This document shows, piece by piece, positions 1-64,000 of a stretch of 64,000 nt of DNA; the stretch's first letter is position 1, and every line of letters starts with the position of its first letter. The translations under genes were made by a program, and so were the position numbers. Source of the DNA: Pseudobdellovibrionaceae bacterium (GTDB lineage: Bacteria; Bdellovibrionota; Bdellovibrionia; Bdellovibrionales; UBA1609); NCBI GenBank assembly GCA_947444305.1, contig CANEZP010000002.1:186001-250000 (forward strand), in the 5' to 3' direction. A model generated the notes under the pieces. The model saw only the letters and a program-made list of their open reading frames with translations, was not told the origin of the DNA and did no database searches.

Positions 1-1
1 A

Positions 2-121
2 AAGGCTTGGCAGATCGTGAAGGACTACGTGGACCTCAATCAGCTTGAGGCGGATGGGTTTATATCGCGGCGTGAGATTAAGACCTTGAAGGATCTGCGC
101 GATATTTTTTCGACCGGTTAG
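2..121 (+). CDS. C-terminal end of an unidentified protein (5' partial)
   Basis: An open frame enters from the left edge and ends at a TAG at 119-121, giving the last 39 residues of a protein. The tail is charged and looks helical (it contains DLNQLEADGFISRREI and ends IFSTG). No family can be named from so short a piece. Frame continuity with no earlier stop is the only evidence that it is coding. Confidence 0.5.
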   Translation, partial: KAWQIVKDYVDLNQLEADGFISRREIKTLKDLRDIFSTG

Positions 122-140
122 GTAGGGAGTTTGCAGGCCA

Positions 141-234
141 GATCAGATCGGATCAAATCAGATTAGCCGGCCGGATCAGTCTAGCCTGGGTTTGCCCGTC
201 AGATCAGTCCGGTTGGATCGCTCAGCTATAGATC
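141..234. repeat. GATC-dense intergenic stretch
   Basis: Seven GATC tetramers start at 141, 146, 151, 174, 202, 216 and 231, the first three only 5 nt apart. They lie between the end of the upstream gene and a small lipoprotein gene. GATC is the Dam methylation site and is self-complementary. The sequence shows the clustering only; any regulatory meaning is inference. Confidence 0.55.
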
Positions 235-263
235 GGTCGAGCGTTTCTAGATAAAATGTGCAG

Positions 264-650
264 ATGAGAAGATTTGAATTAAAAATTCTGTGGGTCTTTT
301 TATTCGTGGGGTGTGCCAATTTTTCGAAAGCACGCTTGAGCAACTTATCTGCGATCAAAGTGGGGCAGGCGCCGGCGGAGACCACTGCGGCCTTGGGCCA
401 ACCTTCAGAGAAGATAAAGAAGGGCGAGGCGGAGACCTGGTATTACGAGATCTATTCCGATGACAGCTCGCGCACCTATCCCTACAAAGCCGTGTTCCAG
501 AGCGGGAAGCTTAAAAGCTTCGAAGCCGATTATTCCCGCTCGGCCAAAAATCGCGAGCTCTGCCGGGAGCGTAAGCGCAGCGATCAAAGGTTCGTGCAGA
601 TCCACGGCGTCAACAACGCCGGTGAGGTTAAAGTCGATTGTGCCGACTAG
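264..650 (+). CDS. Small lipoprotein with a BamE/SmpA-like fold
   Basis: The 128-residue product starts with a short basic and hydrophobic segment ending in a lipobox (FVGC), so it should be exported and lipidated. The following part (AIKVGQAPAETTAALGQPSE, then a WYYEIYSDD strand) has the pattern of the BamE/SmpA/OmlA fold: a helix whose end reads as a ratio of lengths, LGxP, then beta strands. ATG 264 is preferred over an in-frame GTG at 258; neither has a strong ribosome binding site. It stands alone upstream of prfB. The family assignment rests on pattern only, and a role in outer-membrane protein assembly is possible but unproven. Confidence 0.7.
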   Translation: MRRFELKILWVFLFVGCANFSKARLSNLSAIKVGQAPAETTAALGQPSEKIKKGEAETWYYEIYSDDSSRTYPYKAVFQSGKLKSFEADYSRSAKNRELCRERKRSDQRFVQIHGVNNAGEVKVDCAD

Positions 651-699
651 GCGCACCCTCCGCTTGCCATCGCCGACGGCTCCGGCTTAGGATGCCTGC

Positions 700-1843
700 A
701 TGTCTGTAAGCACGCAAAGTTCCGAAACGAAGTCTGAGTTGATGAAGATGAAAGATAAAGTCTCCGAATTGCGGAGGTATCTTTGACATCGATATTAAAT
801 CGAAACGCCTCGAAGAACTAGAGCAAAAAGCGCAAGATCCCTCGATCTGGAACAATCACCAGCAGATGCAGAAGCTCAACCAGGAAAAGGTTTTGCTCGA
901 GCGTGCGGTCGCTGATTACAACGAACTCAATCAAAAAGTTGAAGACAACCTCGTGCTGCTCGAGATGGCGGTCGAGGCGCAAGACGAAGACAGCTTTAAA
1001 GAAGTAAAAGGCGATCTCGCGAACATCCGCGCTAGAATTGAAGATCTTGAACTAAAAAGTTTGTTGAACGGCGAGTTGGACGGGAACGGCGCTTACCTTT
1101 CGCTCCACGCGGGAGCGGGCGGGACCGAGTCGCAGGATTGGGCTTCCATCCTTTTACGGATGTACACGCGCTACGCCGAAAAACAGGGCTATAAGGTCGA
1201 AGTGCTGTCGATCAACGAAGGTGAAGAAGCAGGGATCAAGTCGGCCTCGCTGCTCATCCAAGGGCCTTACGCTTACGGAAATTTAAAAGCCGAATCCGGG
1301 GTCCACCGCCTGGTGCGCATCAGTCCGTTCGATTCGAACGCGCGCCGCCACACAAGTTTCGCCAGCGTACTCACCTGGCCCGAGATCAACGACGAAGTGA
1401 ACATCGACGTCAAAGACGAGGAAGTTCGAATCGACACCTACCGGTCGAGCGGGGCCGGCGGGCAGCACGTCAACAAAACCGATTCGGCGATTCGGATCAC
1501 GCACATTCCTACTGGGATTGTGGTCACCTGCCAAAACCAGCGCTCGCAACATGAAAATAGGGCTTTCGCTTGGAAGATGCTCAAAGCGCAACTTTACGAG
1601 CGCGAGATAGAAAAGCGCAAAGCAGACCTCAACGCCATCGCCGGCGAGAAAAAAGCGAACGAGTGGGGCTCGCAAATCCGCTCCTACGTTTTACATCCTT
1701 ACCAATTGGCCAAAGATCATCGCACCGAATTCGAAACCGGGAATCCCGCCGCCGTCCTCGATGGAGATTTAAGCGGGTTCATCCACGCATTTTTGCGCGA
1801 CAAAGCGCTTGAGGGCAAAGCGGCCGAGAAAGGCCCCGAGTGA
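700..1843 (+). CDS. prfB: Peptide chain release factor 2, made by programmed +1 frameshift
   Basis: RF2 reads UGA and UAA stops and triggers peptide release at the ribosome. A short zero frame runs from ATG 700 through 28 codons to a UGA at 784-786, and the rest of the protein continues in the +1 frame from 785. Together they give about 380 residues, close to the usual 365. The long frame carries SPF, the tripeptide specifying UGA (RISPFDSNARRHTSFA), and the GGQ catalytic loop (SSGAGGQHVNKTDSA). A start at internal ATG 866 would lose conserved N-terminal helices and ignore the frameshift signal. The last codon overlaps the GTG start of the next gene. Confidence 0.95.
773..787 (+). promoter_or_regulatory. 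prfB programmed +1 frameshift site
   Basis: The order is GGAGG (773-777), TAT, CTT (781-783), TGA (784-786), C. This is the classic autoregulatory layout: an internal Shine-Dalgarno element 3 nt before a slippery CUU followed by UGA C. When RF2 is scarce, termination at UGA is slow and ribosomes slip forward to make more RF2. Confidence 0.95.
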
Positions 1844-3060
1844 CCTCATGGTGGCTCGCGCTCCGTTATTTCGGAAGCTTTCGTCGCTTCTTCAATTTAT
1901 CGACGACGCTCGCCGTGCTCGGCATGGCGATCGGGGTTGCGAGTCTCGTGGTCAGCATGGCGGTGTTCAGCGGTTACGTATCAACGCTTGAAAAAACCGT
2001 CCAGGATGCCGTCGGGCATATCCTCATCATCAAACGCGGTAGCGCCGATCAGAACGAGATGCTTAAAGAGATTCAGCCGCTCGTCAAAGGCCGCAAAGCC
2101 GAGACGCCGTTTATCTACGTCGAAGCCATCCTCGCTCACAAAGGCAGGATCAACGGCGTAATCGTTGAGGGTGTCGATCTTTCAACCGTACATAAAGTTT
2201 TGAATTTAAAGGACCGGGTCATTGCCGGGACCTTCGACCTCGAACCGAACGGCAGCGCGGAACCTAACGTTTTGATCGGCAAGGGTATCGCCGCCAAATT
2301 CAATTTGAAAGTCGGCGACGTGTTTCGCATCGTCGTGCCGCTCTCGACCGAGTTTCAATCGGCGAGTTTCCGGCCTAAGCTCGGCAAATTTAAGGTGGCG
2401 GGCATCGTGAATTTTGGACGTTATGATTTTGACACGCGCTACGTCGTCATGTCGATCGCGCAGGTGCAAGATTTTGCCGAGATGGGAAAAAAGATCACCG
2501 GTTACCGCTTCAAGATCGACGATCCGTACGAGGCGCGCGCGATCAGCGCCGAAGTGGGCAATAAATTTGGCTCAGCCTATTGGTCACGCGATTGGCAAGA
2601 AGTGAACCGCAACCTATTCGAGGCCGCGAAGCTTGAGAAGGCCGTGTTGTTCGTCGTGCTCATGATCTTAGTTGTGGCGGCGGCGTTCAACATCGCGAAC
2701 ACTTTGTTCGTCAGCGTCGTGCAGCGCTACCGTGACATCTCGGTCTTAAAAACGCTCGGTGCAACCGACTCGTTCGTGCGCAGTATATTTACGGCGCAGG
2801 GGCTGATGGTCGGCGCGGTCGGTGCGTTCTTAGGCATCACCATCGGGTTAATCTTGTGCCGCTTGGTGGAGTGGGCGCAGGTGCGCTGGCAGCTCGTCCC
2901 GGCCGAAGTTTACAAATTGGATCACATTAATTTGGACGTGCAGTTCAGCGACTTATTGATTATCACCGGGGTCAGTTTAGCCGTCTGTTTTATCGCCACG
3001 CTGGTGCCGTCCCGCCGGGGCAGCCGCATTTCACCGGTCGAAGGTTTGAGGTACGAATGA
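1840..3060 (+). CDS. LolC/LolE-type lipoprotein-releasing permease
   Basis: This 406-residue inner-membrane protein has one N-terminal membrane segment (about residues 21-45), a large periplasmic domain, and three C-terminal segments of the FtsX/MacB type (about 265-400). That is the LolC/LolE layout, and the next gene is the LolD ATPase. LolCDE extracts outer-membrane lipoproteins from the inner membrane and hands them to LolA. The GTG start at 1840 overlaps the prfB stop (GTGA). Only one permease gene is present, so the complex may be a homodimer as in bacteria with LolF; I cannot tell C from E. The cluster further right carries a LolA-like gene of its own. Confidence 0.88.
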   Translation: MTSWWLALRYFGSFRRFFNLSTTLAVLGMAIGVASLVVSMAVFSGYVSTLEKTVQDAVGHILIIKRGSADQNEMLKEIQPLVKGRKAETPFIYVEAILAHKGRINGVIVEGVDLSTVHKVLNLKDRVIAGTFDLEPNGSAEPNVLIGKGIAAKFNLKVGDVFRIVVPLSTEFQSASFRPKLGKFKVAGIVNFGRYDFDTRYVVMSIAQVQDFAEMGKKITGYRFKIDDPYEARAISAEVGNKFGSAYWSRDWQEVNRNLFEAAKLEKAVLFVVLMILVVAAAFNIANTLFVSVVQRYRDISVLKTLGATDSFVRSIFTAQGLMVGAVGAFLGITIGLILCRLVEWAQVRWQLVPAEVYKLDHINLDVQFSDLLIITGVSLAVCFIATLVPSRRGSRISPVEGLRYE

Positions 3061-3710
3061 TTCGCGCATCGAAGATCGAAAAAAAATACGGCAGCCTCCA
3101 GATTTTGCGCGGCCTCGACTTCGAAGTCGTCCAGGGCGAAGCGGTTTGCATTCTCGGGTCGAGCGGGGCGGGTAAGTCGACCTTCTTGCACATCCTCGGC
3201 ACGCTTGACCGGCCGACCCGCGGCACGGTCACCTTCAACGGCGAAGATCTGTTTAACAAAAACGACGCCGAGCTTTCCAGTTTCCGCAGCCAAAAATTGG
3301 GTTTTGTATTTCAGTTTCATCATCTCTTGAGTGAATTTAACGCGCTCGAAAACACGATGATGCCCGGGCGTATCTCCGGCATGCCGGTGATCGAATGCAA
3401 ACAACGCGCGGCGAGCCTGCTTGATTATTTGGGCTTAAGCTCGCGCCTTACGCATTATCCATCGCAACTTTCGGGCGGCGAGCAACAGCGGGTGGCCATT
3501 GCTCGCGCGCTATTTCATAAGCCGGCGATGCTGCTGGCCGACGAGCCGACCGGAAATCTCGACAGCGAAAATTCGATGAAGATCCAAGATTTGTTTTTTC
3601 AGTTAAAGCACGAGATGGGCCTGACCCTCGTCGTGGTCACGCACGATCAAAGGTTCGCGACCCGCTTCCCGCGCTCGGTCAAGATGGCCGACGGGCAGTG
3701 GGTTTTCTAA
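3057..3710 (+). CDS. lolD: LolD-type lipoprotein-releasing ABC ATPase
   Basis: The 217-residue ATPase drives the adjacent permease, with which it shares an ATGA overlap. Visible motifs are Walker A (GSSGAGKST), the Q-loop region (VFQFHHLLSEFNALEN, very typical of LolD), the ABC signature (LSGGEQQRVAIARAL), Walker B (LLADEPTGNLD) and the switch histidine (VVVTHD). Length and motif spacing fit the LolD/MacB subfamily. No obvious terminator follows in the 136-nt gap. Confidence 0.92.
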   Translation: MIRASKIEKKYGSLQILRGLDFEVVQGEAVCILGSSGAGKSTFLHILGTLDRPTRGTVTFNGEDLFNKNDAELSSFRSQKLGFVFQFHHLLSEFNALENTMMPGRISGMPVIECKQRAASLLDYLGLSSRLTHYPSQLSGGEQQRVAIARALFHKPAMLLADEPTGNLDSENSMKIQDLFFQLKHEMGLTLVVVTHDQRFATRFPRSVKMADGQWVF

Positions 3711-3846
3711 ATAACGAAAATTTTTTCCGTATGACGTTCGAAAAGCAGCCGTAGCGCTTCGTTGCGACGGTAGAATGTTCCAGAACTCCCGCCGGACTTC
3801 CTGTCACGCCTCCTAAGGGCTAATTTGTCCGCAAGGGGGATTACTT

Positions 3847-4524
3847 ATGAAGCTATTAATGATTGCGCTCGCGCTATTTTCGCACACCGTATTTGCCGCG
3901 GGTGAAGTGGAGCTTTCGAAAGAATGTAAAACGAAACTTAGCGAAGAGGTGCTCAGTTCCGAAACCGCTTACCTCGCCGCGACCGGTGAGACGATTGCGC
4001 ATAAATTAAAGGCCGATGTTCAAATCAACTACTGGCCTGCGCGTGACAGCGTGAACATCGTCGTTCATGCCGAAGATCCCGCCGACGGGCGTTCGGTCGC
4101 CTACACGGCGACGGTTTTGAAAACGGAAGCGCGCGTTTGCGAGAATATCAAACTTGTTCGTAAAACCGCCGGTGCTTGCCGCTACTCCCGCCACCAAGGG
4201 CCGGAGTCGTTGACCGAAATCAAAGAGTTACGCTTCAAAGCGGGGCAAACCATCGATGGACGTGATCAGATCAGTGCCGTCGTCGAAGCGCAGTTGCGGC
4301 AGTTACTTGATGGACAAGATGGTTTAGAAACGATCGGAGCATTGATCGACGCCACCGACGATCACGAGGTGAGTACGGCCACCGTCACCTTGCCCGACGG
4401 CAAAGTGCTCGATTACTACGGGGCTTACGGCGGAGATAACCCGTACGGCGCATTTTTCAAGACGGGCGAGAATGTGAAGGTCGGCAGCAACAACGACGGA
4501 TCGGTTTGCATCGGCTACTTTTAG
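3847..4524 (+). CDS. Secreted protein of unknown function
   Basis: The 225-residue product has a clean signal peptide (MKLLMIALALFSHTVFAAG) and a good ribosome binding site (AAGGGGG) about 8 nt before ATG 3847. The mature part has a few cysteines, including ones in KECKTK and VCENIK and one near the C-terminus, which could form disulfides in the periplasm. It ends with a glycine- and tyrosine-rich stretch (YYGAYGGDNPYGAFF). I recognise no family. It sits alone between lolD and the transporter operon. Confidence 0.75.
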   Translation: MKLLMIALALFSHTVFAAGEVELSKECKTKLSEEVLSSETAYLAATGETIAHKLKADVQINYWPARDSVNIVVHAEDPADGRSVAYTATVLKTEARVCENIKLVRKTAGACRYSRHQGPESLTEIKELRFKAGQTIDGRDQISAVVEAQLRQLLDGQDGLETIGALIDATDDHEVSTATVTLPDGKVLDYYGAYGGDNPYGAFFKTGENVKVGSNNDGSVCIGYF

Positions 4525-4572
4525 TAAGCGAACGGGGTTTACGGTTGCGATTACGCCCGTCGTTGCATAAAG

Positions 4573-5322
4573 ATGGCGCTAGTGCTGGAAATAAAATCGC
4601 TTTCTAAAACCTACGGGGACTACCGCGCCCTAGGCCCGATCGACCTGAATCTCGAGACGGGCCAAACGTCGATCCTGCTGGGTTCAAGTGGTTCGGGTAA
4701 AAGCACGCTGCTGCGGGCGATCCTGGGCCTGATCAAAACCGACGAAGGCTCCATTCTATTTAACGGCGCGGCGGTGGCCGAGTGGTCGCCGCCCACGCGC
4801 GCGATGCGCATCGGTTACGTTCCGCAAGGCGGCAGTTTGTTTCCGCACATGACTTCGGCCGCGAATGCTTCGGTCGTGGCGCGCGCGATCGGTTGGGATA
4901 AGGCAAAGATCAAAAAACGCTTCGACGAAATCCTGCCGGTATTCTCGTTCGATGAGAGTTTGCTGCGCCGGCGCCCGCACCAATTGAGCGGCGGGCAAAG
5001 GCAAAGGGTTGCTTTGATGCGGGCGGCTTTCACCGATCCCGAATTGTTGTTGCTTGATGAACCGCTCGGCGCGCTTGATCCGCTCGTACGCGCCAGCCTG
5101 CAAGAAGAGTTAAAAGAAATTTTCTCGCGCCTTCGTAAAACCGTGATTTTTGTCACGCACGATATCGGCGAAGCCGCGTACCTCGGGGATCAAATCGTTT
5201 TAATGCACGAGGGCCGCGTCGTGCAGCACGGCTCGTTCAACGATCTACGCGAGCGACCGGCTTGCGAATTCGTCACGCGCTTTATGAACGCGCAAAGATT
5301 ATTCGCGCGGGAGGCGAAGTGA
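4573..5322 (+). CDS. Osmoprotectant (glycine betaine/choline-type) ABC transporter ATPase
   Basis: The 249-residue ATPase has Walker A (GSSGSGKST), the Q-loop (VPQGGSLFPHMT), the signature (LSGGQRQRVALMRAAF), Walker B (LLLLDEPLGALD) and the switch histidine (VTHDIGEAAYLGD). The Q-loop neighbourhood and the layout with the next gene fit the quaternary-amine uptake family (OpuC/OsmV). The usual C-terminal CBS pair is absent. Its stop overlaps the GTG start of the fused binding protein/permease, so the two form one importer. Confidence 0.87.
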   Translation: MALVLEIKSLSKTYGDYRALGPIDLNLETGQTSILLGSSGSGKSTLLRAILGLIKTDEGSILFNGAAVAEWSPPTRAMRIGYVPQGGSLFPHMTSAANASVVARAIGWDKAKIKKRFDEILPVFSFDESLLRRRPHQLSGGQRQRVALMRAAFTDPELLLLDEPLGALDPLVRASLQEELKEIFSRLRKTVIFVTHDIGEAAYLGDQIVLMHEGRVVQHGSFNDLRERPACEFVTRFMNAQRLFAREAK

Positions 5323-6815
5323 GCCCGGGCCTGAGCTTTCGCTCGCACATCCAAATCTTCGCGCTGATCGCCGCTACGTTGTTCGGCGGCTCCGCGAGCG
5401 CAAGCGCGGGCGAAGTGACCGTAGGCTCAAAGGCTTTTACCGAAGGCTACCTGCTCGGTGAACTTGCCGCGCAAACGCTCGAGGAAGCGGGATTCGCATC
5501 CGTCGCGCGAAAATTCGGCTTAGGCAACACCGGCGTCACGTTCGCGGCGCTCACGAGCGGTGAGATCGCGCTTTACCCCGAATACACGGGCACCATCAGC
5601 GAAGCGATCTTGCACGACCCGGCGCTGAAACGCTGGGAAGATCTGCGCGACAAATTAAAAGCGAAGGGCCTGGTCATCTCATCGCCTTTGGGTTTCAACA
5701 ACACCTACGCGCTGGCCGTGCGCCGGGAATATGCCGAGCGGCATCGGCTAAAAACGATCGGGGATTTGCGGGGGCTGGGCGCGCGGGCGGCTTTCAGTCA
5801 TGAATTTATCACGCGCGCCGACGGTCTGCCGGGCTTGTCGAAACGTTACGCACTTGATTTCGGTAAGGACAATCGCTCGCTCGAGCACGCGCTCGCTTTT
5901 CGTGCGCTAGAGGGTGGGCAGGCCGACGTGATCGACGTTTATTCCACCGACGCAAAGATTGAATCGATGGATCTAGTCGTGCTCGAAGACGATCTTAAAT
6001 ACTTTCCCGTTTACCAAGCGGTGTTTCTGGCGAGCGAAGAGTTCACCAAGCGCGAGCCGCGCGGGTGGGCGGCCCTCGAGGCGCTGAAGGGCTCGATCGA
6101 TGAGAAGACGATGCGCACCCTCAACGCCCGCGCCGAGATTTCGAAAGAAAGTTTTCAGCGCGTGATCGCGGCGCATCGCGGGCACGGCGAGCCGGCCGGC
6201 AACGTTGAAGGCAATCAATGGCGCGCAAAGATTTGGCGTCGAACTCAGGAGCATTTGTTTTTGGTGGGCGTGGCGTTGCTCGCGGCGGTACTTACGGGTG
6301 TTCCGCTAGGGATCTTATCGGCCAGGCGGAAGTGGCTCGGTCATATTTTGCTTGGTGGAGCTTCGGTAATTCAAACGGTGCCATCGTTGGCGCTGCTCTG
6401 TCTTTTGATTCCGGTGTTCGGGATCGGTCTGGTGCCGGCGATGGTTGCGCTTTATTTGTACAGTTTGCTGCCCGTGGTTTTGAATACGTTTGTCGGATTA
6501 CGTTCGGTCGACCGCCAATTCGTCGAGACCGCGCGCGCCCTTGGGCTCGGCCCCTGGCGCACGCTGACCTGGGTCGAACTTCCGCTCGCGGCCCGGGCCA
6601 TCGTCGCCGGCGTAAAAACCTCGGCGGTGATCGGGATCGGGACCGCGACGCTTGCCGCGTTGATCGGGGCGGGAGGTTACGGGGCTTTAATCGTCACGGG
6701 GCTCGCCATTAACGACGTGCCTACGATTTTAGCGGGAGCGGTGCCCGCGGCGGTTCTCGCGTTGATCGCGAATTTTGTTTTCATTTTGATCGAGAAGTTC
6801 GCGGTTCCACGCTAA
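5319..6815 (+). CDS. Osmoprotectant ABC transporter: substrate-binding protein fused to permease
   Basis: This 498-residue protein joins two parts. After a signal-like segment (LIAATLFGGSASASA) comes a periplasmic binding domain of the OpuAC/OsmF type (GSKAFTEGYLLGELAA; GNTGVTFAALTSGEIALYPE), to about residue 290. A short hydrophilic linker leads to a permease domain with five or six membrane segments and an EAA loop (ETARALGLGPWRTLTWVELP). The start chosen is GTG 5319, which forms GTGA with the upstream stop; the frame is open further upstream, but that would overlap the ATPase and bury the signal. Substrate is probably glycine betaine, choline or a similar compound. Binding domain first, permease second is the reverse of the better-known fusions. 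Confidence 0.88.
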   Translation: MSPGLSFRSHIQIFALIAATLFGGSASASAGEVTVGSKAFTEGYLLGELAAQTLEEAGFASVARKFGLGNTGVTFAALTSGEIALYPEYTGTISEAILHDPALKRWEDLRDKLKAKGLVISSPLGFNNTYALAVRREYAERHRLKTIGDLRGLGARAAFSHEFITRADGLPGLSKRYALDFGKDNRSLEHALAFRALEGGQADVIDVYSTDAKIESMDLVVLEDDLKYFPVYQAVFLASEEFTKREPRGWAALEALKGSIDEKTMRTLNARAEISKESFQRVIAAHRGHGEPAGNVEGNQWRAKIWRRTQEHLFLVGVALLAAVLTGVPLGILSARRKWLGHILLGGASVIQTVPSLALLCLLIPVFGIGLVPAMVALYLYSLLPVVLNTFVGLRSVDRQFVETARALGLGPWRTLTWVELPLAARAIVAGVKTSAVIGIGTATLAALIGAGGYGALIVTGLAINDVPTILAGAVPAAVLALIANFVFILIEKFAVPR

Positions 6816-6842
6816 TTTTGCGGCTAAGCGCATGATACAGCT

Positions 6843-6872
6843 TTGACTTTGGCGGCGGTTTTGGGCTAGTTT
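6843..6872 (+). promoter_or_regulatory. Possible sigma70-type promoter for bamA
   Basis: TTGACT (6843-6848) is followed 18 nt later by TAGTTT (6867-6872), inside the gap before bamA. The -35 matches consensus at five of six bases; the -10 is weak. This is a pattern match only. Confidence 0.35.
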
Positions 6873-6919
6873 TTCGAGTTAGAAAATAAGTGTTCAAAAC
6901 GACTTAGGAAATTCTGCTT

Positions 6920-9580
6920 TTGAAGCGACCCTTTAGCCGCGCCATCTCGATAATTTCAATTTCATTCGCGTGCGCTATTTGTGCGTTCGATTCTTACGCG
7001 CAAACTTCGCCGGTTCCGCCGCCGAAGGCTTCCGTGCCTTCACAAAAAAATGATCCACTAGATTCGCGCACTCCCGCACCGTTGGATTCGCCGCGCGCGC
7101 CCGTAGCGCCGCCCGCGAGATCCAATCCGCAGACCGTTCCGAACACTTCGAAACAGGCACCGGCCCGTCCCACGGCCCCGCGCCAGGTGGCACCGAAACA
7201 GGAGCGGACTTCGGCACGACCGACGACGCGTCCGGCACGCACGGGCCCGGTACCCGCAAAAAAGGTGACCAAGCCGGGTGCGGCGGCGGCCAATGCGACC
7301 GCGAGTTCCCCCACCGAAACGGCCGCCACGCCTTTGGCCGGCGGAAACGTCGAACGCATCCTCGTGACCGGCAACAAGAAGATCGAAGGCGATGCGATTC
7401 GCGCCAAGCTCATCACTCGTGAAGGATCGATCTACAGCGAAGATCAAATTCGCCAAGACATTCAAGAGTTATTCAATACCGGTTTCTTCTACAACGTGAC
7501 GGTGGATCGCAGCGAAACTGCGCCCATCACCGTGACCTACACCGTGCAAGAAAAGCCCTCGATCACCGAGATCTCATTCGACGGCAACGACGAACTCGAA
7601 GACGAAGAGCTGAAAGAAACCGCCGGCATCAAAGCCTACGAGATTCTCAATCAATCTAAAATTCGTGAAGCGACCGAGAAGATCGAGAAATTGTACGAAG
7701 ACAAAGGTTTCTTCCTCGCCCGCGTCAATCCGAAGGTTGTCCCCGTCGAAGGCGACAACGTTAAAATCGTGTTCGACATCCGCGAGAACGACAAAGTCCG
7801 CGTGAAGCGCATCAGCTTTATCGGCAATACGAAAATGCCGAGCGGCAAACTCAAGGCCTTCATGGCTACGCAAGAAGGCGGGTTCTTCAGTTTCGTCAGC
7901 AGCGCCGGCGCCTACAAGCAGGAAGCGTTCGACCGTGACGTGCAAATGCTTAACCTCGTTTACTTCAACGAAGGTTACGTTCAGGTAAAAATCGACCGGC
8001 CGCAGGTTTACGTGACGCCCGACAAGAAGGCGATCTACATCTCGATCCGCGTTGAAGAGGGTGAGCAGTTTAAAGTCGGCAGCGTCGATTTCACCGGCGA
8101 TCTTTTGTTCTCACGCGAAGAATTGTTCGAGACCACAAAGATCGAAGAACAAGACTTGTTCCGTTACCAAATCTTGCAGGAAGATCTCAAAGCCTTGCAG
8201 GCGAAGTACGGGGATTTGGGCTACGCTTACGCCAACCCGATTCCGCGCACGCGCATCCGCGAGGCCGACAAAGAAGTCGACATTACTTTCGAGATCGACA
8301 AGGGCAACAAGGTTTACATCGGTAAGATCACCGCCGTCGGCAACACAAAAACCCGCGATAAAGTTTTGCGCCGCGAACTCCGCATCGTCGAGGGTGAGCT
8401 TTACAACGAAACCCGCAAGCGCGAGTCGATCGACAACGTTAAACGCCTTGGTTTCTTCGAAGAAGTGAATTTCAACACGAAGACGCCCAAGGGCCGCAAC
8501 GATCTGATGGACATCGACATCGTCGTGAAAGAGCGTAACACCGGTACGATTCAGATCGGGGCAGGTTACTCAAACTTTAACGGCTTCGTTTTTAACGGCC
8601 AAGTGAATCAGATCAACTTCTTGGGTAAGGGCCAAAAGCTCGGCGTTAGTATCGACCTGTCCAAACGGCAAAGCCTCTATAAGTTCAGTTTCACCGAGCC
8701 TTTTTTCTACGATACCGAATGGTCGACCGGCATCGATCTCTACCGCTCTTCACGTTTGCTCAGCGAATACGAGGAGACGAAGACCGGGGCCGCGGTGCGT
8801 ATCGGTCATCCGCTCGCGCCGTACCTCGACGGTTTCATTCGCTATAAATTGGACGAGACTGATCTGAAGCTGACCAGCGAGGGAGATCCCGAATTGTTCC
8901 CGGTACAGACCGCGAACGGGACGACCAGCTCGGTTACTTTTACGCTTGAATACGATAAGCGTGATGATCGCTTCGCGCCGACCAAAGGTATTTTCAGTTC
9001 CGCTTCGCTCGAATACGCCGGTGTCGGCGGGACGATCGATTACACCAAGGGCTTCGGTACCTTCCGTTATTACAAAAAACTGTTTATGGAATTGGTCTGG
9101 CGTAACAATCTGACCTACGGTTTCATCTCGTCCAATGATTCAAGCAAGCCGCCGCCGTTCAACGAATTGTTCCTGCTTGGTGGCGCGAATTCATTGCGTG
9201 GATTTGATTGGTTCTCGATCGGCCGGCGCAAGTTCTCCACGAAAGTTCGCGATCAAGCCTTGGCCTCGGGCCGAACTCCCGAAGACGCCGCTAATTTAGC
9301 GCTTCGCCCTTTCGGTGGGATGCAGCAGTTCTATTATAATTTGGAATTTCAATTCCCGTTGATTACCGAAGCCGGCATCAAAGGCGTCGTGTTCTACGAT
9401 ATCGGGGACGCGAGCGATCAGCTGGTCATCAGTGAATTCCGGCAGGACGTCGGATTCGGTTTCCGATGGTTCTCTCCCATCGGGCCTCTCCGCTTCGAAT
9501 GGGGTTTCCCGTTGGAACGGAAAACCCAATTTAATGAAAAAGGCGTGAACTTCGAGTTCGCGATCGGCGCACCGTTTTGA
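6920..9580 (+). CDS. bamA: Outer-membrane protein assembly factor BamA
   Basis: BamA inserts beta-barrel proteins into the outer membrane. The 886-residue product has a signal peptide (to about residue 27), a Pro/Ala/Arg-rich linker (about 29-142), five POTRA domains (starting with VERILVTGNKKIEGDAI and ending near IVVKERN) and a C-terminal 16-strand barrel. Barrel hallmarks are LGGANSLRGFDWF, the RGF motif of lid loop 6, and a terminal phenylalanine (FEFAIGAPF). The start is TTG 6920 with AGGAA about 10 nt upstream; an alternative start is not obvious. The linker makes it longer than the usual roughly 800 residues. Skp, another barrel-assembly factor, lies 1.5 kb downstream. Confidence 0.95.
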   Translation: MKRPFSRAISIISISFACAICAFDSYAQTSPVPPPKASVPSQKNDPLDSRTPAPLDSPRAPVAPPARSNPQTVPNTSKQAPARPTAPRQVAPKQERTSARPTTRPARTGPVPAKKVTKPGAAAANATASSPTETAATPLAGGNVERILVTGNKKIEGDAIRAKLITREGSIYSEDQIRQDIQELFNTGFFYNVTVDRSETAPITVTYTVQEKPSITEISFDGNDELEDEELKETAGIKAYEILNQSKIREATEKIEKLYEDKGFFLARVNPKVVPVEGDNVKIVFDIRENDKVRVKRISFIGNTKMPSGKLKAFMATQEGGFFSFVSSAGAYKQEAFDRDVQMLNLVYFNEGYVQVKIDRPQVYVTPDKKAIYISIRVEEGEQFKVGSVDFTGDLLFSREELFETTKIEEQDLFRYQILQEDLKALQAKYGDLGYAYANPIPRTRIREADKEVDITFEIDKGNKVYIGKITAVGNTKTRDKVLRRELRIVEGELYNETRKRESIDNVKRLGFFEEVNFNTKTPKGRNDLMDIDIVVKERNTGTIQIGAGYSNFNGFVFNGQVNQINFLGKGQKLGVSIDLSKRQSLYKFSFTEPFFYDTEWSTGIDLYRSSRLLSEYEETKTGAAVRIGHPLAPYLDGFIRYKLDETDLKLTSEGDPELFPVQTANGTTSSVTFTLEYDKRDDRFAPTKGIFSSASLEYAGVGGTIDYTKGFGTFRYYKKLFMELVWRNNLTYGFISSNDSSKPPPFNELFLLGGANSLRGFDWFSIGRRKFSTKVRDQALASGRTPEDAANLALRPFGGMQQFYYNLEFQFPLITEAGIKGVVFYDIGDASDQLVISEFRQDVGFGFRWFSPIGPLRFEWGFPLERKTQFNEKGVNFEFAIGAPF

Positions 9581-9586
9581 TGTTTC

Positions 9587-9636
9587 GCCTTCGCGGCCGC
9601 GAAGGCTTAATGTAACGCCCGTGCGGTTGCGCGGGC
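9587..9636. terminator. Paired hairpins between convergent genes (likely bidirectional terminator)
   Basis: A perfect 20-nt palindrome, GCCTTCGCGGCCGCGAAGGC, lies at 9587-9606. A second hairpin follows: GCCCGTGC (9617-9624), loop GGTT, GCGCGGGC (9629-9636), with one G-U pair, then TT. They sit between the stop of bamA and the stop of the gene on the other strand, which fits transcription termination from both sides. Uridine tracts are short. Confidence 0.6.
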
Positions 9637-9644
9637 TTCCGGAT

Positions 9645-10124
9645 TTAGCGCAAGTTTGTGCCGGTCATGTAGAAGACGCCGTTGTAGCAGTAGAAGACGC
9701 CGCCGGCGTAGAAGTACTCGCCGTTGTTGAGGCCGCGGCCGTACGGGTTGCCTTGGATTTTGGCGACGTCGATGATGCGGCCGTTATAGCTCACCAAAGA
9801 ACACATATATTGTTGCGGTGGGGGAGTGGCTTTACACATCCCTTCGAAACGACCGTACCAGTTGTAGTGATCGACCGCGTTCATGCCGGCGTTACGTACG
9901 TCGGGACGTTCATTCAAATACTGACCTTCGCTACAGGTGTACGTGCTATTCGGCGCGCACATACCTTCGTTTTGCCCGAAGGTGACGTAGTGATCATAAG
10001 GATTGACCCCTGCGGCCTGAACGTCGGGACGACGGCGAAGATACTCGCGCGGGTCACAAGATTCCGCGTTAGCTAAAGAAGGAAGAGAGACCAAAAACAT
10101 AAGAACCGAAAGAAGACGAACCAT
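9645..10124 (-). CDS. Secreted protein with two RPDV/DHY repeats
   Basis: The 159-residue product has a signal peptide (MVRLLSVLMFLVSLPSLANA). It then has two copies of a roughly 37-residue repeat with the frame YLxxRPDVxxAGxNxxDHYxxxGxxEGMC. Similar NPDV...HY...G..EG units occur as short modules in many secreted or envelope-linked proteins; their function is unclear. The C-terminal 50 residues are rich in Tyr, Gly and Asn. ATG 10124 is chosen because AGGGGG lies 5 nt upstream; an upstream ATG in frame would add 33 non-signal residues. It converges on bamA. Confidence 0.72.
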   Translation of the reverse strand: MVRLLSVLMFLVSLPSLANAESCDPREYLRRRPDVQAAGVNPYDHYVTFGQNEGMCAPNSTYTCSEGQYLNERPDVRNAGMNAVDHYNWYGRFEGMCKATPPPQQYMCSLVSYNGRIIDVAKIQGNPYGRGLNNGEYFYAGGVFYCYNGVFYMTGTNLR

Positions 10125-10365
10125 ATTACCCCCTAGTAATTGTTGATTTGAATCTACCGGCACCACCGGACCGGCACCATGGGCCGAAGTCGCGCCGATG
10201 AGTATCTTGTGGTCGGTGTTCAAATCTTCAACGGCCCGTAGTTCGTTGTTTTGAGCGCGCAGTTTTTGGGATGACGGAAAATTAATATGCGTGTCTCGTT
10301 TTCGTTCTTACGAAAAGGTCTAGCGGACGCTTTTGTCAGTCGTTTTTTTCGTGTAGGTTTAAGGC

Positions 10366-11061
10366 GTGAAACGAGCTGATTTAAAGACCAAAGCCATCGC
10401 GGCCATAAACAAACAAGGCGCCTTGCTTGTTTACCCGTTGGCTAACAAAAAAGAACCGCTAAGTATCTGGTCGGAGCTTTACCCCCGCACCAAGATGCGT
10501 TGGGAATGGGACGAGACCGGCGATGACCGCGTCGCAAGCCTCTGGCACTTGCGTGAACAGCTCTCGCGCTCGAACGAAGTTGTCTACGTGAAGTGGTACC
10601 AGGGCCGCGCGACATTTTTCTCGAAGAAAGCCTTCGTTTACCTGATGGCTTACTTTCGATCGGCACGGTTGGCGGAGCGCGGCTTAAGTTTTGCGTCTCA
10701 GAATATTCTCGAGTTCCTGACCAACGATTCGCCGATGTCGACCAAACAGGTGAAAGCCGCCGCCGAGCTTGAAGGGCGCATGAACGAAACCGCTTACAAC
10801 CGAGCGATGAAGCCTTTGTGGAATTACTTGATCACCGTCGGCTACGGCGAGTTTCAGGATTCAAGTTTTCCGTCGCTCGGCATAGGCGCAACGCAAACAT
10901 TGTTCGAAGATTTGTGGACCGAAGCGCAACGCACCGATGCAGGTGTGGCGCTTCAAGCACTCGAAAAAATGTGGACGCCCACGAATCCGTTTTTGAAGTT
11001 CGCGAAGAAGCTTCACTCGCACATCGTTCTAGACAAAGAATCGGCCGACACCTATACCTAA
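10366..11061 (+). CDS. AlkZ-related protein
   Basis: The 231-residue protein begins at GTG 10366. It matches my memory of the AlkZ-related family found in Bdellovibrio-like genomes, with markers SIWSELYPRTKMRWEWDE, VVYVKWYQGRATFFS and SLGIGATQTLFEDLW. AlkZ enzymes are winged-helix DNA glycosylases for interstrand crosslinks and alkylated bases, with a QxQ catalytic motif. I do not see a QxQ in the expected place, so glycosylase activity is doubtful. It sits upstream of skp with a 23-nt gap and may be co-transcribed, although its function looks unrelated to the envelope genes. Confidence 0.6.
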   Translation: MKRADLKTKAIAAINKQGALLVYPLANKKEPLSIWSELYPRTKMRWEWDETGDDRVASLWHLREQLSRSNEVVYVKWYQGRATFFSKKAFVYLMAYFRSARLAERGLSFASQNILEFLTNDSPMSTKQVKAAAELEGRMNETAYNRAMKPLWNYLITVGYGEFQDSSFPSLGIGATQTLFEDLWTEAQRTDAGVALQALEKMWTPTNPFLKFAKKLHSHIVLDKESADTYT

Positions 11062-11084
11062 TACTTCTAAGGAGATTGGATTAT

Positions 11085-11594
11085 ATGACGCACAACACTA
11101 TCGTTTTAGGTCTTTTGATTTCAGCATTTTCGGCTCCCGCTTTCGCCGACATCAAAATCGGTTACATCGACATGCAGAAGGCAATCCAAGAAACCGCTTC
11201 CGGCAAGAAAGCGAAGAAAGAGCTCGAAGACGAATTCAATAAAAAGAAAAAAGATTTAGAGAAAAAAGAAGCCGACATCAAAAAGATGCACGAAGATTTC
11301 GAGAAGCGCTCGATGGCGATGAACGAAGACGCGCGCATGAAAAAGCAAAACGAAATTCGCGGCGAGATGGGTAAATACCAAGAGAACGCGGCCAAGGCGC
11401 AAGCCGAGATTCAGAAAAAAGAGCGCGACCTCACGCAACCGATCGTGACCAAACTCCGCACCATGCTTGAAGAGATCGCGAAAAAAGAAGACTACACCGT
11501 GGTCCTCGAAAAATCCGAGAACAGCGTTATGTGGGCTAAAAAAGACATCGATCTTACGGATCGTTTGATCAAGGCTTACGACGGCAAAAAATAA
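11085..11594 (+). CDS. skp: Periplasmic chaperone Skp/OmpH
   Basis: Skp is a trimeric periplasmic holdase that carries unfolded outer-membrane proteins to the Bam complex. The 169-residue product has a signal peptide (MTHNTIVLGLLISAFSAPAFA), the start strand KIGYIDMQKAIQET, then a long lysine/glutamate-rich coiled coil forming the tentacles, and a closing strand (YTVVLEKSENSVMWA) typical of the family. ATG 11085 has AAGGAGA upstream; the longer upstream frame overlaps the previous gene and is not used. The stop TAA shares its last A with the fabZ start. Confidence 0.93.
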   Translation: MTHNTIVLGLLISAFSAPAFADIKIGYIDMQKAIQETASGKKAKKELEDEFNKKKKDLEKKEADIKKMHEDFEKRSMAMNEDARMKKQNEIRGEMGKYQENAAKAQAEIQKKERDLTQPIVTKLRTMLEEIAKKEDYTVVLEKSENSVMWAKKDIDLTDRLIKAYDGKK

Positions 11595-12100
11595 TGGAAA
11601 CGTTCATGACCTGCGAAGAAATTCTGACGATTCTTCCCCACCGGTTTCCATTTCTACTGGTGGATAGGGTTATCTCATGGCAGCAGGGCCCCGAGGCCGG
11701 CAACCGTACAGGTCAAAAGATCGTTTGCATTAAAAATGTCAGTTTCAACGAACCTTACTTTCCGGGGCATTTCCCCGGGATGCCGATCATGCCGGGAGTT
11801 TTACAAATCGAGGCGATGGCGCAGGCCGCTTGTCTCGCGTATCACCGGCGCGGCGATCCACCGATGGATTTTTTCATCGCGTCGGCCGACAACTGCAAGT
11901 TCCGTAAGCCGGTGACACCCGGGGATACACTCGAACTCCACGCGCACATCACCAAAGACCGAGGTTCGATGCTGATCATTCGCACCGAATGCAAAGTCGG
12001 CGGACAGATCGTTTCCGAGGCCGACATCTTGGCTAAAGTATCGAAGCGCACGCGCGTGGAAGCTCCCGCGCCGCAAGCTAATTCAGGCCCAAAGAGGTAG
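11594..12100 (+). CDS. fabZ: 3-hydroxyacyl-ACP dehydratase FabZ
   Basis: FabZ dehydrates (3R)-hydroxyacyl-ACP in fatty acid elongation and competes with LpxA for hydroxymyristoyl-ACP. The 168-residue hot-dog protein shows the family start LPHRFPFLLVDRV, the catalytic histidine in PYFPGHFPGMPIMPGV and the catalytic glutamate in LQIEAMAQ. It starts 1 nt inside the skp stop and is followed 3 nt later by lpxA, the usual lpx-operon neighbours. Confidence 0.95.
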   Translation: METFMTCEEILTILPHRFPFLLVDRVISWQQGPEAGNRTGQKIVCIKNVSFNEPYFPGHFPGMPIMPGVLQIEAMAQAACLAYHRRGDPPMDFFIASADNCKFRKPVTPGDTLELHAHITKDRGSMLIIRTECKVGGQIVSEADILAKVSKRTRVEAPAPQANSGPKR

Positions 12101-12103
12101 TTA

Positions 12104-12895
12104 ATGGCATCCGCCAACATTCATCCCACCGCGATCATCGGCCCCAAAGTCGAATTGGGAAAAGACGTTAGCGTCGGTCCCTACAGCATTCTTAAAGGTA
12201 AAGTGATCGTCGGCGACGACACTTCGATCGAAAGTCACGCCGTTATCGGTAGTGATCACGGCTTCGTAAGTTTGGGTAAAAACAATAAAATCTTTTCGTC
12301 CGCGATGGTCGGCGGTCCGCCGCAAGATCTCAAATTCAAAGGCGAAGAAACACGACTCGAGATCGGCGACGCCAATCAGATCCGCGAGTTTGTGACGATC
12401 AACGTAGGCACGGTCACCGGTACGGGCACCACCCGCATCGGAAGCAACAATTTGCTTATGGCCTACGTGCACGTCGCGCACGATTGCAATATCGGTTCAA
12501 ACATCGCGATCGCCAATACGACGAACTTCGCCGGGCACGTGACGGTCGAAGATAACGTACGCATCGGCGGCGTGTGTTCATTCAATCAGTTCATAACCGT
12601 CGGCAAATACGCATTTATCGCGGGCGATGCCGCTGTTAACAAAGATGTGATGCCCTTCACCATGGCGCAGGGCAAGTACGCGGTCTCGCGTGCGCTCAAC
12701 TCCATCGGTTTAGAGCGCGCCGGCTATTCGAAAGAGGAAGTCGACAACTTATACCTCGCGGTTCGCATGGTGCTTAAAGGTTCGCGCACGATCGAAGAGG
12801 CCTTGGCCGACATCGCCGAGAAGTGTAAGCCGTCTGAAAACATTCAGTATCTCATCGACTTCATCAGGAAGTCCGAGCGGGGAATCGCACGATGA
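12104..12895 (+). CDS. lpxA: UDP-N-acetylglucosamine acyltransferase LpxA
   Basis: LpxA performs the first step of lipid A synthesis, acylating the 3-position of UDP-GlcNAc, or the 3-amine of the UDP-GlcNAc3N analogue. The 263-residue product is a left-handed beta-helix of hexapeptide repeats from MASANIHPTAIIG to about residue 190, then a helical tail. The catalytic histidine is in LLMAYVHVAHDCNIG. It is 3 nt after fabZ and overlaps the next gene by ATGA. Substrate preference (O- or N-acyl) cannot be read from the sequence alone, but the oxidoreductase next door makes the amino-sugar version worth testing. Confidence 0.95.
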   Translation: MASANIHPTAIIGPKVELGKDVSVGPYSILKGKVIVGDDTSIESHAVIGSDHGFVSLGKNNKIFSSAMVGGPPQDLKFKGEETRLEIGDANQIREFVTINVGTVTGTGTTRIGSNNLLMAYVHVAHDCNIGSNIAIANTTNFAGHVTVEDNVRIGGVCSFNQFITVGKYAFIAGDAAVNKDVMPFTMAQGKYAVSRALNSIGLERAGYSKEEVDNLYLAVRMVLKGSRTIEEALADIAEKCKPSENIQYLIDFIRKSERGIAR

Positions 12896-13854
12896 AGATT
12901 CGTTCGGCCGTCGTCGGCGTCGGCCACTTGGGGCGGTTCCATGCGCAAAAACATAAAATGGTCGAAGGGGTCGAACTCGTCGGCGTCTGCGATTTGCACG
13001 AGGAGCAAGTCCGCAAAGTCGCGAACGAACTCGGCGTACAGGCCTTCTTCAAACCGGAAGATCTGATCGGTAAAGTCGATGCCGTAACCATCGCGGCTTC
13101 AACCCCGGCGCACTTCGCGCTCGTTGAGCTTTTTCTGAAAAACAAAATTCACGTTTTAGTCGAGAAGCCGATCGCGTCCACTTCGAAAGAAGCCGAGCAC
13201 CTGTGCGCGCTCGCGGAGAAAAACGGCTTGAAGTTTCAGGTGGGACACGTCGAACGCTTTAACCCGGCCTTTCAATCGGCGCGTGAGAAGATCACGAAGC
13301 CCTTGTTCATCGAATGTCACCGGCTCGCGCCTTTCAAAGTTCGATCGGTCGAAGTCGATGTTGTGCTAGACTTGATGATTCACGATCTCGACGTTGTCCT
13401 CGCGCTCATGAATTCCGAGCCGACGTCGGTGTCCGCCGTGGGTACGCCGGTTTTGACCAAAAAATTAGACATCGTGAACGCGCGGGTCGAATTTGAAAGC
13501 GGCGCCGTCGCGAACCTGACCGCCAGCCGCGTTTCGCAAAACTCACAACGCAAGTTCCGCGTGTTTCAGCCTAGCCAATACCTCTCGATCGACTTCCAAG
13601 CGGGCGAGGTCAACTTGCTGACCAAAACCGGCGAGTGGGGCGAAGGTCACGCCGGCGGTAACTTCGCCGATTTGCCCATTCCGCTCGAGCACGAACAATT
13701 CTCCCTGGAAAAAGGCGACGCTCTTTTAGAGGAAACGAAGTCGTTCATGGAAGCCATCCGTGAAGAGAAAGCCGTTCAGGTCTCGGGCCGCGACGGGCTG
13801 CGCGCGCTGACCCTCGCCGAGAGGATTATCGACAATGCCCTCAGCCGGCTCTAA
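12892..13854 (+). CDS. Gfo/Idh/MocA-family oxidoreductase in the lpx operon (GnnA candidate)
   Basis: The 320-residue protein has an N-terminal Rossmann domain (VVGVGHLGRFHAQKH), the EKP motif of the family (VLVEKPIAS) and a C-terminal alpha/beta substrate domain (MIHDLDVVLAL includes the usual HD). It lies between lpxA and lpxB, overlapping lpxA by 4 nt and lpxB by 20 nt, the slot that holds lpxI in many other bacteria. GnnA, from the same family, oxidises UDP-GlcNAc at C3 so that GnnB can add an amino group, giving lipid A with amide-linked chains. No GnnB-like aminotransferase is visible in this window, so the GnnA role is a guess. Confidence 0.82.
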   Translation: MKIRSAVVGVGHLGRFHAQKHKMVEGVELVGVCDLHEEQVRKVANELGVQAFFKPEDLIGKVDAVTIAASTPAHFALVELFLKNKIHVLVEKPIASTSKEAEHLCALAEKNGLKFQVGHVERFNPAFQSAREKITKPLFIECHRLAPFKVRSVEVDVVLDLMIHDLDVVLALMNSEPTSVSAVGTPVLTKKLDIVNARVEFESGAVANLTASRVSQNSQRKFRVFQPSQYLSIDFQAGEVNLLTKTGEWGEGHAGGNFADLPIPLEHEQFSLEKGDALLEETKSFMEAIREEKAVQVSGRDGLRALTLAERIIDNALSRL

Positions 13855-15037
13855 CATCGGTTCGGGCGGTAGCGGCCGTCCTCATTCCCCCCGAAAAATT
13901 TTGATTATTGCGGCCGAGGCTTCGAGTTGTTTGTATGCGCAGCGGTTGCTGGAGCACTGGAAGAAACATAATATTTCCGTCGAGGCGTTCGGGGTGGGTG
14001 ACCGCGCGATGGAGCGGCAAGGTTTCGAGTGTTTGGGCCGCGCCGAGGACCTCGCGGTCGTCGGCTTCAGCGAAGTGCTTTCGCACTGGCGCGTGATCAA
14101 AAAAGCTTTTTACGATTTGGTGGCGGCCGCGAAGGAGCGACGACCCGACGTCATCCTGTTGCTTGATTACCCCGGCTTCAATCTACGCTTCGCCGCGAAG
14201 ATGAAAGAGCTCGGGTTGCCCGTGGTGTACTACATCTCTCCGCAAGTCTGGGCGTGGAAATCAGGGCGCGTAAAAACCATTCGGCAAGTGGTCAGCAAAA
14301 TGCTGGTCGTCTTTCCGTTCGAGCCCGAGTTTTACGATAAGCACGACATGAAGGTGGAATTCGTCGGGCACCCTTTGCTGGATGAGCTCAATCCGGAACA
14401 CTTGAACGGGACGTCGCGCGACGCGCACCGGGCGCGATACGGAGTTAAACCCGGCGACGTGCTGCTGGCGTTGATGCCGGGTAGCCGCGTATCCGAAATC
14501 AAACATCACCTGAATGTTCAGATCGGGGCGGCGCGCGAGCTGCTCAAAAAATATCCAAAGCTTAAAGTCGCGCTGTTCGTGGCGCCTAATTTTGAAAAAG
14601 AACAGATGCAGGAGTGGTTAACGGGTCTGGATTTTCCTTTGATGTTGATCAAGGACGAACCGTTCTCCATGATTGATCTTGCGGACGTGGTGCTATGCGC
14701 TTCGGGTACGGCCACGCTGATGGTGGGATTGCTCGAAAAGCCGATGGTCATCATGTACCGCATGAACAGGTTGACCGCGTACCTAGCTAAGAAGTTCGTA
14801 AAGACCACGAAGTATTTTGGTCTGATTAACTTGGTGCTCGATCAACTCGCGGTGCGCGAAGTGTTCCAGGACGAGGCCGACGTTCCGCATTTGGTGCGCG
14901 AGCTCGAACCGCTGATCGCCGATCCCGCGCTACGCAGCGAACTAAAAGAGCGCTTACGGCCGGCGAAGGATCGCCTGGGTACGAAGGGCGCGACCGAGCG
15001 GGTGGCCAAGGCCCTCGAAGAATATTGGAGAGTTTAG
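13835..15037 (+). CDS. lpxB: Lipid-A-disaccharide synthase LpxB
   Basis: LpxB (GT19) joins lipid X and UDP-2,3-diacylglucosamine into the lipid A disaccharide at the inner membrane. Family hallmarks in the 400-residue product are VVYYISPQVWAWKSGR, FPFEPEFY, VEFVGHPLLDE, LALMPGSRVSEI and LCASGTATL. The N-terminal glycine-rich loop, usually GEASGD, reads AEASSCL (residues 27-33), so the loop glycine and acidic residue are missing. ATG 13835 gives about 20 extra Ser/Gly-rich residues in front of the core and overlaps the previous gene by 20 nt. Confidence 0.92.
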   Translation: MPSAGSNIGSGGSGRPHSPRKILIIAAEASSCLYAQRLLEHWKKHNISVEAFGVGDRAMERQGFECLGRAEDLAVVGFSEVLSHWRVIKKAFYDLVAAAKERRPDVILLLDYPGFNLRFAAKMKELGLPVVYYISPQVWAWKSGRVKTIRQVVSKMLVVFPFEPEFYDKHDMKVEFVGHPLLDELNPEHLNGTSRDAHRARYGVKPGDVLLALMPGSRVSEIKHHLNVQIGAARELLKKYPKLKVALFVAPNFEKEQMQEWLTGLDFPLMLIKDEPFSMIDLADVVLCASGTATLMVGLLEKPMVIMYRMNRLTAYLAKKFVKTTKYFGLINLVLDQLAVREVFQDEADVPHLVRELEPLIADPALRSELKERLRPAKDRLGTKGATERVAKALEEYWRV

Positions 15038-16057
15038 GTGAGGTCGATTCTGTTCCCGATTCGCTGGATGTACCAAGGTATCACCGGCGCCCGTAATTGG
15101 GCCTACGATCGCGGCGTGCTTAAACAACAAGTGGTGGCGAGCAAAGTAATTTCGATCGGAAATCTCACCGTCGGCGGCACGGGAAAAACTCCGGTGACCC
15201 TCGCGATCGTCGATTACATGAAGAAAAAAAAGTATTCGTGCGCGGTCATTAGCCGTGGCTACAAGCGCGAAGAAAAAGGCGTACTCGAAGTCGACGTTTC
15301 GCCGGGTGCCGGCCAGAAGTTCGGCGACGAGCCCGCGCTAATCAAACACACGCACCCCGAGATTCCCGTCGTCGTAGGTGAACGCCGGGTTTTGGCCGCG
15401 CAGTTCGTGCTCGAGAAACAATCCGTTGATTTTCTGATTTGCGACGATGCGTTTCAGCACCGCGCGCTTCATCGTGATCTTAATATTTTATTATTCGACG
15501 TGACCGAACCCGTTAAAAATTATCGCGTCATGCCGGTGGGCCTCGCCCGCGAGACGATGTTACCCGCGTTGCGCCGTTCGGATATCATCATCTTAACGAA
15601 GACCAACTTAGTCTCGGCCGAAGAACTTGATGAGCGCCGCCGTTGGCTTAAGGAAAAAACCGATAAGCCGTTGATCGAGGCCGAATGGGTTTTTAAAGGC
15701 TTTCGCTCGCACAGCGGTGAATTGCGGGAGACTTTGAAAGACTCCGGCCTTTTAGTCAGCGGCGTAGCCAAGCCGGAAACGATCGAAAGACTACTCGAAG
15801 GTAAAGTGAAGACCGTCAAACACCGGAAGTTCGGCGACCATCACCGTTACACGGATCTGGAGGTCGAGAATATTCTCGACGAATCTTCGGCCACGCAAGC
15901 CCGCTGGATCTTGACGACGGGCAAGGATGCAATGAAACTCTCGGCCTTTAACCGCCTCAAAGATCGCCTCTGGGTGATCGAACTCGGGCTCGAGTTAAAA
16001 GGCGATGTGAAAGCACTTTATGAAGCGATTGACGGGCTGGTTCGGACGCGCAACTAG
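15038..16057 (+). CDS. lpxK: Tetraacyldisaccharide 4'-kinase LpxK
   Basis: LpxK phosphorylates the 4' position of the lipid A precursor. The 339-residue protein has a membrane-associating N-terminus (FPIRWMYQGITGARNWAYDR), the P-loop ISIGNLTVGGTGKTPV and family motifs such as ISRGYKR, FGDEPALI and CDDAFQHRALHRDLNILL. GTG 15038 follows the lpxB stop directly. The 3' end overlaps the acyltransferase by 38 nt. A kinase here suggests that at least a precursor is 4'-phosphorylated. Confidence 0.95.
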   Translation: MRSILFPIRWMYQGITGARNWAYDRGVLKQQVVASKVISIGNLTVGGTGKTPVTLAIVDYMKKKKYSCAVISRGYKREEKGVLEVDVSPGAGQKFGDEPALIKHTHPEIPVVVGERRVLAAQFVLEKQSVDFLICDDAFQHRALHRDLNILLFDVTEPVKNYRVMPVGLARETMLPALRRSDIIILTKTNLVSAEELDERRRWLKEKTDKPLIEAEWVFKGFRSHSGELRETLKDSGLLVSGVAKPETIERLLEGKVKTVKHRKFGDHHRYTDLEVENILDESSATQARWILTTGKDAMKLSAFNRLKDRLWVIELGLELKGDVKALYEAIDGLVRTRN

Positions 16058-16880
16058 CTTTCTCCTATTTATTTCTCCCGCAATTGTTCGCCGTGGTTTG
16101 GCGAATTTTTTAGCCTTCCTGTGGTTTGACCTTTTTCGCATCCGGCGTGAAGTCGTGCTCGCGAATATCCATACCGCCTTTCCCGATTGGACCGAGGCGG
16201 AGCGCATTCGGGTAGGGCGCCGGTCGATGCGACATCAGGGTCTTAACTTCGTCGAGTACACCTTCCTGCCTTTCTTGAATCAGAAAAACGTAGACGAGCA
16301 TTTCGTGTTCCTTGGGCTCGATGTGTTCGACCGTGCGTTAAAAAAGGGGAAGGGCGTTTTATTACTGACGCTGCATTTAGGACACGGCGATCTGGCGACG
16401 GCCGCGCTCGCGATCAAAGGTTACCCCATGGTCCTCGTTTCGAAAGCCTTCAAGCTAAAGTGGCTGAACGATCTTTGGTTCGGCATGCGCGAAAAAGTCG
16501 GCGTTCGATTCGTGCCCGCACGCAACAGTTCGTACGCTCTGCTCAAAGCTTTGAAAAAAAATTCGGCGGTGATCATACCCCTCGACCAATTCACCGGGCC
16601 GCCCATCGGGGTGAGAACGACCTTCTTCGGTAAGGAAACCGGTACGGCCGCGGGGCTCGCCGTGATGAGTGAACGCTCGGGAGCGCCGGTCGTCTCGGTT
16701 TACAGTTACCGGATGGAAGACGGGCGGCACGCGGTACGCTTCGTTCGCGAAATGGAGCGCGAAGGAGCTACGGAGCGCGTCACGCAAAACTACAACGATG
16801 AGCTTGAGGGTTTCGTCAAAAAACATCCCGAGCAGTGGATGTGGCTGCACAAGCGTTGGAAAAGGTTTGTGGTCCAATAG
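16020..16880 (+). CDS. Lipid A late acyltransferase (LpxL/HtrB-like)
   Basis: This 286-residue membrane-anchored protein belongs to the LpxL/LpxM acyltransferases, which add secondary acyl chains to lipid A from acyl-ACP. It has an N-terminal hydrophobic segment, the HxxxxD catalytic motif (LTLHLGHGDLA), the later block IIPLDQFTGPP with FFGKETGTAAG, and the C-terminal EQWMWLHKRWK. It begins 38 nt inside lpxK, so the two are translationally coupled. Acyl-chain and position specificity cannot be read. Confidence 0.88.
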   Translation: MKRLTGWFGRATSFLLFISPAIVRRGLANFLAFLWFDLFRIRREVVLANIHTAFPDWTEAERIRVGRRSMRHQGLNFVEYTFLPFLNQKNVDEHFVFLGLDVFDRALKKGKGVLLLTLHLGHGDLATAALAIKGYPMVLVSKAFKLKWLNDLWFGMREKVGVRFVPARNSSYALLKALKKNSAVIIPLDQFTGPPIGVRTTFFGKETGTAAGLAVMSERSGAPVVSVYSYRMEDGRHAVRFVREMEREGATERVTQNYNDELEGFVKKHPEQWMWLHKRWKRFVVQ

Positions 16881-16901
16881 CCCGGTGTTAGTATCAACGT
16901 C

Positions 16902-17966
16902 ATGAGAGCTTGGCTTCGAACTACCCTTATAGTCGCGATCGTTTCCGTCACCGCTTCCTGCGCCGGTAAAATCCTGCAGGTTGATCGATCGGAAGAAACT
17001 TTGAAAACCGAAGAGTTCGATGCGCAACTCGATGTTAAAGAATCGAAGGGCGAAGCGCAACCGGTCGACGACATCAAAGTGATCGACGACAAAGCGGTCG
17101 TCGTGACAAAAACGGCTCCGGGAAAAGATAAGAAAAAAGAGAAAGCCACCAAAGACAAGAAAAAGCCCGCGGTGGATACCGCCGCTGAAAAGGTAAAAGT
17201 GAAAGGCCCGAGACAACCCGATATTGAAGACGCGACGGGCTTCGAAGGCCGGCGCCCGGTTAAAGATCCATTCCGTGTGGGTGAAAAAGTCACCTTTGAC
17301 GTTTCGTATTTCAAGGTCACCGCCGGTGAATTGAACATGGAAATCAAACCGATGGTGACGGTCAACGGCCGCAAAGCTTACCACTTCGAAGTGAACGGTA
17401 AGTCGACGCCCTTCTTCTCGAAAATGTACGCGATCGACGACAAGGTAACCACTTACCTCGACTACGAGGAATTGCGGCCGCTTTCGCTGCAGGTCTCGAT
17501 CAAAGAGTCGACTCAACTCGGCGAAACGCGCACGTTCTATGATTGGAAAACGAACAAAGCCAACTACTGGCAAAAAAAGATCGTCAAAGACAAAGGCGAG
17601 CGCAATAAAAAACTCGAATGGGATATTCTGCCGTATTCACAAAACGTGGTCAGCGTTGCGTGGTACTTGCGGGCCTTTGATTTAACGGTCGGTAAGAAGC
17701 ACGCGGTACGTATCGCCGACGAAGGTAAGAACATCGTATTTACCGGTGAAGTTTTGCGTAAAGAGAAACTCGAAACGCCCGCCGGTGTTCTCGATACCGT
17801 CGTGGTCACGCCCCGTATCACGGCCGACGGCGTCTTTAAGCCGATCGGTGAAGTTTTGATTTGGTTTACCGACGATGACCGCAAATTGCTCGTCAGGCTC
17901 GAATCGAAGATCAAGGTGGGTACCGTCGTGGCGAAGGTACGTACCATCGAGCGCGGAAAAGAGTAA
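16902..17966 (+). CDS. DUF3108 lipoprotein
   Basis: The 354-residue product has a lipoprotein signal (SVTASC at the cleavage site). A lysine- and glutamate-rich spacer to about residue 110 follows, then a DUF3108-type domain beginning PFRVGEKVTFDVSYFKVTAG. That domain forms beta strands with the typical AYHFEVNGKSTPFFSKMY and YDWKTNKANY blocks. DUF3108 proteins are exported and often sit near LPS genes; the function is not established. The charged spacer may let the domain reach across the periplasm. Confidence 0.82.
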   Translation: MRAWLRTTLIVAIVSVTASCAGKILQVDRSEETLKTEEFDAQLDVKESKGEAQPVDDIKVIDDKAVVVTKTAPGKDKKKEKATKDKKKPAVDTAAEKVKVKGPRQPDIEDATGFEGRRPVKDPFRVGEKVTFDVSYFKVTAGELNMEIKPMVTVNGRKAYHFEVNGKSTPFFSKMYAIDDKVTTYLDYEELRPLSLQVSIKESTQLGETRTFYDWKTNKANYWQKKIVKDKGERNKKLEWDILPYSQNVVSVAWYLRAFDLTVGKKHAVRIADEGKNIVFTGEVLRKEKLETPAGVLDTVVVTPRITADGVFKPIGEVLIWFTDDDRKLLVRLESKIKVGTVVAKVRTIERGKE

Positions 17967-18039
17967 ATTTCTCCAAGCCGCTCAAGGAAGACTTGCGCGG
18001 GTTGTCATGTTGCCTGCTTTACGGTATAAACGCTTATCT

Positions 18040-19251
18040 ATGTTCCAACTTCTATCCTTGAAATTCGTCCCCGTAACGGCGTTCGTTTTGCTGTGTTCGA
18101 TCTTCGGGTCGGTACCGGCTTCGGCGACGCGCGCCGAGTGCGAGAAAGCACTGCTCGCGGTGCAGGCGATTTTGGGAGAAGGCCCTAAAACGGAAATGTA
18201 CGACGATGAGGGACGGAGGCAAACCGAGCCTACCGTCACCGTCATTCGAAACTTCAAAGGCAAACACGGTGGCCGGCGATTAATCTTAGAAAAGGTGGGA
18301 GCGAGTTGGCTCTCAAACTACGCGACCGTCAGTTACGATCCGCAAGGCGATCCCCGTTGGTTTATCGAAGTAATGGGCACCGAGGCGGCCGAGTTCTTCG
18401 GTTTTAAAATTTTAAGCGATTACACCGTACAGGTTCCCGACGGAAAAGAGTTCAACGGTGCGCTCAAAAAGATCAATCGCTATCTCAAAAGTATCGGTAA
18501 AGAACAGATCGAGATCGGCTTTTACGTTACCGCCGATAATGAAAACACAAAAGTCGGTGAGTACGTTCGCGACTTCGGTTTCGCGAGCTTGTTACCGCTC
18601 GCCTTGAACGGCAATCATCTTATTCATGATCTTAGCTTTCACACCGGCGCGATCTTTTTGCCCGGTCACTTGATACGGTTAGCCTCTTACTTCGCGCGAT
18701 TTCTTGACGGTTACATTGGATTTCTTTCGGAGCGCTACGCCGATCATCCCGCAAAGCTCGCGGCCGTGAAGCACTTCGCGTTCCTCTTGCGCATAAACCA
18801 AACGGTACTCATCGACACCGGCACCGGTACGGTCAACCCCGGGATCGTTGCTTCGCTCCGCAAGCCCGGCAGTCACGATGCCCTCGAAATGCTTTTCGCG
18901 CCGATGGCCTTGCTGAGCGGTTCGGGAAAAAATGCGCGCGACTATTTCGAAGGAAAAATCTTAGCCCTTGAGCCGCGCGCTTTGAAACACATCGCCGAAT
19001 ATGACGGGTATAGCGACCCTAAGCGAACCGTGCAGGCCGCGGCCGATTTAAGTTTAGCGGAAATGTTATCGGCCCTCGATGATTTCAATAAGCCTGAGCA
19101 CATGCCGGGCGCGGACACTTTCGGCCGGACCTTCGTTCCGCCGACGCAAGAAGTGATGGAGTCTCTCTGTCGTGGAATCCAACTGCGCCGGCTGGTGATA
19201 CGGGACGCGGCGCTCTTTCTGCTGGCCGAAGGTCGCGAGGAAGTCCGGTAG
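18040..19251 (+). CDS. Exported protein of unknown function
   Basis: The 403-residue protein starts with a signal peptide (FVLLCSIFGSVPASATRAE). ATG 18040 places the signal at the N-terminus; ATG 18007 is an alternative, and the frame is open further upstream, inside the previous gene. The rest is mainly helical with central hydrophobic stretches (FASLLPLALNGNHLIHDLSF; SYFARFLDGYIGFLS). I recognise no domain. It lies between the DUF3108 lipoprotein and two LPS-type glycosyltransferases. Confidence 0.72.
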   Translation: MFQLLSLKFVPVTAFVLLCSIFGSVPASATRAECEKALLAVQAILGEGPKTEMYDDEGRRQTEPTVTVIRNFKGKHGGRRLILEKVGASWLSNYATVSYDPQGDPRWFIEVMGTEAAEFFGFKILSDYTVQVPDGKEFNGALKKINRYLKSIGKEQIEIGFYVTADNENTKVGEYVRDFGFASLLPLALNGNHLIHDLSFHTGAIFLPGHLIRLASYFARFLDGYIGFLSERYADHPAKLAAVKHFAFLLRINQTVLIDTGTGTVNPGIVASLRKPGSHDALEMLFAPMALLSGSGKNARDYFEGKILALEPRALKHIAEYDGYSDPKRTVQAAADLSLAEMLSALDDFNKPEHMPGADTFGRTFVPPTQEVMESLCRGIQLRRLVIRDAALFLLAEGREEVR

Positions 19252-19288
19252 GGCACCGTCCAACCTCCGCCAACGGTTATGATAGAGC

Positions 19289-20452
19289 ATGGCCGAAATT
19301 GGATGTCGCTTCTTCAATGGTTATAAACCCTGCGGTAAAAACACGTCGTGCGATCGCGCGGTTTGCGGATCTTACGCCTCGGTCGGCGAAAGGATCTTGA
19401 TCGTACACTTGGAGGCGCTCGGCGCGGTCTTGCGTTCGACCTCGCTCCTGCCAGCGATCAAAATAAAATACCCGCGCTCGCACATCACTTGGGTGACGAA
19501 AGCACCGGCGCAACACCTGCTCCGCGGTTTGCCCGTCGACCGCTTAATCACGGGCGATTATCATCAACTGGCGGCATTGAAGTTCGACGTCGCGTTCGTT
19601 ATCGATAAATCCTTAGAAGCGTCGGGGATCTTGGCGTTAACGCGCGCGAGTGAAGTTTATGGTTTTCGCGCCGACGACGTGTCGGGTGCGATTTTGCCGG
19701 CTAATCCGGAGGCTCGCGAGCTTTGGGATCTCGGATTGGACGATCATCGTAAATTCTTCGTTAATCAAAAGAGCGAGCAGCGTCTCGTGCACGAAGCGCT
19801 GAATCTCGGTGAATACATGCACGACGAATACCAGTGCGTTCTCAACGCCGACGAAAAAGAACTCGCGTCGGCACGGCGGCGGCAGTGGTCCCCGGAAGGG
19901 CACCCGATCATCGGAATTAACACCGGCTGCGCCGCCACTTTGCCCGCGAAAAAATTGAGCGTCGAAGGGCAGCGCGCTTTAATCGCGAAGATTCTGCAAG
20001 ATCCTGAATTGCGTGGCTCAACGATCGTCTTGCTCGGCGGCCCCGAAGATACCGAAAGGAACGCTAAGATCGCGGAAGGCTTACCGGTCCAATCTTCGCC
20101 GACGACGAAAGGTTTGCGCGACGGCTTGGCCAGCGTGGCGGCTTGTGACCTCGTGTTCTCGGGAGATTCGCTGGGGCTGCACATGGCCATCGCGATGAAA
20201 AAGTGGGCGGTGGCGTGGTTCGGTCCGACGTGCGCGCAAGAGATCGAACTTTACGGGCGCGGCGTAAAAATTTTGAGCGAAGCGCCGTGTTCCCCTTGCT
20301 GGAAGAGAGTTTGTGGGCAAAAAGTAATGTGCTACGATCAGGTCGATTTTAATCAAGTCTTGCTCGGTCTTAAAGAAGGACTTTTGTGGCTGTCGCTCAC
20401 CTCGTCTTCCAAACCGCATTCCCCGGAGATCTCTTCCTCTCCGTCCCTTTAA
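19289..20452 (+). CDS. Family 9 glycosyltransferase with N-terminal cysteine cluster
   Basis: The 387-residue protein is a GT9 (heptosyltransferase-like) enzyme: a GT-B fold with ILIVHLEALGAVLRSTSLL at the start of the catalytic part and SGDSLGLHMAIAMKKW in the donor-binding half. It carries an unusual N-terminal segment with four cysteines (GCRFFNGYKPCGKNTSCDRA, then VC). A second cluster sits near the C-terminus (CSPCWKRVCGQKVMC). Such clusters occur in a GT9 subgroup and may bind a metal. Its end overlaps the next GT9 gene by 67 nt. A role in LPS core synthesis is likely; the sugar is unknown. Confidence 0.83.
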   Translation: MAEIGCRFFNGYKPCGKNTSCDRAVCGSYASVGERILIVHLEALGAVLRSTSLLPAIKIKYPRSHITWVTKAPAQHLLRGLPVDRLITGDYHQLAALKFDVAFVIDKSLEASGILALTRASEVYGFRADDVSGAILPANPEARELWDLGLDDHRKFFVNQKSEQRLVHEALNLGEYMHDEYQCVLNADEKELASARRRQWSPEGHPIIGINTGCAATLPAKKLSVEGQRALIAKILQDPELRGSTIVLLGGPEDTERNAKIAEGLPVQSSPTTKGLRDGLASVAACDLVFSGDSLGLHMAIAMKKWAVAWFGPTCAQEIELYGRGVKILSEAPCSPCWKRVCGQKVMCYDQVDFNQVLLGLKEGLLWLSLTSSSKPHSPEISSSPSL

Positions 20453-21495
20453 TAAAGCGGATTAAAGAATGGGATCCCGACTCACGGTTGGTGTTGGCCT
20501 GCCGGCCCGGCCTCGGCGAGTTTTTTACCCAAGCGGGGCTCGCCGACGAAATCGTGATCATCAATAAAAAAGACAAAGAGCAAATGTCGGCGGCGATGAA
20601 GACCTTACGCTCTCGTGAGTGGGGCGTAGCGTTCGTGCCGCACGAAAGTATACGGACGGCTTTGTTAATGTCGCGTTTAAAGGCGAAGCATAAGGTGAGC
20701 TTCGCGCAGTGGTGGAACCGCCCCTTTTACGATAAGCGTGTCGAAAAGCCGATGCCTTATCCCGATTCTTTAAGACAACTCAGTTTACTAACGCCGTTTG
20801 ACTCGCGCCTAGCCGAGATGTTCGGGCAAGACGACGTGCAGGCCCTGCGCAATTCTAGCCAAAAAGAATTCGTCGACTTTCGCGGTCAGCATATTCCCGA
20901 ATGGGCTTCGATGAAGATCATGGGGTTGAAGCCCGACGGAAAAACGGTCTTCATCGCGCCGGGCAGCACTTGGAATACGAAGCGGTGGACGGCGCGCGGT
21001 TACAGCGAGCTCGCGCGCATGCTCATAGCGCAGGGTTTTTCGGTCACCTTGGTCGGGAGCCCCGCGGAACGTGCTCTCTGCGATGAGATCGAAGCGGCCG
21101 CGAAGAACTCGGCGCCGGCGCAAGGCGGGCGTGCCGACCAACATGACCACGGCGCGCGGATCACAAACCGCGCCGGTGAAACTTCGTTAGCGCAACTCGT
21201 GCAGTTGCTCCGCACGGGAATCGCGCTGATTACGAACGACAGCGGCTCGATGCACGCGGCCGCGATTTCAGGTCTGCCGACCGTCGCGATATTCGGGCCG
21301 ACCGTTTTAAGTTTAGGTTTCCGGCCATGGAACGAGCAATCGGTCGTCGTTCAGCGCGATATGGATTGCCGGCCGTGCGGTAAACACGGTCACCAACAAT
21401 GTCCGCTGGGCCATCACCACTGCATGGAAAAAATCGAAGCGCAGCAAGTGCTGCAGGCATTTCGAACTTTGCTCAAAACGCAACCGGCGGTTTAA
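20386..21495 (+). CDS. Heptosyltransferase (WaaF-like, GT9)
   Basis: The 369-residue protein has the WaaF/WaaC pattern: LVFQTAFPGDLFLSVPLI at the N-terminus, FIAPGSTWNTKRWTARGYSE, ITNDSGSMHAAAISGLP and VAIFGPTVLSLGFRPW. The C-terminal DCRPCGKHGHQQCPLGHHHC is typical of heptosyltransferase II. It should transfer heptose from ADP-heptose to the LPS inner core on the cytoplasmic face. GTG 20386 lies 67 nt inside the previous GT9 gene. Its stop overlaps by 4 nt the stop of the convergent pigment-cluster dehydratase. Confidence 0.85.
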   Translation: MAVAHLVFQTAFPGDLFLSVPLIKRIKEWDPDSRLVLACRPGLGEFFTQAGLADEIVIINKKDKEQMSAAMKTLRSREWGVAFVPHESIRTALLMSRLKAKHKVSFAQWWNRPFYDKRVEKPMPYPDSLRQLSLLTPFDSRLAEMFGQDDVQALRNSSQKEFVDFRGQHIPEWASMKIMGLKPDGKTVFIAPGSTWNTKRWTARGYSELARMLIAQGFSVTLVGSPAERALCDEIEAAAKNSAPAQGGRADQHDHGARITNRAGETSLAQLVQLLRTGIALITNDSGSMHAAAISGLPTVAIFGPTVLSLGFRPWNEQSVVVQRDMDCRPCGKHGHQQCPLGHHHCMEKIEAQQVLQAFRTLLKTQPAV

Positions 21496-21956
21496 GCTTC
21501 CGTCTCTTCCGAGAAAACTTTCATCCGGCATTCGCACAAAACCGTTTCGCCGTGGCTAACGCGGCCCTGAAACAAAATGATCGGGCCCATCGCGCGCGCG
21601 CCGGATAGGTGAATCTGCAACTCGTCGCCGGGCTTTAAATCTTTGAATAAATCTTTGCCGGCAAATTTCGCGTCGTTGAAGGACGCGAGGAAAGCGCGTT
21701 GCGGCGGCCGGCTAACCGGATTGCCGCTGAATTCGCGGTGGCAAATCGAGATGAAGCCGTAGGATTGCGCCACGAACTCAAGGCAGCTGGAAGGACGCAA
21801 CGAACCGTCGTCACGCATGTAGTGGGCGTCGGCTTTGAGCAAGACGGTCGTTTCACCGCCGGTCTCGGTAAAGGCACGGACTTGATCGACCCAGATCATA
21901 GGTGGACGGTGCGGGGCAAATTCCCAAATATCTTTTACGTCGACGACCTTGTTCAA
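21492..21956 (-). CDS. ApeP-like 3-hydroxyacyl-ACP dehydratase (aryl polyene type)
   Basis: The 154-residue hot-dog protein resembles the ApeP dehydratases of aryl polyene clusters: WEFAPHRPPMIWVDQV near the start, then SSCLEFVAQSYGFIS in the place of the FabZ catalytic helix. In the E. coli APE system ApeI and ApeP together remove water from the 3-hydroxy intermediates to leave conjugated double bonds. It is the last gene of a long minus-strand operon, starting with an ATGA overlap with the acyl-activating enzyme. Confidence 0.8.
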   Translation of the reverse strand: MNKVVDVKDIWEFAPHRPPMIWVDQVRAFTETGGETTVLLKADAHYMRDDGSLRPSSCLEFVAQSYGFISICHREFSGNPVSRPPQRAFLASFNDAKFAGKDLFKDLKPGDELQIHLSGARAMGPIILFQGRVSHGETVLCECRMKVFSEETEA

Positions 21957-23209
21957 AGCGCGGCCTCGATTTGAGATTTCGTCTTTGCGCGATCAAGCTT
22001 TGAACTTTCGTTCAGCGGAAATTCGTCGACGAATACGATTTTATCCGGTGCGAGTTTCAGCGCGAACTCCCGCATCAAAAGATCTTGCGCAAGGCCAAGG
22101 AACTCTTCGCGATCGCGTGGGCTGATGACGGCGAGGCCCAAGTCTTCGCCGAAACGATTGTCCCGCAGTGCGGTGGCGACGACCGAAGCGAGACCGTTGG
22201 CGTGAAAAACTTTTTCGATCGCTTCGAGCGAGAATTTCTGGCCGCCGCGATTCAACGTCAGATCTAATCGTCCCGCGAACGTCCAGCCGCCGGTTTGGTT
22301 AGCGGCGACGGCATCACGGACGACGACGGACGTAGGGTATTCGATAAGACCGTTTTGAATAATGGCCCGGCATAGCGATGCGCCCGAGATACTTACGCCT
22401 TCGGCGCTAACTTCCGCATCGATCGACGACAGCTTCGAGCCGATTTCATCATCGGTAAGCGGCGCTAAGCCCGGCGGCAGGTGAGAAATTCCGGGCGCGG
22501 CTTCGGTGCAACCGTAACCGATGCTCGGGGCTTCGATTTTAAGTACGTCTTGAACCGCGTGCCACAGGCTTCGGCTAACGCCGGCGCCACCGATGATGCA
22601 GGAATAGCTCGGCGCAATCGCGGACCCTTGCCGCACGAGTTCCGCCAAATCAAAAAAATGAGTCGGTGTTCCGAGCGTAATGAGGTTCGCAGGTTTAAGC
22701 GCAAGTCGTTCGTAGTGCGAAGCGCGACGGTATTTTCCGGCCGGCGTGTGCAGCGTCCAGCCGAACTCGTGCGCCGCTACGTAACCGAGGGTTAGACCGA
22801 ACGTATGGAAAGCTTGCGGATAGCAAAACACATGACCGATGCGCGATTTATCGAAAAGCCCGTAGATTCCGTCGAGTGCTGCGCGCACGTTTTCTTTTGA
22901 ATACAAAACCAGCCGGGGGAACGCGCTCATTGTGCCCGAAGTGAAAACACCGAGCACCGGTTTGAACGGTAATGAGGTTGGGCCTTGGTACGAAGAAGAA
23001 TGAACGCCGCACAGGTTCGGTAAAGCCGCGCGCTCGAACTCGCTCCAATGACCTCGTAGAATCAATTCATCGACCGGCAGCGCGCGCAAAAATGAAAAAT
23101 CTTTGAGCATCGGCGGGCAGAGCACCAATAAGTCTTCGCTATCCCAAGCATGAGCAACCAACCGAGCGGGTTCCTCGCCGTGATATCCTTTCCACAGCGT
23201 TAATTTCAT
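21953..23209 (-). CDS. AMP-binding acyl-activating enzyme (aryl-acid:ACP ligase candidate)
   Basis: The 418-residue adenylate-forming enzyme has the P-loop-like motif FTSGTMSAFPRLVLYSKE, an acyl-binding block ending GYGCTEAAPG and the hinge region WTFAGRLDLTLNRGGQKFS. The last lysine segment is LNESSKLDR. It is shorter than typical ligases (about 500-550). By context it should activate an aryl acid such as 4-coumarate and load it on an ACP, like ApeH. ATG 23209 gives the 4-nt overlap with the flavoprotein gene; the upstream in-frame start would add 13 residues. Confidence 0.8.
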   Translation of the reverse strand: MKLTLWKGYHGEEPARLVAHAWDSEDLLVLCPPMLKDFSFLRALPVDELILRGHWSEFERAALPNLCGVHSSSYQGPTSLPFKPVLGVFTSGTMSAFPRLVLYSKENVRAALDGIYGLFDKSRIGHVFCYPQAFHTFGLTLGYVAAHEFGWTLHTPAGKYRRASHYERLALKPANLITLGTPTHFFDLAELVRQGSAIAPSYSCIIGGAGVSRSLWHAVQDVLKIEAPSIGYGCTEAAPGISHLPPGLAPLTDDEIGSKLSSIDAEVSAEGVSISGASLCRAIIQNGLIEYPTSVVVRDAVAANQTGGWTFAGRLDLTLNRGGQKFSLEAIEKVFHANGLASVVATALRDNRFGEDLGLAVISPRDREEFLGLAQDLLMREFALKLAPDKIVFVDEFPLNESSKLDRAKTKSQIEAAL

Positions 23210-24408
23210 AAAACTTTCTTTTGAAAGAGGTAGTTGTTTTCGTTCCACACGTCGCCCGCGAGAGCGCTCGTGAAACCCTTAAGCATAAATTCGCGATTAA
23301 CCATCTTGTTCATCTTAGCGACAAATTTGCCTTCGTAAAAGAGCATGATCAAATTTTTAAACCGGCCCGCGCCGAGCCGCACCTTCGCCTCGTAAGCGGG
23401 TCCGAGGTCTTCTTCGGTCAACGACCGCTTGCCGTCGAAGGCCGCCAGTATTTTTTCCGCCGCGAAGGTTGAAGAAGATAACGACATGTGGACGCCCGAA
23501 GAAAAGACCGGATCCAGAAACACCGCCGCGTCGCCCGAACAAATCCACCTGTCACCGTAGAACTGCGTGCAGGTGTGCGAATAATTTCCGACCGAATGAA
23601 AATTGCCGACCTGAACGGCATCGGACATCATTTCACTGACCACCGCGCTTTTGAGTAAGCTGTCGCGTAAATATTTTTGCAGGTCCGGTGCGCCGGCAAA
23701 TTTTGCGCTGGCCACCACGCCGACGGAGGTGATTTCGCCTTTGAAAGGGATGATCCAGGTCCAGGAAGCGTCGGGCAGCAGGCCGACGGTGATATCGCCT
23801 TCTTGTTTTCCTTCGCGGCGTTTAACGCCGCGGTAGTGCGCGAAGACGGCGACGTTATTGAGATCGGCGTTTACGTTTCGCATCTTCAAACGCTTACCGA
23901 TGAATGAATCGCGGCCGGTGACGTCCATCAAATAGTCGGCTTCGAAGCGGTGCTTGTCGGTCTGAAGTTTTACGCCGTCGACCGAAAAATCGAGTTCTAA
24001 TACTTTTTCGGGCTGGTAAATATCGGCCCCGGCCGCTTTCGCAAAGGCGAGCAAATCTTTGTCGAACTCGGCGCGCGGAACCTCGAAGGCGGTCGGGATG
24101 TCGGGATTAAGGCCGTCTTCGAAGCCAAAATAAACTTGATCGTCGCTCTGGTAATCGATGAAGCGTGCGCCGTATTTGGTAATGTATTTGCCGGAATTAA
24201 GAACATCGTAAAAACCGGTCTTCTTAAGCAACGGCATCGATGCGGGCAGCAGCGATTCACCGATGTGAAAACGCGGGTATTCCTCCATCTCGATCACCGC
24301 CACGCGTTTGCCGGCCTGGGCGAGGAGGGTTGCCGCGTGGCTGCCGCCCGGGCCGCCGCCGATGATCGCCACGTCGTATTTTAGAATTTCGCCCATATTT
24401 TCACTCAT
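23206..24408 (-). CDS. FAD-dependent halogenase-like monooxygenase
   Basis: The 400-residue flavoprotein has the dinucleotide motif VAIIGGGPGGSHAATLLA, the family block PRFHIGESLLPASMPLLKK and WTWIIPF, which satisfies the WxWxIP signature of flavin-dependent halogenases. Lys78 (ITKYGA) sits where halogenases acting on carrier-bound substrates have their catalytic lysine, judged by eye. It lies between the ammonia lyase and the ligase with 4-nt overlaps on both sides. A likely role is halogenating or oxidising the aromatic head group; chlorinated flexirubins are known. Geranylgeranyl-reductase-type or hydroxylase activity remains possible. Confidence 0.78.
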   Translation of the reverse strand: MSENMGEILKYDVAIIGGGPGGSHAATLLAQAGKRVAVIEMEEYPRFHIGESLLPASMPLLKKTGFYDVLNSGKYITKYGARFIDYQSDDQVYFGFEDGLNPDIPTAFEVPRAEFDKDLLAFAKAAGADIYQPEKVLELDFSVDGVKLQTDKHRFEADYLMDVTGRDSFIGKRLKMRNVNADLNNVAVFAHYRGVKRREGKQEGDITVGLLPDASWTWIIPFKGEITSVGVVASAKFAGAPDLQKYLRDSLLKSAVVSEMMSDAVQVGNFHSVGNYSHTCTQFYGDRWICSGDAAVFLDPVFSSGVHMSLSSSTFAAEKILAAFDGKRSLTEEDLGPAYEAKVRLGAGRFKNLIMLFYEGKFVAKMNKMVNREFMLKGFTSALAGDVWNENNYLFQKKVL

Positions 24409-26015
24409 AATTTACCCGTGCTTTGCGAAAGATGTTTGAACGCCGTACGTAAAGAATTAATTTCGTAGCCTAGCGCGCGGTCGGCTTCGACAAACGGAAC
24501 GTGCGCGCGGATCATCGCGAAAACTTTTGCGGCGACCGGACCGTTCAGTTCTATAGAGCGAAGATCAAGGGCCTGCGCGAGCACGACCGATTGTAAAGTA
24601 AGGAGGGTAAAAAGTGGTTCGAGCATTTCCGACGCTTGCACGGCGGCGCTCATGCCCAGGGAAACCTTGTCTTGATTGTGTGATTCACTAGACCTCGAAA
24701 ATATCCCGCCGGGCGTAGCGCGTGCCATAATTTCACTCGTGATCGCCGAAGCCGATTGGTGCAAACCTTTGAGGCCGTGATGCAAATGGCGTTCGCCCTC
24801 GGGCAGACCGTTCCAGTTAGCTAAGTTTGCCGGCAAGCCGCGATTCGATTTCTCGTCGATGATGTAGGCGACCTGGCGGTCGACGAGGTCGGCGATATGC
24901 GCCAACGAGATTTTAAGATAATCCATGCCGTGGCTCATGTAGCCGCCGTAAAAATTGCCGCCGTTGGCGAGCGTGGCGCCGTCACCGATTAAGGGATTAT
25001 CGGAAGCGCTGTTGATTTCATCGCCCAACCAACGCTCAAGCATCGCGAGCGTTTCTAAAATCGGCCCGGCGATTTGTGGTACGCAACGAAGCGAGTAGCG
25101 GTCCTGCACCCATTCCTGAGTACGCGACGCTTCGACCCGAATCTGGCCGAGCGGTTTCGACCGGTAATTTTCGAGTTCAAGATATTCCCGAACCGCGGCC
25201 GCCATCCGCGACTGCCCGGGCGAAGTCTTGGCCAAGTCGTTGATCAAAAGACCGAAGGCCTCGGTACGGCCACCCAGCGCAATGCATAACCAAGATGTAT
25301 TGAGGGCCACCCAATCCATAATAAATTTAGCGTGGTTTAGATTCACCGCGAACAACCCCGCCATCGCGGAAGTTCCGTTGACCAAAGCGAGGCCTTCTTT
25401 GGCTTTCATAACGTAAGGTTCGAGATTGTTTTCACGAAGCAGATCGGCCATGGCGCGAGTTCGGCCGCCGGCGAAGACTTCGCCTTCGCCGCGAATATTT
25501 TGCGCGAGGTAGGCGAGCGGGATGAGGTCACCGCTGGCGCCGAGCGAACCCTCGCGCGGGATCAAGGGCAGCCAATCGTTTTGTAGATGTAAACGCATAC
25601 GCTCGATCAGCTCGGGCGATACACCGGAGTAGCCGCGGACCATTGAATTCAAGCGTACCGTTAATATCGCGCGCGAAGCTTCGATGGGTAAAACCGGACC
25701 CGAACCGCAAAGTAAATAGGAAACGAGATTGCGCTGCAATTGTTCACTTTGGTGGAACGAAATAGTGCGGTCGCCGCTGTCGCCGAAACCGGTGGTCACT
25801 CCGTAGATGGGGATTTTATCTTCCATCAATTTTTGCAACGAAGCATGGGCCGCTTCGACGCGCGTAAAAACTTCGGGCGGAATTTGTATCGCCGCGGGAC
25901 CACGCAGAAACGCGCGCTCGATCAACGCGGAAGTTTGTAGCGAACGGCCGTCGACGATCATTCGATCCAAAGGCCGCTCCCCCGAAAGGGTTCGCTTTTC
26001 TTGTTCAATATCCAT
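24405..26015 (-). CDS. HAL/PAL/TAL-family aromatic amino acid ammonia lyase
   Basis: The 536-residue enzyme contains the Ala-Ser-Gly triad that forms the MIO cofactor (SLGASGDLIPL, residues 160-162), the active-site tyrosine in IYGVTTGFG (Tyr71), and the C-terminal block FSRSSESHNQDKVSLG. The selectivity loop reads LQRNLVSYLLCG: Tyr100-Leu101 replace the Ser-His pair of histidine ammonia lyases, so tyrosine or phenylalanine is the likelier substrate. By context it provides 4-coumarate as pigment starter. ATG 26015 is chosen over TTG 26024. It overlaps the upstream gene by 58 nt and the flavoprotein gene by 4 nt. Confidence 0.88.
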   Translation of the reverse strand: MDIEQEKRTLSGERPLDRMIVDGRSLQTSALIERAFLRGPAAIQIPPEVFTRVEAAHASLQKLMEDKIPIYGVTTGFGDSGDRTISFHQSEQLQRNLVSYLLCGSGPVLPIEASRAILTVRLNSMVRGYSGVSPELIERMRLHLQNDWLPLIPREGSLGASGDLIPLAYLAQNIRGEGEVFAGGRTRAMADLLRENNLEPYVMKAKEGLALVNGTSAMAGLFAVNLNHAKFIMDWVALNTSWLCIALGGRTEAFGLLINDLAKTSPGQSRMAAAVREYLELENYRSKPLGQIRVEASRTQEWVQDRYSLRCVPQIAGPILETLAMLERWLGDEINSASDNPLIGDGATLANGGNFYGGYMSHGMDYLKISLAHIADLVDRQVAYIIDEKSNRGLPANLANWNGLPEGERHLHHGLKGLHQSASAITSEIMARATPGGIFSRSSESHNQDKVSLGMSAAVQASEMLEPLFTLLTLQSVVLAQALDLRSIELNGPVAAKVFAMIRAHVPFVEADRALGYEINSLRTAFKHLSQSTGKL

Positions 26016-26548
26016 GAGAGCCAATCATTATCATGGGCCATGTCATTTGCCATGACCGGGAGCGCGGTTTTTTCTATTTTTAGTTTACCTGTTTCATCGA
26101 TGACAAAAAGGTGGGCCGTCGGTTCGCGTGCGCCGCCGGTCACGGAAGCAACCCACACCGTTCCCGCGCCGTTTTCGCTCAATGTCAAAGCCTCGCGCAG
26201 GCCGGTTAAAATAGTGTTCGGGTCATTCTGTAAACAAAGCACCGGTCCAGCCCATTGCATCACCTGCAGCAGAGCGGCGCTACGGATGTTGGGTAGCGTG
26301 TGCACGAATTTCGCCGGGCTAGGCTGCGGATTTCTGGCAAATTCCGCATCGGTAATGTTCGAAGCGCCGGGACTGCACAGAAAAATCCATTCGGGAAATT
26401 TCATAAGAGATTTACGATTGAGCCAAAACAGTTCCGCTAACGCAAAAGCGGGGGCGTCGAGTTGGTACCAGCGATCCACGTAATTAGCCCAGTCCGGCGG
26501 AAAGCCCGTGGGGAAATCTACTTGGTACGAGAAGTGGGTGAGCCTCAC
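25958..26548 (-). CDS. Short ketosynthase-N-like protein (ApeC/chain-length-factor candidate)
   Basis: The 196-residue protein resembles the short, catalytically degenerate ketosynthase N-terminal proteins of aryl polyene clusters, with the segment SAALLQVMQWAGPVLCLQND in the region of the ketosynthase nucleophile elbow. The Cys-His-His triad is not complete. ApeC-type proteins pair with a true ketosynthase and set chain length. GTG 26548 overlaps the upstream ketosynthase stop (GTGA), which supports a working pair. The family call is by pattern and position. Confidence 0.65.
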   Translation of the reverse strand: MRLTHFSYQVDFPTGFPPDWANYVDRWYQLDAPAFALAELFWLNRKSLMKFPEWIFLCSPGASNITDAEFARNPQPSPAKFVHTLPNIRSAALLQVMQWAGPVLCLQNDPNTILTGLREALTLSENGAGTVWVASVTGGAREPTAHLFVIDETGKLKIEKTALPVMANDMAHDNDWLSWILNKKSEPFRGSGLWIE

Positions 26549-27615
26549 GCGAGCGCCGCCGGTGGCTCGATCACGGCCGCGGCGTGCATGCCCCCGAAGC
26601 CGAGCGAAGAGATCAGGACGCGGAGGATGCTGGCCGTTTTTTTACCGGGCGTGAGGTAATCGCATTGAAGGGCCGGGTCGATTCGTTCGGTTGTTTGTAA
26701 ACAAAAACTTTCATTACGTTTGAGAGCTTCGCACGCAAGAATCGTATCGATCGCGCCGCTCACCGCGAGCGTGTGACCGATGCGCCATTTGGAACCGGTC
26801 AGGGACGGTTTCATGAGCGAAGCGTTAAAGAGCGTTGCGTAAGCGAGGTCTTCGGTCGAGTCGTTGACCGGGGTACCGGTGCCGTGCGCGATCACTAAAT
26901 CAATCGAGCGCGCCCGGGGGACGCCGGGAATGCGGCTGACCGCACGGATTAAGCTTTGCGAAGATGAGCCCGTGCGCGTAACCGCCGAACCCTCGGTGTC
27001 GAGTCCAACCGGCAGCAAGCGCACCGAGGTCGGCACCCGGTCTTTCGAAAGGACTAAACAGGCCGCCGCTTCTCCGAGGAAAAAGCCTGCGCGATCGCCC
27101 GCGAACGGTCGTGGATAATCCTTCGTGATGAGATTCAAAGATTGAAATCCTTTTTCGACGAACGGAGTGACCGCATCGGCGGCGAGGATCAACACTTGAT
27201 CCAAGCCTTCGTTAAGCCAGAATTGCGCCAGTCGCATCGCCGCGAGCGAGGACGAGCACGCGTTGCTCACGCACAAGCGTCGCTCCGGCGTGAGGCCCGT
27301 ACGCGCGAGGAAATCATCGAGGAGCGGGGTTAAAGGATCAACCTTGATTTCGGTCGCTTCGGCATCCCGGATAAAATCGTTCGAGAATCCTTTGGTCGAA
27401 GCTAAGATAACGCCGAGCCGGCCCGCGGGCAGCTCGACATTTTGAAAACACATCGTTAACTTTTCGGTAAGCAGTTGCCGAACGACCGGCGACCGATCGC
27501 CATGGAATAAAAACTCGCGTTTCGAGTAGTCGGGAGGATTCTGGAGCTCTTGCCATAGCGACGCGGTTGAGTCACCCGCCGCCGTCGCGCAGGCATAGGA
27601 GTTGATGTGAATCAT
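26545..27615 (-). CDS. Beta-ketoacyl synthase (aryl polyene type)
   Basis: The 356-residue ketosynthase carries the whole triad: Cys in SNACSSSLAA, His in IAHGTGTPVND and His in WRIGHTLAVSGA. The C-terminal glycine-rich SSLGFGGMHAAAV is also present. It is a little shorter than FabF (about 410). It is followed with a 4-nt overlap by the short ketosynthase-like protein, the arrangement of a KS/chain-length-factor pair. It starts 44 nt from the divergent dehydratase gene. Confidence 0.88.
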   Translation of the reverse strand: MIHINSYACATAAGDSTASLWQELQNPPDYSKREFLFHGDRSPVVRQLLTEKLTMCFQNVELPAGRLGVILASTKGFSNDFIRDAEATEIKVDPLTPLLDDFLARTGLTPERRLCVSNACSSSLAAMRLAQFWLNEGLDQVLILAADAVTPFVEKGFQSLNLITKDYPRPFAGDRAGFFLGEAAACLVLSKDRVPTSVRLLPVGLDTEGSAVTRTGSSSQSLIRAVSRIPGVPRARSIDLVIAHGTGTPVNDSTEDLAYATLFNASLMKPSLTGSKWRIGHTLAVSGAIDTILACEALKRNESFCLQTTERIDPALQCDYLTPGKKTASILRVLISSLGFGGMHAAAVIEPPAALA

Positions 27616-27659
27616 GGAAACCTTTGACGTCGCCGTGCCGGTCGCCGGATAAATGAATA

Positions 27660-28004
27660 ATGATCACCGAGAAAAAAGTTTTCCAAGAAATGAAAATCGA
27701 AAACGACGGGACCGCCGTCTGGACCTTGCCGAAGGATTTGCCTTACTTCGACGGGCACTTTCCGGGAAACCCCATCTTCCCCGCGGTCGGGATCGTAGAC
27801 GCGACGGTTTTTCTTTTGCAGAGCCGGCTTAACGGCCCGGAAGTTTACGTGTCTCATTTTCCCGTCGCTAAATTCTTAAGCCCGATTCAACCCGGGCAAA
27901 CCGTGCGCATTGAATTAAAGAAGCTGAACAATAAAGAATGGCTCGCCGAGTGGAAGGACGAAGCGGCCGTGAAATTACTGGCTACCCTGCGCTTCCAAAT
28001 GTAG
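27660..28004 (+). CDS. ApeI-like hot-dog dehydratase
   Basis: The 114-residue single hot-dog protein has the FabZ-type motif LPYFDGHFPGNPIFPAVGI, with the catalytic histidine in HFPG, so it should dehydrate 3-hydroxyacyl-ACP like ApeI. It is the only plus-strand gene between 21.5 and 31.8 kb. It starts divergently from a ketosynthase (44-nt gap) and its last 30 nt overlap the end of the ACP gene on the other strand. ATG 27660 is used; ATG 27690 is an alternative. Confidence 0.8.
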   Translation: MITEKKVFQEMKIENDGTAVWTLPKDLPYFDGHFPGNPIFPAVGIVDATVFLLQSRLNGPEVYVSHFPVAKFLSPIQPGQTVRIELKKLNNKEWLAEWKDEAAVKLLATLRFQM

Positions 28005-28274
28005 GGGCGCCTGGGGCTGAAGTGATTCATTGCTGAGGGATTCTTGCGCAAGCACGTAGACGTCTTGCAACGTTTTAACGTTGGCGAGGCGCTCGCCTTC
28101 GACCTTAACGTTTAGAGTTTCTTCGATGTAAACGAGCATGTCCACGGCGTCTAGAGAGTCTAAGCCGAGATCGCCGACCAGGGTCGCGGTGGGTACGAGC
28201 TTTTCGGCCGGAATTTCAAAACCGGTTTTCATCAAGGCGTTGACTTGTTCGATGATATTGCTGCTAACGGTCAT
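27975..28274 (-). CDS. Acyl carrier protein (pigment cluster)
   Basis: The 99-residue ACP has the phosphopantetheine site DLGLDSLDAVDML, with the attachment serine in DSL, and the usual helix bundle around it. The last 20 residues form a loose tail whose coding overlaps the convergent dehydratase gene. It lies 39 nt downstream of a ketosynthase in the same operon. No phosphopantetheinyl transferase is encoded nearby. Confidence 0.9.
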   Translation of the reverse strand: MTVSSNIIEQVNALMKTGFEIPAEKLVPTATLVGDLGLDSLDAVDMLVYIEETLNVKVEGERLANVKTLQDVYVLAQESLSNESLQPQAPLHLEAQGSQ

Positions 28275-28313
28275 GACCCACTCTTCATGTTAGTTATTAC
28301 GGCTAATATTTAT

Positions 28314-29537
28314 TTAGACCTCAGATATTAGCAAACAAGTATTCATCCCGCCAAACGCAAAATTGTTGCTCAAAATGTTTCTCACTCGAGCCGGTGTGTT
28401 TACTTTTAGGTGACGAACACCTTCGCATTCCGGCGCCACTTCATCCAGGTTGCGCGTGGGAATCAAAACCGAACTTTTGATCATCTCGACGCACGCGATC
28501 GCCTCCAAAGCGCCGCACGCCGCGAGCGAGTGGCCGAGGTGACCTTTCAAAGAAGAAACCGCCATGTCGGAGCCGAACACGCCCGAAATAGCGCGCGCTT
28601 CTTCGCCGTCGCCGTGAGTGGTGGCGGTGGCATGGGCGTTAACGTAATCGATTTCTTCGGGCTTAAGCCCGCTGCGCGTGAGACCCTCGCGCATCACCGT
28701 CATCATCGTTTCGGCACTGGATTGGGTCATGTGGGTGCCGTCGCATTGGTAAGTGCCGCCGCGAATTTCGGCGAGCGGGGTAGCCCCGCGTGCGCTCATT
28801 ATTTTTTCAGATTCCAAAATCAGAACGCCCGCGCCTTCTGAGACGACTAAACCGTCACGTTTTTTATCGAAAGGCCGCGACGCAATTTCGGGGCGGTCGT
28901 TGTAGGTGCGCGACGCCGCCTGTACGATGTCGAAGATCGCCGCCGACATGTAATGAAGTTCGTCGGCGCCGCCGGCGATCACCCGGTCATATAAACCGGC
29001 TTTGATTAGTTCCCAACCGAGGATCAAACTTTGCGTCGACGTCGAGCAAGCGCTCGCCGGTGATAGCAGAGCGCCGTTGAATTCGATAGCCGCCGCGACG
29101 TTGGCGGCGACCGAGTGGTTCATCACTTTGAAGAACGAAGTCGACAGTTGCCCCTCGGGGCCGTGCTTTTCGAAAAGCTTGCGGAAGTAAGTTTCTAGCG
29201 TGAATGGGCTACCGCTGGTCGAGCCCATGATGATTAAAGTTCGCGGTGAGTTGAGCGCGGCGCCCGGGGCGAGGCCGGCCTGCGCGAGGGCTTCGAAAGC
29301 GGCGAGCGAGGCCATCTCACTCATCCGGGACATGGCGCGGCGAACGGTGCGTGGAATCTTCATGACGTCGTAGGCCGGTGCCGGCGCGCCCAAGTGAGAA
29401 TACAAACCGTTGTACTGGCGCCATTCCGGAAAGGCGCGCACGCCGGTACGGCCTTCCCGCAAACCCGCGAACATCGATCCGACATCGTTGCCTAAGGAAC
29501 TGAAGGCACCCATGCCGGTCACAAAAACTTTATTCAT
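28314..29537 (-). CDS. Beta-ketoacyl synthase (FabF-like, aryl polyene type)
   Basis: The 407-residue ketosynthase has Cys in SPASACSTSTQS, His in NAHATATTHGDGEE and His in LKGHLGHSLAACGAL, plus the C-terminal NNFAFGGMNTCLL. It is the most FabF-like of the three complete ketosynthases. ATG 29537 gives an 8-nt overlap with the upstream flavoprotein; a GTG at 29549 is possible. It should be one of the elongating ketosynthases (ApeO/ApeR class). Confidence 0.9.
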   Translation of the reverse strand: MNKVFVTGMGAFSSLGNDVGSMFAGLREGRTGVRAFPEWRQYNGLYSHLGAPAPAYDVMKIPRTVRRAMSRMSEMASLAAFEALAQAGLAPGAALNSPRTLIIMGSTSGSPFTLETYFRKLFEKHGPEGQLSTSFFKVMNHSVAANVAAAIEFNGALLSPASACSTSTQSLILGWELIKAGLYDRVIAGGADELHYMSAAIFDIVQAASRTYNDRPEIASRPFDKKRDGLVVSEGAGVLILESEKIMSARGATPLAEIRGGTYQCDGTHMTQSSAETMMTVMREGLTRSGLKPEEIDYVNAHATATTHGDGEEARAISGVFGSDMAVSSLKGHLGHSLAACGALEAIACVEMIKSSVLIPTRNLDEVAPECEGVRHLKVNTPARVRNILSNNFAFGGMNTCLLISEV

Positions 29538-31047
29538 GAGCGCGTGCACCCATGGCTTTTAGTTCCTGTAAAATAGGTTTTATGCCGACGATGTGGCCGC
29601 ACGTGCGCAAGGCACTGGTGGCGGCACCGAGAAGCCCGGGGAATAAACAGCTTTGCCCGGCCAATAGCAGATTCAACACCTTCGTGCGTGGACCGAGCGC
29701 CCGCGCGCCCGTATTCTGGATCGAATGGTAAAGTCCGTAGCTCGAGCCTTCTTCGCTCCCGTTGAAATGCAGATGCGTAAGAACGGAAGAAGTTTGCGAT
29801 TGCGCGATTTTTGCGGGCAAGTCGGGCTCGTGCTTGGCGACTTCGGTCCAAATACTTTCGCTGATTTTTGTTTTCAGATCTTTGTAGGCCGCGGGTCTTC
29901 GTCCCCAACGCTCTTTTTCCCAAGGCGTGAACCACTCGTAGGGGCCCGCGATGTGTAGACTCATGGGAAAATTCTTTTCGTCGGGCGCCCATTTGCGCTT
30001 CGGTGAGGACATGAAGATTACGGGCGGCGCTTCGCCCGGGTTCGTGCCCGCGAACATGTCGGCCGGGTCGTCGCTGCGAAAGAAATAATAATTAGTCGCG
30101 GGATCGGTGGGTGGCTTTTCTTTGCAAACGGCATACATGCCGAAGATGCCGACGCTTTCTTTAATGTTTTTAATCCGGTCCTTGAACACCGGTGGGAACA
30201 TCGTCTGATCCGAGAGTAAACGAAAAGTCGCTTTCGGATGGATGGTCGAGATGATCCAGTCCGCCGAAAATTCGGCACCGTTGGCGCAAGTGACTTTGGA
30301 AACTTGCCGGCCGTTCACCTCGAGCTTAGCCACCTGGTGCCGGGTTAAAACTTTGCCGCCTAATTTTTCGATCTCCGAGATAAATTTTTGGGTTAAGCGG
30401 TCACCGCCGCCTTCGAGTCCGTAAGGCCCGCGGATCAACGAATCGGTCACGATCGCGTGAAAGCCGAACGCAACGTCTTCCGGGAAAACGCCGTGCAGAT
30501 TGCAGTAGGCGTAGATCGCCGCTTGCAAGCGCCGGTTCGAGGTTAAACCTTCGACCACGCTTTTAAGCGAAAGTTCCAAGGCCTCGGGCGGGAAGGTGTT
30601 GTCGGAAGCATCGTTGTAGTTATAGGTCGGGAAGTGAACGCAGACCCGCTCGACCATGGCGAAGTATTTGCGGACGGCGTCTTTGTCCTGCGGGAAGACG
30701 GCGCACCACTCGCTGATGACGTTTGCGTAACCTTGCGGGATCGCAATTTTGCCCGAAGGAAATGAGAGGAGGTCGAAGGCCTCCGGATTCAGCGGCGAAA
30801 ATAAATCGTCTTCGTAAACGTTTAAATATTCAAGCAGGGTGCGGAACGGTTGGCCCGGCCCCATCGCGCCGACGTAGTGCGCGCCGGTATCGAAAGTCTC
30901 GCCGAAACGTTCGAAGCTGTGCATGTACCCGCCGGGCTTCACGTACTGTTCGAGCAGGATTACTTTTTTGCCTTTTTGCGCGAGCAAAAGTCCCGAAGTC
31001 AGAGCAGAGATCCCGCTTCCGATGATCAGAACTTCGGTTTGCGTCAT
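29530..31047 (-). CDS. CrtISO/phytoene-desaturase-like FAD oxidoreductase
   Basis: The 505-residue flavoprotein has the N-terminal dinucleotide fold VLIIGSGISALTSGLLLAQ, the following GGYMHSFERFGETFDTGAHY block of the CrtISO/RetSat/phytoene desaturase family, and the C-terminal LLLAGQSCLFPGLLGAATS. Relatives isomerise or desaturate polyene chains, which fits a role on the conjugated chain or the aryl head. ATG 31047 forms ATGA with the ketoreductase stop. The longer in-frame upstream extension is arginine-rich and overlaps the previous gene, so it is not used. Confidence 0.83.
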   Translation of the reverse strand: MTQTEVLIIGSGISALTSGLLLAQKGKKVILLEQYVKPGGYMHSFERFGETFDTGAHYVGAMGPGQPFRTLLEYLNVYEDDLFSPLNPEAFDLLSFPSGKIAIPQGYANVISEWCAVFPQDKDAVRKYFAMVERVCVHFPTYNYNDASDNTFPPEALELSLKSVVEGLTSNRRLQAAIYAYCNLHGVFPEDVAFGFHAIVTDSLIRGPYGLEGGGDRLTQKFISEIEKLGGKVLTRHQVAKLEVNGRQVSKVTCANGAEFSADWIISTIHPKATFRLLSDQTMFPPVFKDRIKNIKESVGIFGMYAVCKEKPPTDPATNYYFFRSDDPADMFAGTNPGEAPPVIFMSSPKRKWAPDEKNFPMSLHIAGPYEWFTPWEKERWGRRPAAYKDLKTKISESIWTEVAKHEPDLPAKIAQSQTSSVLTHLHFNGSEEGSSYGLYHSIQNTGARALGPRTKVLNLLLAGQSCLFPGLLGAATSALRTCGHIVGIKPILQELKAMGARAHE

Positions 31048-31790
31048 GAAGGGAACAACCCGCCGTTGACGCTGATGGTGTGCCCGGTGATGTAAGCGGC
31101 ATCCGGCGAGCAAAGAAAACTAACCACGCCCGCAACTTCCGAAGCTTTGCCCAAACGGCCGAGCGGGATGCGTTTTTTAAATTCATCGAGGTGCGGGATT
31201 TCAGAAATCATTTCGGTTTCGATGAGGCCCGGCGCCACCGCATTCACACGCACGTTGCGTGAGCCGACCTCCATCGCTAGCGATTTCGTCATCGCGATGA
31301 GCGCCCCTTTCGAAGCGGCGTAGTTCACCTGGCCCGCGTTGCCCGTTTGGCCCGAAAGCGAGGCCATGTTCACCATCACGCCCGCACGCTGGCGCATCAT
31401 CTTGCGAACGCACAAACGCATCAAGAAGAACGGACCGTAAACGTTGGTCTTCATGACGGAGTCAAACTGTTCATCGGACATCAAGCCGAGCAGGGTGTCT
31501 TTGTGGATACCGGCGTTGTTCACGAGAACATCGAGCCGCAAATCCGGGTGAGCGGTAAAATAATCGGTAAGTGCTTTTTCAATTTGCTCTTTGTCTTGGG
31601 TGTCGAAGCGCATGAGTTCACCGCGGCCGCCGGCTTCTTCGATGACTTTCAAAGTTTGCGCGGCACCTTTTTCGTTACTGTTGTAGTGAACGATAACGTG
31701 ATAGCCGTCCTTCGCTAAGCGAACGGCGACTTCGCGGCCGATGCCGGAAGAACTCCCTGTGACTAGAGCCAAGTGCTTTGCCAAATCCAT
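31044..31790 (-). CDS. 3-oxoacyl-ACP reductase (FabG/ApeQ-like)
   Basis: The 248-residue short-chain dehydrogenase has the cofactor motif TGSSSGIGREVA, NNAG (VLVNNAGIHKD) and the catalytic YAASKGA. Serine lies in MVNMASLSGQTG and the C-terminal segment is YITGHTISVNGGLF. It should reduce 3-oxoacyl-ACP in each pigment elongation cycle. It is the first gene of the minus-strand operon, only 25 nt from the divergent acyltransferase start. Confidence 0.9.
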   Translation of the reverse strand: MDLAKHLALVTGSSSGIGREVAVRLAKDGYHVIVHYNSNEKGAAQTLKVIEEAGGRGELMRFDTQDKEQIEKALTDYFTAHPDLRLDVLVNNAGIHKDTLLGLMSDEQFDSVMKTNVYGPFFLMRLCVRKMMRQRAGVMVNMASLSGQTGNAGQVNYAASKGALIAMTKSLAMEVGSRNVRVNAVAPGLIETEMISEIPHLDEFKKRIPLGRLGKASEVAGVVSFLCSPDAAYITGHTISVNGGLFPS

Positions 31791-31815
31791 ATTGAAGCAT
31801 TAATCTCTAGCCCCA

Positions 31816-32559
31816 ATGCCGAAAAGAGTCAAAATTCTGGCCAAGCTTTGGTTAATCTACTTCGTGGGGTCGATTGGCTTCATCGGCATTTTCTTTTCGG
31901 GCTTGTTTTATTTCCCGGTTTCCATCGCCGCGAGGCTTTTCCCGCGACTTGAGCCGATGCGCGAACGTGTTCTCAAACGCGGTGTGCTTTTTTTGATGTG
32001 GGCGCAACCTTGGTACAACGCTTCCGTCAATATTGACGTCCCGCACGAAGAAGGCGGCGTGTTGCTCGTGTCCAATCACCGCTCACACTTGGACGTCTTC
32101 GTTTTGCTTTCGCGTGTCGCGGGCCTGCGCATCCTCGCGAAGTCGGCACTTTTTCGTATTCCATTTTTGTCGATTTATATGCGCACCAGTCAGCAAATCA
32201 AAGTTGAACGCAATGACCTACGCGATTGGGTGAAAGCGATGGATGAAGTGGGGCGGCGTTTGCGGCTTGGGGAACGGGTTCATGTTTTTCCCGAGTTGAC
32301 GCGTTGCGAGCCCGGGTACGAAGGAGTGAAAGCCTTTGCCGCCGCGCCTTTCCAGGCGGCGATCAAACAAGGCGCGGTTATCGTGCCGGTTGTTTTTAAA
32401 AATACCGATGGTGTTTGGCCTAAGGGCGATCCGGGTATAAATTTTCGCGCACCGGTTGCGGTTCGCTCGTTAGCGCCGATCCGCGCCGCGGAGTACTCAA
32501 ACGCCTTTCAATTGCGGGACGAAGTGACCAAACGTATTCAGCAAGGACTCCAGGTATGA
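31816..32559 (+). CDS. PlsC-like 1-acylglycerol-3-phosphate acyltransferase
   Basis: The 247-residue membrane protein has an N-terminal hydrophobic hairpin region, the HxxxxD motif (VSNHRSHLDVF) and a variant of the second motif, FPELTR where most have FPEGTR. It then has the IVPVVFKNTDGVWP block. Aryl polyene clusters usually encode such an acyltransferase to build the lipid anchor. It overlaps the next gene by 4 nt (ATGA). The Gly-to-Leu change in FPELTR is uncommon and could alter glycerol-phosphate binding. Confidence 0.85.
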   Translation: MPKRVKILAKLWLIYFVGSIGFIGIFFSGLFYFPVSIAARLFPRLEPMRERVLKRGVLFLMWAQPWYNASVNIDVPHEEGGVLLVSNHRSHLDVFVLLSRVAGLRILAKSALFRIPFLSIYMRTSQQIKVERNDLRDWVKAMDEVGRRLRLGERVHVFPELTRCEPGYEGVKAFAAAPFQAAIKQGAVIVPVVFKNTDGVWPKGDPGINFRAPVAVRSLAPIRAAEYSNAFQLRDEVTKRIQQGLQV

Positions 32560-34646
32560 TTTTACGCGTTTGCGTGGTCGTGCCGACCTTCGACAATCCC
32601 CGTACGATTTCGAGCGTGGTTAAAGACATAGTCATCAAAACGCAATTCCCCGTATTGATCGTCGACGACGGATCCGAAACCGCGGTGACCAACGTTTTGT
32701 ATTCGTACGAAGTACGCGAGGCACTCGAAGAAGGCCGGGTGCGTGTTGTACGCTTCGAAAAAAATCGCGGCAAGGGCGCGGCTTTGCAGTACGCGATCGA
32801 CGATCTGGTTAGCCGTGGATTTACGCATATGTTCTCGGTCGACGGCGACGGGCAACACCTCGCACGCGAAATCCCGAAATTAGTAGAGATCGCCAAGCAA
32901 AATCCCTGGGCCCTGGTTATCGGCAACCGCCGGTTAAAAAGCAAAACGGTTCCTAAAATTTCGAAGTTCGGCCGCAAGTTTTCGAACTTCTGGGTGGCTT
33001 ACCAAACCGGTTTGCAAATCCACGATTCGCAAAGCGGCTTTCGTTTGTACCCGCTATTTCCGCTGCAGACGATGAAGTTCGCAACCGTAAAGTATGATTT
33101 TGAAATCGAAGTACTCATCCGCCTGATGTGGCGGGGCGTGCAGGTCTTCGAAACCGATATCGACGTGCTATACCCGGAAGGTAAAGAGCGGGTTAGCCAC
33201 TTTCACAAATTTTGGGATAACGCGCGGATCTCGGCACTGAACACGGTGTTGGTCGTGATCTCAATGATGCGGAGTAATCGCGATCCCGCTAAACTTTCGC
33301 TGGCGATCGGCATCGGGGTCTTCGTCGGTTGCACGCCCGTTTACGGTTTCCATACCCTAATCGTCGCGGCCATCGCGTTGTCGATGCGTCTGAACGTGGT
33401 CGCCGCCTTCATCGGCAGTCAAGTTTCGTTGCCGCCGCTGGTTCCGTTTTTGGTTTTAGCTTCGATCTACATCGGTAAGAACTGGCTCGGCATCGCGGAG
33501 AGCGAGGGCATAATCGGGCGCTTCAACCAGTGGATCGCGGGCTCCCTCGTTTTAGGTTTAGGCTTAGGCCTGCTGACCGGCCTCGCGGTGTACGGCGGCT
33601 TAGTGTTGTCCCGGAAACAGGGCAAGAAGTCGAACTGGAGCGGGAAGTCGCGCGGCGGGGCGCTCGGCAACGGCTTCCTAAAATTTGTGATAAATAGAAT
33701 GGGTTTGCAGTCCGGATATTTTTGCCTCAACTTTATCATCCCGTACTTCTGGCTTTTTGCGCCGAACGCCCGGCGCGGCATCGACGAATTTTATTCGTTG
33801 TTGCAACCGCAGTGGACTTGGTGGTCGCGTCAGAAAGCCGTGATGAAGCATTTCTTTAAGTTCGGCAAAATTTTAATGGATCGCGTTTTTCAGGGCTACC
33901 GCGGTGGCCAGCAGTTCGATACGCGACCCGACGGCATGCACCACATCCTTGAAGCCAGCCGTTCGGGTCACGGCCTCATTATGCTCGGCGCGCACATGGG
34001 CGGCTGGGATTTGTCGGCGGCGCTGCTCGGTACGCATGGCTTTGACGATCACATGAACGTGGTCGAATACCAGCCCGCCGGTCTTAACTTCAAAAAAGTA
34101 AAAGATAAGATGGACCCGCGGTATTTAAAAACGGTCAACAGCCGGATGGGCGAAGACGCGACCTTCGAAATCCACCAAGCTTTGAAGCGCGGCGAATGCA
34201 TTGGTTTAATGGGGGATCGTCCCATTGGGGACCGCTTCGAATTGATTCCGTTTCTAGGAAAGCTCGCGCCCTTCGACGTGACCGCTTACCGGCTCGCGGC
34301 GGCGTTGCGCGTGCCGCTGTTGCTCACTTTCGGGTTCAAGAGCGAGGCGGGTGGTTACGATTTCTTCGCTCGGCCACCGCGGCATTACGCTTTCGCGCCG
34401 GGCCGTTCGCGTGAAGAGCAGCTTTACAAATGGGCGCTGGATTACGTACGCGAGGTTGAAACGTTCGTTAAAAAATACCCTGACCAGTGGTTTAACTTTT
34501 ATCCGTTTTGGTCGGCGCTACCGGCCGCGCCCAACGGCCAACTTGCAGCGCAAGCCAACAACAAGCTATTGCAAGAGTTAAGTGCACGACCGGAGCGGGA
34601 ACTTGGGACGGCAGCTGCCCCCACGCCCAGCGGCGTACCGCGATAA
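32556..34646 (+). CDS. Three-domain fusion: GT2 glycosyltransferase - DUF2062 - LpxL-like acyltransferase
   Basis: The 696-residue protein has a family 2 glycosyltransferase (VCVVVPTFDNPRTISSVV; MFSVDGDGQH as the DxD region), to about residue 235. A DUF2062 membrane region follows (SLAIGIGVFVGCTPVYGFHT, about 250-365), then an LpxL/HtrB acyltransferase (LIMLGAHMGGWDLSAAL with HxxxxD, and DQWFNFYPFW near the end). Similar fusions are part of aryl polyene clusters and are thought to glycosylate and acylate the pigment's lipid anchor at the inner membrane. The last 40 residues (Ala/Pro-rich) look unstructured. Confidence 0.87.
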   Translation: MILRVCVVVPTFDNPRTISSVVKDIVIKTQFPVLIVDDGSETAVTNVLYSYEVREALEEGRVRVVRFEKNRGKGAALQYAIDDLVSRGFTHMFSVDGDGQHLAREIPKLVEIAKQNPWALVIGNRRLKSKTVPKISKFGRKFSNFWVAYQTGLQIHDSQSGFRLYPLFPLQTMKFATVKYDFEIEVLIRLMWRGVQVFETDIDVLYPEGKERVSHFHKFWDNARISALNTVLVVISMMRSNRDPAKLSLAIGIGVFVGCTPVYGFHTLIVAAIALSMRLNVVAAFIGSQVSLPPLVPFLVLASIYIGKNWLGIAESEGIIGRFNQWIAGSLVLGLGLGLLTGLAVYGGLVLSRKQGKKSNWSGKSRGGALGNGFLKFVINRMGLQSGYFCLNFIIPYFWLFAPNARRGIDEFYSLLQPQWTWWSRQKAVMKHFFKFGKILMDRVFQGYRGGQQFDTRPDGMHHILEASRSGHGLIMLGAHMGGWDLSAALLGTHGFDDHMNVVEYQPAGLNFKKVKDKMDPRYLKTVNSRMGEDATFEIHQALKRGECIGLMGDRPIGDRFELIPFLGKLAPFDVTAYRLAAALRVPLLLTFGFKSEAGGYDFFARPPRHYAFAPGRSREEQLYKWALDYVREVETFVKKYPDQWFNFYPFWSALPAAPNGQLAAQANNKLLQELSARPERELGTAAAPTPSGVPR

Positions 34647-34696
34647 TTGCCGTTAACGTGAACAACAACGCGAAGTAAACCGCGCGGCGGACTCCG

Positions 34697-35200
34697 CTAA
34701 AATTCATAGCTCGTCACTTCGATCGTCAGGTTCACCTGCGGATGCGTAATTTCAATCGTGCGGTAGATGTTGTTTTCATCGGGTTTACTGATTTTGAAGT
34801 GCGCACCCTGACGATCAAACTCCGTCTGGCCTTTGGGCGCGAGCAATAATTCTTTAAGTAAGGCATAGAAGAACATAAATTTCTCTTCGTTGCGGCGAAT
34901 GGCGTCGACGTAAAATTCTTTTTCGACCACGCCGGTTTTCAGGTTTTCGTCGATTCTAAAAACCGTTGTGTTGAAGCTTGAAAGTCCCACGACTTTTAGC
35001 GACTCGGGCGCCGACTTGATCACACCGCGCAGATCGACCGAGCGCGCGGGCTCCTGAATTTTTACGTTCACCTTATGCTGGTAAGTGCCGTGGGGATAAA
35101 GCATCTCGCTCGGTCCGGGTGCCTTCGACGGTCTCGAAGCGCACGCGACGGTGAGTACAAGGGGTAGGGCAAGGATCGTATTTATAATAAGGTTTTTCAC
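34697..35200 (-). CDS. Lipoprotein, DUF3261/LolB-like (pigment cluster)
   Basis: The 167-residue product has a lipoprotein signal (LPLVLTVACASRP). Strands follow in the manner of DUF3261/LolB-like proteins (VDLRGVI, then ESLKVVGLSSFNTTVFRID). Aryl polyene clusters carry such a lipoprotein beside LolA and MMPL genes, suggesting a receptor at the outer membrane. GTG 35200 is chosen because it gives the 4-nt overlap with the upstream C45 gene; an in-frame upstream extension would bury the signal. Confidence 0.72.
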   Translation of the reverse strand: MKNLIINTILALPLVLTVACASRPSKAPGPSEMLYPHGTYQHKVNVKIQEPARSVDLRGVIKSAPESLKVVGLSSFNTTVFRIDENLKTGVVEKEFYVDAIRRNEEKFMFFYALLKELLLAPKGQTEFDRQGAHFKISKPDENNIYRTIEITHPQVNLTIEVTSYEF

Positions 35201-36792
35201 TGCGCTAATCTCCCGCGAATGGCGTTTTCTTCCTTGGCGTAGGCCGGCGTCAATTGTAAAGCCTTCGTCCAATCGGCGCGAGCCTCAATCTTCAAATCTA
35301 GACATTCGTGCGCGTCACCGCGCGCGTGATAGTACGAGCTTTGTTCACGGCCAACGCCTTGAACCTTCTCGAGGGTGCTGAGCGCGCCGACGCAGCTTTT
35401 CGCTTTAACCATTTTGTGCGCGTGCGCGATGGCGAGGGTATTTTCCTTAAATACTTTGAAATCTTCGTCGCTGATTAAAGGATCACGCGGTAACTCGCCG
35501 GCCGGGACCGGTTTGCGCTCGGCGAACGATCTTTTCATGTCGAAGCCCAGGAACTTTCCGACGAGGGCCGGGCCTTGGCTTACGTAAATGAATTCACGTA
35601 CGCCGTCGTAGATCACCGCGTGGGTCGCGATTAAGGCGTCGATGGCGCGGCGGTTGCCGGGCGTTAAGGCTTCGCCTTTTTCGTTCACGCCCTTATCGCG
35701 CAAGATATCCAGCACCGCGAGCACCGTGCCGTCGAAATCAAGCCCGGGCGGAACGGCCTCGACCAGTTTTTGGCCACGCTCAAAACGCGCGATCGTGGTG
35801 AGCTCACTTATGCGTTTCTGATTCGTGCGATCACCGGCGAAAGTTTCGTCCAAGAGGTGGTTGGTCACGACCGCATTTTTCTTTAGAGGATAATGCGCAA
35901 AGCGCTTCGGAGTTTTTTCGATCACCCGCAAATCGCCCGCGCGGTCGTTCACGACGAAGATATCGGAAATAAAGACCGGCGCTTCCGCCAAAATCTTTAC
36001 CGCGTCGGCCGTGCTCGCGGCCTCTTCGAGCACCTGCAGAATCACTAAGGTGGAAGGATTACCGACCCGCGCGTAATCATCGCTGCCGGCGGCGTTAATC
36101 GAAATATAAACGCCCTGGTCGTTCACGCCGGTAACCGCCCCGACCATCCCGGCCCAAATCACGGAGAGATAAGCGTGCCCACGCTCGGGGAAAACCCACT
36201 TCAAAATCTTTTCTTTGTCGAAGATTCGCCCGCCTTCGAAATCGAAGTTGCGCCCCAAGATCCAATTCTTACCGCGTTTCACCGCCGCGACCGTGCAGCC
36301 CATGCCCTCGAAACCTTGGTCGACCATCATCTGCCCGACCTCGTGCAAACCGTGGTAGGCGATTTGCCGCGTAAACGGATCGGCGAGATAATTGTATTTC
36401 TCGGGCGCAGATTGCGAGACGCCGTACATCTCTTGCACGTATTCGGCTTTTAGATATTTATCGATGCCCTGAAACCACGCGATTAGGGTAAGCACGCCCA
36501 CCTGGCGCATCCACCGCTTAGGTAACCAGGGGTCAAGTTGATCATTGAGCGCGTCTTCTTGTTTTAGCAAAAGCGGTTTAGTTAAGCGGCCCGCGTGCAA
36601 ACCGCGTTCGAAAGGCGGGCCCGTCAAGATGAGATGGTGGAGCCCCGCTTGCGATTGATCGATCCATTCGGCGGTGGCCGTGCCGGTGTCTTGAACGGTA
36701 GGTATCGGCATCGTCCCGAAGTGAAAAAGCGCGAGCACCGTCATCCACGTCAGAAGCAGTGAGAGAAGTATGAAACGAAGAGCCGCCATCAT
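35197..36792 (-). CDS. C45-family Ntn hydrolase/acyltransferase
   Basis: The 531-residue protein has an N-terminal membrane anchor (LRFILLSLLLTWMTVLALF). It has a C45 (acyl-CoA:6-APA acyltransferase-like) domain with the nucleophile in EGMGCTVAAVKRG (Cys166) and the family blocks WILGRNFDFEGG and AVTGVNDQGVYIS. Such enzymes cut themselves to expose Cys and then act on amides or move acyl groups. In flexirubin-type clusters a C45 protein is a regular but unassigned member; making or trimming the pigment ester or amide is a guess. ATG 36792 forms ATGA with the MMPL stop. Confidence 0.8.
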   Translation of the reverse strand: MMAALRFILLSLLLTWMTVLALFHFGTMPIPTVQDTGTATAEWIDQSQAGLHHLILTGPPFERGLHAGRLTKPLLLKQEDALNDQLDPWLPKRWMRQVGVLTLIAWFQGIDKYLKAEYVQEMYGVSQSAPEKYNYLADPFTRQIAYHGLHEVGQMMVDQGFEGMGCTVAAVKRGKNWILGRNFDFEGGRIFDKEKILKWVFPERGHAYLSVIWAGMVGAVTGVNDQGVYISINAAGSDDYARVGNPSTLVILQVLEEAASTADAVKILAEAPVFISDIFVVNDRAGDLRVIEKTPKRFAHYPLKKNAVVTNHLLDETFAGDRTNQKRISELTTIARFERGQKLVEAVPPGLDFDGTVLAVLDILRDKGVNEKGEALTPGNRRAIDALIATHAVIYDGVREFIYVSQGPALVGKFLGFDMKRSFAERKPVPAGELPRDPLISDEDFKVFKENTLAIAHAHKMVKAKSCVGALSTLEKVQGVGREQSSYYHARGDAHECLDLKIEARADWTKALQLTPAYAKEENAIRGRLAQ

Positions 36793-38954
36793 GCGAAAAG
36801 CCGCCTGTACAAACCAGGAATGCCCCAGAACGTCCCGATGAAAGTACCTAACGAACCCCACAACAAAGTTTGACCAAGATCATTCAACACCGGGTGCCCC
36901 GCGAAGATCAGCGGCGCGAAACCCGCAACCGCCGAAAAAGAACAAATGCTGAGCGCGCTCCATACGCCGTACTTGTTTTCATTATGTTCGCGCAAAAGAT
37001 CCACCACGAAAATACCGTAATCCAAGCTAAAGCCGAAAACCATGAGCAAACCGATCAGGGATATAAAACTGAGCGGCAGGCTGAAAGACACGGCGACGAG
37101 GGCGTAACAACCCACGCCCGTCAGAAACGGTACGACCGACAGAAGCGTGAAGCGCAATCTGCGGAAATGAAAGTAGAGAAAAGCGAGCGCGAGAATAAAG
37201 GCGGCGGGCACCATCCAGGTGAGCTCGCGCATGAAGATCTTCGGGAACGCGCCGAAAATTTCCCGCGGCGTAGTTGCTTCCGGAAACTTTTGTTTCACGG
37301 CCTCGGCCTGTTCCGTTCCGGTGGGGAAGAGCAAACTCGCCCAACGGCCCTGCGCGGTGAAATCTTTTAAATAGTCCGGATAATCGCCGGCAAGGTCGTA
37401 GCGATGAACGGTTTGCGCGCAGCCGACTTGTTCGAAGAAGGGAGCGAAGAACTTTTCCTGCACGGGTAAAAATTTAAGCGGCGAGCCCGGCTTGCAGAGT
37501 TCGCTCCAGGTCGCGCGGTTGACCGCATCGTTCTCGGACAAAAAATTTGCGGCGCCTTCGTAAGCGATGCCGGTGGCCGCGGCCCAGGCGCGGGTGGCGT
37601 GGCTAGACGCGAGGGGGTTCTCCGCATTCTCCTCGAGCCAGTAGGGCTGGAGAGATGTCGAATGCCGGGTGAACCATTCCCTGAGTCCGACGGTGCTTTT
37701 ACTTTCGTAATTCAGGTGCTGGATGCTTAAGTCCAACGGCCGCGAAAAAATAAGAAGGCAACAAGCGAGCATCCCGATCGCGAAGTACTCGCCGGCGATC
37801 CAAGTCTTCGGCGTAAAGTCGTAAGGCTTCGTCATGAAAGCGCGCGGCCAACGGTGCAAGAAGGCGTAAAATAAAACGAAGCTAACGATCAAGCCCACGG
37901 CCGAGAAAAACATCAACTGGCGCAGTAAAGGAATCTGACTAAAGATAAGGATGAGCAGAATAACCAACGTGGTGAGCAGGCCGGCCAAATTAGACTTCCA
38001 AGTCGCCTTGGAGCGTGGATCCATGAACACGGCGTGCACCCCGTAATCCATCGCCAAGCCGACGATGCCGGGACCGAACGCCAGCGTGATGCCGTGAATC
38101 TTTCCGAAAACGGCGACGGTGATCACGGCGGCGAGCGCGAGTCCCGCGCCTAGAATCGGCATCAGCAATACGATCCTTTGCCGGCGGGTGTACATGACGA
38201 ACAGCGCGACCAACAAAAGTGAGACCGTGCCCGCGACCGATACGACATTGATGTCCTCGCGGATTCGAGTTTCATTTTCAAGATTTGAGAAATGTGGGCC
38301 GAACATCGTTACGGCTTTGCAACCTTCGATATTCTTACAAGCGTCTTTAAGCGAAACATTGAGCGCGGCGGTTTTCTCGGAATCGGCCGGCGAGTAGTTG
38401 AGTTGCACCGGCATCCAAGTTTGGCGGCCCGAAGAATCGACGATCATGCCGCCGGTCATCGGCAGATCAAAAGGCCGGCGTTGATCTAAACGTGATTTTA
38501 ATTCGGCGAGCGTATCGAACGGATCTTTGCGTAAGAGCTCGAGCATCTCGCGCGGCAGCGGCATCGAGGCTTTGGACAGCACCAAGCCCATCGACTTCTG
38601 CCATTCGCTCTGCGCAGGTAACGTGCGGCGTCCCGGTAGGTCGGCGAGCCAGTCGTGCGTCAGCGAGGCCAGCTGCCGAGGCGAGAAATTGCAAGGCATC
38701 TTGGCCGCGGCCGTACCCCATTTGGCTTGAACTTCGCCGCAAAATTTTTCGCCCTCGTCGCGGGTGAGTTGACCGTCGACGACGATAAAATTCCACCAGA
38801 AGACGGGGAATTCACGGTAGCGCGAAGTTACGGCATTCAGTTTGCGGGTAAGGAAAACTTCGGGTGAACGGTCGAGCCATTCGGCGGCTCCGCAAACCGC
38901 TCCGGTAAAGAGGATCAGGACACTAATAAAAACCGCGAAGGCGTTTCGCTTCAT
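36789..38954 (-). CDS. MMPL/RND-family exporter (pigment cluster)
   Basis: The 721-residue membrane protein has the RND half-repeat layout: one N-terminal segment, a large periplasmic domain (about 24-235) and five segments with FGPGIVGLAMDYGVHAVF. A second large domain follows, then five segments with LMVFGFSLDYGIFVVDLL. The two GxxxDYG motifs are typical of MMPL transporters. With LolA and the lipoprotein it should move the lipid-linked pigment from the inner to the outer membrane, like ApeM. It overlaps both neighbours by 4 nt. Confidence 0.87.
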   Translation of the reverse strand: MKRNAFAVFISVLILFTGAVCGAAEWLDRSPEVFLTRKLNAVTSRYREFPVFWWNFIVVDGQLTRDEGEKFCGEVQAKWGTAAAKMPCNFSPRQLASLTHDWLADLPGRRTLPAQSEWQKSMGLVLSKASMPLPREMLELLRKDPFDTLAELKSRLDQRRPFDLPMTGGMIVDSSGRQTWMPVQLNYSPADSEKTAALNVSLKDACKNIEGCKAVTMFGPHFSNLENETRIREDINVVSVAGTVSLLLVALFVMYTRRQRIVLLMPILGAGLALAAVITVAVFGKIHGITLAFGPGIVGLAMDYGVHAVFMDPRSKATWKSNLAGLLTTLVILLILIFSQIPLLRQLMFFSAVGLIVSFVLFYAFLHRWPRAFMTKPYDFTPKTWIAGEYFAIGMLACCLLIFSRPLDLSIQHLNYESKSTVGLREWFTRHSTSLQPYWLEENAENPLASSHATRAWAAATGIAYEGAANFLSENDAVNRATWSELCKPGSPLKFLPVQEKFFAPFFEQVGCAQTVHRYDLAGDYPDYLKDFTAQGRWASLLFPTGTEQAEAVKQKFPEATTPREIFGAFPKIFMRELTWMVPAAFILALAFLYFHFRRLRFTLLSVVPFLTGVGCYALVAVSFSLPLSFISLIGLLMVFGFSLDYGIFVVDLLREHNENKYGVWSALSICSFSAVAGFAPLIFAGHPVLNDLGQTLLWGSLGTFIGTFWGIPGLYRRLFA

Positions 38955-39541
38955 GGAACCGTATATTTGACGGCCGGCGTGCCGAAGCGGATTGCGATCT
39001 CGTCGCCGGCAAGTTCTTCGAACGACAAAGTTTCGACGTGCCCGATCCTATTAAGATTCATGACCAAGCTTTTCATCCCGCTCGCAGAGTTTTTGGCGTG
39101 GAAGCGGTAGCGGTTCTTGCCCTCTTGTACGACGTTGTAGTTTTCGAGAATCGCGGATGCGTCTAATCGCAACCAATTTAGTAGATCGTGAAAGGCGCGC
39201 TGATCTTTGGCGCTGCCCTCGGAGGCATGGAAGATAGATTCTTTGCCGTCGCTCTTCAACTTGATCACGTCTTTATCGAGCAACATCTCTAGCGGTTGGG
39301 GTTTTTGGATTTTCCATTCGACCGTGTTCGGGAGTTGCACTTTCAATACGCCTTCGGACTCAAGCTTGAGTTGAATGTCTTTAAGCGTTTTCGTTTGTTT
39401 AAAACTGACTTCGAGAGACGACATCGCCTGGTATTTGCCGAGCACGCGCTGAAGCTCGGCCTTGCCCACGGGCGTGAGGATCGACGTTGCCGAGGTCGTT
39501 GACGGCATGCATTGCATAGCGAGAATAAAAATGAGGTACAC
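38951..39541 (-). CDS. LolA-like outer-membrane carrier (pigment cluster)
   Basis: The 196-residue protein has a short signal (YLIFILAMQCMPSTTSA, GTG start at 39541) and a LolA-type half-barrel (VSFKQTKTLKDIQLKLESEG; VEWKIQKPQPLEML). Dedicated LolA paralogues are standard in aryl polyene clusters and probably shuttle the lipidic pigment across the periplasm. It leads the minus-strand export operon and starts 68 nt from the divergent ACP gene. Confidence 0.8.
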   Translation of the reverse strand: MYLIFILAMQCMPSTTSATSILTPVGKAELQRVLGKYQAMSSLEVSFKQTKTLKDIQLKLESEGVLKVQLPNTVEWKIQKPQPLEMLLDKDVIKLKSDGKESIFHASEGSAKDQRAFHDLLNWLRLDASAILENYNVVQEGKNRYRFHAKNSASGMKSLVMNLNRIGHVETLSFEELAGDEIAIRFGTPAVKYTVP

Positions 39542-39609
39542 GGCTTGCTCCGAATGACTAACAGGTTGCCCTTGCTCCGCCCCGGCATTTTGACTAGATT
39601 AACGAGTCT

Positions 39610-39912
39610 ATGTCAACACAGCCGACCTCCATCGCACCCGCCGCGCATTCACCGAATGTAAATTCATTGAACGACGTGATTAACGTCATTCGCAATTCGG
39701 TTAATCTGCATCACCTCGACGCTTCACGCTTTACGCCCGAGACTTCGCTTCGCGAGGGTGGGCTCGAGTTAGACTCGGTCGATATTTTAGAAATCATCGT
39801 CGCGATTGAACATCACTTCGGAGTAAAAGTTGACGACGCCGAGATGGGGAAAAAATATTTTCGCACCATCGGCTCGATTGCCGAACTCGTGGCGACTCAC
39901 CGCAAATCATGA
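39610..39912 (+). CDS. Second acyl carrier protein (pigment cluster)
   Basis: The 100-residue ACP has GGLELDSVDILEIIVAIE with the phosphopantetheine serine in DSV. About 35 N-terminal residues before the helix bundle are Ser/Pro/Asn-rich and probably disordered. It starts the third transcription unit of the cluster, divergent from lolA, and overlaps the next ketosynthase by 4 nt. Two ACPs per cluster also occur in the E. coli APE system (ApeE, ApeF). Confidence 0.9.
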   Translation: MSTQPTSIAPAAHSPNVNSLNDVINVIRNSVNLHHLDASRFTPETSLREGGLELDSVDILEIIVAIEHHFGVKVDDAEMGKKYFRTIGSIAELVATHRKS

Positions 39913-41054
39913 CGGAGCGACCGCCCCAGATTTGGATCACCGGTCTCGGCGCGGTTAGTTGTCTCGGCAACTCGGTCGAAGATCTTTGGTCCGCGGCGGC
40001 CGATGAACGCACCGGTGTAACCGACGGCCTTGGCCGTGTACCCGACGATATATTTATGGAAGCGCCGGCGAATCGCGCATTGGCTTTTGCCGTGCACGCG
40101 GCACGCGAAGCCATGCGCCACGCGGGCTGGAGCAGGCTTAACCCTGACGACGGCTTAATCGTCGCCACCACCACCGGATTTTTTCTGCAATGGGACCGCG
40201 CCTTTAGCGAATTCGTGAATGAGCGTTTGCCCATTGATGAGTTTCGCCGCGATTTTCTTAATCAACCTTTAATGCAGTTGAACGTTGCGCTCGGCAAAGC
40301 GCTGGACCACCGCGGGCCTTCGACCGTTTTAACTTCGGCGTGCAGCGCTTCGACGCAAGCCTTGGCGCTCGGGGCGATGTGGATCAAACAAAAACGGGTG
40401 AAGAGATGCTTGGTCGCCGGCGTCGAAGTGATTTGCGATTTGACCGCAGAAGGCTTTCGCTCGCTGCAGCTGCTTTCGCGTGAACCGGCAAAACCCTTTG
40501 ACGTCGCCCGGCGCGGGATCAATTTATCGGAAGGCGCGGCCTTCCTCTGTTTAGAAAGCGGCGACGGGGGGCTTGCCGCGGTAAGCGGTTACGGTTTCAG
40601 CACCGACGCTTTTCATATGACGGGGCCGCACCCGGAAGGTCACGGCAGCTACCGTGCGATGAACCAAGCGGTGCGCAGCGCGGGCTTGCGGCCCGAAGAC
40701 ATCGACTGGGTGCACGCACACGGCACGGGTTCGATTCAAAACGACATGAGCGAAGGCTTAGCGGTGAAAAGTTTGTGCGGCGAGCACCGGCCGTACGTGA
40801 GTTCAACGAAGTGGTTGCACGGTCATTCATTAGCGGCAAGCGGCGCGCTCGAAAGTGCGTTGGTGGTGCGCGCCATGCACGAAGGCTTTGTGCTGAAGAC
40901 CCGGGGCTTAACGAATCCGGATCCACAGATCCCGGTCCTGCACCCGAAATCTGATCTTAAGGTTTCGCCGGGACACGTTTTAAAAAATACTTTAGGTTTC
41001 GGCGGCGCGAACGCTTCGCTCGTGCTGAGTCATCCCCGGACGGTGCGCGCATGA
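39909..41054 (+). CDS. Beta-ketoacyl synthase (third full ketosynthase of the cluster)
   Basis: The 381-residue ketosynthase has Cys in LTSACSASTQA, His in VHAHGTGSIQNDMSE and His in KWLHGHSLAASGALE, so the triad is intact. KWLHGHSL matches the 26.5-kb ketosynthase (KWRIGHTL) more than the FabF-like one, pointing to two pairs. It overlaps both neighbours by 4 nt and is followed by a short ketosynthase-like protein, the same order as at 26-27.6 kb. Confidence 0.9.
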   Translation: MTERPPQIWITGLGAVSCLGNSVEDLWSAAADERTGVTDGLGRVPDDIFMEAPANRALAFAVHAAREAMRHAGWSRLNPDDGLIVATTTGFFLQWDRAFSEFVNERLPIDEFRRDFLNQPLMQLNVALGKALDHRGPSTVLTSACSASTQALALGAMWIKQKRVKRCLVAGVEVICDLTAEGFRSLQLLSREPAKPFDVARRGINLSEGAAFLCLESGDGGLAAVSGYGFSTDAFHMTGPHPEGHGSYRAMNQAVRSAGLRPEDIDWVHAHGTGSIQNDMSEGLAVKSLCGEHRPYVSSTKWLHGHSLAASGALESALVVRAMHEGFVLKTRGLTNPDPQIPVLHPKSDLKVSPGHVLKNTLGFGGANASLVLSHPRTVRA

Positions 41055-41710
41055 AGTTAGTGCTGTTGGGACACGGCCGTTTCACCTCGGCCGATCTTGA
41101 AGTTTACCAGACGCCGCCGCAGTGGCGCAAAGCGACCCGTAACATGATCATGGCGACGGCGAGCATAGAACGTGCGCTGGGCAAAGTGCCCGGGTTCATC
41201 GATCGCGCAAACGAAGACACCGGCTTGGTGCTCGGATCTAGCTCGGGTGAACTCGATACAAGCTCCGAATTTTTGATCACGCTGGACCGGATGAAAGTTG
41301 CGCGCCCGTTGCTGTTCCAAAATAGTTTACATAATGCGACCACGGGCTTTGCCTCTATACATTTTAGATTAACCGGGCCCACCTTTTCCATCAGCAGCGG
41401 ATTACAAATGCCGCGGGAAACTTTGCTGATGGCGCAGGCGCTGCTCGAAGACGGCGTGTGCCGAGCCTGCCTGGTCACGCTCGTCGAGGGACACCGGCTC
41501 CTTTCGGGCTTCATAAAGGAAAGTGTCGATGAAGGTGCCGCGACCGTTTTGCTCGCGGAAGCAGAATTCGCCGCGAGTCTCGGTTATGAAAGCACGCCGG
41601 AATTTATCATGGCTGATTGGATTGCCGACTATCCGGAAAACCCGGCGACCGCGCCGCTCGTTGCGATTTCGGGATCACAGTTCTACCGGCAAATCGTAGA
41701 GCGCGAATGA
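41051..41710 (+). CDS. Short ketosynthase-N-like protein (second chain-length-factor candidate)
   Basis: The 219-residue protein resembles the N-terminal half of a ketosynthase (GLVLGSSSGELDTSSEFL; LFQNSLHNATTGFASIHF) but has no cysteine at the elbow, where it reads FSISSGLQMPRE. The last histidines are also absent. The SLHNATTGF-like block is characteristic of ApeC-type proteins. Coupled by ATGA to the ketosynthase before it and the deacetylase after it, it is a good candidate for a non-catalytic partner that shapes chain length. Confidence 0.75.
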   Translation: MKLVLLGHGRFTSADLEVYQTPPQWRKATRNMIMATASIERALGKVPGFIDRANEDTGLVLGSSSGELDTSSEFLITLDRMKVARPLLFQNSLHNATTGFASIHFRLTGPTFSISSGLQMPRETLLMAQALLEDGVCRACLVTLVEGHRLLSGFIKESVDEGAATVLLAEAEFAASLGYESTPEFIMADWIADYPENPATAPLVAISGSQFYRQIVERE

Positions 41711-42324
41711 TCTTACGGCGGGTAAAGTCCCATTCGCAAAGCGTCTTCCTGACTTTTGACGATGGACCGGATCCCGTCGGAACCAAGCCGGTTCTCGAAG
41801 TCCTCGCGAAGTACGATGCCCGCGCAACTTTTTTCGTAATCACCGACAAAGCCAAACGTGAGCCTACGCTCATCGAGGAAATATTAAGCGCGGGCCACAC
41901 GATCGGTAATCACTCGGCCGATCACGCCTACCGCCACTTGTTCCGGGGTGAAGCGCACTTACGCACCTGGATCGAAAGCGCCGATCAAGGTTTACGCGCT
42001 CAAGGAATTAATCCCGTAGGATTTCGTCCGCCGGCGGGCGTCTTAACGCCGCACTTACTCGCCGCCGCGCGTGCATCGGCGCAACCGGTCGTGCTCTGGA
42101 ACGAGAGATTTTTTGACGCCGTCATTCCTTGGGGCGAAGCGCGCGCGCGCCGCTCGGCCGGGCGGCTCAAAGGTGGATCCATCGTTTTGCTGCACGACCG
42201 CCAGCGCGCCGCGCGGGTAAATAAATTTTGTAAGACGCTCGACACTTACCTTGCGTGCCTCGAGCAACGCGGTCTAAGATTTGAGGCTCTCACAAACGAA
42301 ATATGCAGCGGGGTCCAAAGATGA
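41707..42324 (+). CDS. Polysaccharide deacetylase (NodB homology domain)
   Basis: The 205-residue enzyme has the catalytic-base motif FLTFDDGPDP, the zinc-binding HSADH (GNHSADHAYRHL) and the RPPAG loop (GFRPPAGVLTPH), followed by GGSIVLLHD. These are the CE4 family hallmarks: removal of an N-acetyl group from an amino sugar or related amide. It has no signal peptide and probably acts in the cytoplasm, perhaps on the sugar added to the pigment lipid. ATG 41707 gives the 4-nt overlap; the longer upstream frame is rejected. Confidence 0.85.
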   Translation: MILRRVKSHSQSVFLTFDDGPDPVGTKPVLEVLAKYDARATFFVITDKAKREPTLIEEILSAGHTIGNHSADHAYRHLFRGEAHLRTWIESADQGLRAQGINPVGFRPPAGVLTPHLLAAARASAQPVVLWNERFFDAVIPWGEARARRSAGRLKGGSIVLLHDRQRAARVNKFCKTLDTYLACLEQRGLRFEALTNEICSGVQR

Positions 42325-43400
42325 ATCCTTTCGTGCAACATTTGAGTAGTCCGAACAACGCCAAGCTATGGGCGCAGATGATCGCGATGGCGCCCTTCAT
42401 GTTTCAAGCGGCCGTATCGTTACGCAACCTCGGCGTTTTGAAAAGCATCGACGCCGCGGGTGACGTTGGACTTTCGTTCGATGAGTTGAAAGAGCGTGCC
42501 GACGTCGGTGATTACGGTCTCGGCGTTCTGCTCGACGGCGGCGAAAGCAGCGGGCTGTTGTTCAGTAAAGATGGACGTTATTTTTTAACCGCCGCGGGTG
42601 AGTGCATCGAAAAAGACCGTATCACCAACATCAACATGAACTTCACGCAAGACGTTTGCTACCACGGGCTATCGGCGTTGGAAGAATCCGTCAGGCACCG
42701 GCGGCCCGAAGGTTTAAAAGTTTTCGGTTCGTGGAAAACGATTTACGAAGGCCTTACGCAGTTGCCACGTAAAGCGATGCAGAGTTGGTTTGAGTTCGAC
42801 CATTATTTTTCGGATGACGCTTTCCCGAAAGTATTGCCGCTCGTGTTTCGCGACCGGCCGCGCTCGATTTTGGATGTCGGCGGCAATACGGGTAAATTCG
42901 CGCTCGTGTGTGGCCGCTACGACGACCAAGTTCAAATCACGATTCTTGATCACCCCGCGCAATTGCAACTGGCGTTTGAGCGCGCCGAGGAAAACGGAAT
43001 TCGCGAACGCGTGCACGGTTCGGGCATCGACTTGCTCGATCACGGCAAAGCCTTTCCCACCGGGCACGACGTGATTTGGATGAGCCAATTCCTCGATTGC
43101 TTCGGTAAGGAAGATATTCTGGCATTAATGAAACGCGCGGCCGCCGCGATGACGCCCACGGCCCGCTTGTTCATCATGGAGCCCTTCGTCGACCGGCAAC
43201 AGTTTCAGGCATCAAAATTTTGCCTCGATATGACTTCGCTCTATTTTACCTGCATGGCTAACGGACAGAGCCGCATGTACCGCGCGACCGACTTTTACGA
43301 GTTACTGGATCAAGCGGGGCTTGAGGTTGAAGAAGAATTCGGCCCGATCCGCCTAAGCCACACGCTTTTACGTTGTCGCCTCAAGAAGTCCTTTAACTAG
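42321..43400 (+). CDS. SAM-dependent O-methyltransferase (pigment cluster)
   Basis: The 359-residue methyltransferase has a helical dimerisation domain at the N-terminus and a Rossmann core with SAM motif ILDVGGNTGKFALV, then ITILDHPAQLQLA. It belongs to the plant-type/hydroxyneurosporene O-methyltransferase group. Where many members have the catalytic LHDW/LHNW, it reads SQFLDCFGKED, so the catalytic histidine appears replaced. It ends the third unit of the cluster. The aryl head hydroxyl is the likely methylation site. Confidence 0.82.
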   Translation: MNPFVQHLSSPNNAKLWAQMIAMAPFMFQAAVSLRNLGVLKSIDAAGDVGLSFDELKERADVGDYGLGVLLDGGESSGLLFSKDGRYFLTAAGECIEKDRITNINMNFTQDVCYHGLSALEESVRHRRPEGLKVFGSWKTIYEGLTQLPRKAMQSWFEFDHYFSDDAFPKVLPLVFRDRPRSILDVGGNTGKFALVCGRYDDQVQITILDHPAQLQLAFERAEENGIRERVHGSGIDLLDHGKAFPTGHDVIWMSQFLDCFGKEDILALMKRAAAAMTPTARLFIMEPFVDRQQFQASKFCLDMTSLYFTCMANGQSRMYRATDFYELLDQAGLEVEEEFGPIRLSHTLLRCRLKKSFN

Positions 43401-43445
43401 CCGGCCGTTTGGTGCTATCTCACAACCTTCTTTCATGGAGGTCAC

Positions 43446-44474
43446 GTGAACGTAGCACTAAGCCCGAAGGCCCAAGGCTTTCGCCAACCCGCCGAGTGGG
43501 AAAAACAAGACGCCGTATGGTTGGCGTTTCCGTCGCACGGTGAGCTCTGGCTCGAAAATCTTTTGTCCGCGCAAAAAGAATTTATCGCGTTTTGCGAGGC
43601 GCTCGGTCCGGGTGAACAGTTAAACGTACTCGTTCCCGATATCGAAGCCGGCAAAACGGCCGAGAACGCGCTGAAACATCTGCGCGCACGTATCTACCTC
43701 GTTCCCTTCGGCGACATTTGGTTGCGCGACACCGCGCCGGTTTTCTTGACTAGCGGGACGGAGGTCGCCGCCGCGTGCTTCGGTTTTAATAGCTGGGGCG
43801 GTAAATACAATCTTCCGTATGACACCGAAGTCAGCGCCCGAGTCGCCGACGAAAGTGGCCTGCGCCGTTTCACCCTGCCGCTTATTCTCGAGGGCGGTTC
43901 GGTCGAAAGTGACGGCGAAGGCACGTGTCTCACTAGCCGGCAGTGTTTGCTCAACCCCAACCGGAATCCGGGAATGTCCCAGGCACAAATCGAGACGGCC
44001 TTGCTCGAAGGCCTCGGCGCCGACAAAATCTTGTGGCTCGGTGACGGTTTGTTAAACGATCATACCGACGGTCACATTGACACGATCGCGCGATTCGTTG
44101 GGCCGGGGCAAGTGCTGTGCATGCGCGCCGGCGGCGAGGACGACCCGAACCGCGAGATCTTAGCGAAGATCGAAGCGGATCTAAACGCCATGACCGATGC
44201 CAAAGGCCGCGCGCTATCGGTCGGCGTGATTCCATCGCCGGGTGAGGTGCTCAACGAAGACGGGGACGTGATGCCCGCAAGCTATCTCAATTTTTACATC
44301 GGCAATCAGGCGGTGGTCGTACCGACGTACGGCACGAAATACGATGACGAAGCCGTACGCGCGATCGCCGCTTACTTTCCGAAGCACCGTACGCTCGGTT
44401 GTTCCGCGAAGTCGATCTTGACAGGCGGTGGAGCGTTCCATTGTATTAGCCAGCACCAGCCTTCGCTTATCTAA
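43446..44474 (+). CDS. aguA: Agmatine deiminase
   Basis: The 342-residue guanidino-modifying enzyme converts agmatine to N-carbamoylputrescine and ammonia. Family blocks are PAEWEKQDAVWLAFP, GDIWLRDTAPVFL, FNSWGGKYNLPYD, ILEGGSVESDGEGT, LNDHTDGHIDT and the cysteine nucleophile in GGGAFHCISQHQP. GTG 43446 has GGAGG 5 nt upstream. It is followed 12 nt later by aguB, completing arginine-derived putrescine synthesis; no arginine decarboxylase is in the window. Confidence 0.95.
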   Translation: MNVALSPKAQGFRQPAEWEKQDAVWLAFPSHGELWLENLLSAQKEFIAFCEALGPGEQLNVLVPDIEAGKTAENALKHLRARIYLVPFGDIWLRDTAPVFLTSGTEVAAACFGFNSWGGKYNLPYDTEVSARVADESGLRRFTLPLILEGGSVESDGEGTCLTSRQCLLNPNRNPGMSQAQIETALLEGLGADKILWLGDGLLNDHTDGHIDTIARFVGPGQVLCMRAGGEDDPNREILAKIEADLNAMTDAKGRALSVGVIPSPGEVLNEDGDVMPASYLNFYIGNQAVVVPTYGTKYDDEAVRAIAAYFPKHRTLGCSAKSILTGGGAFHCISQHQPSLI

Positions 44475-44486
44475 GGAGTTTTTAAG

Positions 44487-45320
44487 ATGAAAACCACCGT
44501 CGCCGCTATCCAAAGTTCTTTTTCGACCGACAACGATTCGAACGTCGCGCGCATGACCGAGATGACGATTCAAGCGGCAAAGCTCGGGGCACAGGTGATC
44601 TTGCCGCCTGAGCTCTTCGAGAACATTTACTTTTGCACCTTCGAAGACGACAAATATTTCGCGCTGGCCAAGCCTTTGGATAATCATCCCACGGTCAAAC
44701 AGTTCCAGAAGATCGCGAAGGAGTTTAAGGTCGTCGTACCGGTCTCGTTCTTCGAGCGTGACGGGCAGTGCTACTACAACAGCATCGCCATGCTCGACGC
44801 CGACGGTTCGGTCATGGGCGTTTACCGCAAAAGTCATATCCCCGACGGACCCGGCTACGAGGAAAAATATTATTTTCGCCCCGGTGACACCGGCTTCAAA
44901 GTTTGGAACACGCGCTACGGCAACATCGGCGTCGGTATTTGTTGGGATCAGTGGTTTCCCGAATGCGCGCGCGCGATGATGATGAAGGGGGCCGACGTTT
45001 TGCTTTACCCCACCGCCATCGGCACCGAACCCGAAGAACCTAACCTGGACACGAAAGATCTTTGGCAACGCGCGATGATCGGCCACGCCGTTTCTAACGT
45101 CGTACCCGTCGTCGCATCGAACCGCACCGGCAAAGAGCCGCGACAAGAATTTTACGGTCACTCGTTCATCAGCGATCACCGCGGCAATATGGTGAAAGAG
45201 CTCAACCGCACCGAATCGGGTGTAATCACGGCTGACTTTGATTTCGAGGAGATTCGCCGGAACCGCGCGGCCTTCGGTTTTTTCCGTGACCGCAGGCCCG
45301 AATTCTATAGTTCTATTTAG
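44487..45320 (+). CDS. aguB: N-carbamoylputrescine amidase
   Basis: This nitrilase-family enzyme hydrolyses N-carbamoylputrescine to putrescine, CO2 and ammonia. The Glu-Lys-Cys triad is visible: Glu in LPPELFENIYFC, Lys in VYRKSHIPDGPGY and Cys in GVGICWDQWFPE. The 277-residue length is slightly under the usual 290. A good AAGGAG precedes ATG 44487. Its last 8 nt overlap the end of the convergent lipoprotein gene. Confidence 0.95.
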   Translation: MKTTVAAIQSSFSTDNDSNVARMTEMTIQAAKLGAQVILPPELFENIYFCTFEDDKYFALAKPLDNHPTVKQFQKIAKEFKVVVPVSFFERDGQCYYNSIAMLDADGSVMGVYRKSHIPDGPGYEEKYYFRPGDTGFKVWNTRYGNIGVGICWDQWFPECARAMMMKGADVLLYPTAIGTEPEEPNLDTKDLWQRAMIGHAVSNVVPVVASNRTGKEPRQEFYGHSFISDHRGNMVKELNRTESGVITADFDFEEIRRNRAAFGFFRDRRPEFYSSI

Positions 45321-46098
45321 CCGTAAGGGCGGGGTCGAGGGCGCCGCCTAAGCGACATTCTAACCATTGTTCGGAATCGAAGCCGTTCATGTCGTACTTA
45401 AATTCGCCCCGCATGGTGCCGGCCCACGGATTGACCACGCTGGTTTGAATATCGATCTCAAAATTTTCTTCCGTGCGGTAGCGGATTCGTTCGCCCGCTT
45501 CGAAGCGACGACCGATCACGATCGGGGCTTGCTCTTTACGAACAATCACGCCGTTTTTATCCGCCTTAGCGGAAACCACGTGCGCCGTATAGATCCGATT
45601 TTTGTAATCGGCACGAATAACTACGTCAAAGCCGGTCGCGCGCGTACTGCTGATGCCGCGGCACCAAGCCTCTTCAACCACGCCGGAATTTTGTGAAGAC
45701 TCTTTAGCGTAAAGTCCTTCGGCGTGACCGACCCGGCCGGTGAAATAGTTCGCGTAGGCGAGCTGTTCAAAATTAAGCGATTGCGTCGTCACGGCGCACG
45801 TTTTGGGATTGAGGACCTTTTCGGTCGCGCCGTCGTTCGTAACGAGCACTTCGCCTAACACGGTCGGGCTCGCCGGGCATTTCGTATCGGGAACTTGGCG
45901 TACGTAAAGGCCGGGTTGCGGCTTACCGCCGTAGTACTCGCCATTACCGGTGTTGTTTAAATCGATCGAAGCCAATCCGGTGGCCGCGCCGGTTTTATCT
46001 TGGGCGGCTTGACCCGAGGTCCCGGGGCCGGCGGTGCACGCGATCAAACTCGTGATCATCGCCGCGAGAAGAAAAATCAATTTTGTATACTGTCTCAT
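45313..46098 (-). CDS. Lipoprotein of unknown function
   Basis: The 261-residue product has a lipoprotein signal (LLAAMITSLIAC, cleavage before Cys). A Thr/Gly-rich linker and a beta-rich domain with a few cysteines (TKCPASP, KTCAVT, EAWCRG, ECRLGG) follow. No known family is recognised. GGGG lies upstream of ATG 46098 and a 118-nt gap separates it from the regulator gene upstream, so it may be its own unit. No copy of the shared CTGCAAAA motif was seen there. Confidence 0.75.
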   Translation of the reverse strand: MRQYTKLIFLLAAMITSLIACTAGPGTSGQAAQDKTGAATGLASIDLNNTGNGEYYGGKPQPGLYVRQVPDTKCPASPTVLGEVLVTNDGATEKVLNPKTCAVTTQSLNFEQLAYANYFTGRVGHAEGLYAKESSQNSGVVEEAWCRGISSTRATGFDVVIRADYKNRIYTAHVVSAKADKNGVIVRKEQAPIVIGRRFEAGERIRYRTEENFEIDIQTSVVNPWAGTMRGEFKYDMNGFDSEQWLECRLGGALDPALTAK

Positions 46099-46216
46099 TT
46101 TGATTTCCCCGGGTTACTTTGACTCTTAATTAGGATGCAACTCACGGCCCATTCGAGAGTCGCCTGATTGCGTATGCCTGACCATAGAAAGGACACTGAG
46201 TATTCGCTCGACAAGT

Positions 46217-47710
46217 TTATCTACCCATTCTGTATTGCGTTGAGCGCCCGCTTCCGAGACGTTTCAATTTCTTGCCTTCGAGGGCCCATTTTACGAAATA
46301 ACGGGCGGTCCGCATTGAGACCCCTAGGTGTTCGGCGGCGTCGGCGGCGCCGAAAGCTCCGTCGGGCCAACGGCTTTTTAATTTCTCAAACATGATCTGG
46401 TAATGTGCCGGTTCGCCGGAATCCACCGGTGCGGATGCCGCGCCCATCAAGAAGGCATACGGGGCCTCCGCTTCGATGCGATAACCTTCTTTGCCGGCGT
46501 TGATCACCACCGGAATATTCGATTCGCTCAACCATTCGCGAACTCGATGAATCAAGAAACTCACGCGGCGCGGGCTCGAAATGGGATTGAAATGTTCGCC
46601 GGGAAACAGCGAGGAGTGAAGGCTTCCGATGACGAAAGGCTTATAAAAGTCCGAGGTCAGTACACTCAAGGCCTGGTGTAAGCCTTTGCCGGGTTTTACT
46701 CTCACGTCGCTACCGGATTCCTCCCCGGTGCGAAGATCGAAAATGCGCGAAGCTTTCTCGCCGCTCATTTCCCAAACGAAGGAAGCGGGTGGATTAAACC
46801 AACCGGCGGAATGTTTCGTGATCCGGTTTCGGAAGCTTTCGTAAGGCGTGCCGAAATAGACACGGCTGAGTAGCGCTTCATCTTTCGTGGCCAAGGCCCT
46901 ATGAAAATCACAATCACGAACGGTTTCCCAATGTCCGTTTTGGAGTGCGACTTCCCTGACCAGGTTTAGCTCCGCTAAAGCTTGGGCCGGCGAATCTCCA
47001 CGCAAGACGGCCATGACCGCTTTCCATTTTCTTACGAAAAAATCTTCGAGATTAAAACCGTTGCCGGCGCTTAAAGCGGCGCGCTCCAAAAGTTGATTTG
47101 CCCGTACCCAGTCTTGTTCTTGGAGCGCGAGCTGCGCACTTAATTCAAGGGCGTTTTTATGAAGCAGGTGCCAATGGTTTTCGGCGGTGGCGACCATGAT
47201 CTGCTCGAGCAAAGGTTTACCTTCGTGCACGTCACCGAGGGCTACGTACGAAGCGGCTAAATTCACGCGCGCGACCATTCGCTGGTAGGGGATCATGCCG
47301 TCGATCGATAAGTAATTGCGCAAAAAGCGGACGGCCGCTACGTAATCCCAGCGATTAATGTGGGTGAATGCCAGCGCCAAATTGATCTCTGAATTTTGTG
47401 GGTTGCCGGTTGCTAAGATTTCGAGGGCTTCGGTTGAAGCCCCGATTCCAAGCAAAATGATCGCGTAGGTTGCCTTCTCTTCGTCGCTTGCTTCTTTGTC
47501 GAGGGGAACGGCGGGCCGGATAAACGGCAACATGATTTTGAGCGCGAGGGGGAGCAAACCCGCCCGGCGTGCCAGCGTCGCAAAACTGCTGGCGCGCGCC
47601 CGGGGGATTGCTTCACCTTTGAGGCAAGTCAAAATGGCGCGGGCCTGCTCGCGGTTACCCGCGCGGATAGCTTCTTCGACCCGGCTTTTTATCTGCTCAA
47701 AATCCAACAT
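46217..47710 (-). CDS. TPR protein with C-terminal winged-helix domains (probable regulator)
   Basis: The 497-residue cytoplasmic protein begins with helical repeats (EQIKSRVEEAIRAGNREQAR, then several LALxxxxxxxAL-type pairs, to about residue 310) of the TPR kind. The C-terminal third has two likely winged helices. One contains SFLIHRVREWLSESNIPVVI and EGYRIE, like the OmpR/SARP wing. The other contains FGAADAAEHLGVSMRTARYF and a basic end. There is no receiver domain. It lies 4 nt after the YceI gene, so it is probably co-transcribed and may control the haem/YceI cassette. Confidence 0.72.
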   Translation of the reverse strand: MLDFEQIKSRVEEAIRAGNREQARAILTCLKGEAIPRARASSFATLARRAGLLPLALKIMLPFIRPAVPLDKEASDEEKATYAIILLGIGASTEALEILATGNPQNSEINLALAFTHINRWDYVAAVRFLRNYLSIDGMIPYQRMVARVNLAASYVALGDVHEGKPLLEQIMVATAENHWHLLHKNALELSAQLALQEQDWVRANQLLERAALSAGNGFNLEDFFVRKWKAVMAVLRGDSPAQALAELNLVREVALQNGHWETVRDCDFHRALATKDEALLSRVYFGTPYESFRNRITKHSAGWFNPPASFVWEMSGEKASRIFDLRTGEESGSDVRVKPGKGLHQALSVLTSDFYKPFVIGSLHSSLFPGEHFNPISSPRRVSFLIHRVREWLSESNIPVVINAGKEGYRIEAEAPYAFLMGAASAPVDSGEPAHYQIMFEKLKSRWPDGAFGAADAAEHLGVSMRTARYFVKWALEGKKLKRLGSGRSTQYRMGR

Positions 47711-47714
47711 GATT

Positions 47715-48341
47715 CTACCTCTTGCTTGCGACGGAACGGGCGTTGCCCTTTTGAACCATCGGTCCGGTAAACTCTACCGAGACGTTCACTTCGTCCGCCA
47801 TCGTAATGCCAGCGAAACTCGGCAATTCGATGTTAAAACTCTTCACCGTCGTTGCGAATTCAACGTTGCCGGTCAGTTGCGAGCCTTCTTTTTTAAGCTT
47901 CGCCACGCCCGCCACGTCTTGGGTTACACCGTGCACGGTCAACTTTCCTTTGAACGGCGCGTCTTGGTTGAAGTCGCCGGCCGGCATCGGATTGGGCAAC
48001 TTGATTTCCGTTATCTCAAAAGTAGCCTTCGGATGTTTAGCAACTTCAAGGTATTTTTCTTTCATGTGTTTATTGCGCAGCTCGATACCGGTATCCAAAG
48101 AGTTTAAATCGAAAATGGCCTGACCCGAAACTTTGCCGGCTTCCACCGTCATTTGGCCGGTCGGCTTCGTGCCCTTGCCGTGGATCTGCAACATTTTAGG
48201 TTTGCCGACGGCGTGGAATTCAACCTTTCCGTCACCTTTGCTTAGGTTAAGGACCCAAGCTTGGCCGGCGTGAACGTTGAAGGTCATCGCGGCGATAAGT
48301 GCGAGTGCGGAATGATTGAGAAGGCTTGTTTGAACTTTCAT
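47715..48341 (-). CDS. YceI-family periplasmic protein
   Basis: The 208-residue product has a signal peptide (ALALIAAMTFNVHAG) and a YceI lipocalin-like barrel. Typical blocks are GQAIFDLNSLDTGIELRN, KYLEVAKHPKATFEITEI and KGKLTVHGVTQDV. YceI proteins bind isoprenoid or other amphiphilic ligands in the periplasm and often sit beside cytochromes. It is the first gene of a two-gene unit with the TPR-winged-helix protein; a repeated motif lies 68 nt upstream of its start. Confidence 0.88.
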   Translation of the reverse strand: MKVQTSLLNHSALALIAAMTFNVHAGQAWVLNLSKGDGKVEFHAVGKPKMLQIHGKGTKPTGQMTVEAGKVSGQAIFDLNSLDTGIELRNKHMKEKYLEVAKHPKATFEITEIKLPNPMPAGDFNQDAPFKGKLTVHGVTQDVAGVAKLKKEGSQLTGNVEFATTVKSFNIELPSFAGITMADEVNVSVEFTGPMVQKGNARSVASKR

Positions 48342-48409
48342 GTTTCCCCCATAAGGTCGTTGTGAGTTTTGCTTATAAACTAAGCCTAAGACCTAAACGG
48401 CGGCCCCCG

Positions 48410-48433
48410 TTCCTATATCTTTTGCAGTTAAAA
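48410..48433. promoter_or_regulatory. Shared cassette motif, copy A
   Basis: TTCCTATATCTTTTGCAG (48410-48427), followed by TTAAAA, is identical at 16 of 18 positions to copy C near 50.7 kb. Read on the minus strand it is CTGCAAAAGATATAGGAA, pointing to the YceI gene. It could be a promoter or an operator for a common regulator. Confidence 0.6.
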
Positions 48434-48460
48434 TAGGCTTTCCGGAGTGAATACGCTCAG

Positions 48461-48477
48461 TTACTATTGTTTTGCAG
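48461..48477. promoter_or_regulatory. Shared cassette motif, copy B
   Basis: TTACTATTGTTTTGCAG is copy C with one base fewer in the middle. It lies 35 nt before the start of the plus-strand haem outer-membrane protein. TACTAT (48462-48467) could be a -10 box for that gene. Confidence 0.5.
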
Positions 48478-48512
48478 CAAACAAAATCTATAGCCAACGA
48501 ACGCGGGGAATC

Positions 48513-49625
48513 ATGTTACATCGTACGCTCATCTTGTTTTGTCTCAGCTTGATACTTTTTTTATTTAGTCATCGTGAAGCCGCCGCTTTCCCCGAGTTGG
48601 TGCGGCACGGTTATCCCAACTGCATGGCCTGTCACGTCAGTCCCTCGGGCGGCGGCGTGCTGACCGAATACGGTCAGGCGCTGTCGAAGGAGCTGATGAG
48701 CACCTGGGGCTTTGAAGGCGAAGAACGATTTCTGTACACGATCCCGACGACGTCGACGCTAGCGTTAGGCGGCGATGTACGATGGTTGAACCTGCGCGAC
48801 GATCCACCAAAAGGTAATTACAAAGAGCGATCCATCTGGATGCAACGGGATTTTGAGGCGGCGGTTACGGTCGGCAAATTTACCGTCGACGGTACGCTTG
48901 GGGTTGAAGACCCGAAGCTTGACGGAAATTTAGAGTTCATCAGCCGGCGCCATTATCTGCTTTACCAAGCGGCCGAGGCGGTGACGTTACGGGCGGGCCG
49001 GTTCTATCCTAACTTCGGAATTTATGTTCCCGATCATAGTTCGGTCATCCGTCGCGGATTAGGCTGGGACCAAGGCCAAGAAACTTATAACTTGGAAGCG
49101 GGCTACCAAAGTGACCGTTGGAATTATTTTGCGACCGCGATCTTCGGGCGGATCGACGATCCGAATATTAAACGCGAAAAGGGCGGCGCACTTACCGTGG
49201 CGTATAATCCGTCGGAACATTCAAAGGTGGGTGCGAGCTATTACTACGGTGAAACCAACGAAGTAACGAACCACTACGTCGGCCCTTGGGCCATTCTAGG
49301 TTTCACGAGCAAGTTCTTCTTACTCGCGCAAGCCACGGCGACGAGATCATGGCCTTACCAAAACAAGGGCGCGCATTGGGGCATGAAGGATTACGCGCGC
49401 CTAGATTACGAATTGTTTAAGGGTTTTCACACGCTCGCGACTTACGAATTTTCGCAGTCGAATCTGAAGATCGGCGATACCCGCGGGGATATCTTAGGCG
49501 CGGGATTTCAGTGGTTCCCACGCCCTCATTTTGAATTCCTACTTACCTACAATAAGCTATATAGAAAAAGTTTAAGTACCGAGCCGACCGAACGTATATT
49601 GTTCCTGGCTCACTATTACCTCTAG
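48513..49625 (+). CDS. Outer-membrane beta-barrel protein with N-terminal c-type haem motif
   Basis: The 370-residue product has a signal peptide (LILFCLSLILFLFSHREAAA). Directly after it is a haem c site, YPNCMACHVSPSGGG (CxxCH at 37-41). The rest is a beta-rich region of alternating aromatic/polar strands ending HYYL, as in a porin-like barrel. Similar NCxACHVSPxGGG proteins occur in other Gram-negatives without a firm role; electron transfer through the outer membrane is a guess. ATG 48513 has GGGGA upstream; the longer frame is not used. It overlaps the next gene's end by 4 nt. Confidence 0.8.
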   Translation: MLHRTLILFCLSLILFLFSHREAAAFPELVRHGYPNCMACHVSPSGGGVLTEYGQALSKELMSTWGFEGEERFLYTIPTTSTLALGGDVRWLNLRDDPPKGNYKERSIWMQRDFEAAVTVGKFTVDGTLGVEDPKLDGNLEFISRRHYLLYQAAEAVTLRAGRFYPNFGIYVPDHSSVIRRGLGWDQGQETYNLEAGYQSDRWNYFATAIFGRIDDPNIKREKGGALTVAYNPSEHSKVGASYYYGETNEVTNHYVGPWAILGFTSKFFLLAQATATRSWPYQNKGAHWGMKDYARLDYELFKGFHTLATYEFSQSNLKIGDTRGDILGAGFQWFPRPHFEFLLTYNKLYRKSLSTEPTERILFLAHYYL

Positions 49626-50641
49626 TTATTTAAGGCACCCGCGTTGATCCATAAACGGATGTTCTCTTTTTGCGCAAAGCTTAATGGTGGGCCCGAAGCC
49701 GGCATGTCATTTTTCTCGACCTCATCGTAAAGATCGCTGTCGGCGGCGACGCCGGCCCGTACTTGACGGAGGACTCCGGCGTAAGTTTGCAAATTGACAC
49801 CGGCCGTGGCGGTTGTGGAATTGTGGCAAGCCGTACACCGGGGCCCGAAGATGTTCGCCGCGAGCGAAGCGTACTTCGGCTCTAAGGGCGGTAACGGTGG
49901 GGGCGGCGGCGGTGTAGAGCCGGGCGGTAAACCACCGGCCGGCGCGTCGTTGTTGGCGCCGTTTTGTATCCACTGGCGGATCGCCGTCTTTACGTCGGCC
50001 GCGAGCGCTGGCCCACCGGGCGGCATCGAATTATTGTCGATGCGCTGGAAGAAACGGCTGCCCGCAGGATTACCGGCCACGACTCGTCCTCCCGCTAAAA
50101 CATTTGCGTAACTCGAGAGATCATAACCCCCCGGCGCGCCCGCGCCCCGGTGACAGATCACGCAGCGGGGAGTGAGAACGTTGGCTTGAATCCACGCGAA
50201 GGTCGGTGAAATCGCGGTGGGGGCGGGAGCTGTGCCGCCTGCTCCGCCACCTAAAACGGGCGACCCGCCGCTGCTACCCGGGGTAGGGTTGTTTGCAGTA
50301 ACGGCGGGAGCGCCCGCACTAATCCAATCAAAAATCGCGGTCACTTCCGAGGAAGATAGCGGCGTTCCGTTCTTCGGCATTTGGCCGGTCGCCACTTTGG
50401 TGTACAGCACGCTCGCATCGGGATTGCCCGCGACGACCGCCGACATAATCCCGCCGTGCGTAGCGAACGAGGCGTGACAGGCTACGCATTTGGGCTGGAA
50501 GATCTTTTGCAAAAGTATATCGAAGCCGGGCGCCGATCCGCCGGCGCTTAAAGCGTCGCTATTTTCCGGCAGTTTGCTCGGCCGGCCGCAGGCGGTGAGT
50601 ATCAGCAACGTAAACACGATCCATGTTTTGACGTATTTCAT
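49622..50641 (-). CDS. Triple CxxCH lipoprotein (cytochrome c, planctomycete-type)
   Basis: The 339-residue lipoprotein (LLILTAC, Cys18) contains three repeated cytochrome c modules with haem sites CVACH (52-56), CVICH (160-164) and CTACH (269-273). Each is followed by a methionine-containing turn (GQMPKNGTPLS, NSMPPGGPAL, DMPASGPPLS) that could give the sixth ligand. The modules are joined by Gly- and Pro-rich linkers. ATG 50641 is used because the ATG four codons earlier would place GGGGGA, its ribosome binding site, inside the gene. It converges on the haem-barrel gene and is likely its electron-transfer partner. Confidence 0.85.
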   Translation of the reverse strand: MKYVKTWIVFTLLILTACGRPSKLPENSDALSAGGSAPGFDILLQKIFQPKCVACHASFATHGGIMSAVVAGNPDASVLYTKVATGQMPKNGTPLSSSEVTAIFDWISAGAPAVTANNPTPGSSGGSPVLGGGAGGTAPAPTAISPTFAWIQANVLTPRCVICHRGAGAPGGYDLSSYANVLAGGRVVAGNPAGSRFFQRIDNNSMPPGGPALAADVKTAIRQWIQNGANNDAPAGGLPPGSTPPPPPPLPPLEPKYASLAANIFGPRCTACHNSTTATAGVNLQTYAGVLRQVRAGVAADSDLYDEVEKNDMPASGPPLSFAQKENIRLWINAGALNN

Positions 50642-50686
50642 TTGTTCCCCCATGCACTAACGGTACGGGGGGGCGGCCGTGATTAG

Positions 50687-50711
50687 TTACTATATGTTTT
50701 GCAGTTTAAAA
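50687..50711. promoter_or_regulatory. Shared cassette motif, copy C
   Basis: TTACTATATGTTTTGCAG (50687-50704), followed by TTTAAAA, matches copies A and B. It is 45 nt upstream of the triple CxxCH lipoprotein (minus strand); the PDZ gene starts 162 nt to the right. Confidence 0.6.
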
Positions 50712-50873
50712 GACTTTTGCTTACGCGCACTTCGCGCGTTACGCGCCAAATTGAGATGCGCCTTCGATCAAGAAATCTTGCTCGAATAAACGTCTGCTTC
50801 TGGACCAAAGGCCAGCGCTTTGGTTGCGCGGTTACTGCCACCACTCTACGCTTGAGGAGTAGGGGGCAATCAC

Positions 50874-51281
50874 ATGTTCGGTAAAATCATTTTCCTCACG
50901 GTGATCGCTTCGGCGGCCATGACCATGGCCGAAGTGGCGCCCGTTCGCACGGCCGATAAACCGGGCTTCGAGACCGTGAAGATCCGCGACGCCGCGGCGG
51001 TCGGTCGTGGCGGCGGCACCGAACGCTGCATCCCCAATGTGATCCCGAACAGCGGCGGTCAAATCGACGGCTTCAAATGTTTCGGCATCGGCAACGTCGG
51101 CGGCTTAGCCCGCGCCGGTCTGATCGAAGGCGACATCGTCGTCAGCGTCGACGGCGAAATCTTACGCTCACCCGTGCAAGCGATGGATTTAATCTCGCGT
51201 ATCCAAGACGATCAATTCGTCGAAGTCCGCGTCTCGAGAAACGGCCAGTCGGAGATTTTGCGTCCGCGGAAGATTAAGTAA
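50874..51281 (+). CDS. Exported PDZ-domain protein
   Basis: The 135-residue product has a signal peptide (MFGKIIFLTVIASAAMTMA) and a single PDZ-like domain: GLARAGLIEGDIVVSVDGEI followed by SPVQAMDLISRIQDDQFVEV and RNGQSEIL. The layout recalls the PDZ at the end of GspC, without the rest of that protein. Two cysteines (RCIPNV, KCFGIG) may pair. AGGGGG precedes ATG 50874. The partner is unknown. Confidence 0.75.
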   Translation: MFGKIIFLTVIASAAMTMAEVAPVRTADKPGFETVKIRDAAAVGRGGGTERCIPNVIPNSGGQIDGFKCFGIGNVGGLARAGLIEGDIVVSVDGEILRSPVQAMDLISRIQDDQFVEVRVSRNGQSEILRPRKIK

Positions 51282-51312
51282 GGCTTTGGAGACGGGCTTT
51301 TTAAGGGGTGAG

Positions 51313-51366
51313 GTCGCGGGTCCGGTCGCAGTCGCGGGTCCGGTCGCAGTCGCGGGTCCGGTCGCG
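51313..51366. repeat. 18-nt tandem repeat, three copies
   Basis: The unit GTCGCGGGTCCGGTCGCA occurs at 51313-51330 and 51331-51348, and again at 51349-51366 with the last A changed to G. It lies 32 nt after the PDZ gene stop. A unit of 18 could be read through, but no gene spans it. Likely a small minisatellite. Confidence 0.85.
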
Positions 51367-51396
51367 GCTCGCGAGAAGCAAACTTAGCCCGAAAAA

Positions 51397-51417
51397 TTTC
51401 TGTGCGCACAGAATTCC
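51397..51417. repeat. Palindrome copy 1 (TTCTGTGCGCACAGAA)
   Basis: A perfect 16-nt palindrome occupies 51398-51413. With one flanking base on the left and four on the right it matches copy 3, in inverted orientation, over 21 nt. It could be an operator, a protein target or an RNA hairpin. Confidence 0.8.
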
Positions 51418-51533
51418 CGAACGGAATTGACGCGGGCACGCTGAAACCTTTTTAACCAAACACTCAATTCAAGGTGCACACGGGCCGGCCTTCCAATATG
51501 TAATCTTCCTCCGCATTTCAGCACGAACATCAT

Positions 51534-51553
51534 TATTCTGTGCGCACAGAATA
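51534..51553. repeat. Palindrome copy 2 (TATTCTGTGCGCACAGAATA)
   Basis: This perfect 20-nt palindrome shares the 16-nt core with copies 1 and 3. It lies 306 nt before the HNH start codon. Confidence 0.8.
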
Positions 51554-51859
51554 TCAATAAAATTGAGAAACGATCATTTGCACGCAGAGGATCAAAGGGT
51601 TTGAAGTCGATCATTCTACGTGTTCAATTCATCTAGAAATATTACTAATCATAAATAATATTTGACGAGTTTTTCGCAGGCGCACCGAGCGATTTGGATA
51701 ATAAAAGATCCTGAAATCAAATTTATGTTCAAAATTATTATCACGCGCATTCACTGCGCTATTAGACACTTTATCGAGATGTTACGAGGAAGTTATACCT
51801 TCGTCTATCGTGGCGCTTGGAAAAGCGATGGTAGATTGCTCCTAAATCCAGGAGGCCTT

Positions 51860-52909
51860 ATGAATGCCGAGCAGAAAAGAATTCATCAGAGAGCGTTGGT
51901 CGCGCGTGAAAAGTTCCATAATTTTGAATTGGATTTCATTTCCATCTTGCAAGACGTTGAACGGACTCGGGTGCATCGGGCTTTGAAAAAGCGATCGGTG
52001 CATGTCTATGCCGTTGATGTTTTAGGATTCAATAATGCCGTGGCTTATATGTTCATCGCGGTTGCCCGAAAAGCTCTCGTGGTGCCGGATATGTTGCAAG
52101 CGGGTTTGTCCGTATTTGTTTTGAGCCGTCTCGTGTCGACGATCCATCCCGAGAACGCGGCCGAGCTGATCCACATCGCGCAAACGAAAACGAGCCGCGA
52201 ACTGGATGTAGAGCTTGGCCGGCGCAATCCAAAATACAAACCGGAGCGCACCAAAATCCATTCGGAGGAGTGCGTTGAGCTCACGCTTAAGGTTTCTCCT
52301 GGATTTTTAAAGAAGTTGGAAAGAGTGCAGTCGTTGAGGGCGCAAAAGGATGCCACGGCCGGTGTCGGTTTCACGTTGGAAGCCGGTCTTGATGAGTACC
52401 TGCGCCGGCATGATCCGGTTCAGAAAGCGGAGCGGGCGCAAGCGAAACAGGGTAAACCGAAACAAACAGAACCGAAAGCGACAGAAACGAAAGGAACAGA
52501 AACGAAGCGGACACGCGACGAGAGAAATAGACAGAATGAACAGATGAACGAGACACCTGCGGCGGCAGCCCTAGTGAACAATATAATACTTGGAAGGGAC
52601 CTCACGGGAAAATCTAATCAGGAATTCTGTGCGCACAGAAAAATGGGGCGGATTCCGTTAAGCTCCGTTCAACGGCATGCGGTATTCACGAGAGACCAAG
52701 GAAAATGCACGCACTTAGAAGCCTCGGGCGAACTTTGCGGTTCGGACCGGTGGGTGCATATTCATCACGTGGTGCAAGTCGCGCGGGGCGGGACGAATGA
52801 ACCAGAAAATTTACGAACATTGTGTTCGTTTCATCACGACATGATTCATCAGGGGCAAATCGGTGGACGCGATGTCTATCTGGGCCAAAACGTTTGGACG
52901 AAACTGTGA
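51860..52909 (+). CDS. HNH endonuclease family protein
   Basis: The 349-residue protein has a helical N-terminal region (about 1-185: VDVLGFNNAVAYMFIAVARK; NAAELIHIAQTKTSRELDVE; SPGFLKKLERVQSLRAQK) of a kind found in many copies in Bdellovibrionota-type genomes. A Lys/Glu/Thr/Arg-rich low-complexity linker (about 187-232) precedes a C-terminal HNH domain. That domain has cysteines in CTHLEASGELCG, the catalytic VHIHHVVQVARGGTNEPENL and the last histidines in CSFHHDMIH. ATG 51860 has GGAGG 4 nt upstream. A third copy of the palindrome lies inside the gene and encodes EFCAHR. Function is unknown; homing, defence or competence roles are all possible. Confidence 0.82.
   Translation: MNAEQKRIHQRALVAREKFHNFELDFISILQDVERTRVHRALKKRSVHVYAVDVLGFNNAVAYMFIAVARKALVVPDMLQAGLSVFVLSRLVSTIHPENAAELIHIAQTKTSRELDVELGRRNPKYKPERTKIHSEECVELTLKVSPGFLKKLERVQSLRAQKDATAGVGFTLEAGLDEYLRRHDPVQKAERAQAKQGKPKQTEPKATETKGTETKRTRDERNRQNEQMNETPAAAALVNNIILGRDLTGKSNQEFCAHRKMGRIPLSSVQRHAVFTRDQGKCTHLEASGELCGSDRWVHIHHVVQVARGGTNEPENLRTLCSFHHDMIHQGQIGGRDVYLGQNVWTKL
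52621..52641. repeat. Palindrome copy 3, inside the HNH gene
   Basis: The core TTCTGTGCGCACAGAA lies at 52625-52640, in frame as FCAHR with flanking residues, at the junction between the charged linker and the HNH domain. Together with its flanks it is the inverted counterpart of copy 1, 1.2 kb away. Confidence 0.8.
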
Positions 52910-52911
52910 AT

Positions 52912-52928
52912 ATAGGGCCTCGCCCTAT
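52912..52928 (+). terminator. Hairpin just after the HNH gene
   Basis: ATAGGGC, loop CTC, GCCCTAT gives a perfect 7-bp stem starting 2 nt after the stop codon. It is followed by CGTATTGTT, a weak U-rich tail, so termination is plausible but not certain. Confidence 0.5.
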
Positions 52929-52943
52929 CGTATTGTTCTAACA

Positions 52944-53001
52944 AGACGGTACGGTTAGGGCCGTGTCGGTACGATTCGGAGACGGTAGTACGGCAGGGCC
53001 G
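52944..53001. repeat. Imperfect direct repeat between HNH gene and pfkA
   Basis: AGACGGTACGGTTAGGGCCG (52944-52963) recurs as AGACGGTAGTACGGCAGGGC plus CG (52980-53001), with one 2-nt insertion and one mismatch. It lies between two convergent genes; no function is evident. Confidence 0.6.
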
Positions 53002-53019
53002 CGTGCGCGACCCATCAGC

Positions 53020-54048
53020 TTAAATAAAAAGACCCAAGGTTTGGGCTTGTTTGACCCAGCGGTGGTCCGGGGCGACTAGTCTTGCCGGTTGCATGAGGTC
53101 GGTGATCGGTGCGCGCGTGATGCGGCCCTCGCGGTAGACGATGGCTTGGCCCCAGGCTTTTTCGAGTGCGGCCTCGGCGGCTTGTACGCCCATGAACGAC
53201 GTTAAGAAACGATCCGTGGTTGTCGGCTGACGCGCGCGTTGCAAATGGCCGAGAACAACGTGACGAGATTCCCAATCGCATTCTTTTTCAAGCCAGCGTG
53301 ACACCGCCATCGCGACGCCGCCGTATCGTTCTTTTTGCGGAGAGCCGGCAACCTCGAACATGACTTTGGGATCTTCGCCTTCGGCCGTGGCGCCCTCGCT
53401 TACGACGATCATCAATTCACGTTGTCCCGAAGTTTTTTTGCGGCGAACGAATTCTAAAAGCTTCGCGCGCGAAAACGGACGTTCGGGGATAAGAATAACG
53501 TCGGCGTACGAAGCCAAACCTCCGCCAAGCGCGATCCAGCCCGCGGTGCGGCCCATGGTTTCAACCACCATGATGCGCGAATGCGCGGCCGCGGTGAAGC
53601 GAAGCGCATCGACGTTTTCGGCCACGCAAGCGCAAGCGGTGTCGAAGCCGAAGGTCGCTTCGGTGCCGGCTAAATCATTGTCGATGGTTTTAGGCACGCC
53701 GATCAAGTTGATGCCTTCAACGATCTTAGCCAGACCGGCGAACGTACCGTCGCCGCCGCAGGCGATGAGGCCGTCAAGTTTCAAGGCACGAAATTTCTCG
53801 GCAAATTCTTTTTCGCGGCCGGCTGTGCCGCAGCGGTTGGAGCTGCCGAGCAAGGTCCCACTCTCGGCGTGCGCGTTTTGCACGAGCTCGAGCGTGAGCG
53901 GAATGGTTTTGTTTTCGAAGATGCCTTCGAAGCCGTCGCGGATACCGACGACTTCGACACCTTTTTGTAAGAGCACGCGCGAGGCGCTTTCGATGATTCC
54001 GTTCAAACCGGGGGCGTCGCCGCCTCCGGTTAAGATGCCGATGCGCAC
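53020..54048 (-). CDS. pfkA: 6-phosphofructokinase
   Basis: The 342-residue enzyme phosphorylates fructose 6-phosphate in glycolysis. Family blocks are ILTGGGDAPGLNGII, ACGGDGTFAGLAKI, GVPKTIDNDLAGTE (catalytic Asp), ETMGRTAGW and GHLQRARQPTTTDRF. Gly101 (GGDG) is the ATP-type residue, whereas Lys120 (PKTIDND) is typical of pyrophosphate-type or mixed enzymes. ATP use is likelier. It is 29 nt downstream of the NtrC-type regulator on the same strand and converges on the HNH gene. Confidence 0.93.
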   Translation of the reverse strand: MRIGILTGGGDAPGLNGIIESASRVLLQKGVEVVGIRDGFEGIFENKTIPLTLELVQNAHAESGTLLGSSNRCGTAGREKEFAEKFRALKLDGLIACGGDGTFAGLAKIVEGINLIGVPKTIDNDLAGTEATFGFDTACACVAENVDALRFTAAAHSRIMVVETMGRTAGWIALGGGLASYADVILIPERPFSRAKLLEFVRRKKTSGQRELMIVVSEGATAEGEDPKVMFEVAGSPQKERYGGVAMAVSRWLEKECDWESRHVVLGHLQRARQPTTTDRFLTSFMGVQAAEAALEKAWGQAIVYREGRITRAPITDLMQPARLVAPDHRWVKQAQTLGLFI

Positions 54049-54077
54049 ATTAAACCTCGTTGATCACGGTCCGTTAA

Positions 54078-55487
54078 TTAATTGAGATCGCGGACGTTGA
54101 TCGAATACTTTTTAATCTTACGGAGCAATGTGTTTTTAGGAATATTGGCCTGCGCCACCGTTTGGTTGATGCGCCCGTGGTTAGCTTTCAAAGCTTGCAC
54201 GATGAACTCTTTCTCGGTCTCCTCTTTGAAGCGGTCGAAATCGAGCGGGCCCGAATAAGAAGCCGGAAGATCAAATTCAACTTCGCTTTGCGCGGCCGAG
54301 CGAAGCGCGTCGGGCAATGAGCCGACCTGGATGACCGACGCGTTTTCGATGACGAAGCAACGCTCGATCAAATTTTCCAGTTCGCGGATGTTGCCCGGCC
54401 AGCGGTACTTGCGCAGTATCTCGATCGCTTCGGTCGCAAAGCCGGTGATGTTGCGGTTCATCTTCTTGTTGAAGCTGCGTACGAAATGCGAAATCAAATT
54501 TTCAAGATCGTCGAGGCGCTCGCGCAACGGCGGCAAGAAAATCGGCATAACGTTCAAACGGTAGAACAGATCCTCGCGAAAGCCGTGGTCTTCAATCATC
54601 TTCTCGAGATTGCGGTTGGTCGCCGCGATCACGCGCGCATTGGTCGCAACTTCGCGGTTGGAGCCGACGGGCGTGAAGCGTTTTTCCTGCAACACGCGCA
54701 GCAACTTTACTTGCATGTCGGGCGGGAGCTCGGCGACTTCGTCGAGGAAGATCGTACCTTTATTTGCCAATTGGAATTTACCGATTTTGCGTTCGTGCGC
54801 GCCGGTGAACGAGCCTTTTTCGTGACCGAACAGTTCGCTCTCCATCAAGGACTCAGGGATAGCGCCGCAATTGATCGCCACGAACTCACCATGTTTGCGG
54901 GGCGAATTGAAATGAATAGCGCGAGCGACGAGTTCTTTACCCGTTCCGTTTTCCCCGCGAATCAATACCGTGGTGTCGACCTGGGCCAAACGATTAATGA
55001 GATCGAAGATCTCGCGCATTTTCTTGCTCGAACCTACGAACTCGGAATCGACGTCGTCGTCCAAAACAGGTGCCGAGATCGCGAGGTCGGAAACCATCTC
55101 TTGAGTTTCGAGCGCCTTCGTTACGATTTGCGCGAGCTTTTCGGGCTGGACGGGCTTTTCAACGTAATCGTAGGCGCCGCCTTTGATCGCCGTGACCGCG
55201 TCTTGCAAATTAGAGTGGGCGGTCATGATCACGACGAAGATACGTGGATCGAGTGCCTTAATCTGCGTGAGCGCTTCGAGGCCGTCCATCTCGGGCATGC
55301 GGACGTCCATCAGAACTAAATCGAAGCCGTCTTTGGAAGCTTTGACTACGTCAATGGCTTCGCGGCCGTTACCGGCTTCTACGATGGAGAATGCGAAACC
55401 CGGCATCGTCGATTGCAAGATCGAGGCGACCGATTTGCGCAGTTCGCTCTCGTCGTCGACGATCAAAATACTTACTTCTTGAGTCAT
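54078..55487 (-). CDS. NtrC-family sigma54-dependent response regulator
   Basis: The 469-residue regulator has a receiver domain (LIVDDESELRKS; phosphorylation Asp in LVLMDVRMPEMDG) and a AAA+ domain. The latter shows Walker A GENGTGKELVARA, the sigma54-contacting loop GSFTGAHE (usual form GAFTGA), Walker B TIFLDEVAEL and the arginine-finger region. A C-terminal Fis-type helix-turn-helix follows (HGRINQTVAQANIPKNTLLR). The A-to-S change in GAFTGA is tolerated in some family members. It follows the CHASE2 kinase by 11 nt and is its likely partner. Confidence 0.93.
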   Translation of the reverse strand: MTQEVSILIVDDESELRKSVASILQSTMPGFAFSIVEAGNGREAIDVVKASKDGFDLVLMDVRMPEMDGLEALTQIKALDPRIFVVIMTAHSNLQDAVTAIKGGAYDYVEKPVQPEKLAQIVTKALETQEMVSDLAISAPVLDDDVDSEFVGSSKKMREIFDLINRLAQVDTTVLIRGENGTGKELVARAIHFNSPRKHGEFVAINCGAIPESLMESELFGHEKGSFTGAHERKIGKFQLANKGTIFLDEVAELPPDMQVKLLRVLQEKRFTPVGSNREVATNARVIAATNRNLEKMIEDHGFREDLFYRLNVMPIFLPPLRERLDDLENLISHFVRSFNKKMNRNITGFATEAIEILRKYRWPGNIRELENLIERCFVIENASVIQVGSLPDALRSAAQSEVEFDLPASYSGPLDFDRFKEETEKEFIVQALKANHGRINQTVAQANIPKNTLLRKIKKYSINVRDLN

Positions 55488-55498
55488 ATAACTTTCCT

Positions 55499-57313
55499 TT
55501 ACGCTTGTAACGGCAGGGTAAACCCCACTCTTGTACCTTTTCCTACATCTGTTTCCAAGAAGACTTCGCCCCCGTGCAATTCTATGAAGTATTTCACCAG
55601 GAACAGCCCCAACCCCGTACCCTTGATGGCACTATGGTGAGCCGATCCACGGAAAAATTTTTCGAACAAATGTTCCCGGTCTTCGGGCGGGACACCTGGG
55701 CCGTTGTCACGGACATCGAAAATCACCCGGTCATCGACTTCTTGCGTATGCACTTCGATCTTGCCGTCGTTCGGGGTGTACTTAATGGCGTTCTCAATCA
55801 AATTCAAAACCACTTCGTGAATCAAAATACCGTCGACCTCAATCGAGAACATCGGTTCGAGCTCGACGTGGAGCTCCTGCCGTTTGTCGTCGGATAGAGC
55901 TTTAAGTTGCCCGACGACTTTCTCGACGACTTCGTTAAGATCGGTCGCTTCTTTGCGGACCTGCACGCCGCTGGATTCCAGCCGCGAAACTTGCAAGATG
56001 CTTTGGATATAGCGATGAAGCTCGGAACTTTCTTTGCGCAACAACCCCAGTCCGTCACGCACTTCACCGCTCACTTGCCCGGTCGCGAGCCGGTCACAAA
56101 TCGCCTGAATTTTAGCGATCGGAGTTTTCAGATCGTGTGAGATCAGGCTGACAAAGTTATTGCGGAGCTGATCAAGCTCGGAGAGTAGGCGCTTCTCCTG
56201 CTCAAGGCGCCAGGTTTGATTTTCTTTAAGTGAAAGTTGGTAACCAATAAACACGACGTAAGCGATAAGCGCTAAGACGAGCGGCGAAAGGGCAGGGATC
56301 CAGAAGTAGTGTGAATCAAAAATCCAAATCGAAAATGCGGTCGTGCCCAGACAGAGCCAGAGTAAAAACACGAAGGCCATCGACTGGGGATAGTTCACCA
56401 GAATCGCGACCGCCAGGAGTAGTACGACCAGCAAGTAAAACCAACAGCCCACGGGCGATAAGCGCTGAACCCAACGTTTGCTAATGATGTTGTCCACGAT
56501 CTGCGCCATGACGTCGGCGCGGGTCATCGTGCCGAGCGGCGTTTGGTAAAGGTGAGCGTCGACCGCGCCCGTACCGATGATGACGATCTTGTCTTTGAAA
56601 AATGCGGGCGGAATGCGGTTCTGTAAAACATCGAGCGCGTGCACGGTCGTGAAGACGCCGCGTTTGCCGCGGTAGTTGATCAGTTTAGATTCACCCGAAA
56701 GAGGGTTAGCTTCGTGAGAGAATTCGGATTTGCGCGTGTCGCTCAACTTGATTCCCATGTGCGCGAGCGGTTCCGTAGGCGCCGAAAACCGGCGTAACAC
56801 CCGGTCTTCGTCGGCTTGAAGATCAACGAGCGCTACGTTGTAAGCGTAACTATTCGCCATGAGCGGAAGCCCGGCCCGGCCTTCACTGTCGACTTGCCCG
56901 GCCCAGACAACGTGCGGATCGGTCAGCGCGCGAAGGTTTTCGTCGGGTTTAGGTAATTGCGGATTGAAGAAGAAGGTAACTCCGATCACTTGCGGATTTT
57001 GTGAAAGGATACGGCCGAGCAGATTGTTCCAAGTGCGGGGATTCCAAAAATAACTATCGGTGACCACGTTGAATTCTTTGAGCGAGCGTAACAAGTTGTT
57101 GTTCGGCCCGTGCCAACCGGTCCAATCATCTTGATTGAACTGCACGATCACGATTTGTTTTGCGGTGTCTTGCGTGCCCCGGATGCCGAAGCGAAGGTCG
57201 TACTGTTTCACTTCGTCGAAGAACGGAAATGTGCACGCCAGTAGCCATACGACTAAAACGCGGAGCCACAGACCCTTGGCCCGTATCAGATTTTCGAGCG
57301 GCATATTTCTCAT
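55499..57313 (-). CDS. CHASE2-domain sensor histidine kinase
   Basis: The 604-residue kinase has an N-terminal membrane segment and a periplasmic CHASE2 sensor (about 40-290: GIRGTQDTAKQIVIVQFNQD; FFKDKIVIIGTGAVDAHLYQ; TPLGTMTRADVMAQIVDNI). Three further membrane segments (about 300-375), a HisKA domain (FVSLISHDLKTPIAKIQ) and a HATPase domain (NLIENAIKYTPNDG; DNGPGVPPEDRE; GTGLGLFLVKYF) follow. It phosphorylates the adjacent regulator, presumably in response to a periplasmic signal. ATG 57313 is used; ATG 57304 is possible. It is divergent from ribF across 74 nt. Confidence 0.93.
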   Translation of the reverse strand: MRNMPLENLIRAKGLWLRVLVVWLLACTFPFFDEVKQYDLRFGIRGTQDTAKQIVIVQFNQDDWTGWHGPNNNLLRSLKEFNVVTDSYFWNPRTWNNLLGRILSQNPQVIGVTFFFNPQLPKPDENLRALTDPHVVWAGQVDSEGRAGLPLMANSYAYNVALVDLQADEDRVLRRFSAPTEPLAHMGIKLSDTRKSEFSHEANPLSGESKLINYRGKRGVFTTVHALDVLQNRIPPAFFKDKIVIIGTGAVDAHLYQTPLGTMTRADVMAQIVDNIISKRWVQRLSPVGCWFYLLVVLLLAVAILVNYPQSMAFVFLLWLCLGTTAFSIWIFDSHYFWIPALSPLVLALIAYVVFIGYQLSLKENQTWRLEQEKRLLSELDQLRNNFVSLISHDLKTPIAKIQAICDRLATGQVSGEVRDGLGLLRKESSELHRYIQSILQVSRLESSGVQVRKEATDLNEVVEKVVGQLKALSDDKRQELHVELEPMFSIEVDGILIHEVVLNLIENAIKYTPNDGKIEVHTQEVDDRVIFDVRDNGPGVPPEDREHLFEKFFRGSAHHSAIKGTGLGLFLVKYFIELHGGEVFLETDVGKGTRVGFTLPLQA

Positions 57314-57387
57314 TACTGACGCTGTGTATCAATATTGTGCTGCGATTTCAATTGGTTCCGCTTTTAAAATCGGTCATTTTGTTCCTC

Positions 57388-58305
57388 ATGCACACCTGGT
57401 TGGATTTGGGAAAAACAGCGAAAGAATTTCAGGGCGGCGTGGTGACCATGGGTAACTTCGACGGGCTCCATTTCGGGCACCAAGCGTTGCTTAGAAAAGC
57501 TCGCGATTGCGGCGGTCCGGTGGTGTTGGTGACCTTCGATCCACACCCTTTACAGATCTTGGCGCCGCATAAACCCCACACCCGTATTTTTCCGCGCCGT
57601 GATCTCATGGAACGTTTGCCCTTATTCGGCGTGGATCTGCTGATGATTTTACCCTTCACCGCCGAGCTTGCCCGTTTGAACGCGGAAGATTTTTTGCGTA
57701 AATACGTTCGCGAACCTTTCGCGCCTAAGCACCTCGTGGCCGGCCATGACTTTGCGTTCGGTAAAGACCGCGAAGGCTCGCTCGATTTTTTGCGGGCGTG
57801 GTGCCCGCGTAACGACTGTGAACTTCACGTGATCGCGCCGCGCGAAGAAGACGGCGAAATATATTCGAGCCGTTTGATCCGCGAACTTTTGCAAAAAGGC
57901 GAAGTCGAGAAGGCCGCGCAAAAGCTTGGCCGCAATTTTTATTTACGCGGCGAAGTCGGTAGCGGGGCAGGGCGGGGCACGGGTATCGGGATTCCGACGA
58001 TGAATTTCAAACCCGTAAAAGAAGTCGTACCCGCGCACGGAGTCTACGCTACGCGTACGCACTTTGACCGGCAAACTTTCAATAGCATTACGAACATCGG
58101 GATAAATCCAACTTTCGGCGGCGTCGAGGGCGTAAAAATCGAGACTCATGTTCTAGACCGCACGGTCGAGGCACGCGGCAAAACCGCGGAGGTTGAGTTC
58201 GTTAAACGTCTTAGGCCTGAAATGAAGTTCGCTTCGATCGAAGACTTGAAGAAGCAAATTAAAAACGACATCCTAAAAGCCAATGAAGCTTTGGACGACG
58301 CTTAG
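57388..58305 (+). CDS. ribF: Bifunctional riboflavin kinase/FAD synthetase
   Basis: The 305-residue enzyme makes FMN and FAD from riboflavin. The N-terminal adenylyltransferase has TMGNFDGLHFGHQALLRK (HxGH), VTFDPHPLQIL and IYSSRLIRELLQKGEVEKA. The C-terminal kinase has IGIPTMNF (usual GxPTAN) and ITNIGINPTFGG. ATG 57388 is used; the longer upstream frame would run into the kinase gene's start. Several flavoenzymes of the pigment cluster depend on this pathway, though the genes are not linked. It overlaps the next gene by 23 nt. Confidence 0.93.
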   Translation: MHTWLDLGKTAKEFQGGVVTMGNFDGLHFGHQALLRKARDCGGPVVLVTFDPHPLQILAPHKPHTRIFPRRDLMERLPLFGVDLLMILPFTAELARLNAEDFLRKYVREPFAPKHLVAGHDFAFGKDREGSLDFLRAWCPRNDCELHVIAPREEDGEIYSSRLIRELLQKGEVEKAAQKLGRNFYLRGEVGSGAGRGTGIGIPTMNFKPVKEVVPAHGVYATRTHFDRQTFNSITNIGINPTFGGVEGVKIETHVLDRTVEARGKTAEVEFVKRLRPEMKFASIEDLKKQIKNDILKANEALDDA

Positions 58306-59119
58306 CCCGACGAATGAAGACAAACGCTGGCAATTACTTAGCCGCTATTTGACCGACGCGGGCGTCGCCAATGAATTTGTGCCGTGGAGCGGACCGAACG
58401 AGGCGGTGCAAGACCTTTCGTTGCTCAGCGGTTTCGATCACGTTCGTATCAGCAGCCGTTTCGGTCCCCAAATTCTTCAGCACATCAAAGTTCAACCTTC
58501 GTGGATCACGTTACTCGGAGTGGTCGACGGGATGGTGAAGCGCGACTCGGCCAAAGGTCCAGCCTGGTGGCCGCATTGCGCGCTGTACGAAAGTTTCGGG
58601 CGCCTGCTTCTCAACCTCGGTGCGGACCTCGATACGCGTGGCTCGGTGTTGATCGCGGGGGCCGGGGGCACGGCGCGCGTCGCGATCGCCGCCTTTTTTA
58701 AAGCGGGCTTTCGCAATTTTTTACTCACCAATTTCAACGCGGACGAAGCGGAGCAATCGATTAAAGAGGTCAACGCCAAGTTCTTTGGCCTCTCCTTGCA
58801 ATGGGTACCGATGGAGAAGATCGTTTTGTTGCCCGGCGAATCGTCTGTGCTCGTGAACTGCACACCGAGCGTTGAAGAGAACGCTCTGCTGGTCGAGCTT
58901 TCTTACATGAACTTCCTTCGCCGGCCCGGGTTTTTGTTCGACATCAGTCGAAGCAGTAAGCCGAGCGTGCTCGTGCAAGAGGCGAATGACGCGGGCGTCA
59001 CGGTTATCGCGGGCTCACGGATCGCGGCGCACGCCGATGTTCTTTGGGCGAAGTTGGCGTTCAACGCCGAGCTGAAACTCGCAGAGTACTTGAAGGATTT
59101 TGAAGCAACGTTGAGCTAG
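58283..59119 (+). CDS. Divergent AroE/shikimate-dehydrogenase-like protein
   Basis: The 278-residue protein has a Rossmann domain like shikimate dehydrogenase (VLIAGAGGTARVAIAAFFKA; LLTNFNADEAEQS; SVLVNCTPSVEENALLVEL). The substrate domain is eroded: the NVTxPxK motif with catalytic lysine and the GxNTD motif with catalytic aspartate cannot be found in the expected regions (GFDHVRISSRFGPQILQHI; SFGRLLLNLGADLD). It probably does not make shikimate and may bind NADP(H) for another purpose. It overlaps ribF and precedes pilB by 89 nt. Confidence 0.7.
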   Translation: MKLWTTLSPTNEDKRWQLLSRYLTDAGVANEFVPWSGPNEAVQDLSLLSGFDHVRISSRFGPQILQHIKVQPSWITLLGVVDGMVKRDSAKGPAWWPHCALYESFGRLLLNLGADLDTRGSVLIAGAGGTARVAIAAFFKAGFRNFLLTNFNADEAEQSIKEVNAKFFGLSLQWVPMEKIVLLPGESSVLVNCTPSVEENALLVELSYMNFLRRPGFLFDISRSSKPSVLVQEANDAGVTVIAGSRIAAHADVLWAKLAFNAELKLAEYLKDFEATLS

Positions 59120-59208
59120 CCTCGCACGCCTTAATTCACGACCGACGTCCAGTTACAAAAAACGTCACCCCCGTTTACTCTGTATGTAAGACAAAAGGGG
59201 ACATCCAC

Positions 59209-60924
59209 ATGTCAGCTGCAAAGAAGGCCTTGGCGGAATTGCTGGTTTCGAGCAATCTCGTCGACCTTGATCAATTAGAACAAGCACGCCGCGATCAAAA
59301 AGCAAACGGCGGCCGCTTGACGACGGCCATCGTGCGTCTCGGGTTCTTAAAAGATTCGCAGTTGGTCGAGTGGCTCGGCAAACAGTACGGCTTGCCGACC
59401 ATCGATTTGTTCGGTTTCGAAGTGGATCCCGAAGCCTTGAAGATGCTTAGCCGTCAGGTGAGCGAAAAGCACATGGTCATTCCGGTTTCCAAAGCCGGCA
59501 AAAGTTTGGTCGTTGCCTTCGCCGATCCGAGCAATATCTACGTGAAAGACGATCTCGCGTTGCTTACCCGCTGCAAGATCGAGGCGGTCGTCGCGAGTGA
59601 ATCGGGCATTCTTGCCGCCATCGATAAATATTACGGCGGCGGCCAAAAAATCGAAAATCTCGTCTCGGAGATCGAAGATTCCGACGACAACACCGCCAAG
59701 GGCGGTTACGAAATCGCGGTCGTCGATCAAGACTTAAATTCCGATGAAGGCCCGATCGTAAAGTTCGTCAACGCGATGCTGGCCGAAGCGATCAAATCGA
59801 AAGCCTCTGATATTCACGTGGAACCTTACGAGAAACGCTTCCGTATCCGCTTTCGGATCGACGGATCGCTCAAGGAGAAAACGCAACCGCCCGCTAACGC
59901 GGCGTCGGCCATCATCAGCCGTTTGAAAATTTTGGCGAAGCTCGACATCGGTGAACGACGTAAGCCGCAAGATGGACGGATGAAAGTTAAGATGAAGAGC
60001 GGGCAAGAGATCGATTTCCGGGTCAACTGCCTACCCACAATGTTCGGCGAAAAAGTCGTTATGCGTTTGCTCGATAAGTCGAACTTGCAAGTCGACATGA
60101 CCAAGCTCGGTTTCGAACAAGACGAATTTCAAAAATTCCTGGATGCCATTTACCAACCGCAGGGCATGATCTTGATCACCGGGCCGACCGGTTCCGGCAA
60201 AACGACGACGATCTATTCGGCCTTAAACGAATTGAACAAGCCCGACGTGAATTTGTCGACCGCCGAAGATCCCGTGGAATTTAACTTGGACGGCATCAAT
60301 CAGGTGCAAGTTAACCCGCAGATCGGCTTCACTTTCTCGGACGCCTTACGCGCTTTCCTTCGTCAGGATCCCGAGATCATCATGGTGGGGGAGATTCGCG
60401 ATTTGGATACCGCCGAAGTTGCGTTTAAAGCGGCCTCGACGGGTCACTTGGTCGTAAGTACGCTGCACACGAACGACGCGGCTTCGACCGTTTCTCGCTT
60501 GGTCGAAATCGGCGTCGAACCTTACATCGTGGCCGAAGCAACGACCATCGTGGTCGCGCAACGTCTGGTGCGCAAAACTTGCGCGCGTTGCGGAGTCGAA
60601 CATAAGGTCGCCGACGAAATTTTATTGAAGCTGGGCGTTCCACAGGATCAATTGCACGAATACAAACGCATGAAGCGCGGCGAAGGTTGCGAAGAATGCG
60701 GCGGCAGCGGCTTGAAAGGTCGTATGGCCATTTTCGAAATGATGGTCATGTCGACGGCGGTTAAAGAAGCCATTTACAAAGGCGCTTCGCCCTTGGAAGT
60801 AAAACGTTGCGCCATTCGCGACGGGATGCGAACGCTGCGGCAGGCGGCGCTATTGAAATTGAAAAACGGGCTCACGATCGTAGAAGAAGTGCTCAACACC
60901 ACGGTGGCAGACGACATAGTATGA
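59209..60924 (+). CDS. pilB: Type IV pilus assembly ATPase PilB
   Basis: PilB powers pilus extension. The 571-residue protein has the GspE/PilB N-terminal domain (LVSSNLVDLDQLEQARRDQK; LVEWLGKQYGLPTIDL) and a AAA core with Walker A ITGPTGSGKTTTIYS at about residue 325. The Asp box and Walker B are in RQDPEIIMVGEIRDLDTAE, the His box in VVSTLHTNDAAST, and a tetracysteine zinc site in CARCGVEH and CEECGGSGLKGR. AGGGG lies upstream of ATG 59209. It overlaps pilT by ATGA. Confidence 0.96.
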   Translation: MSAAKKALAELLVSSNLVDLDQLEQARRDQKANGGRLTTAIVRLGFLKDSQLVEWLGKQYGLPTIDLFGFEVDPEALKMLSRQVSEKHMVIPVSKAGKSLVVAFADPSNIYVKDDLALLTRCKIEAVVASESGILAAIDKYYGGGQKIENLVSEIEDSDDNTAKGGYEIAVVDQDLNSDEGPIVKFVNAMLAEAIKSKASDIHVEPYEKRFRIRFRIDGSLKEKTQPPANAASAIISRLKILAKLDIGERRKPQDGRMKVKMKSGQEIDFRVNCLPTMFGEKVVMRLLDKSNLQVDMTKLGFEQDEFQKFLDAIYQPQGMILITGPTGSGKTTTIYSALNELNKPDVNLSTAEDPVEFNLDGINQVQVNPQIGFTFSDALRAFLRQDPEIIMVGEIRDLDTAEVAFKAASTGHLVVSTLHTNDAASTVSRLVEIGVEPYIVAEATTIVVAQRLVRKTCARCGVEHKVADEILLKLGVPQDQLHEYKRMKRGEGCEECGGSGLKGRMAIFEMMVMSTAVKEAIYKGASPLEVKRCAIRDGMRTLRQAALLKLKNGLTIVEEVLNTTVADDIV

Positions 60925-61988
60925 TTACCTTACATCAATTGTTGAAGGCAGCGGTGAAACAGGGAGCGTCGGATTTGCACATCGTTGCGGGTTCGCCGCC
61001 GGTATTGCGGGTCGAAGGCCGAATCGTGCGCGTGAAGTCGGGTGATTTGACTTCGGACAACACACGCACCATTTGTTATTCGATTTTGACCGACGCGCAA
61101 AAGGGCCGTTTCGAAGCGACGAAGGAATTGGATTTCAGCTTCGGGATCAAAGCGATGGCTCGCTTCCGGGCGAATTTATTCTTTCAGCGTGGCGCCGTCT
61201 CGGGCGTTTTCCGTAGAATTCCGCTCGACGTACCCGACGTCGATACGCTCGGCCTGCCGCGGCCGGTGACGGACGTCGTGAATCAACCGACGGGATTGGT
61301 TTTGGTCACGGGCCCCACGGGTTCCGGTAAGTCGACGACGATCGCGGCTTTGCTCGACAAAATTAACCGCGAGCGCCGCAGTCACATCATTACTCTCGAA
61401 GATCCGATCGAATACGTTCACCCGCACAAGTCCTGCATCGTGAACCAGCGAGAAATCGGGATCGACACGGTCTCCTACCGCTCGGCTTTGAAACACGTCC
61501 TGCGGCAAGATCCCGACGTTTGCATGATGGGGGAGTTGCGCGATCTTGAAACGATCGAAGCCGCGCTCAACATTTGTGAGACGGGTCACTTGGTGTTCGC
61601 GACGTTGCACACGAACTCGGCCATTTCGACGATTAACCGTATCGTGAACGTGTTCCCGGCCGATCAGCAGGACCGCGTACGTACGCAGCTTGCGTTGACG
61701 TTAAATACCGTTGTGAGCCAACGCTTGGTTCCCGCTTCTAAGGGCGGGATGGCGCTTGCGCTCGAGCTTTTGATCATGAATTCGAGTATCCGCAATCTGG
61801 TGCGTGAAAATAAACTGCACCAAGTCTACGGCATGATGCAAATCGGGCAGGACAAGACGGGGATGGTCACGCTGAACCAATCGCTTTTGCAATTGGTGAT
61901 CAAGCGCAAAGTGGATGTTCGCACGGCGTTCATGTTCAGTTCGGACCCGGAAGAATTGGACAAGATGTTGAACACGGCGGGAGTTTAA
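60921..61988 (+). CDS. pilT: Type IV pilus retraction ATPase PilT
   Basis: PilT depolymerises the pilus and drives twitching motility. The 355-residue product has the N-terminal PAS-like domain (AVKQGASDLHIVAGSPPVLR), Walker A TGPTGSGKSTTIAAL at about residue 131 and RQDPDVCMMGELRDLETIEA. The His box LVFATLHTNSAIST and the C-terminal helices follow. PilT usually ends its Asp/Glu box with VGEMRD; here it is MGELRD. It is coupled to pilB by 4 nt and lies 6 nt before pilC. Confidence 0.95.
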   Translation: MITLHQLLKAAVKQGASDLHIVAGSPPVLRVEGRIVRVKSGDLTSDNTRTICYSILTDAQKGRFEATKELDFSFGIKAMARFRANLFFQRGAVSGVFRRIPLDVPDVDTLGLPRPVTDVVNQPTGLVLVTGPTGSGKSTTIAALLDKINRERRSHIITLEDPIEYVHPHKSCIVNQREIGIDTVSYRSALKHVLRQDPDVCMMGELRDLETIEAALNICETGHLVFATLHTNSAISTINRIVNVFPADQQDRVRTQLALTLNTVVSQRLVPASKGGMALALELLIMNSSIRNLVRENKLHQVYGMMQIGQDKTGMVTLNQSLLQLVIKRKVDVRTAFMFSSDPEELDKMLNTAGV

Positions 61989-61994
61989 GCACTC

Positions 61995-63218
61995 ATGGGA
62001 CTTTACGAATTCCAAGCGAAGACCGACGACGGCCGCGTAGTGAAAGGCGAACTCGAAGCCGCGAACGAGGCCGAAGCACGTATTCGCATGCGCGCACAAA
62101 GGCTGACTCCCTTACGCATCGATGTGAAAAAGGGTGCGGGCGGCGGATTCGATCTCTCCAAGATGCTCGCCTTCAAGGGCGACAGCGTATCGCTTAAAGA
62201 TTTACAAGTTTTTACCCGCCAGTTCGCGGTGCTCGTCGGCGCCGGCGTACCGATCGTACAAAGTCTCGAAGCGATGTCGCGCGGGGCGCGTAGCGCCGGC
62301 ATGACGAATATCTTAAAATCCGTTTGCGCGGACGTTGAACGCGGTCGCCGTTTGGCCGAGGCCCTCGCGGCTAAGCCCGCCGTCTTCGATCGTTTGTACG
62401 TGAACTTGGTTAGGGCCGGCGAAGAGGGCGGTGTTCTCGAGACCGTTTTGAACCGTCTTGCCCAGTACATCGAAACCTCGGTAAAGCTGCGCGGTAAGGT
62501 TAAGGGCGCCATGTTTTATCCGGGCGCGATCGTGGCCGTCGCGATCATCGTTATTTCCTTCATCATGGTTTTCGTCGTACCGAAAATGTCGGCGATGTTC
62601 CTGCAAAGCGGACAAGAGCTTCCCGCGCTGACCACTTTCGTGGTGAACGCCTCTAACTTCGTGCAAAAATATTGGTACATCATGCTCGCGACGGGGATCG
62701 CGGTGCCGCTTTCATTAAAGATGTATTATGACACCGACGACGGCCGCAAAGTCATGGACGCGATCATCATCGAAGTCCCGGTCTTCGGCGATTTGATTAA
62801 GAAGAATGCGATCGCGCGATTTTCACGAACACTTTCGACGCTTTTGTCCTCCGGCGTGCGAATCATCGATGCGCTGGATATTTCGTCGACCACGGCCGGA
62901 AATTGGATGATCGAAAAAGCCCTGATCGAAACCAAAGAAGCCGTATCGCGCGGGAAAACCCTGGCCGAGCCGTTAGCGAAAATCCCGTACTTTCCCAACA
63001 TGGTGACGCAAATGATCTCGATCGGGGAGCAGACCGGTAATATCGATCAGATGCTCGCGAAGGTAGCCGATTTTTACGAGGACGAAGTCGTCAACGCAAC
63101 GGACGCGATGACCAGTTTGCTCGAGCCGATCTTGATGGTCGTACTCGGGGGCGTTATCGCCATCATCGTCGTCGCGATGTACTTACCGATCTTCAACATG
63201 GCGAGTACGGTGTCGTGA
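61995..63218 (+). CDS. pilC: Type IV pilus inner-membrane platform protein PilC
   Basis: The 407-residue platform protein has two GspF domains (DLQVFTRQFAVLVGAGVPIV; FSRTLSTLLSSGVRIIDALD) and three membrane segments (about 175-195, 220-240 and 375-400). The N-terminal part (YEFQAKTDDGRVVKGELEAA) is typical. It links the ATPases to the growing pilus. Its stop overlaps the next gene by 4 nt. Confidence 0.95.
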   Translation: MGLYEFQAKTDDGRVVKGELEAANEAEARIRMRAQRLTPLRIDVKKGAGGGFDLSKMLAFKGDSVSLKDLQVFTRQFAVLVGAGVPIVQSLEAMSRGARSAGMTNILKSVCADVERGRRLAEALAAKPAVFDRLYVNLVRAGEEGGVLETVLNRLAQYIETSVKLRGKVKGAMFYPGAIVAVAIIVISFIMVFVVPKMSAMFLQSGQELPALTTFVVNASNFVQKYWYIMLATGIAVPLSLKMYYDTDDGRKVMDAIIIEVPVFGDLIKKNAIARFSRTLSTLLSSGVRIIDALDISSTTAGNWMIEKALIETKEAVSRGKTLAEPLAKIPYFPNMVTQMISIGEQTGNIDQMLAKVADFYEDEVVNATDAMTSLLEPILMVVLGGVIAIIVVAMYLPIFNMASTVS

Positions 63219-64000
63219 GTACGCTCGATTTGCCGGCGCGCAATTTGCGTTTGGTCGATGTCCAGGGGCTCGAGACCCTGGCGCGACCGTGGCTTTTCGT
63301 TCATACGATTCGTACCGCATTCCTTATCTGTATTTTGTTGGTTTCGGTCGTTTACCAAATCAACATCGGCAACTTTCTCAACGTCGAGATTTGGTTGCCC
63401 GTCTACGGCGTTTTGTTAGCCAATTTCTTTTTGAATTCCGTCTATTTGTTCTTCTTTGATAAACTAGAACAGCAAAGTTACTGGAACGGTGTCTTGTTCG
63501 GCCTGGATACGATGGCCGTGACGATGCTGATCTACTTTACCGGCACGAGCCAGTCGCTCTTCTTGTTTTTATACCTGGTCAACTTGATCCTCGGCGGTTT
63601 GGTATTTCAAAAAGAAGGTTCGTGGCTGTTGGCGCTGTGGACTTCGATGTGTTTTTCGACCTTGTTGATCGTGTCGCCGGAAGTCTCGGGGCAAAGCCTT
63701 TACTTCTCGTTAGTGGTGAACAACATCGCGTTCGTCGCCGTTACGTACTTGAGCGGCCGGTTTTCCAGCCAGCTTTCACTCGCGGGCACGCGGCTTCAAG
63801 AAGTACATTCGGATTTGCTCGCGCTACAAAACTTGAACGAGCTGATCGTGAACAACATCACGACCGGTATGGTCGTCGTCAGTCGCACGGGCTTCGTGCA
63901 GTTCTTTAACCCGCCGGCAAGCACGATCCTCAGCGCGGAACAGTTTAACCAAGTTAAGATCCACGAAATTTTGCCGGAGATGGCCTGGCCGTGGGAATCA
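63215..64000 (+). CDS. pilS: Sensor kinase PilS, N-terminal part (3' partial)
   Basis: The frame starts at GTG 63215 inside the pilC stop and is open to the window edge (262 codons). It has six hydrophobic segments (ICILLVSVVYQI; LPVYGVLLANFFLNSVYLFF; MLIYFTGTSQSLFLFLYLV; and others), as in PilS. A short coiled region and the beginning of a PAS domain follow (NNITTGMVVVSRTGFVQFFN). PilS with PilR controls pilin transcription through sigma54. The kinase core is beyond the window, so the call rests on topology and operon position. Confidence 0.85.
   Translation, partial: MSTLDLPARNLRLVDVQGLETLARPWLFVHTIRTAFLICILLVSVVYQINIGNFLNVEIWLPVYGVLLANFFLNSVYLFFFDKLEQQSYWNGVLFGLDTMAVTMLIYFTGTSQSLFLFLYLVNLILGGLVFQKEGSWLLALWTSMCFSTLLIVSPEVSGQSLYFSLVVNNIAFVAVTYLSGRFSSQLSLAGTRLQEVHSDLLALQNLNELIVNNITTGMVVVSRTGFVQFFNPPASTILSAEQFNQVKIHEILPEMAWPWES

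Follow-up and report, generated by a model that had tools for sequence, protein, structure and literature searches.

Why should one perfect 16-nt palindrome stand three times around and inside a gene for an HNH endonuclease? The locus belongs to a stretch of 64,000 nucleotides ("the window") from the genome of a Pseudobdellovibrionaceae bacterium, related to predatory bacteria (G000; 4.17 Mb, 29 contigs; C-numbers designate its contigs and paralogues). The initial annotation of the window had offered three readings of this palindrome, TTCTGTGCGCACAGAA: a recognition site of the protein itself, an operator, or a dispersed repeat by which the gene family spreads.

All three perfect copies are found where they had been placed (Table 1), and a search of the window allowing up to three mismatches yields no further match. 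Shuffled windows contain a mean of 0.34 matches at this tolerance and none attained three. Copy 2 sits inside a 20-nt perfect palindrome, TATTCTGTGCGCACAGAATA (51534-51553). Copy 3 is indeed in frame within the HNH open reading frame, where it is read in codon phase 0 and encodes F-C-A-H-R. Copies 1 and 3 do form, with their flanks, an inverted pair 1197 nt apart; its length is 24 nt (96% complementary) and not the 21 nt first given. Alignment with the paralogues, of which about 11 further genes exist in this genome, makes ATG 51860 (MNAEQK...) the likely start of the gene. Between a PDZ-like gene and copy 1, the window also contains GTCGCGGGTCCGGTCGCA three times in tandem (51313-51366).

Table 1. 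Palindrome copies, HNH gene and domains of its product in the window.
Feature	Position	Strand	Remarks
Palindrome copy 1, TTCTGTGCGCACAGAA	51398..51413	.	462 bp upstream of ATG 51860
Palindrome copy 2, TTCTGTGCGCACAGAA	51536..51551	.	324 bp upstream of ATG
Palindrome copy 3, TTCTGTGCGCACAGAA	52625..52640	.	in frame, 17 bp before HNH domain
HNH gene	51860..52909	+	349 aa from ATG (stop included)
Predicted ParB/Noc/KorB-like helix-turn-helix (HTH)	51911..52234	+	residues 18-125; AlphaFold2 pLDDT >95 over most
Predicted ribbon-helix-helix-like (RHH-like) domain	52271..52414	+	residues ~138-185; AlphaFold2 of domain alone
HNH nuclease domain	52658..52861	+	residues ~267-334; Pfam HNH PF01844 E 4.5e-6, above cut-off

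The palindrome and the HNH paralogues of one genome

TTCTGTGCGCACAGAA occurs 14 times exactly in this genome, against about 0.001 copies expected for a 16-mer, an excess far beyond chance as had been claimed for the window; its reversed control pattern gives no match there. No copy exists in 140 further Bdellovibrionales genomes. Eleven of the 14 belong to five HNH paralogues, termed clade A: three to the window gene and two each to the genes at C3:4.3 kb, C5:274 kb, C7:33 kb and C17:23 kb, with one copy ~250 bp 5' of the ATG and the other in the gene at +696 to +765. The count across genome and relatives proposed by the initial annotation thus firmly bears out a link with HNH paralogues, and these 11 copies exclude a wide scatter unconnected with them. 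The remaining three copies are flanked by unrelated genes (C3:18635, C3:18732, C14:34730). A broader pattern, YTCTGYNNNNRCAGAR, has 72 matches in this genome compared with seven for its reversed control; it is near background in nearly all relatives, the exception being the congener G001 (25 versus 4). Among the matches listed and the loci fetched, about half of the 72 sites are at HNH genes, and the other half are without an adjoining one. A DNA-uptake signal, for which thousands of copies would be expected, was rejected, as was a terminator. Two HNH paralogues of this genome (C15:28353-29294 and C3:4323-5306) have an in-frame stop in the matched region and are possibly decaying.

Six paralogues (C3, C17, C5, C18, C7a, C13) have their upstream site at -248 to -252, directly followed by a conserved TTTGACG element. 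This fixed position would suit palindromes that are operators and nothing else, serving autoregulation, perhaps through looping over ~1 kb, with other DNA as the target of the HNH domain and with rearrangements that arise by ordinary repeat recombination. The domains predicted for the protein are DNA-binding domains, and paralogous regulators would also diverge in their sites, avoiding cross-talk. A purely regulatory role, the chief competitor of the reading preferred below, is nevertheless rather unlikely, as it leaves unexplained the 47 copies in genome G037, the sites without HNH genes, the tandem arrays and the exact palindrome-to-palindrome deletion at locus L085 (see below); moreover, 16 bp is a short repeat length for recombination by RecA. 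Autoregulation may hold in addition to cutting of the site.

The in-gene copy encodes a motif, [FL]-C-x-x-R, that is conserved in the paralogues of this genome, as might be expected if protein-coding constraint maintained the palindrome. In the five clade A genes, however, the same codon is used by all five in just 22 of 161 invariant degenerate amino-acid columns (13.7%), and FCAHR is the sole window with all codons identical among 21 invariant five-residue windows. Because codon choice is fixed at the palindrome-encoded FCAHR, the in-gene copy is seen to be under constraint as DNA. In-gene copies of other lineages stand in other codon phases. Chance and coding constraint alone are rejected and retain a negligible probability, given the identical non-coding copies, the fixed codons and counts far above chance.

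Palindromes of sister paralogues and other genomes

Sister paralogues of the window gene carry different palindromes. In C1, C13, C16 and C18, CTCTGCGCGCGCAGAR stands upstream and before the HNH domain, with a third site at +472, in codons reading L-R-A-Q-K. The C15 paralogue carries CTCTGTTTAAACAGAG, and C7b and C2b have variants such as CTCTGTTTGCACAGAG and CTCTGTACAAACAGAG. Own palindromes are found in its clades A, B and C and at homologues in G001, G007, G009, G014, G021, G028 and G037. The supposed tie to the HNH family thereby extends beyond clade A, other paralogues and genomes holding their own palindrome at the same two positions. Palindromes of HNH homologues are ACCTGTCGYRCGACAGGT in G037, ACAGTTCTTAAGAACTGT in G014, CAATTCTTAAGAATTG in G007, GTGTCCCGGGACAC in G009, TCTGCCCGGGCAGA in G021, AATTGTGCCCGGGCACAATT in G010 and AACTGTCCCCGGGGACAGTT in G028. 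The G037 palindrome CCTGTCGYRCGACAGG has 47 copies in that genome and none in seven others, and the G014 palindrome CAGTTCTTAAGAACTG has eight, six of them beside HNH genes, with none in the other genomes tested. That the palindrome changes with the protein suggests a self-linked system of protein and DNA site, so far undescribed; a literature search of incomplete coverage found no description of HNH genes with cognate palindromes.

Repeated pairs of near-identical, near-palindromic 14-mers between -600 and +500 of the gene are present at 28 of 65 loci (which are non-independent, coming from nine genomes), compared with 0.9% of dinucleotide shuffles. In a further set, five of 40 loci pass this test, and at several others one palindrome of 20-24 nt immediately precedes the HNH domain. 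Across 105 genes, 50 perfect palindromes of at least 16 nt are found, with ~3.1 expected: 19 are upstream, 16 at most 130 bp before the HNH domain, and 8 just past the stop codon. Of the 141 Bdellovibrionales genomes, 82 encode the HNH family. The trait itself is widespread but patchy, being strong in about nine genomes and weak or absent in others. A profile scan of genome contigs for the family gives matches in Bdellovibrionales and Oligoflexia MAGs only, and tblastn against phages and plasmids returns no relatives of the HNH protein. In a more distant, HN-type subclade, a 1080-bp gene of G001 (L091) harbors a 26-nt perfect palindrome, CTTTACTTGAGGCGCCTCAAGTAAAG, at +763, ~93 bp before the HNH domain.

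Six-base arms around a four-base centre could fold in mRNA, and some C7b sites have imperfect centres; the palindromes might then be hairpins for translation control, termination or processing. Such a role at the RNA level is very improbable, since the centres are mostly perfectly self-complementary (GCGC, TTAA, CCGG), some palindromes reach 24-28 nt without a loop, and many sites are intergenic or in tandem arrays.

Predicted architecture of the HNH protein

The AlphaFold2 model of the window protein, a confident one (pLDDT 84), places a disordered linker between the RHH-like and HNH domains. Its predicted HTH aligns with those of ParB, Noc, Spo0J and KorB (VIA-align; Z 5.4-7.9, ~95-97 aa, rmsd 2.6-2.7). 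With ParB proteins of the same genomes, hhalign aligns the whole HTH (E 3e-4, probability 39%), and one homologue matches Pfam HTH_ParB (PF17762) at E 4.9e-4. The N-terminal CTP-binding ParB/Srx domain is absent, with just 17 residues before the HTH and no Pfam match; a true ParB is also encoded in every tested genome except G001. The RHH-like model resembles CopG (Z 4.1, 1.4 Å, 42 aa) and NikR (Z 4.2, 1.8 Å, 44 aa). Both DNA-binding assignments are of moderate strength, and a mostly helical domain may reach such scores (Z below 8 for the HTH, ~4 for the RHH-like domain) by chance. The nearest solved fold to the HNH domain is that of the GVE2 phage HNH (Z 8.5), and C283, C293, H303, N317, C322 and H325 are nearly invariant. 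DUF222 is matched weakly by three of 43 homologues (best E 5.1e-4) and not by the window protein. PADLOC gives weak matches to the HNH domain only and no defence system.

ParB binds its palindromic parS site with two-fold symmetry, and four residues switch its specificity (PMC7383237); the sites of Noc are 16 bp long (PMC8429893). A survey has recorded fusions of the ParB CTPase domain with HNH (PMC12704722). Domains of the ParB type act as dimers in binding 16-bp palindromes. Both predicted DNA-binding domains of the window protein fit the palindromes well. Given the predicted combination of a ParB-like HTH with an RHH-like domain, the protein's own recognition site is the best of the readings, and most likely the correct one. 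Distance between sites tracks that between HTHs at 0.57 and that between HNH domains at 0.52, almost equally, and therefore ordinary descent explains much of the agreement between protein and site. Single HTH contact residues and site letters show a partial correlation of just 0.15 after removal of the HNH distance.

Junctions, proposed working and known systems

At L085 in G037, the HNH region has been exactly lost by the join of the in-gene and downstream palindromes, and the junction palindrome is a hybrid with one flank from each parent site. In the same genome, 24.6% of homology ends fall at palindromes, compared with 5.8% (maximum 13.3%) in 1000 shifts. The figure for G000 is 14% against 1.1%; part of this enrichment is trivial, since alignments of diverged DNA stop at the edges of a conserved 16-mer. 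It is set aside here, the G037 figure and L085 being counted as junction evidence. None of 12 homology ends in G014 is at a palindrome. The HNH-less locus L036 of G000 matches sequence upstream of HNH genes over ~115 bp, a similarity that ends at the far edge of the palindrome. At the sequence level, these data indicate that breaks and joins occur at palindromes, and the HNH domain may be the maker of those breaks. Among the readings offered at the outset, the association with HNH genes stands, and the palindromes act as junctions of rearrangement as well. In the nearest relative, G002, an empty-site test found pfk with different neighbours and no readable insertion boundary. Furthermore, repeats of ~350 bp bounded by palindromes, partly inverted, occur on both sides of HNH genes at L080-L087 of G037, and many HNH genes and palindromes of this genome are at contig ends, as expected of unresolved repeats.

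The palindromes could instead be passengers, short repeats that are mobile or unstable, that owe their spread to a different enzyme or to breakage at cruciforms, and that are simply tolerated near fast-evolving HNH genes. Solo copies and arrays between unrelated genes would agree with this, as would a second dispersed repeat, the hairpin block described below, at many of these loci. An in-frame copy before the HNH domain is nonetheless present in independent lineages, in differing sequences and codon phases, the site type matches the protein clade, and the palindromes are private to each genome, all of which makes a passenger origin improbable.

The preferred reading, to which we give as a whole a slightly better than even chance, is that the HNH protein has the palindrome as its cognate site, which it binds and nicks or cuts, repair then spreading the sites. 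The protein would be a dimer whose ParB/Noc-like HTH reads both half-sites and whose RHH-like domain pairs the subunits, a flexible linker bearing the HNH nuclease. Binding and dimerisation are what the structural models suggest. Copies would be kept at two fixed positions, one ~250 bp ahead of the gene and the other immediately 5' of the HNH coding region or directly past the stop codon, where the protein would bind its own gene and probably control its own expression. It would also bind dispersed copies, and nick or cut at or near the site. Repair of the breaks from other copies would join palindrome to palindrome; such joins would delete, duplicate and re-sort the intervening pieces and bring the palindrome to new places, and each paralogue clade would thereby evolve a private pair of protein and site. 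The positions of the palindromes, their privacy, their change with the protein clade, the constraint on the DNA and the junctions can be read in the genomes themselves. Cutting, and cutting as the driver of the rearrangements, is what we infer beyond this, and binding of the own site is better supported. Unless it nicks or is kept in check, a nuclease that cut intact palindromes within its own gene would destroy itself; the patchiness of the trait and the broader-pattern sites that have no HNH gene nearby also weigh against this reading. More tentatively, the locus could belong to a new class of selfish or self-diversifying element in which a ParB-like reader joined to a site-specific HNH nuclease keeps, cuts and spreads a private palindrome, protein and site co-diversifying within one genome while gene pieces, even the HNH domain, are re-sorted at palindromes.

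To our knowledge, multi-copy HNH genes of the 13E12/DUF222 type occur in many bacteria and have no known function. For the present family there are now candidate sites on DNA, a domain predicted to read them and natural pairs of protein and site by the dozen, by which binding, cutting and the evolution of specificity become directly testable. A set of nucleases that each had a private 16-bp address would also help in studies of how specificity is encoded.

Several known systems share part of this organization. ParB, Noc and KorB with parS or NBS likewise combine the predicted HTH fold, several 16-bp two-fold symmetric sites and a specificity varying between relatives. In contrast to them, the HNH protein has no CTP-binding domain, its HTH is joined to an RHH-like domain and an HNH nuclease, and its sites lie at the gene that encodes it and vary among the paralogues of a single genome. 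Closest in logic, though built on another enzyme, is RAYT with its REP/REPIN sequences, also genome-private palindromes tied to a gene family with copies at its own locus. Here, however, the enzyme is an HNH and not an HUH/Y1 transposase (searches of Pfam, NCBIfam and PHROGs find no HUH/Y1 tyrosine transposase and give HNH only), one copy is inside the coding sequence, and copy number is low (8-72). If the reading holds, a second, unrelated enzyme type would be paired with genome-private palindromes. HNH homing endonucleases are similar in being HNH nucleases with possible recognition of a long site and spread through repair, whereas the present gene does not interrupt its site, and intact palindromes are beside and inside it. 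The REP13E12/DUF222-HNH repeats of mycobacteria likewise contain HNH genes in multiple copies, whose N-terminal domain has no known role; unlike these, the window protein has no DUF222 match, and cognate palindromes are not described for REP13E12 in the papers found. In M. tuberculosis, the REP13E12 loci, which are grouped with HNH/DUF222 genes (PMC10589994), form a leading gene-conversion hotspot with no defined function (PMC13061034).

Other repeats accompany the palindromes. A conserved, non-coding hairpin block, CTTGCGGCCGCGGACGGCCGCAAGAAGCCACTCTCAAGGACGGA...GATGAGGCC, spans -370 to -250 of nine HNH paralogues of G000 and ends at the palindrome (e.g. L043 ~4840-4985), though not at the window copy; it shows compensatory changes in C3 and C15. 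Its core is a dispersed repeat with 14 exact and 35 relaxed matches in this genome, one block being at C1:245414 without an HNH gene. An Rfam search of eight loci, hairpin block included, gives no match. Between a CBS-domain gene and the elongation factor G gene (C2:33468-33783; L119 3468-3783), a 30-bp unit containing TCTGTATGAACAGA is repeated about ten times in tandem. Seven CTCTGTACAAACAGAG variants with hybrid half-sites are clustered within ~245 bp between def- and fmt-like genes (C2:319643-319888; L039 5644-5888). Upstream of C7b (L045 3961-4160), 26-bp tandem units contain CTCTGTTTGCACAG, and their half-sites mix different clades.
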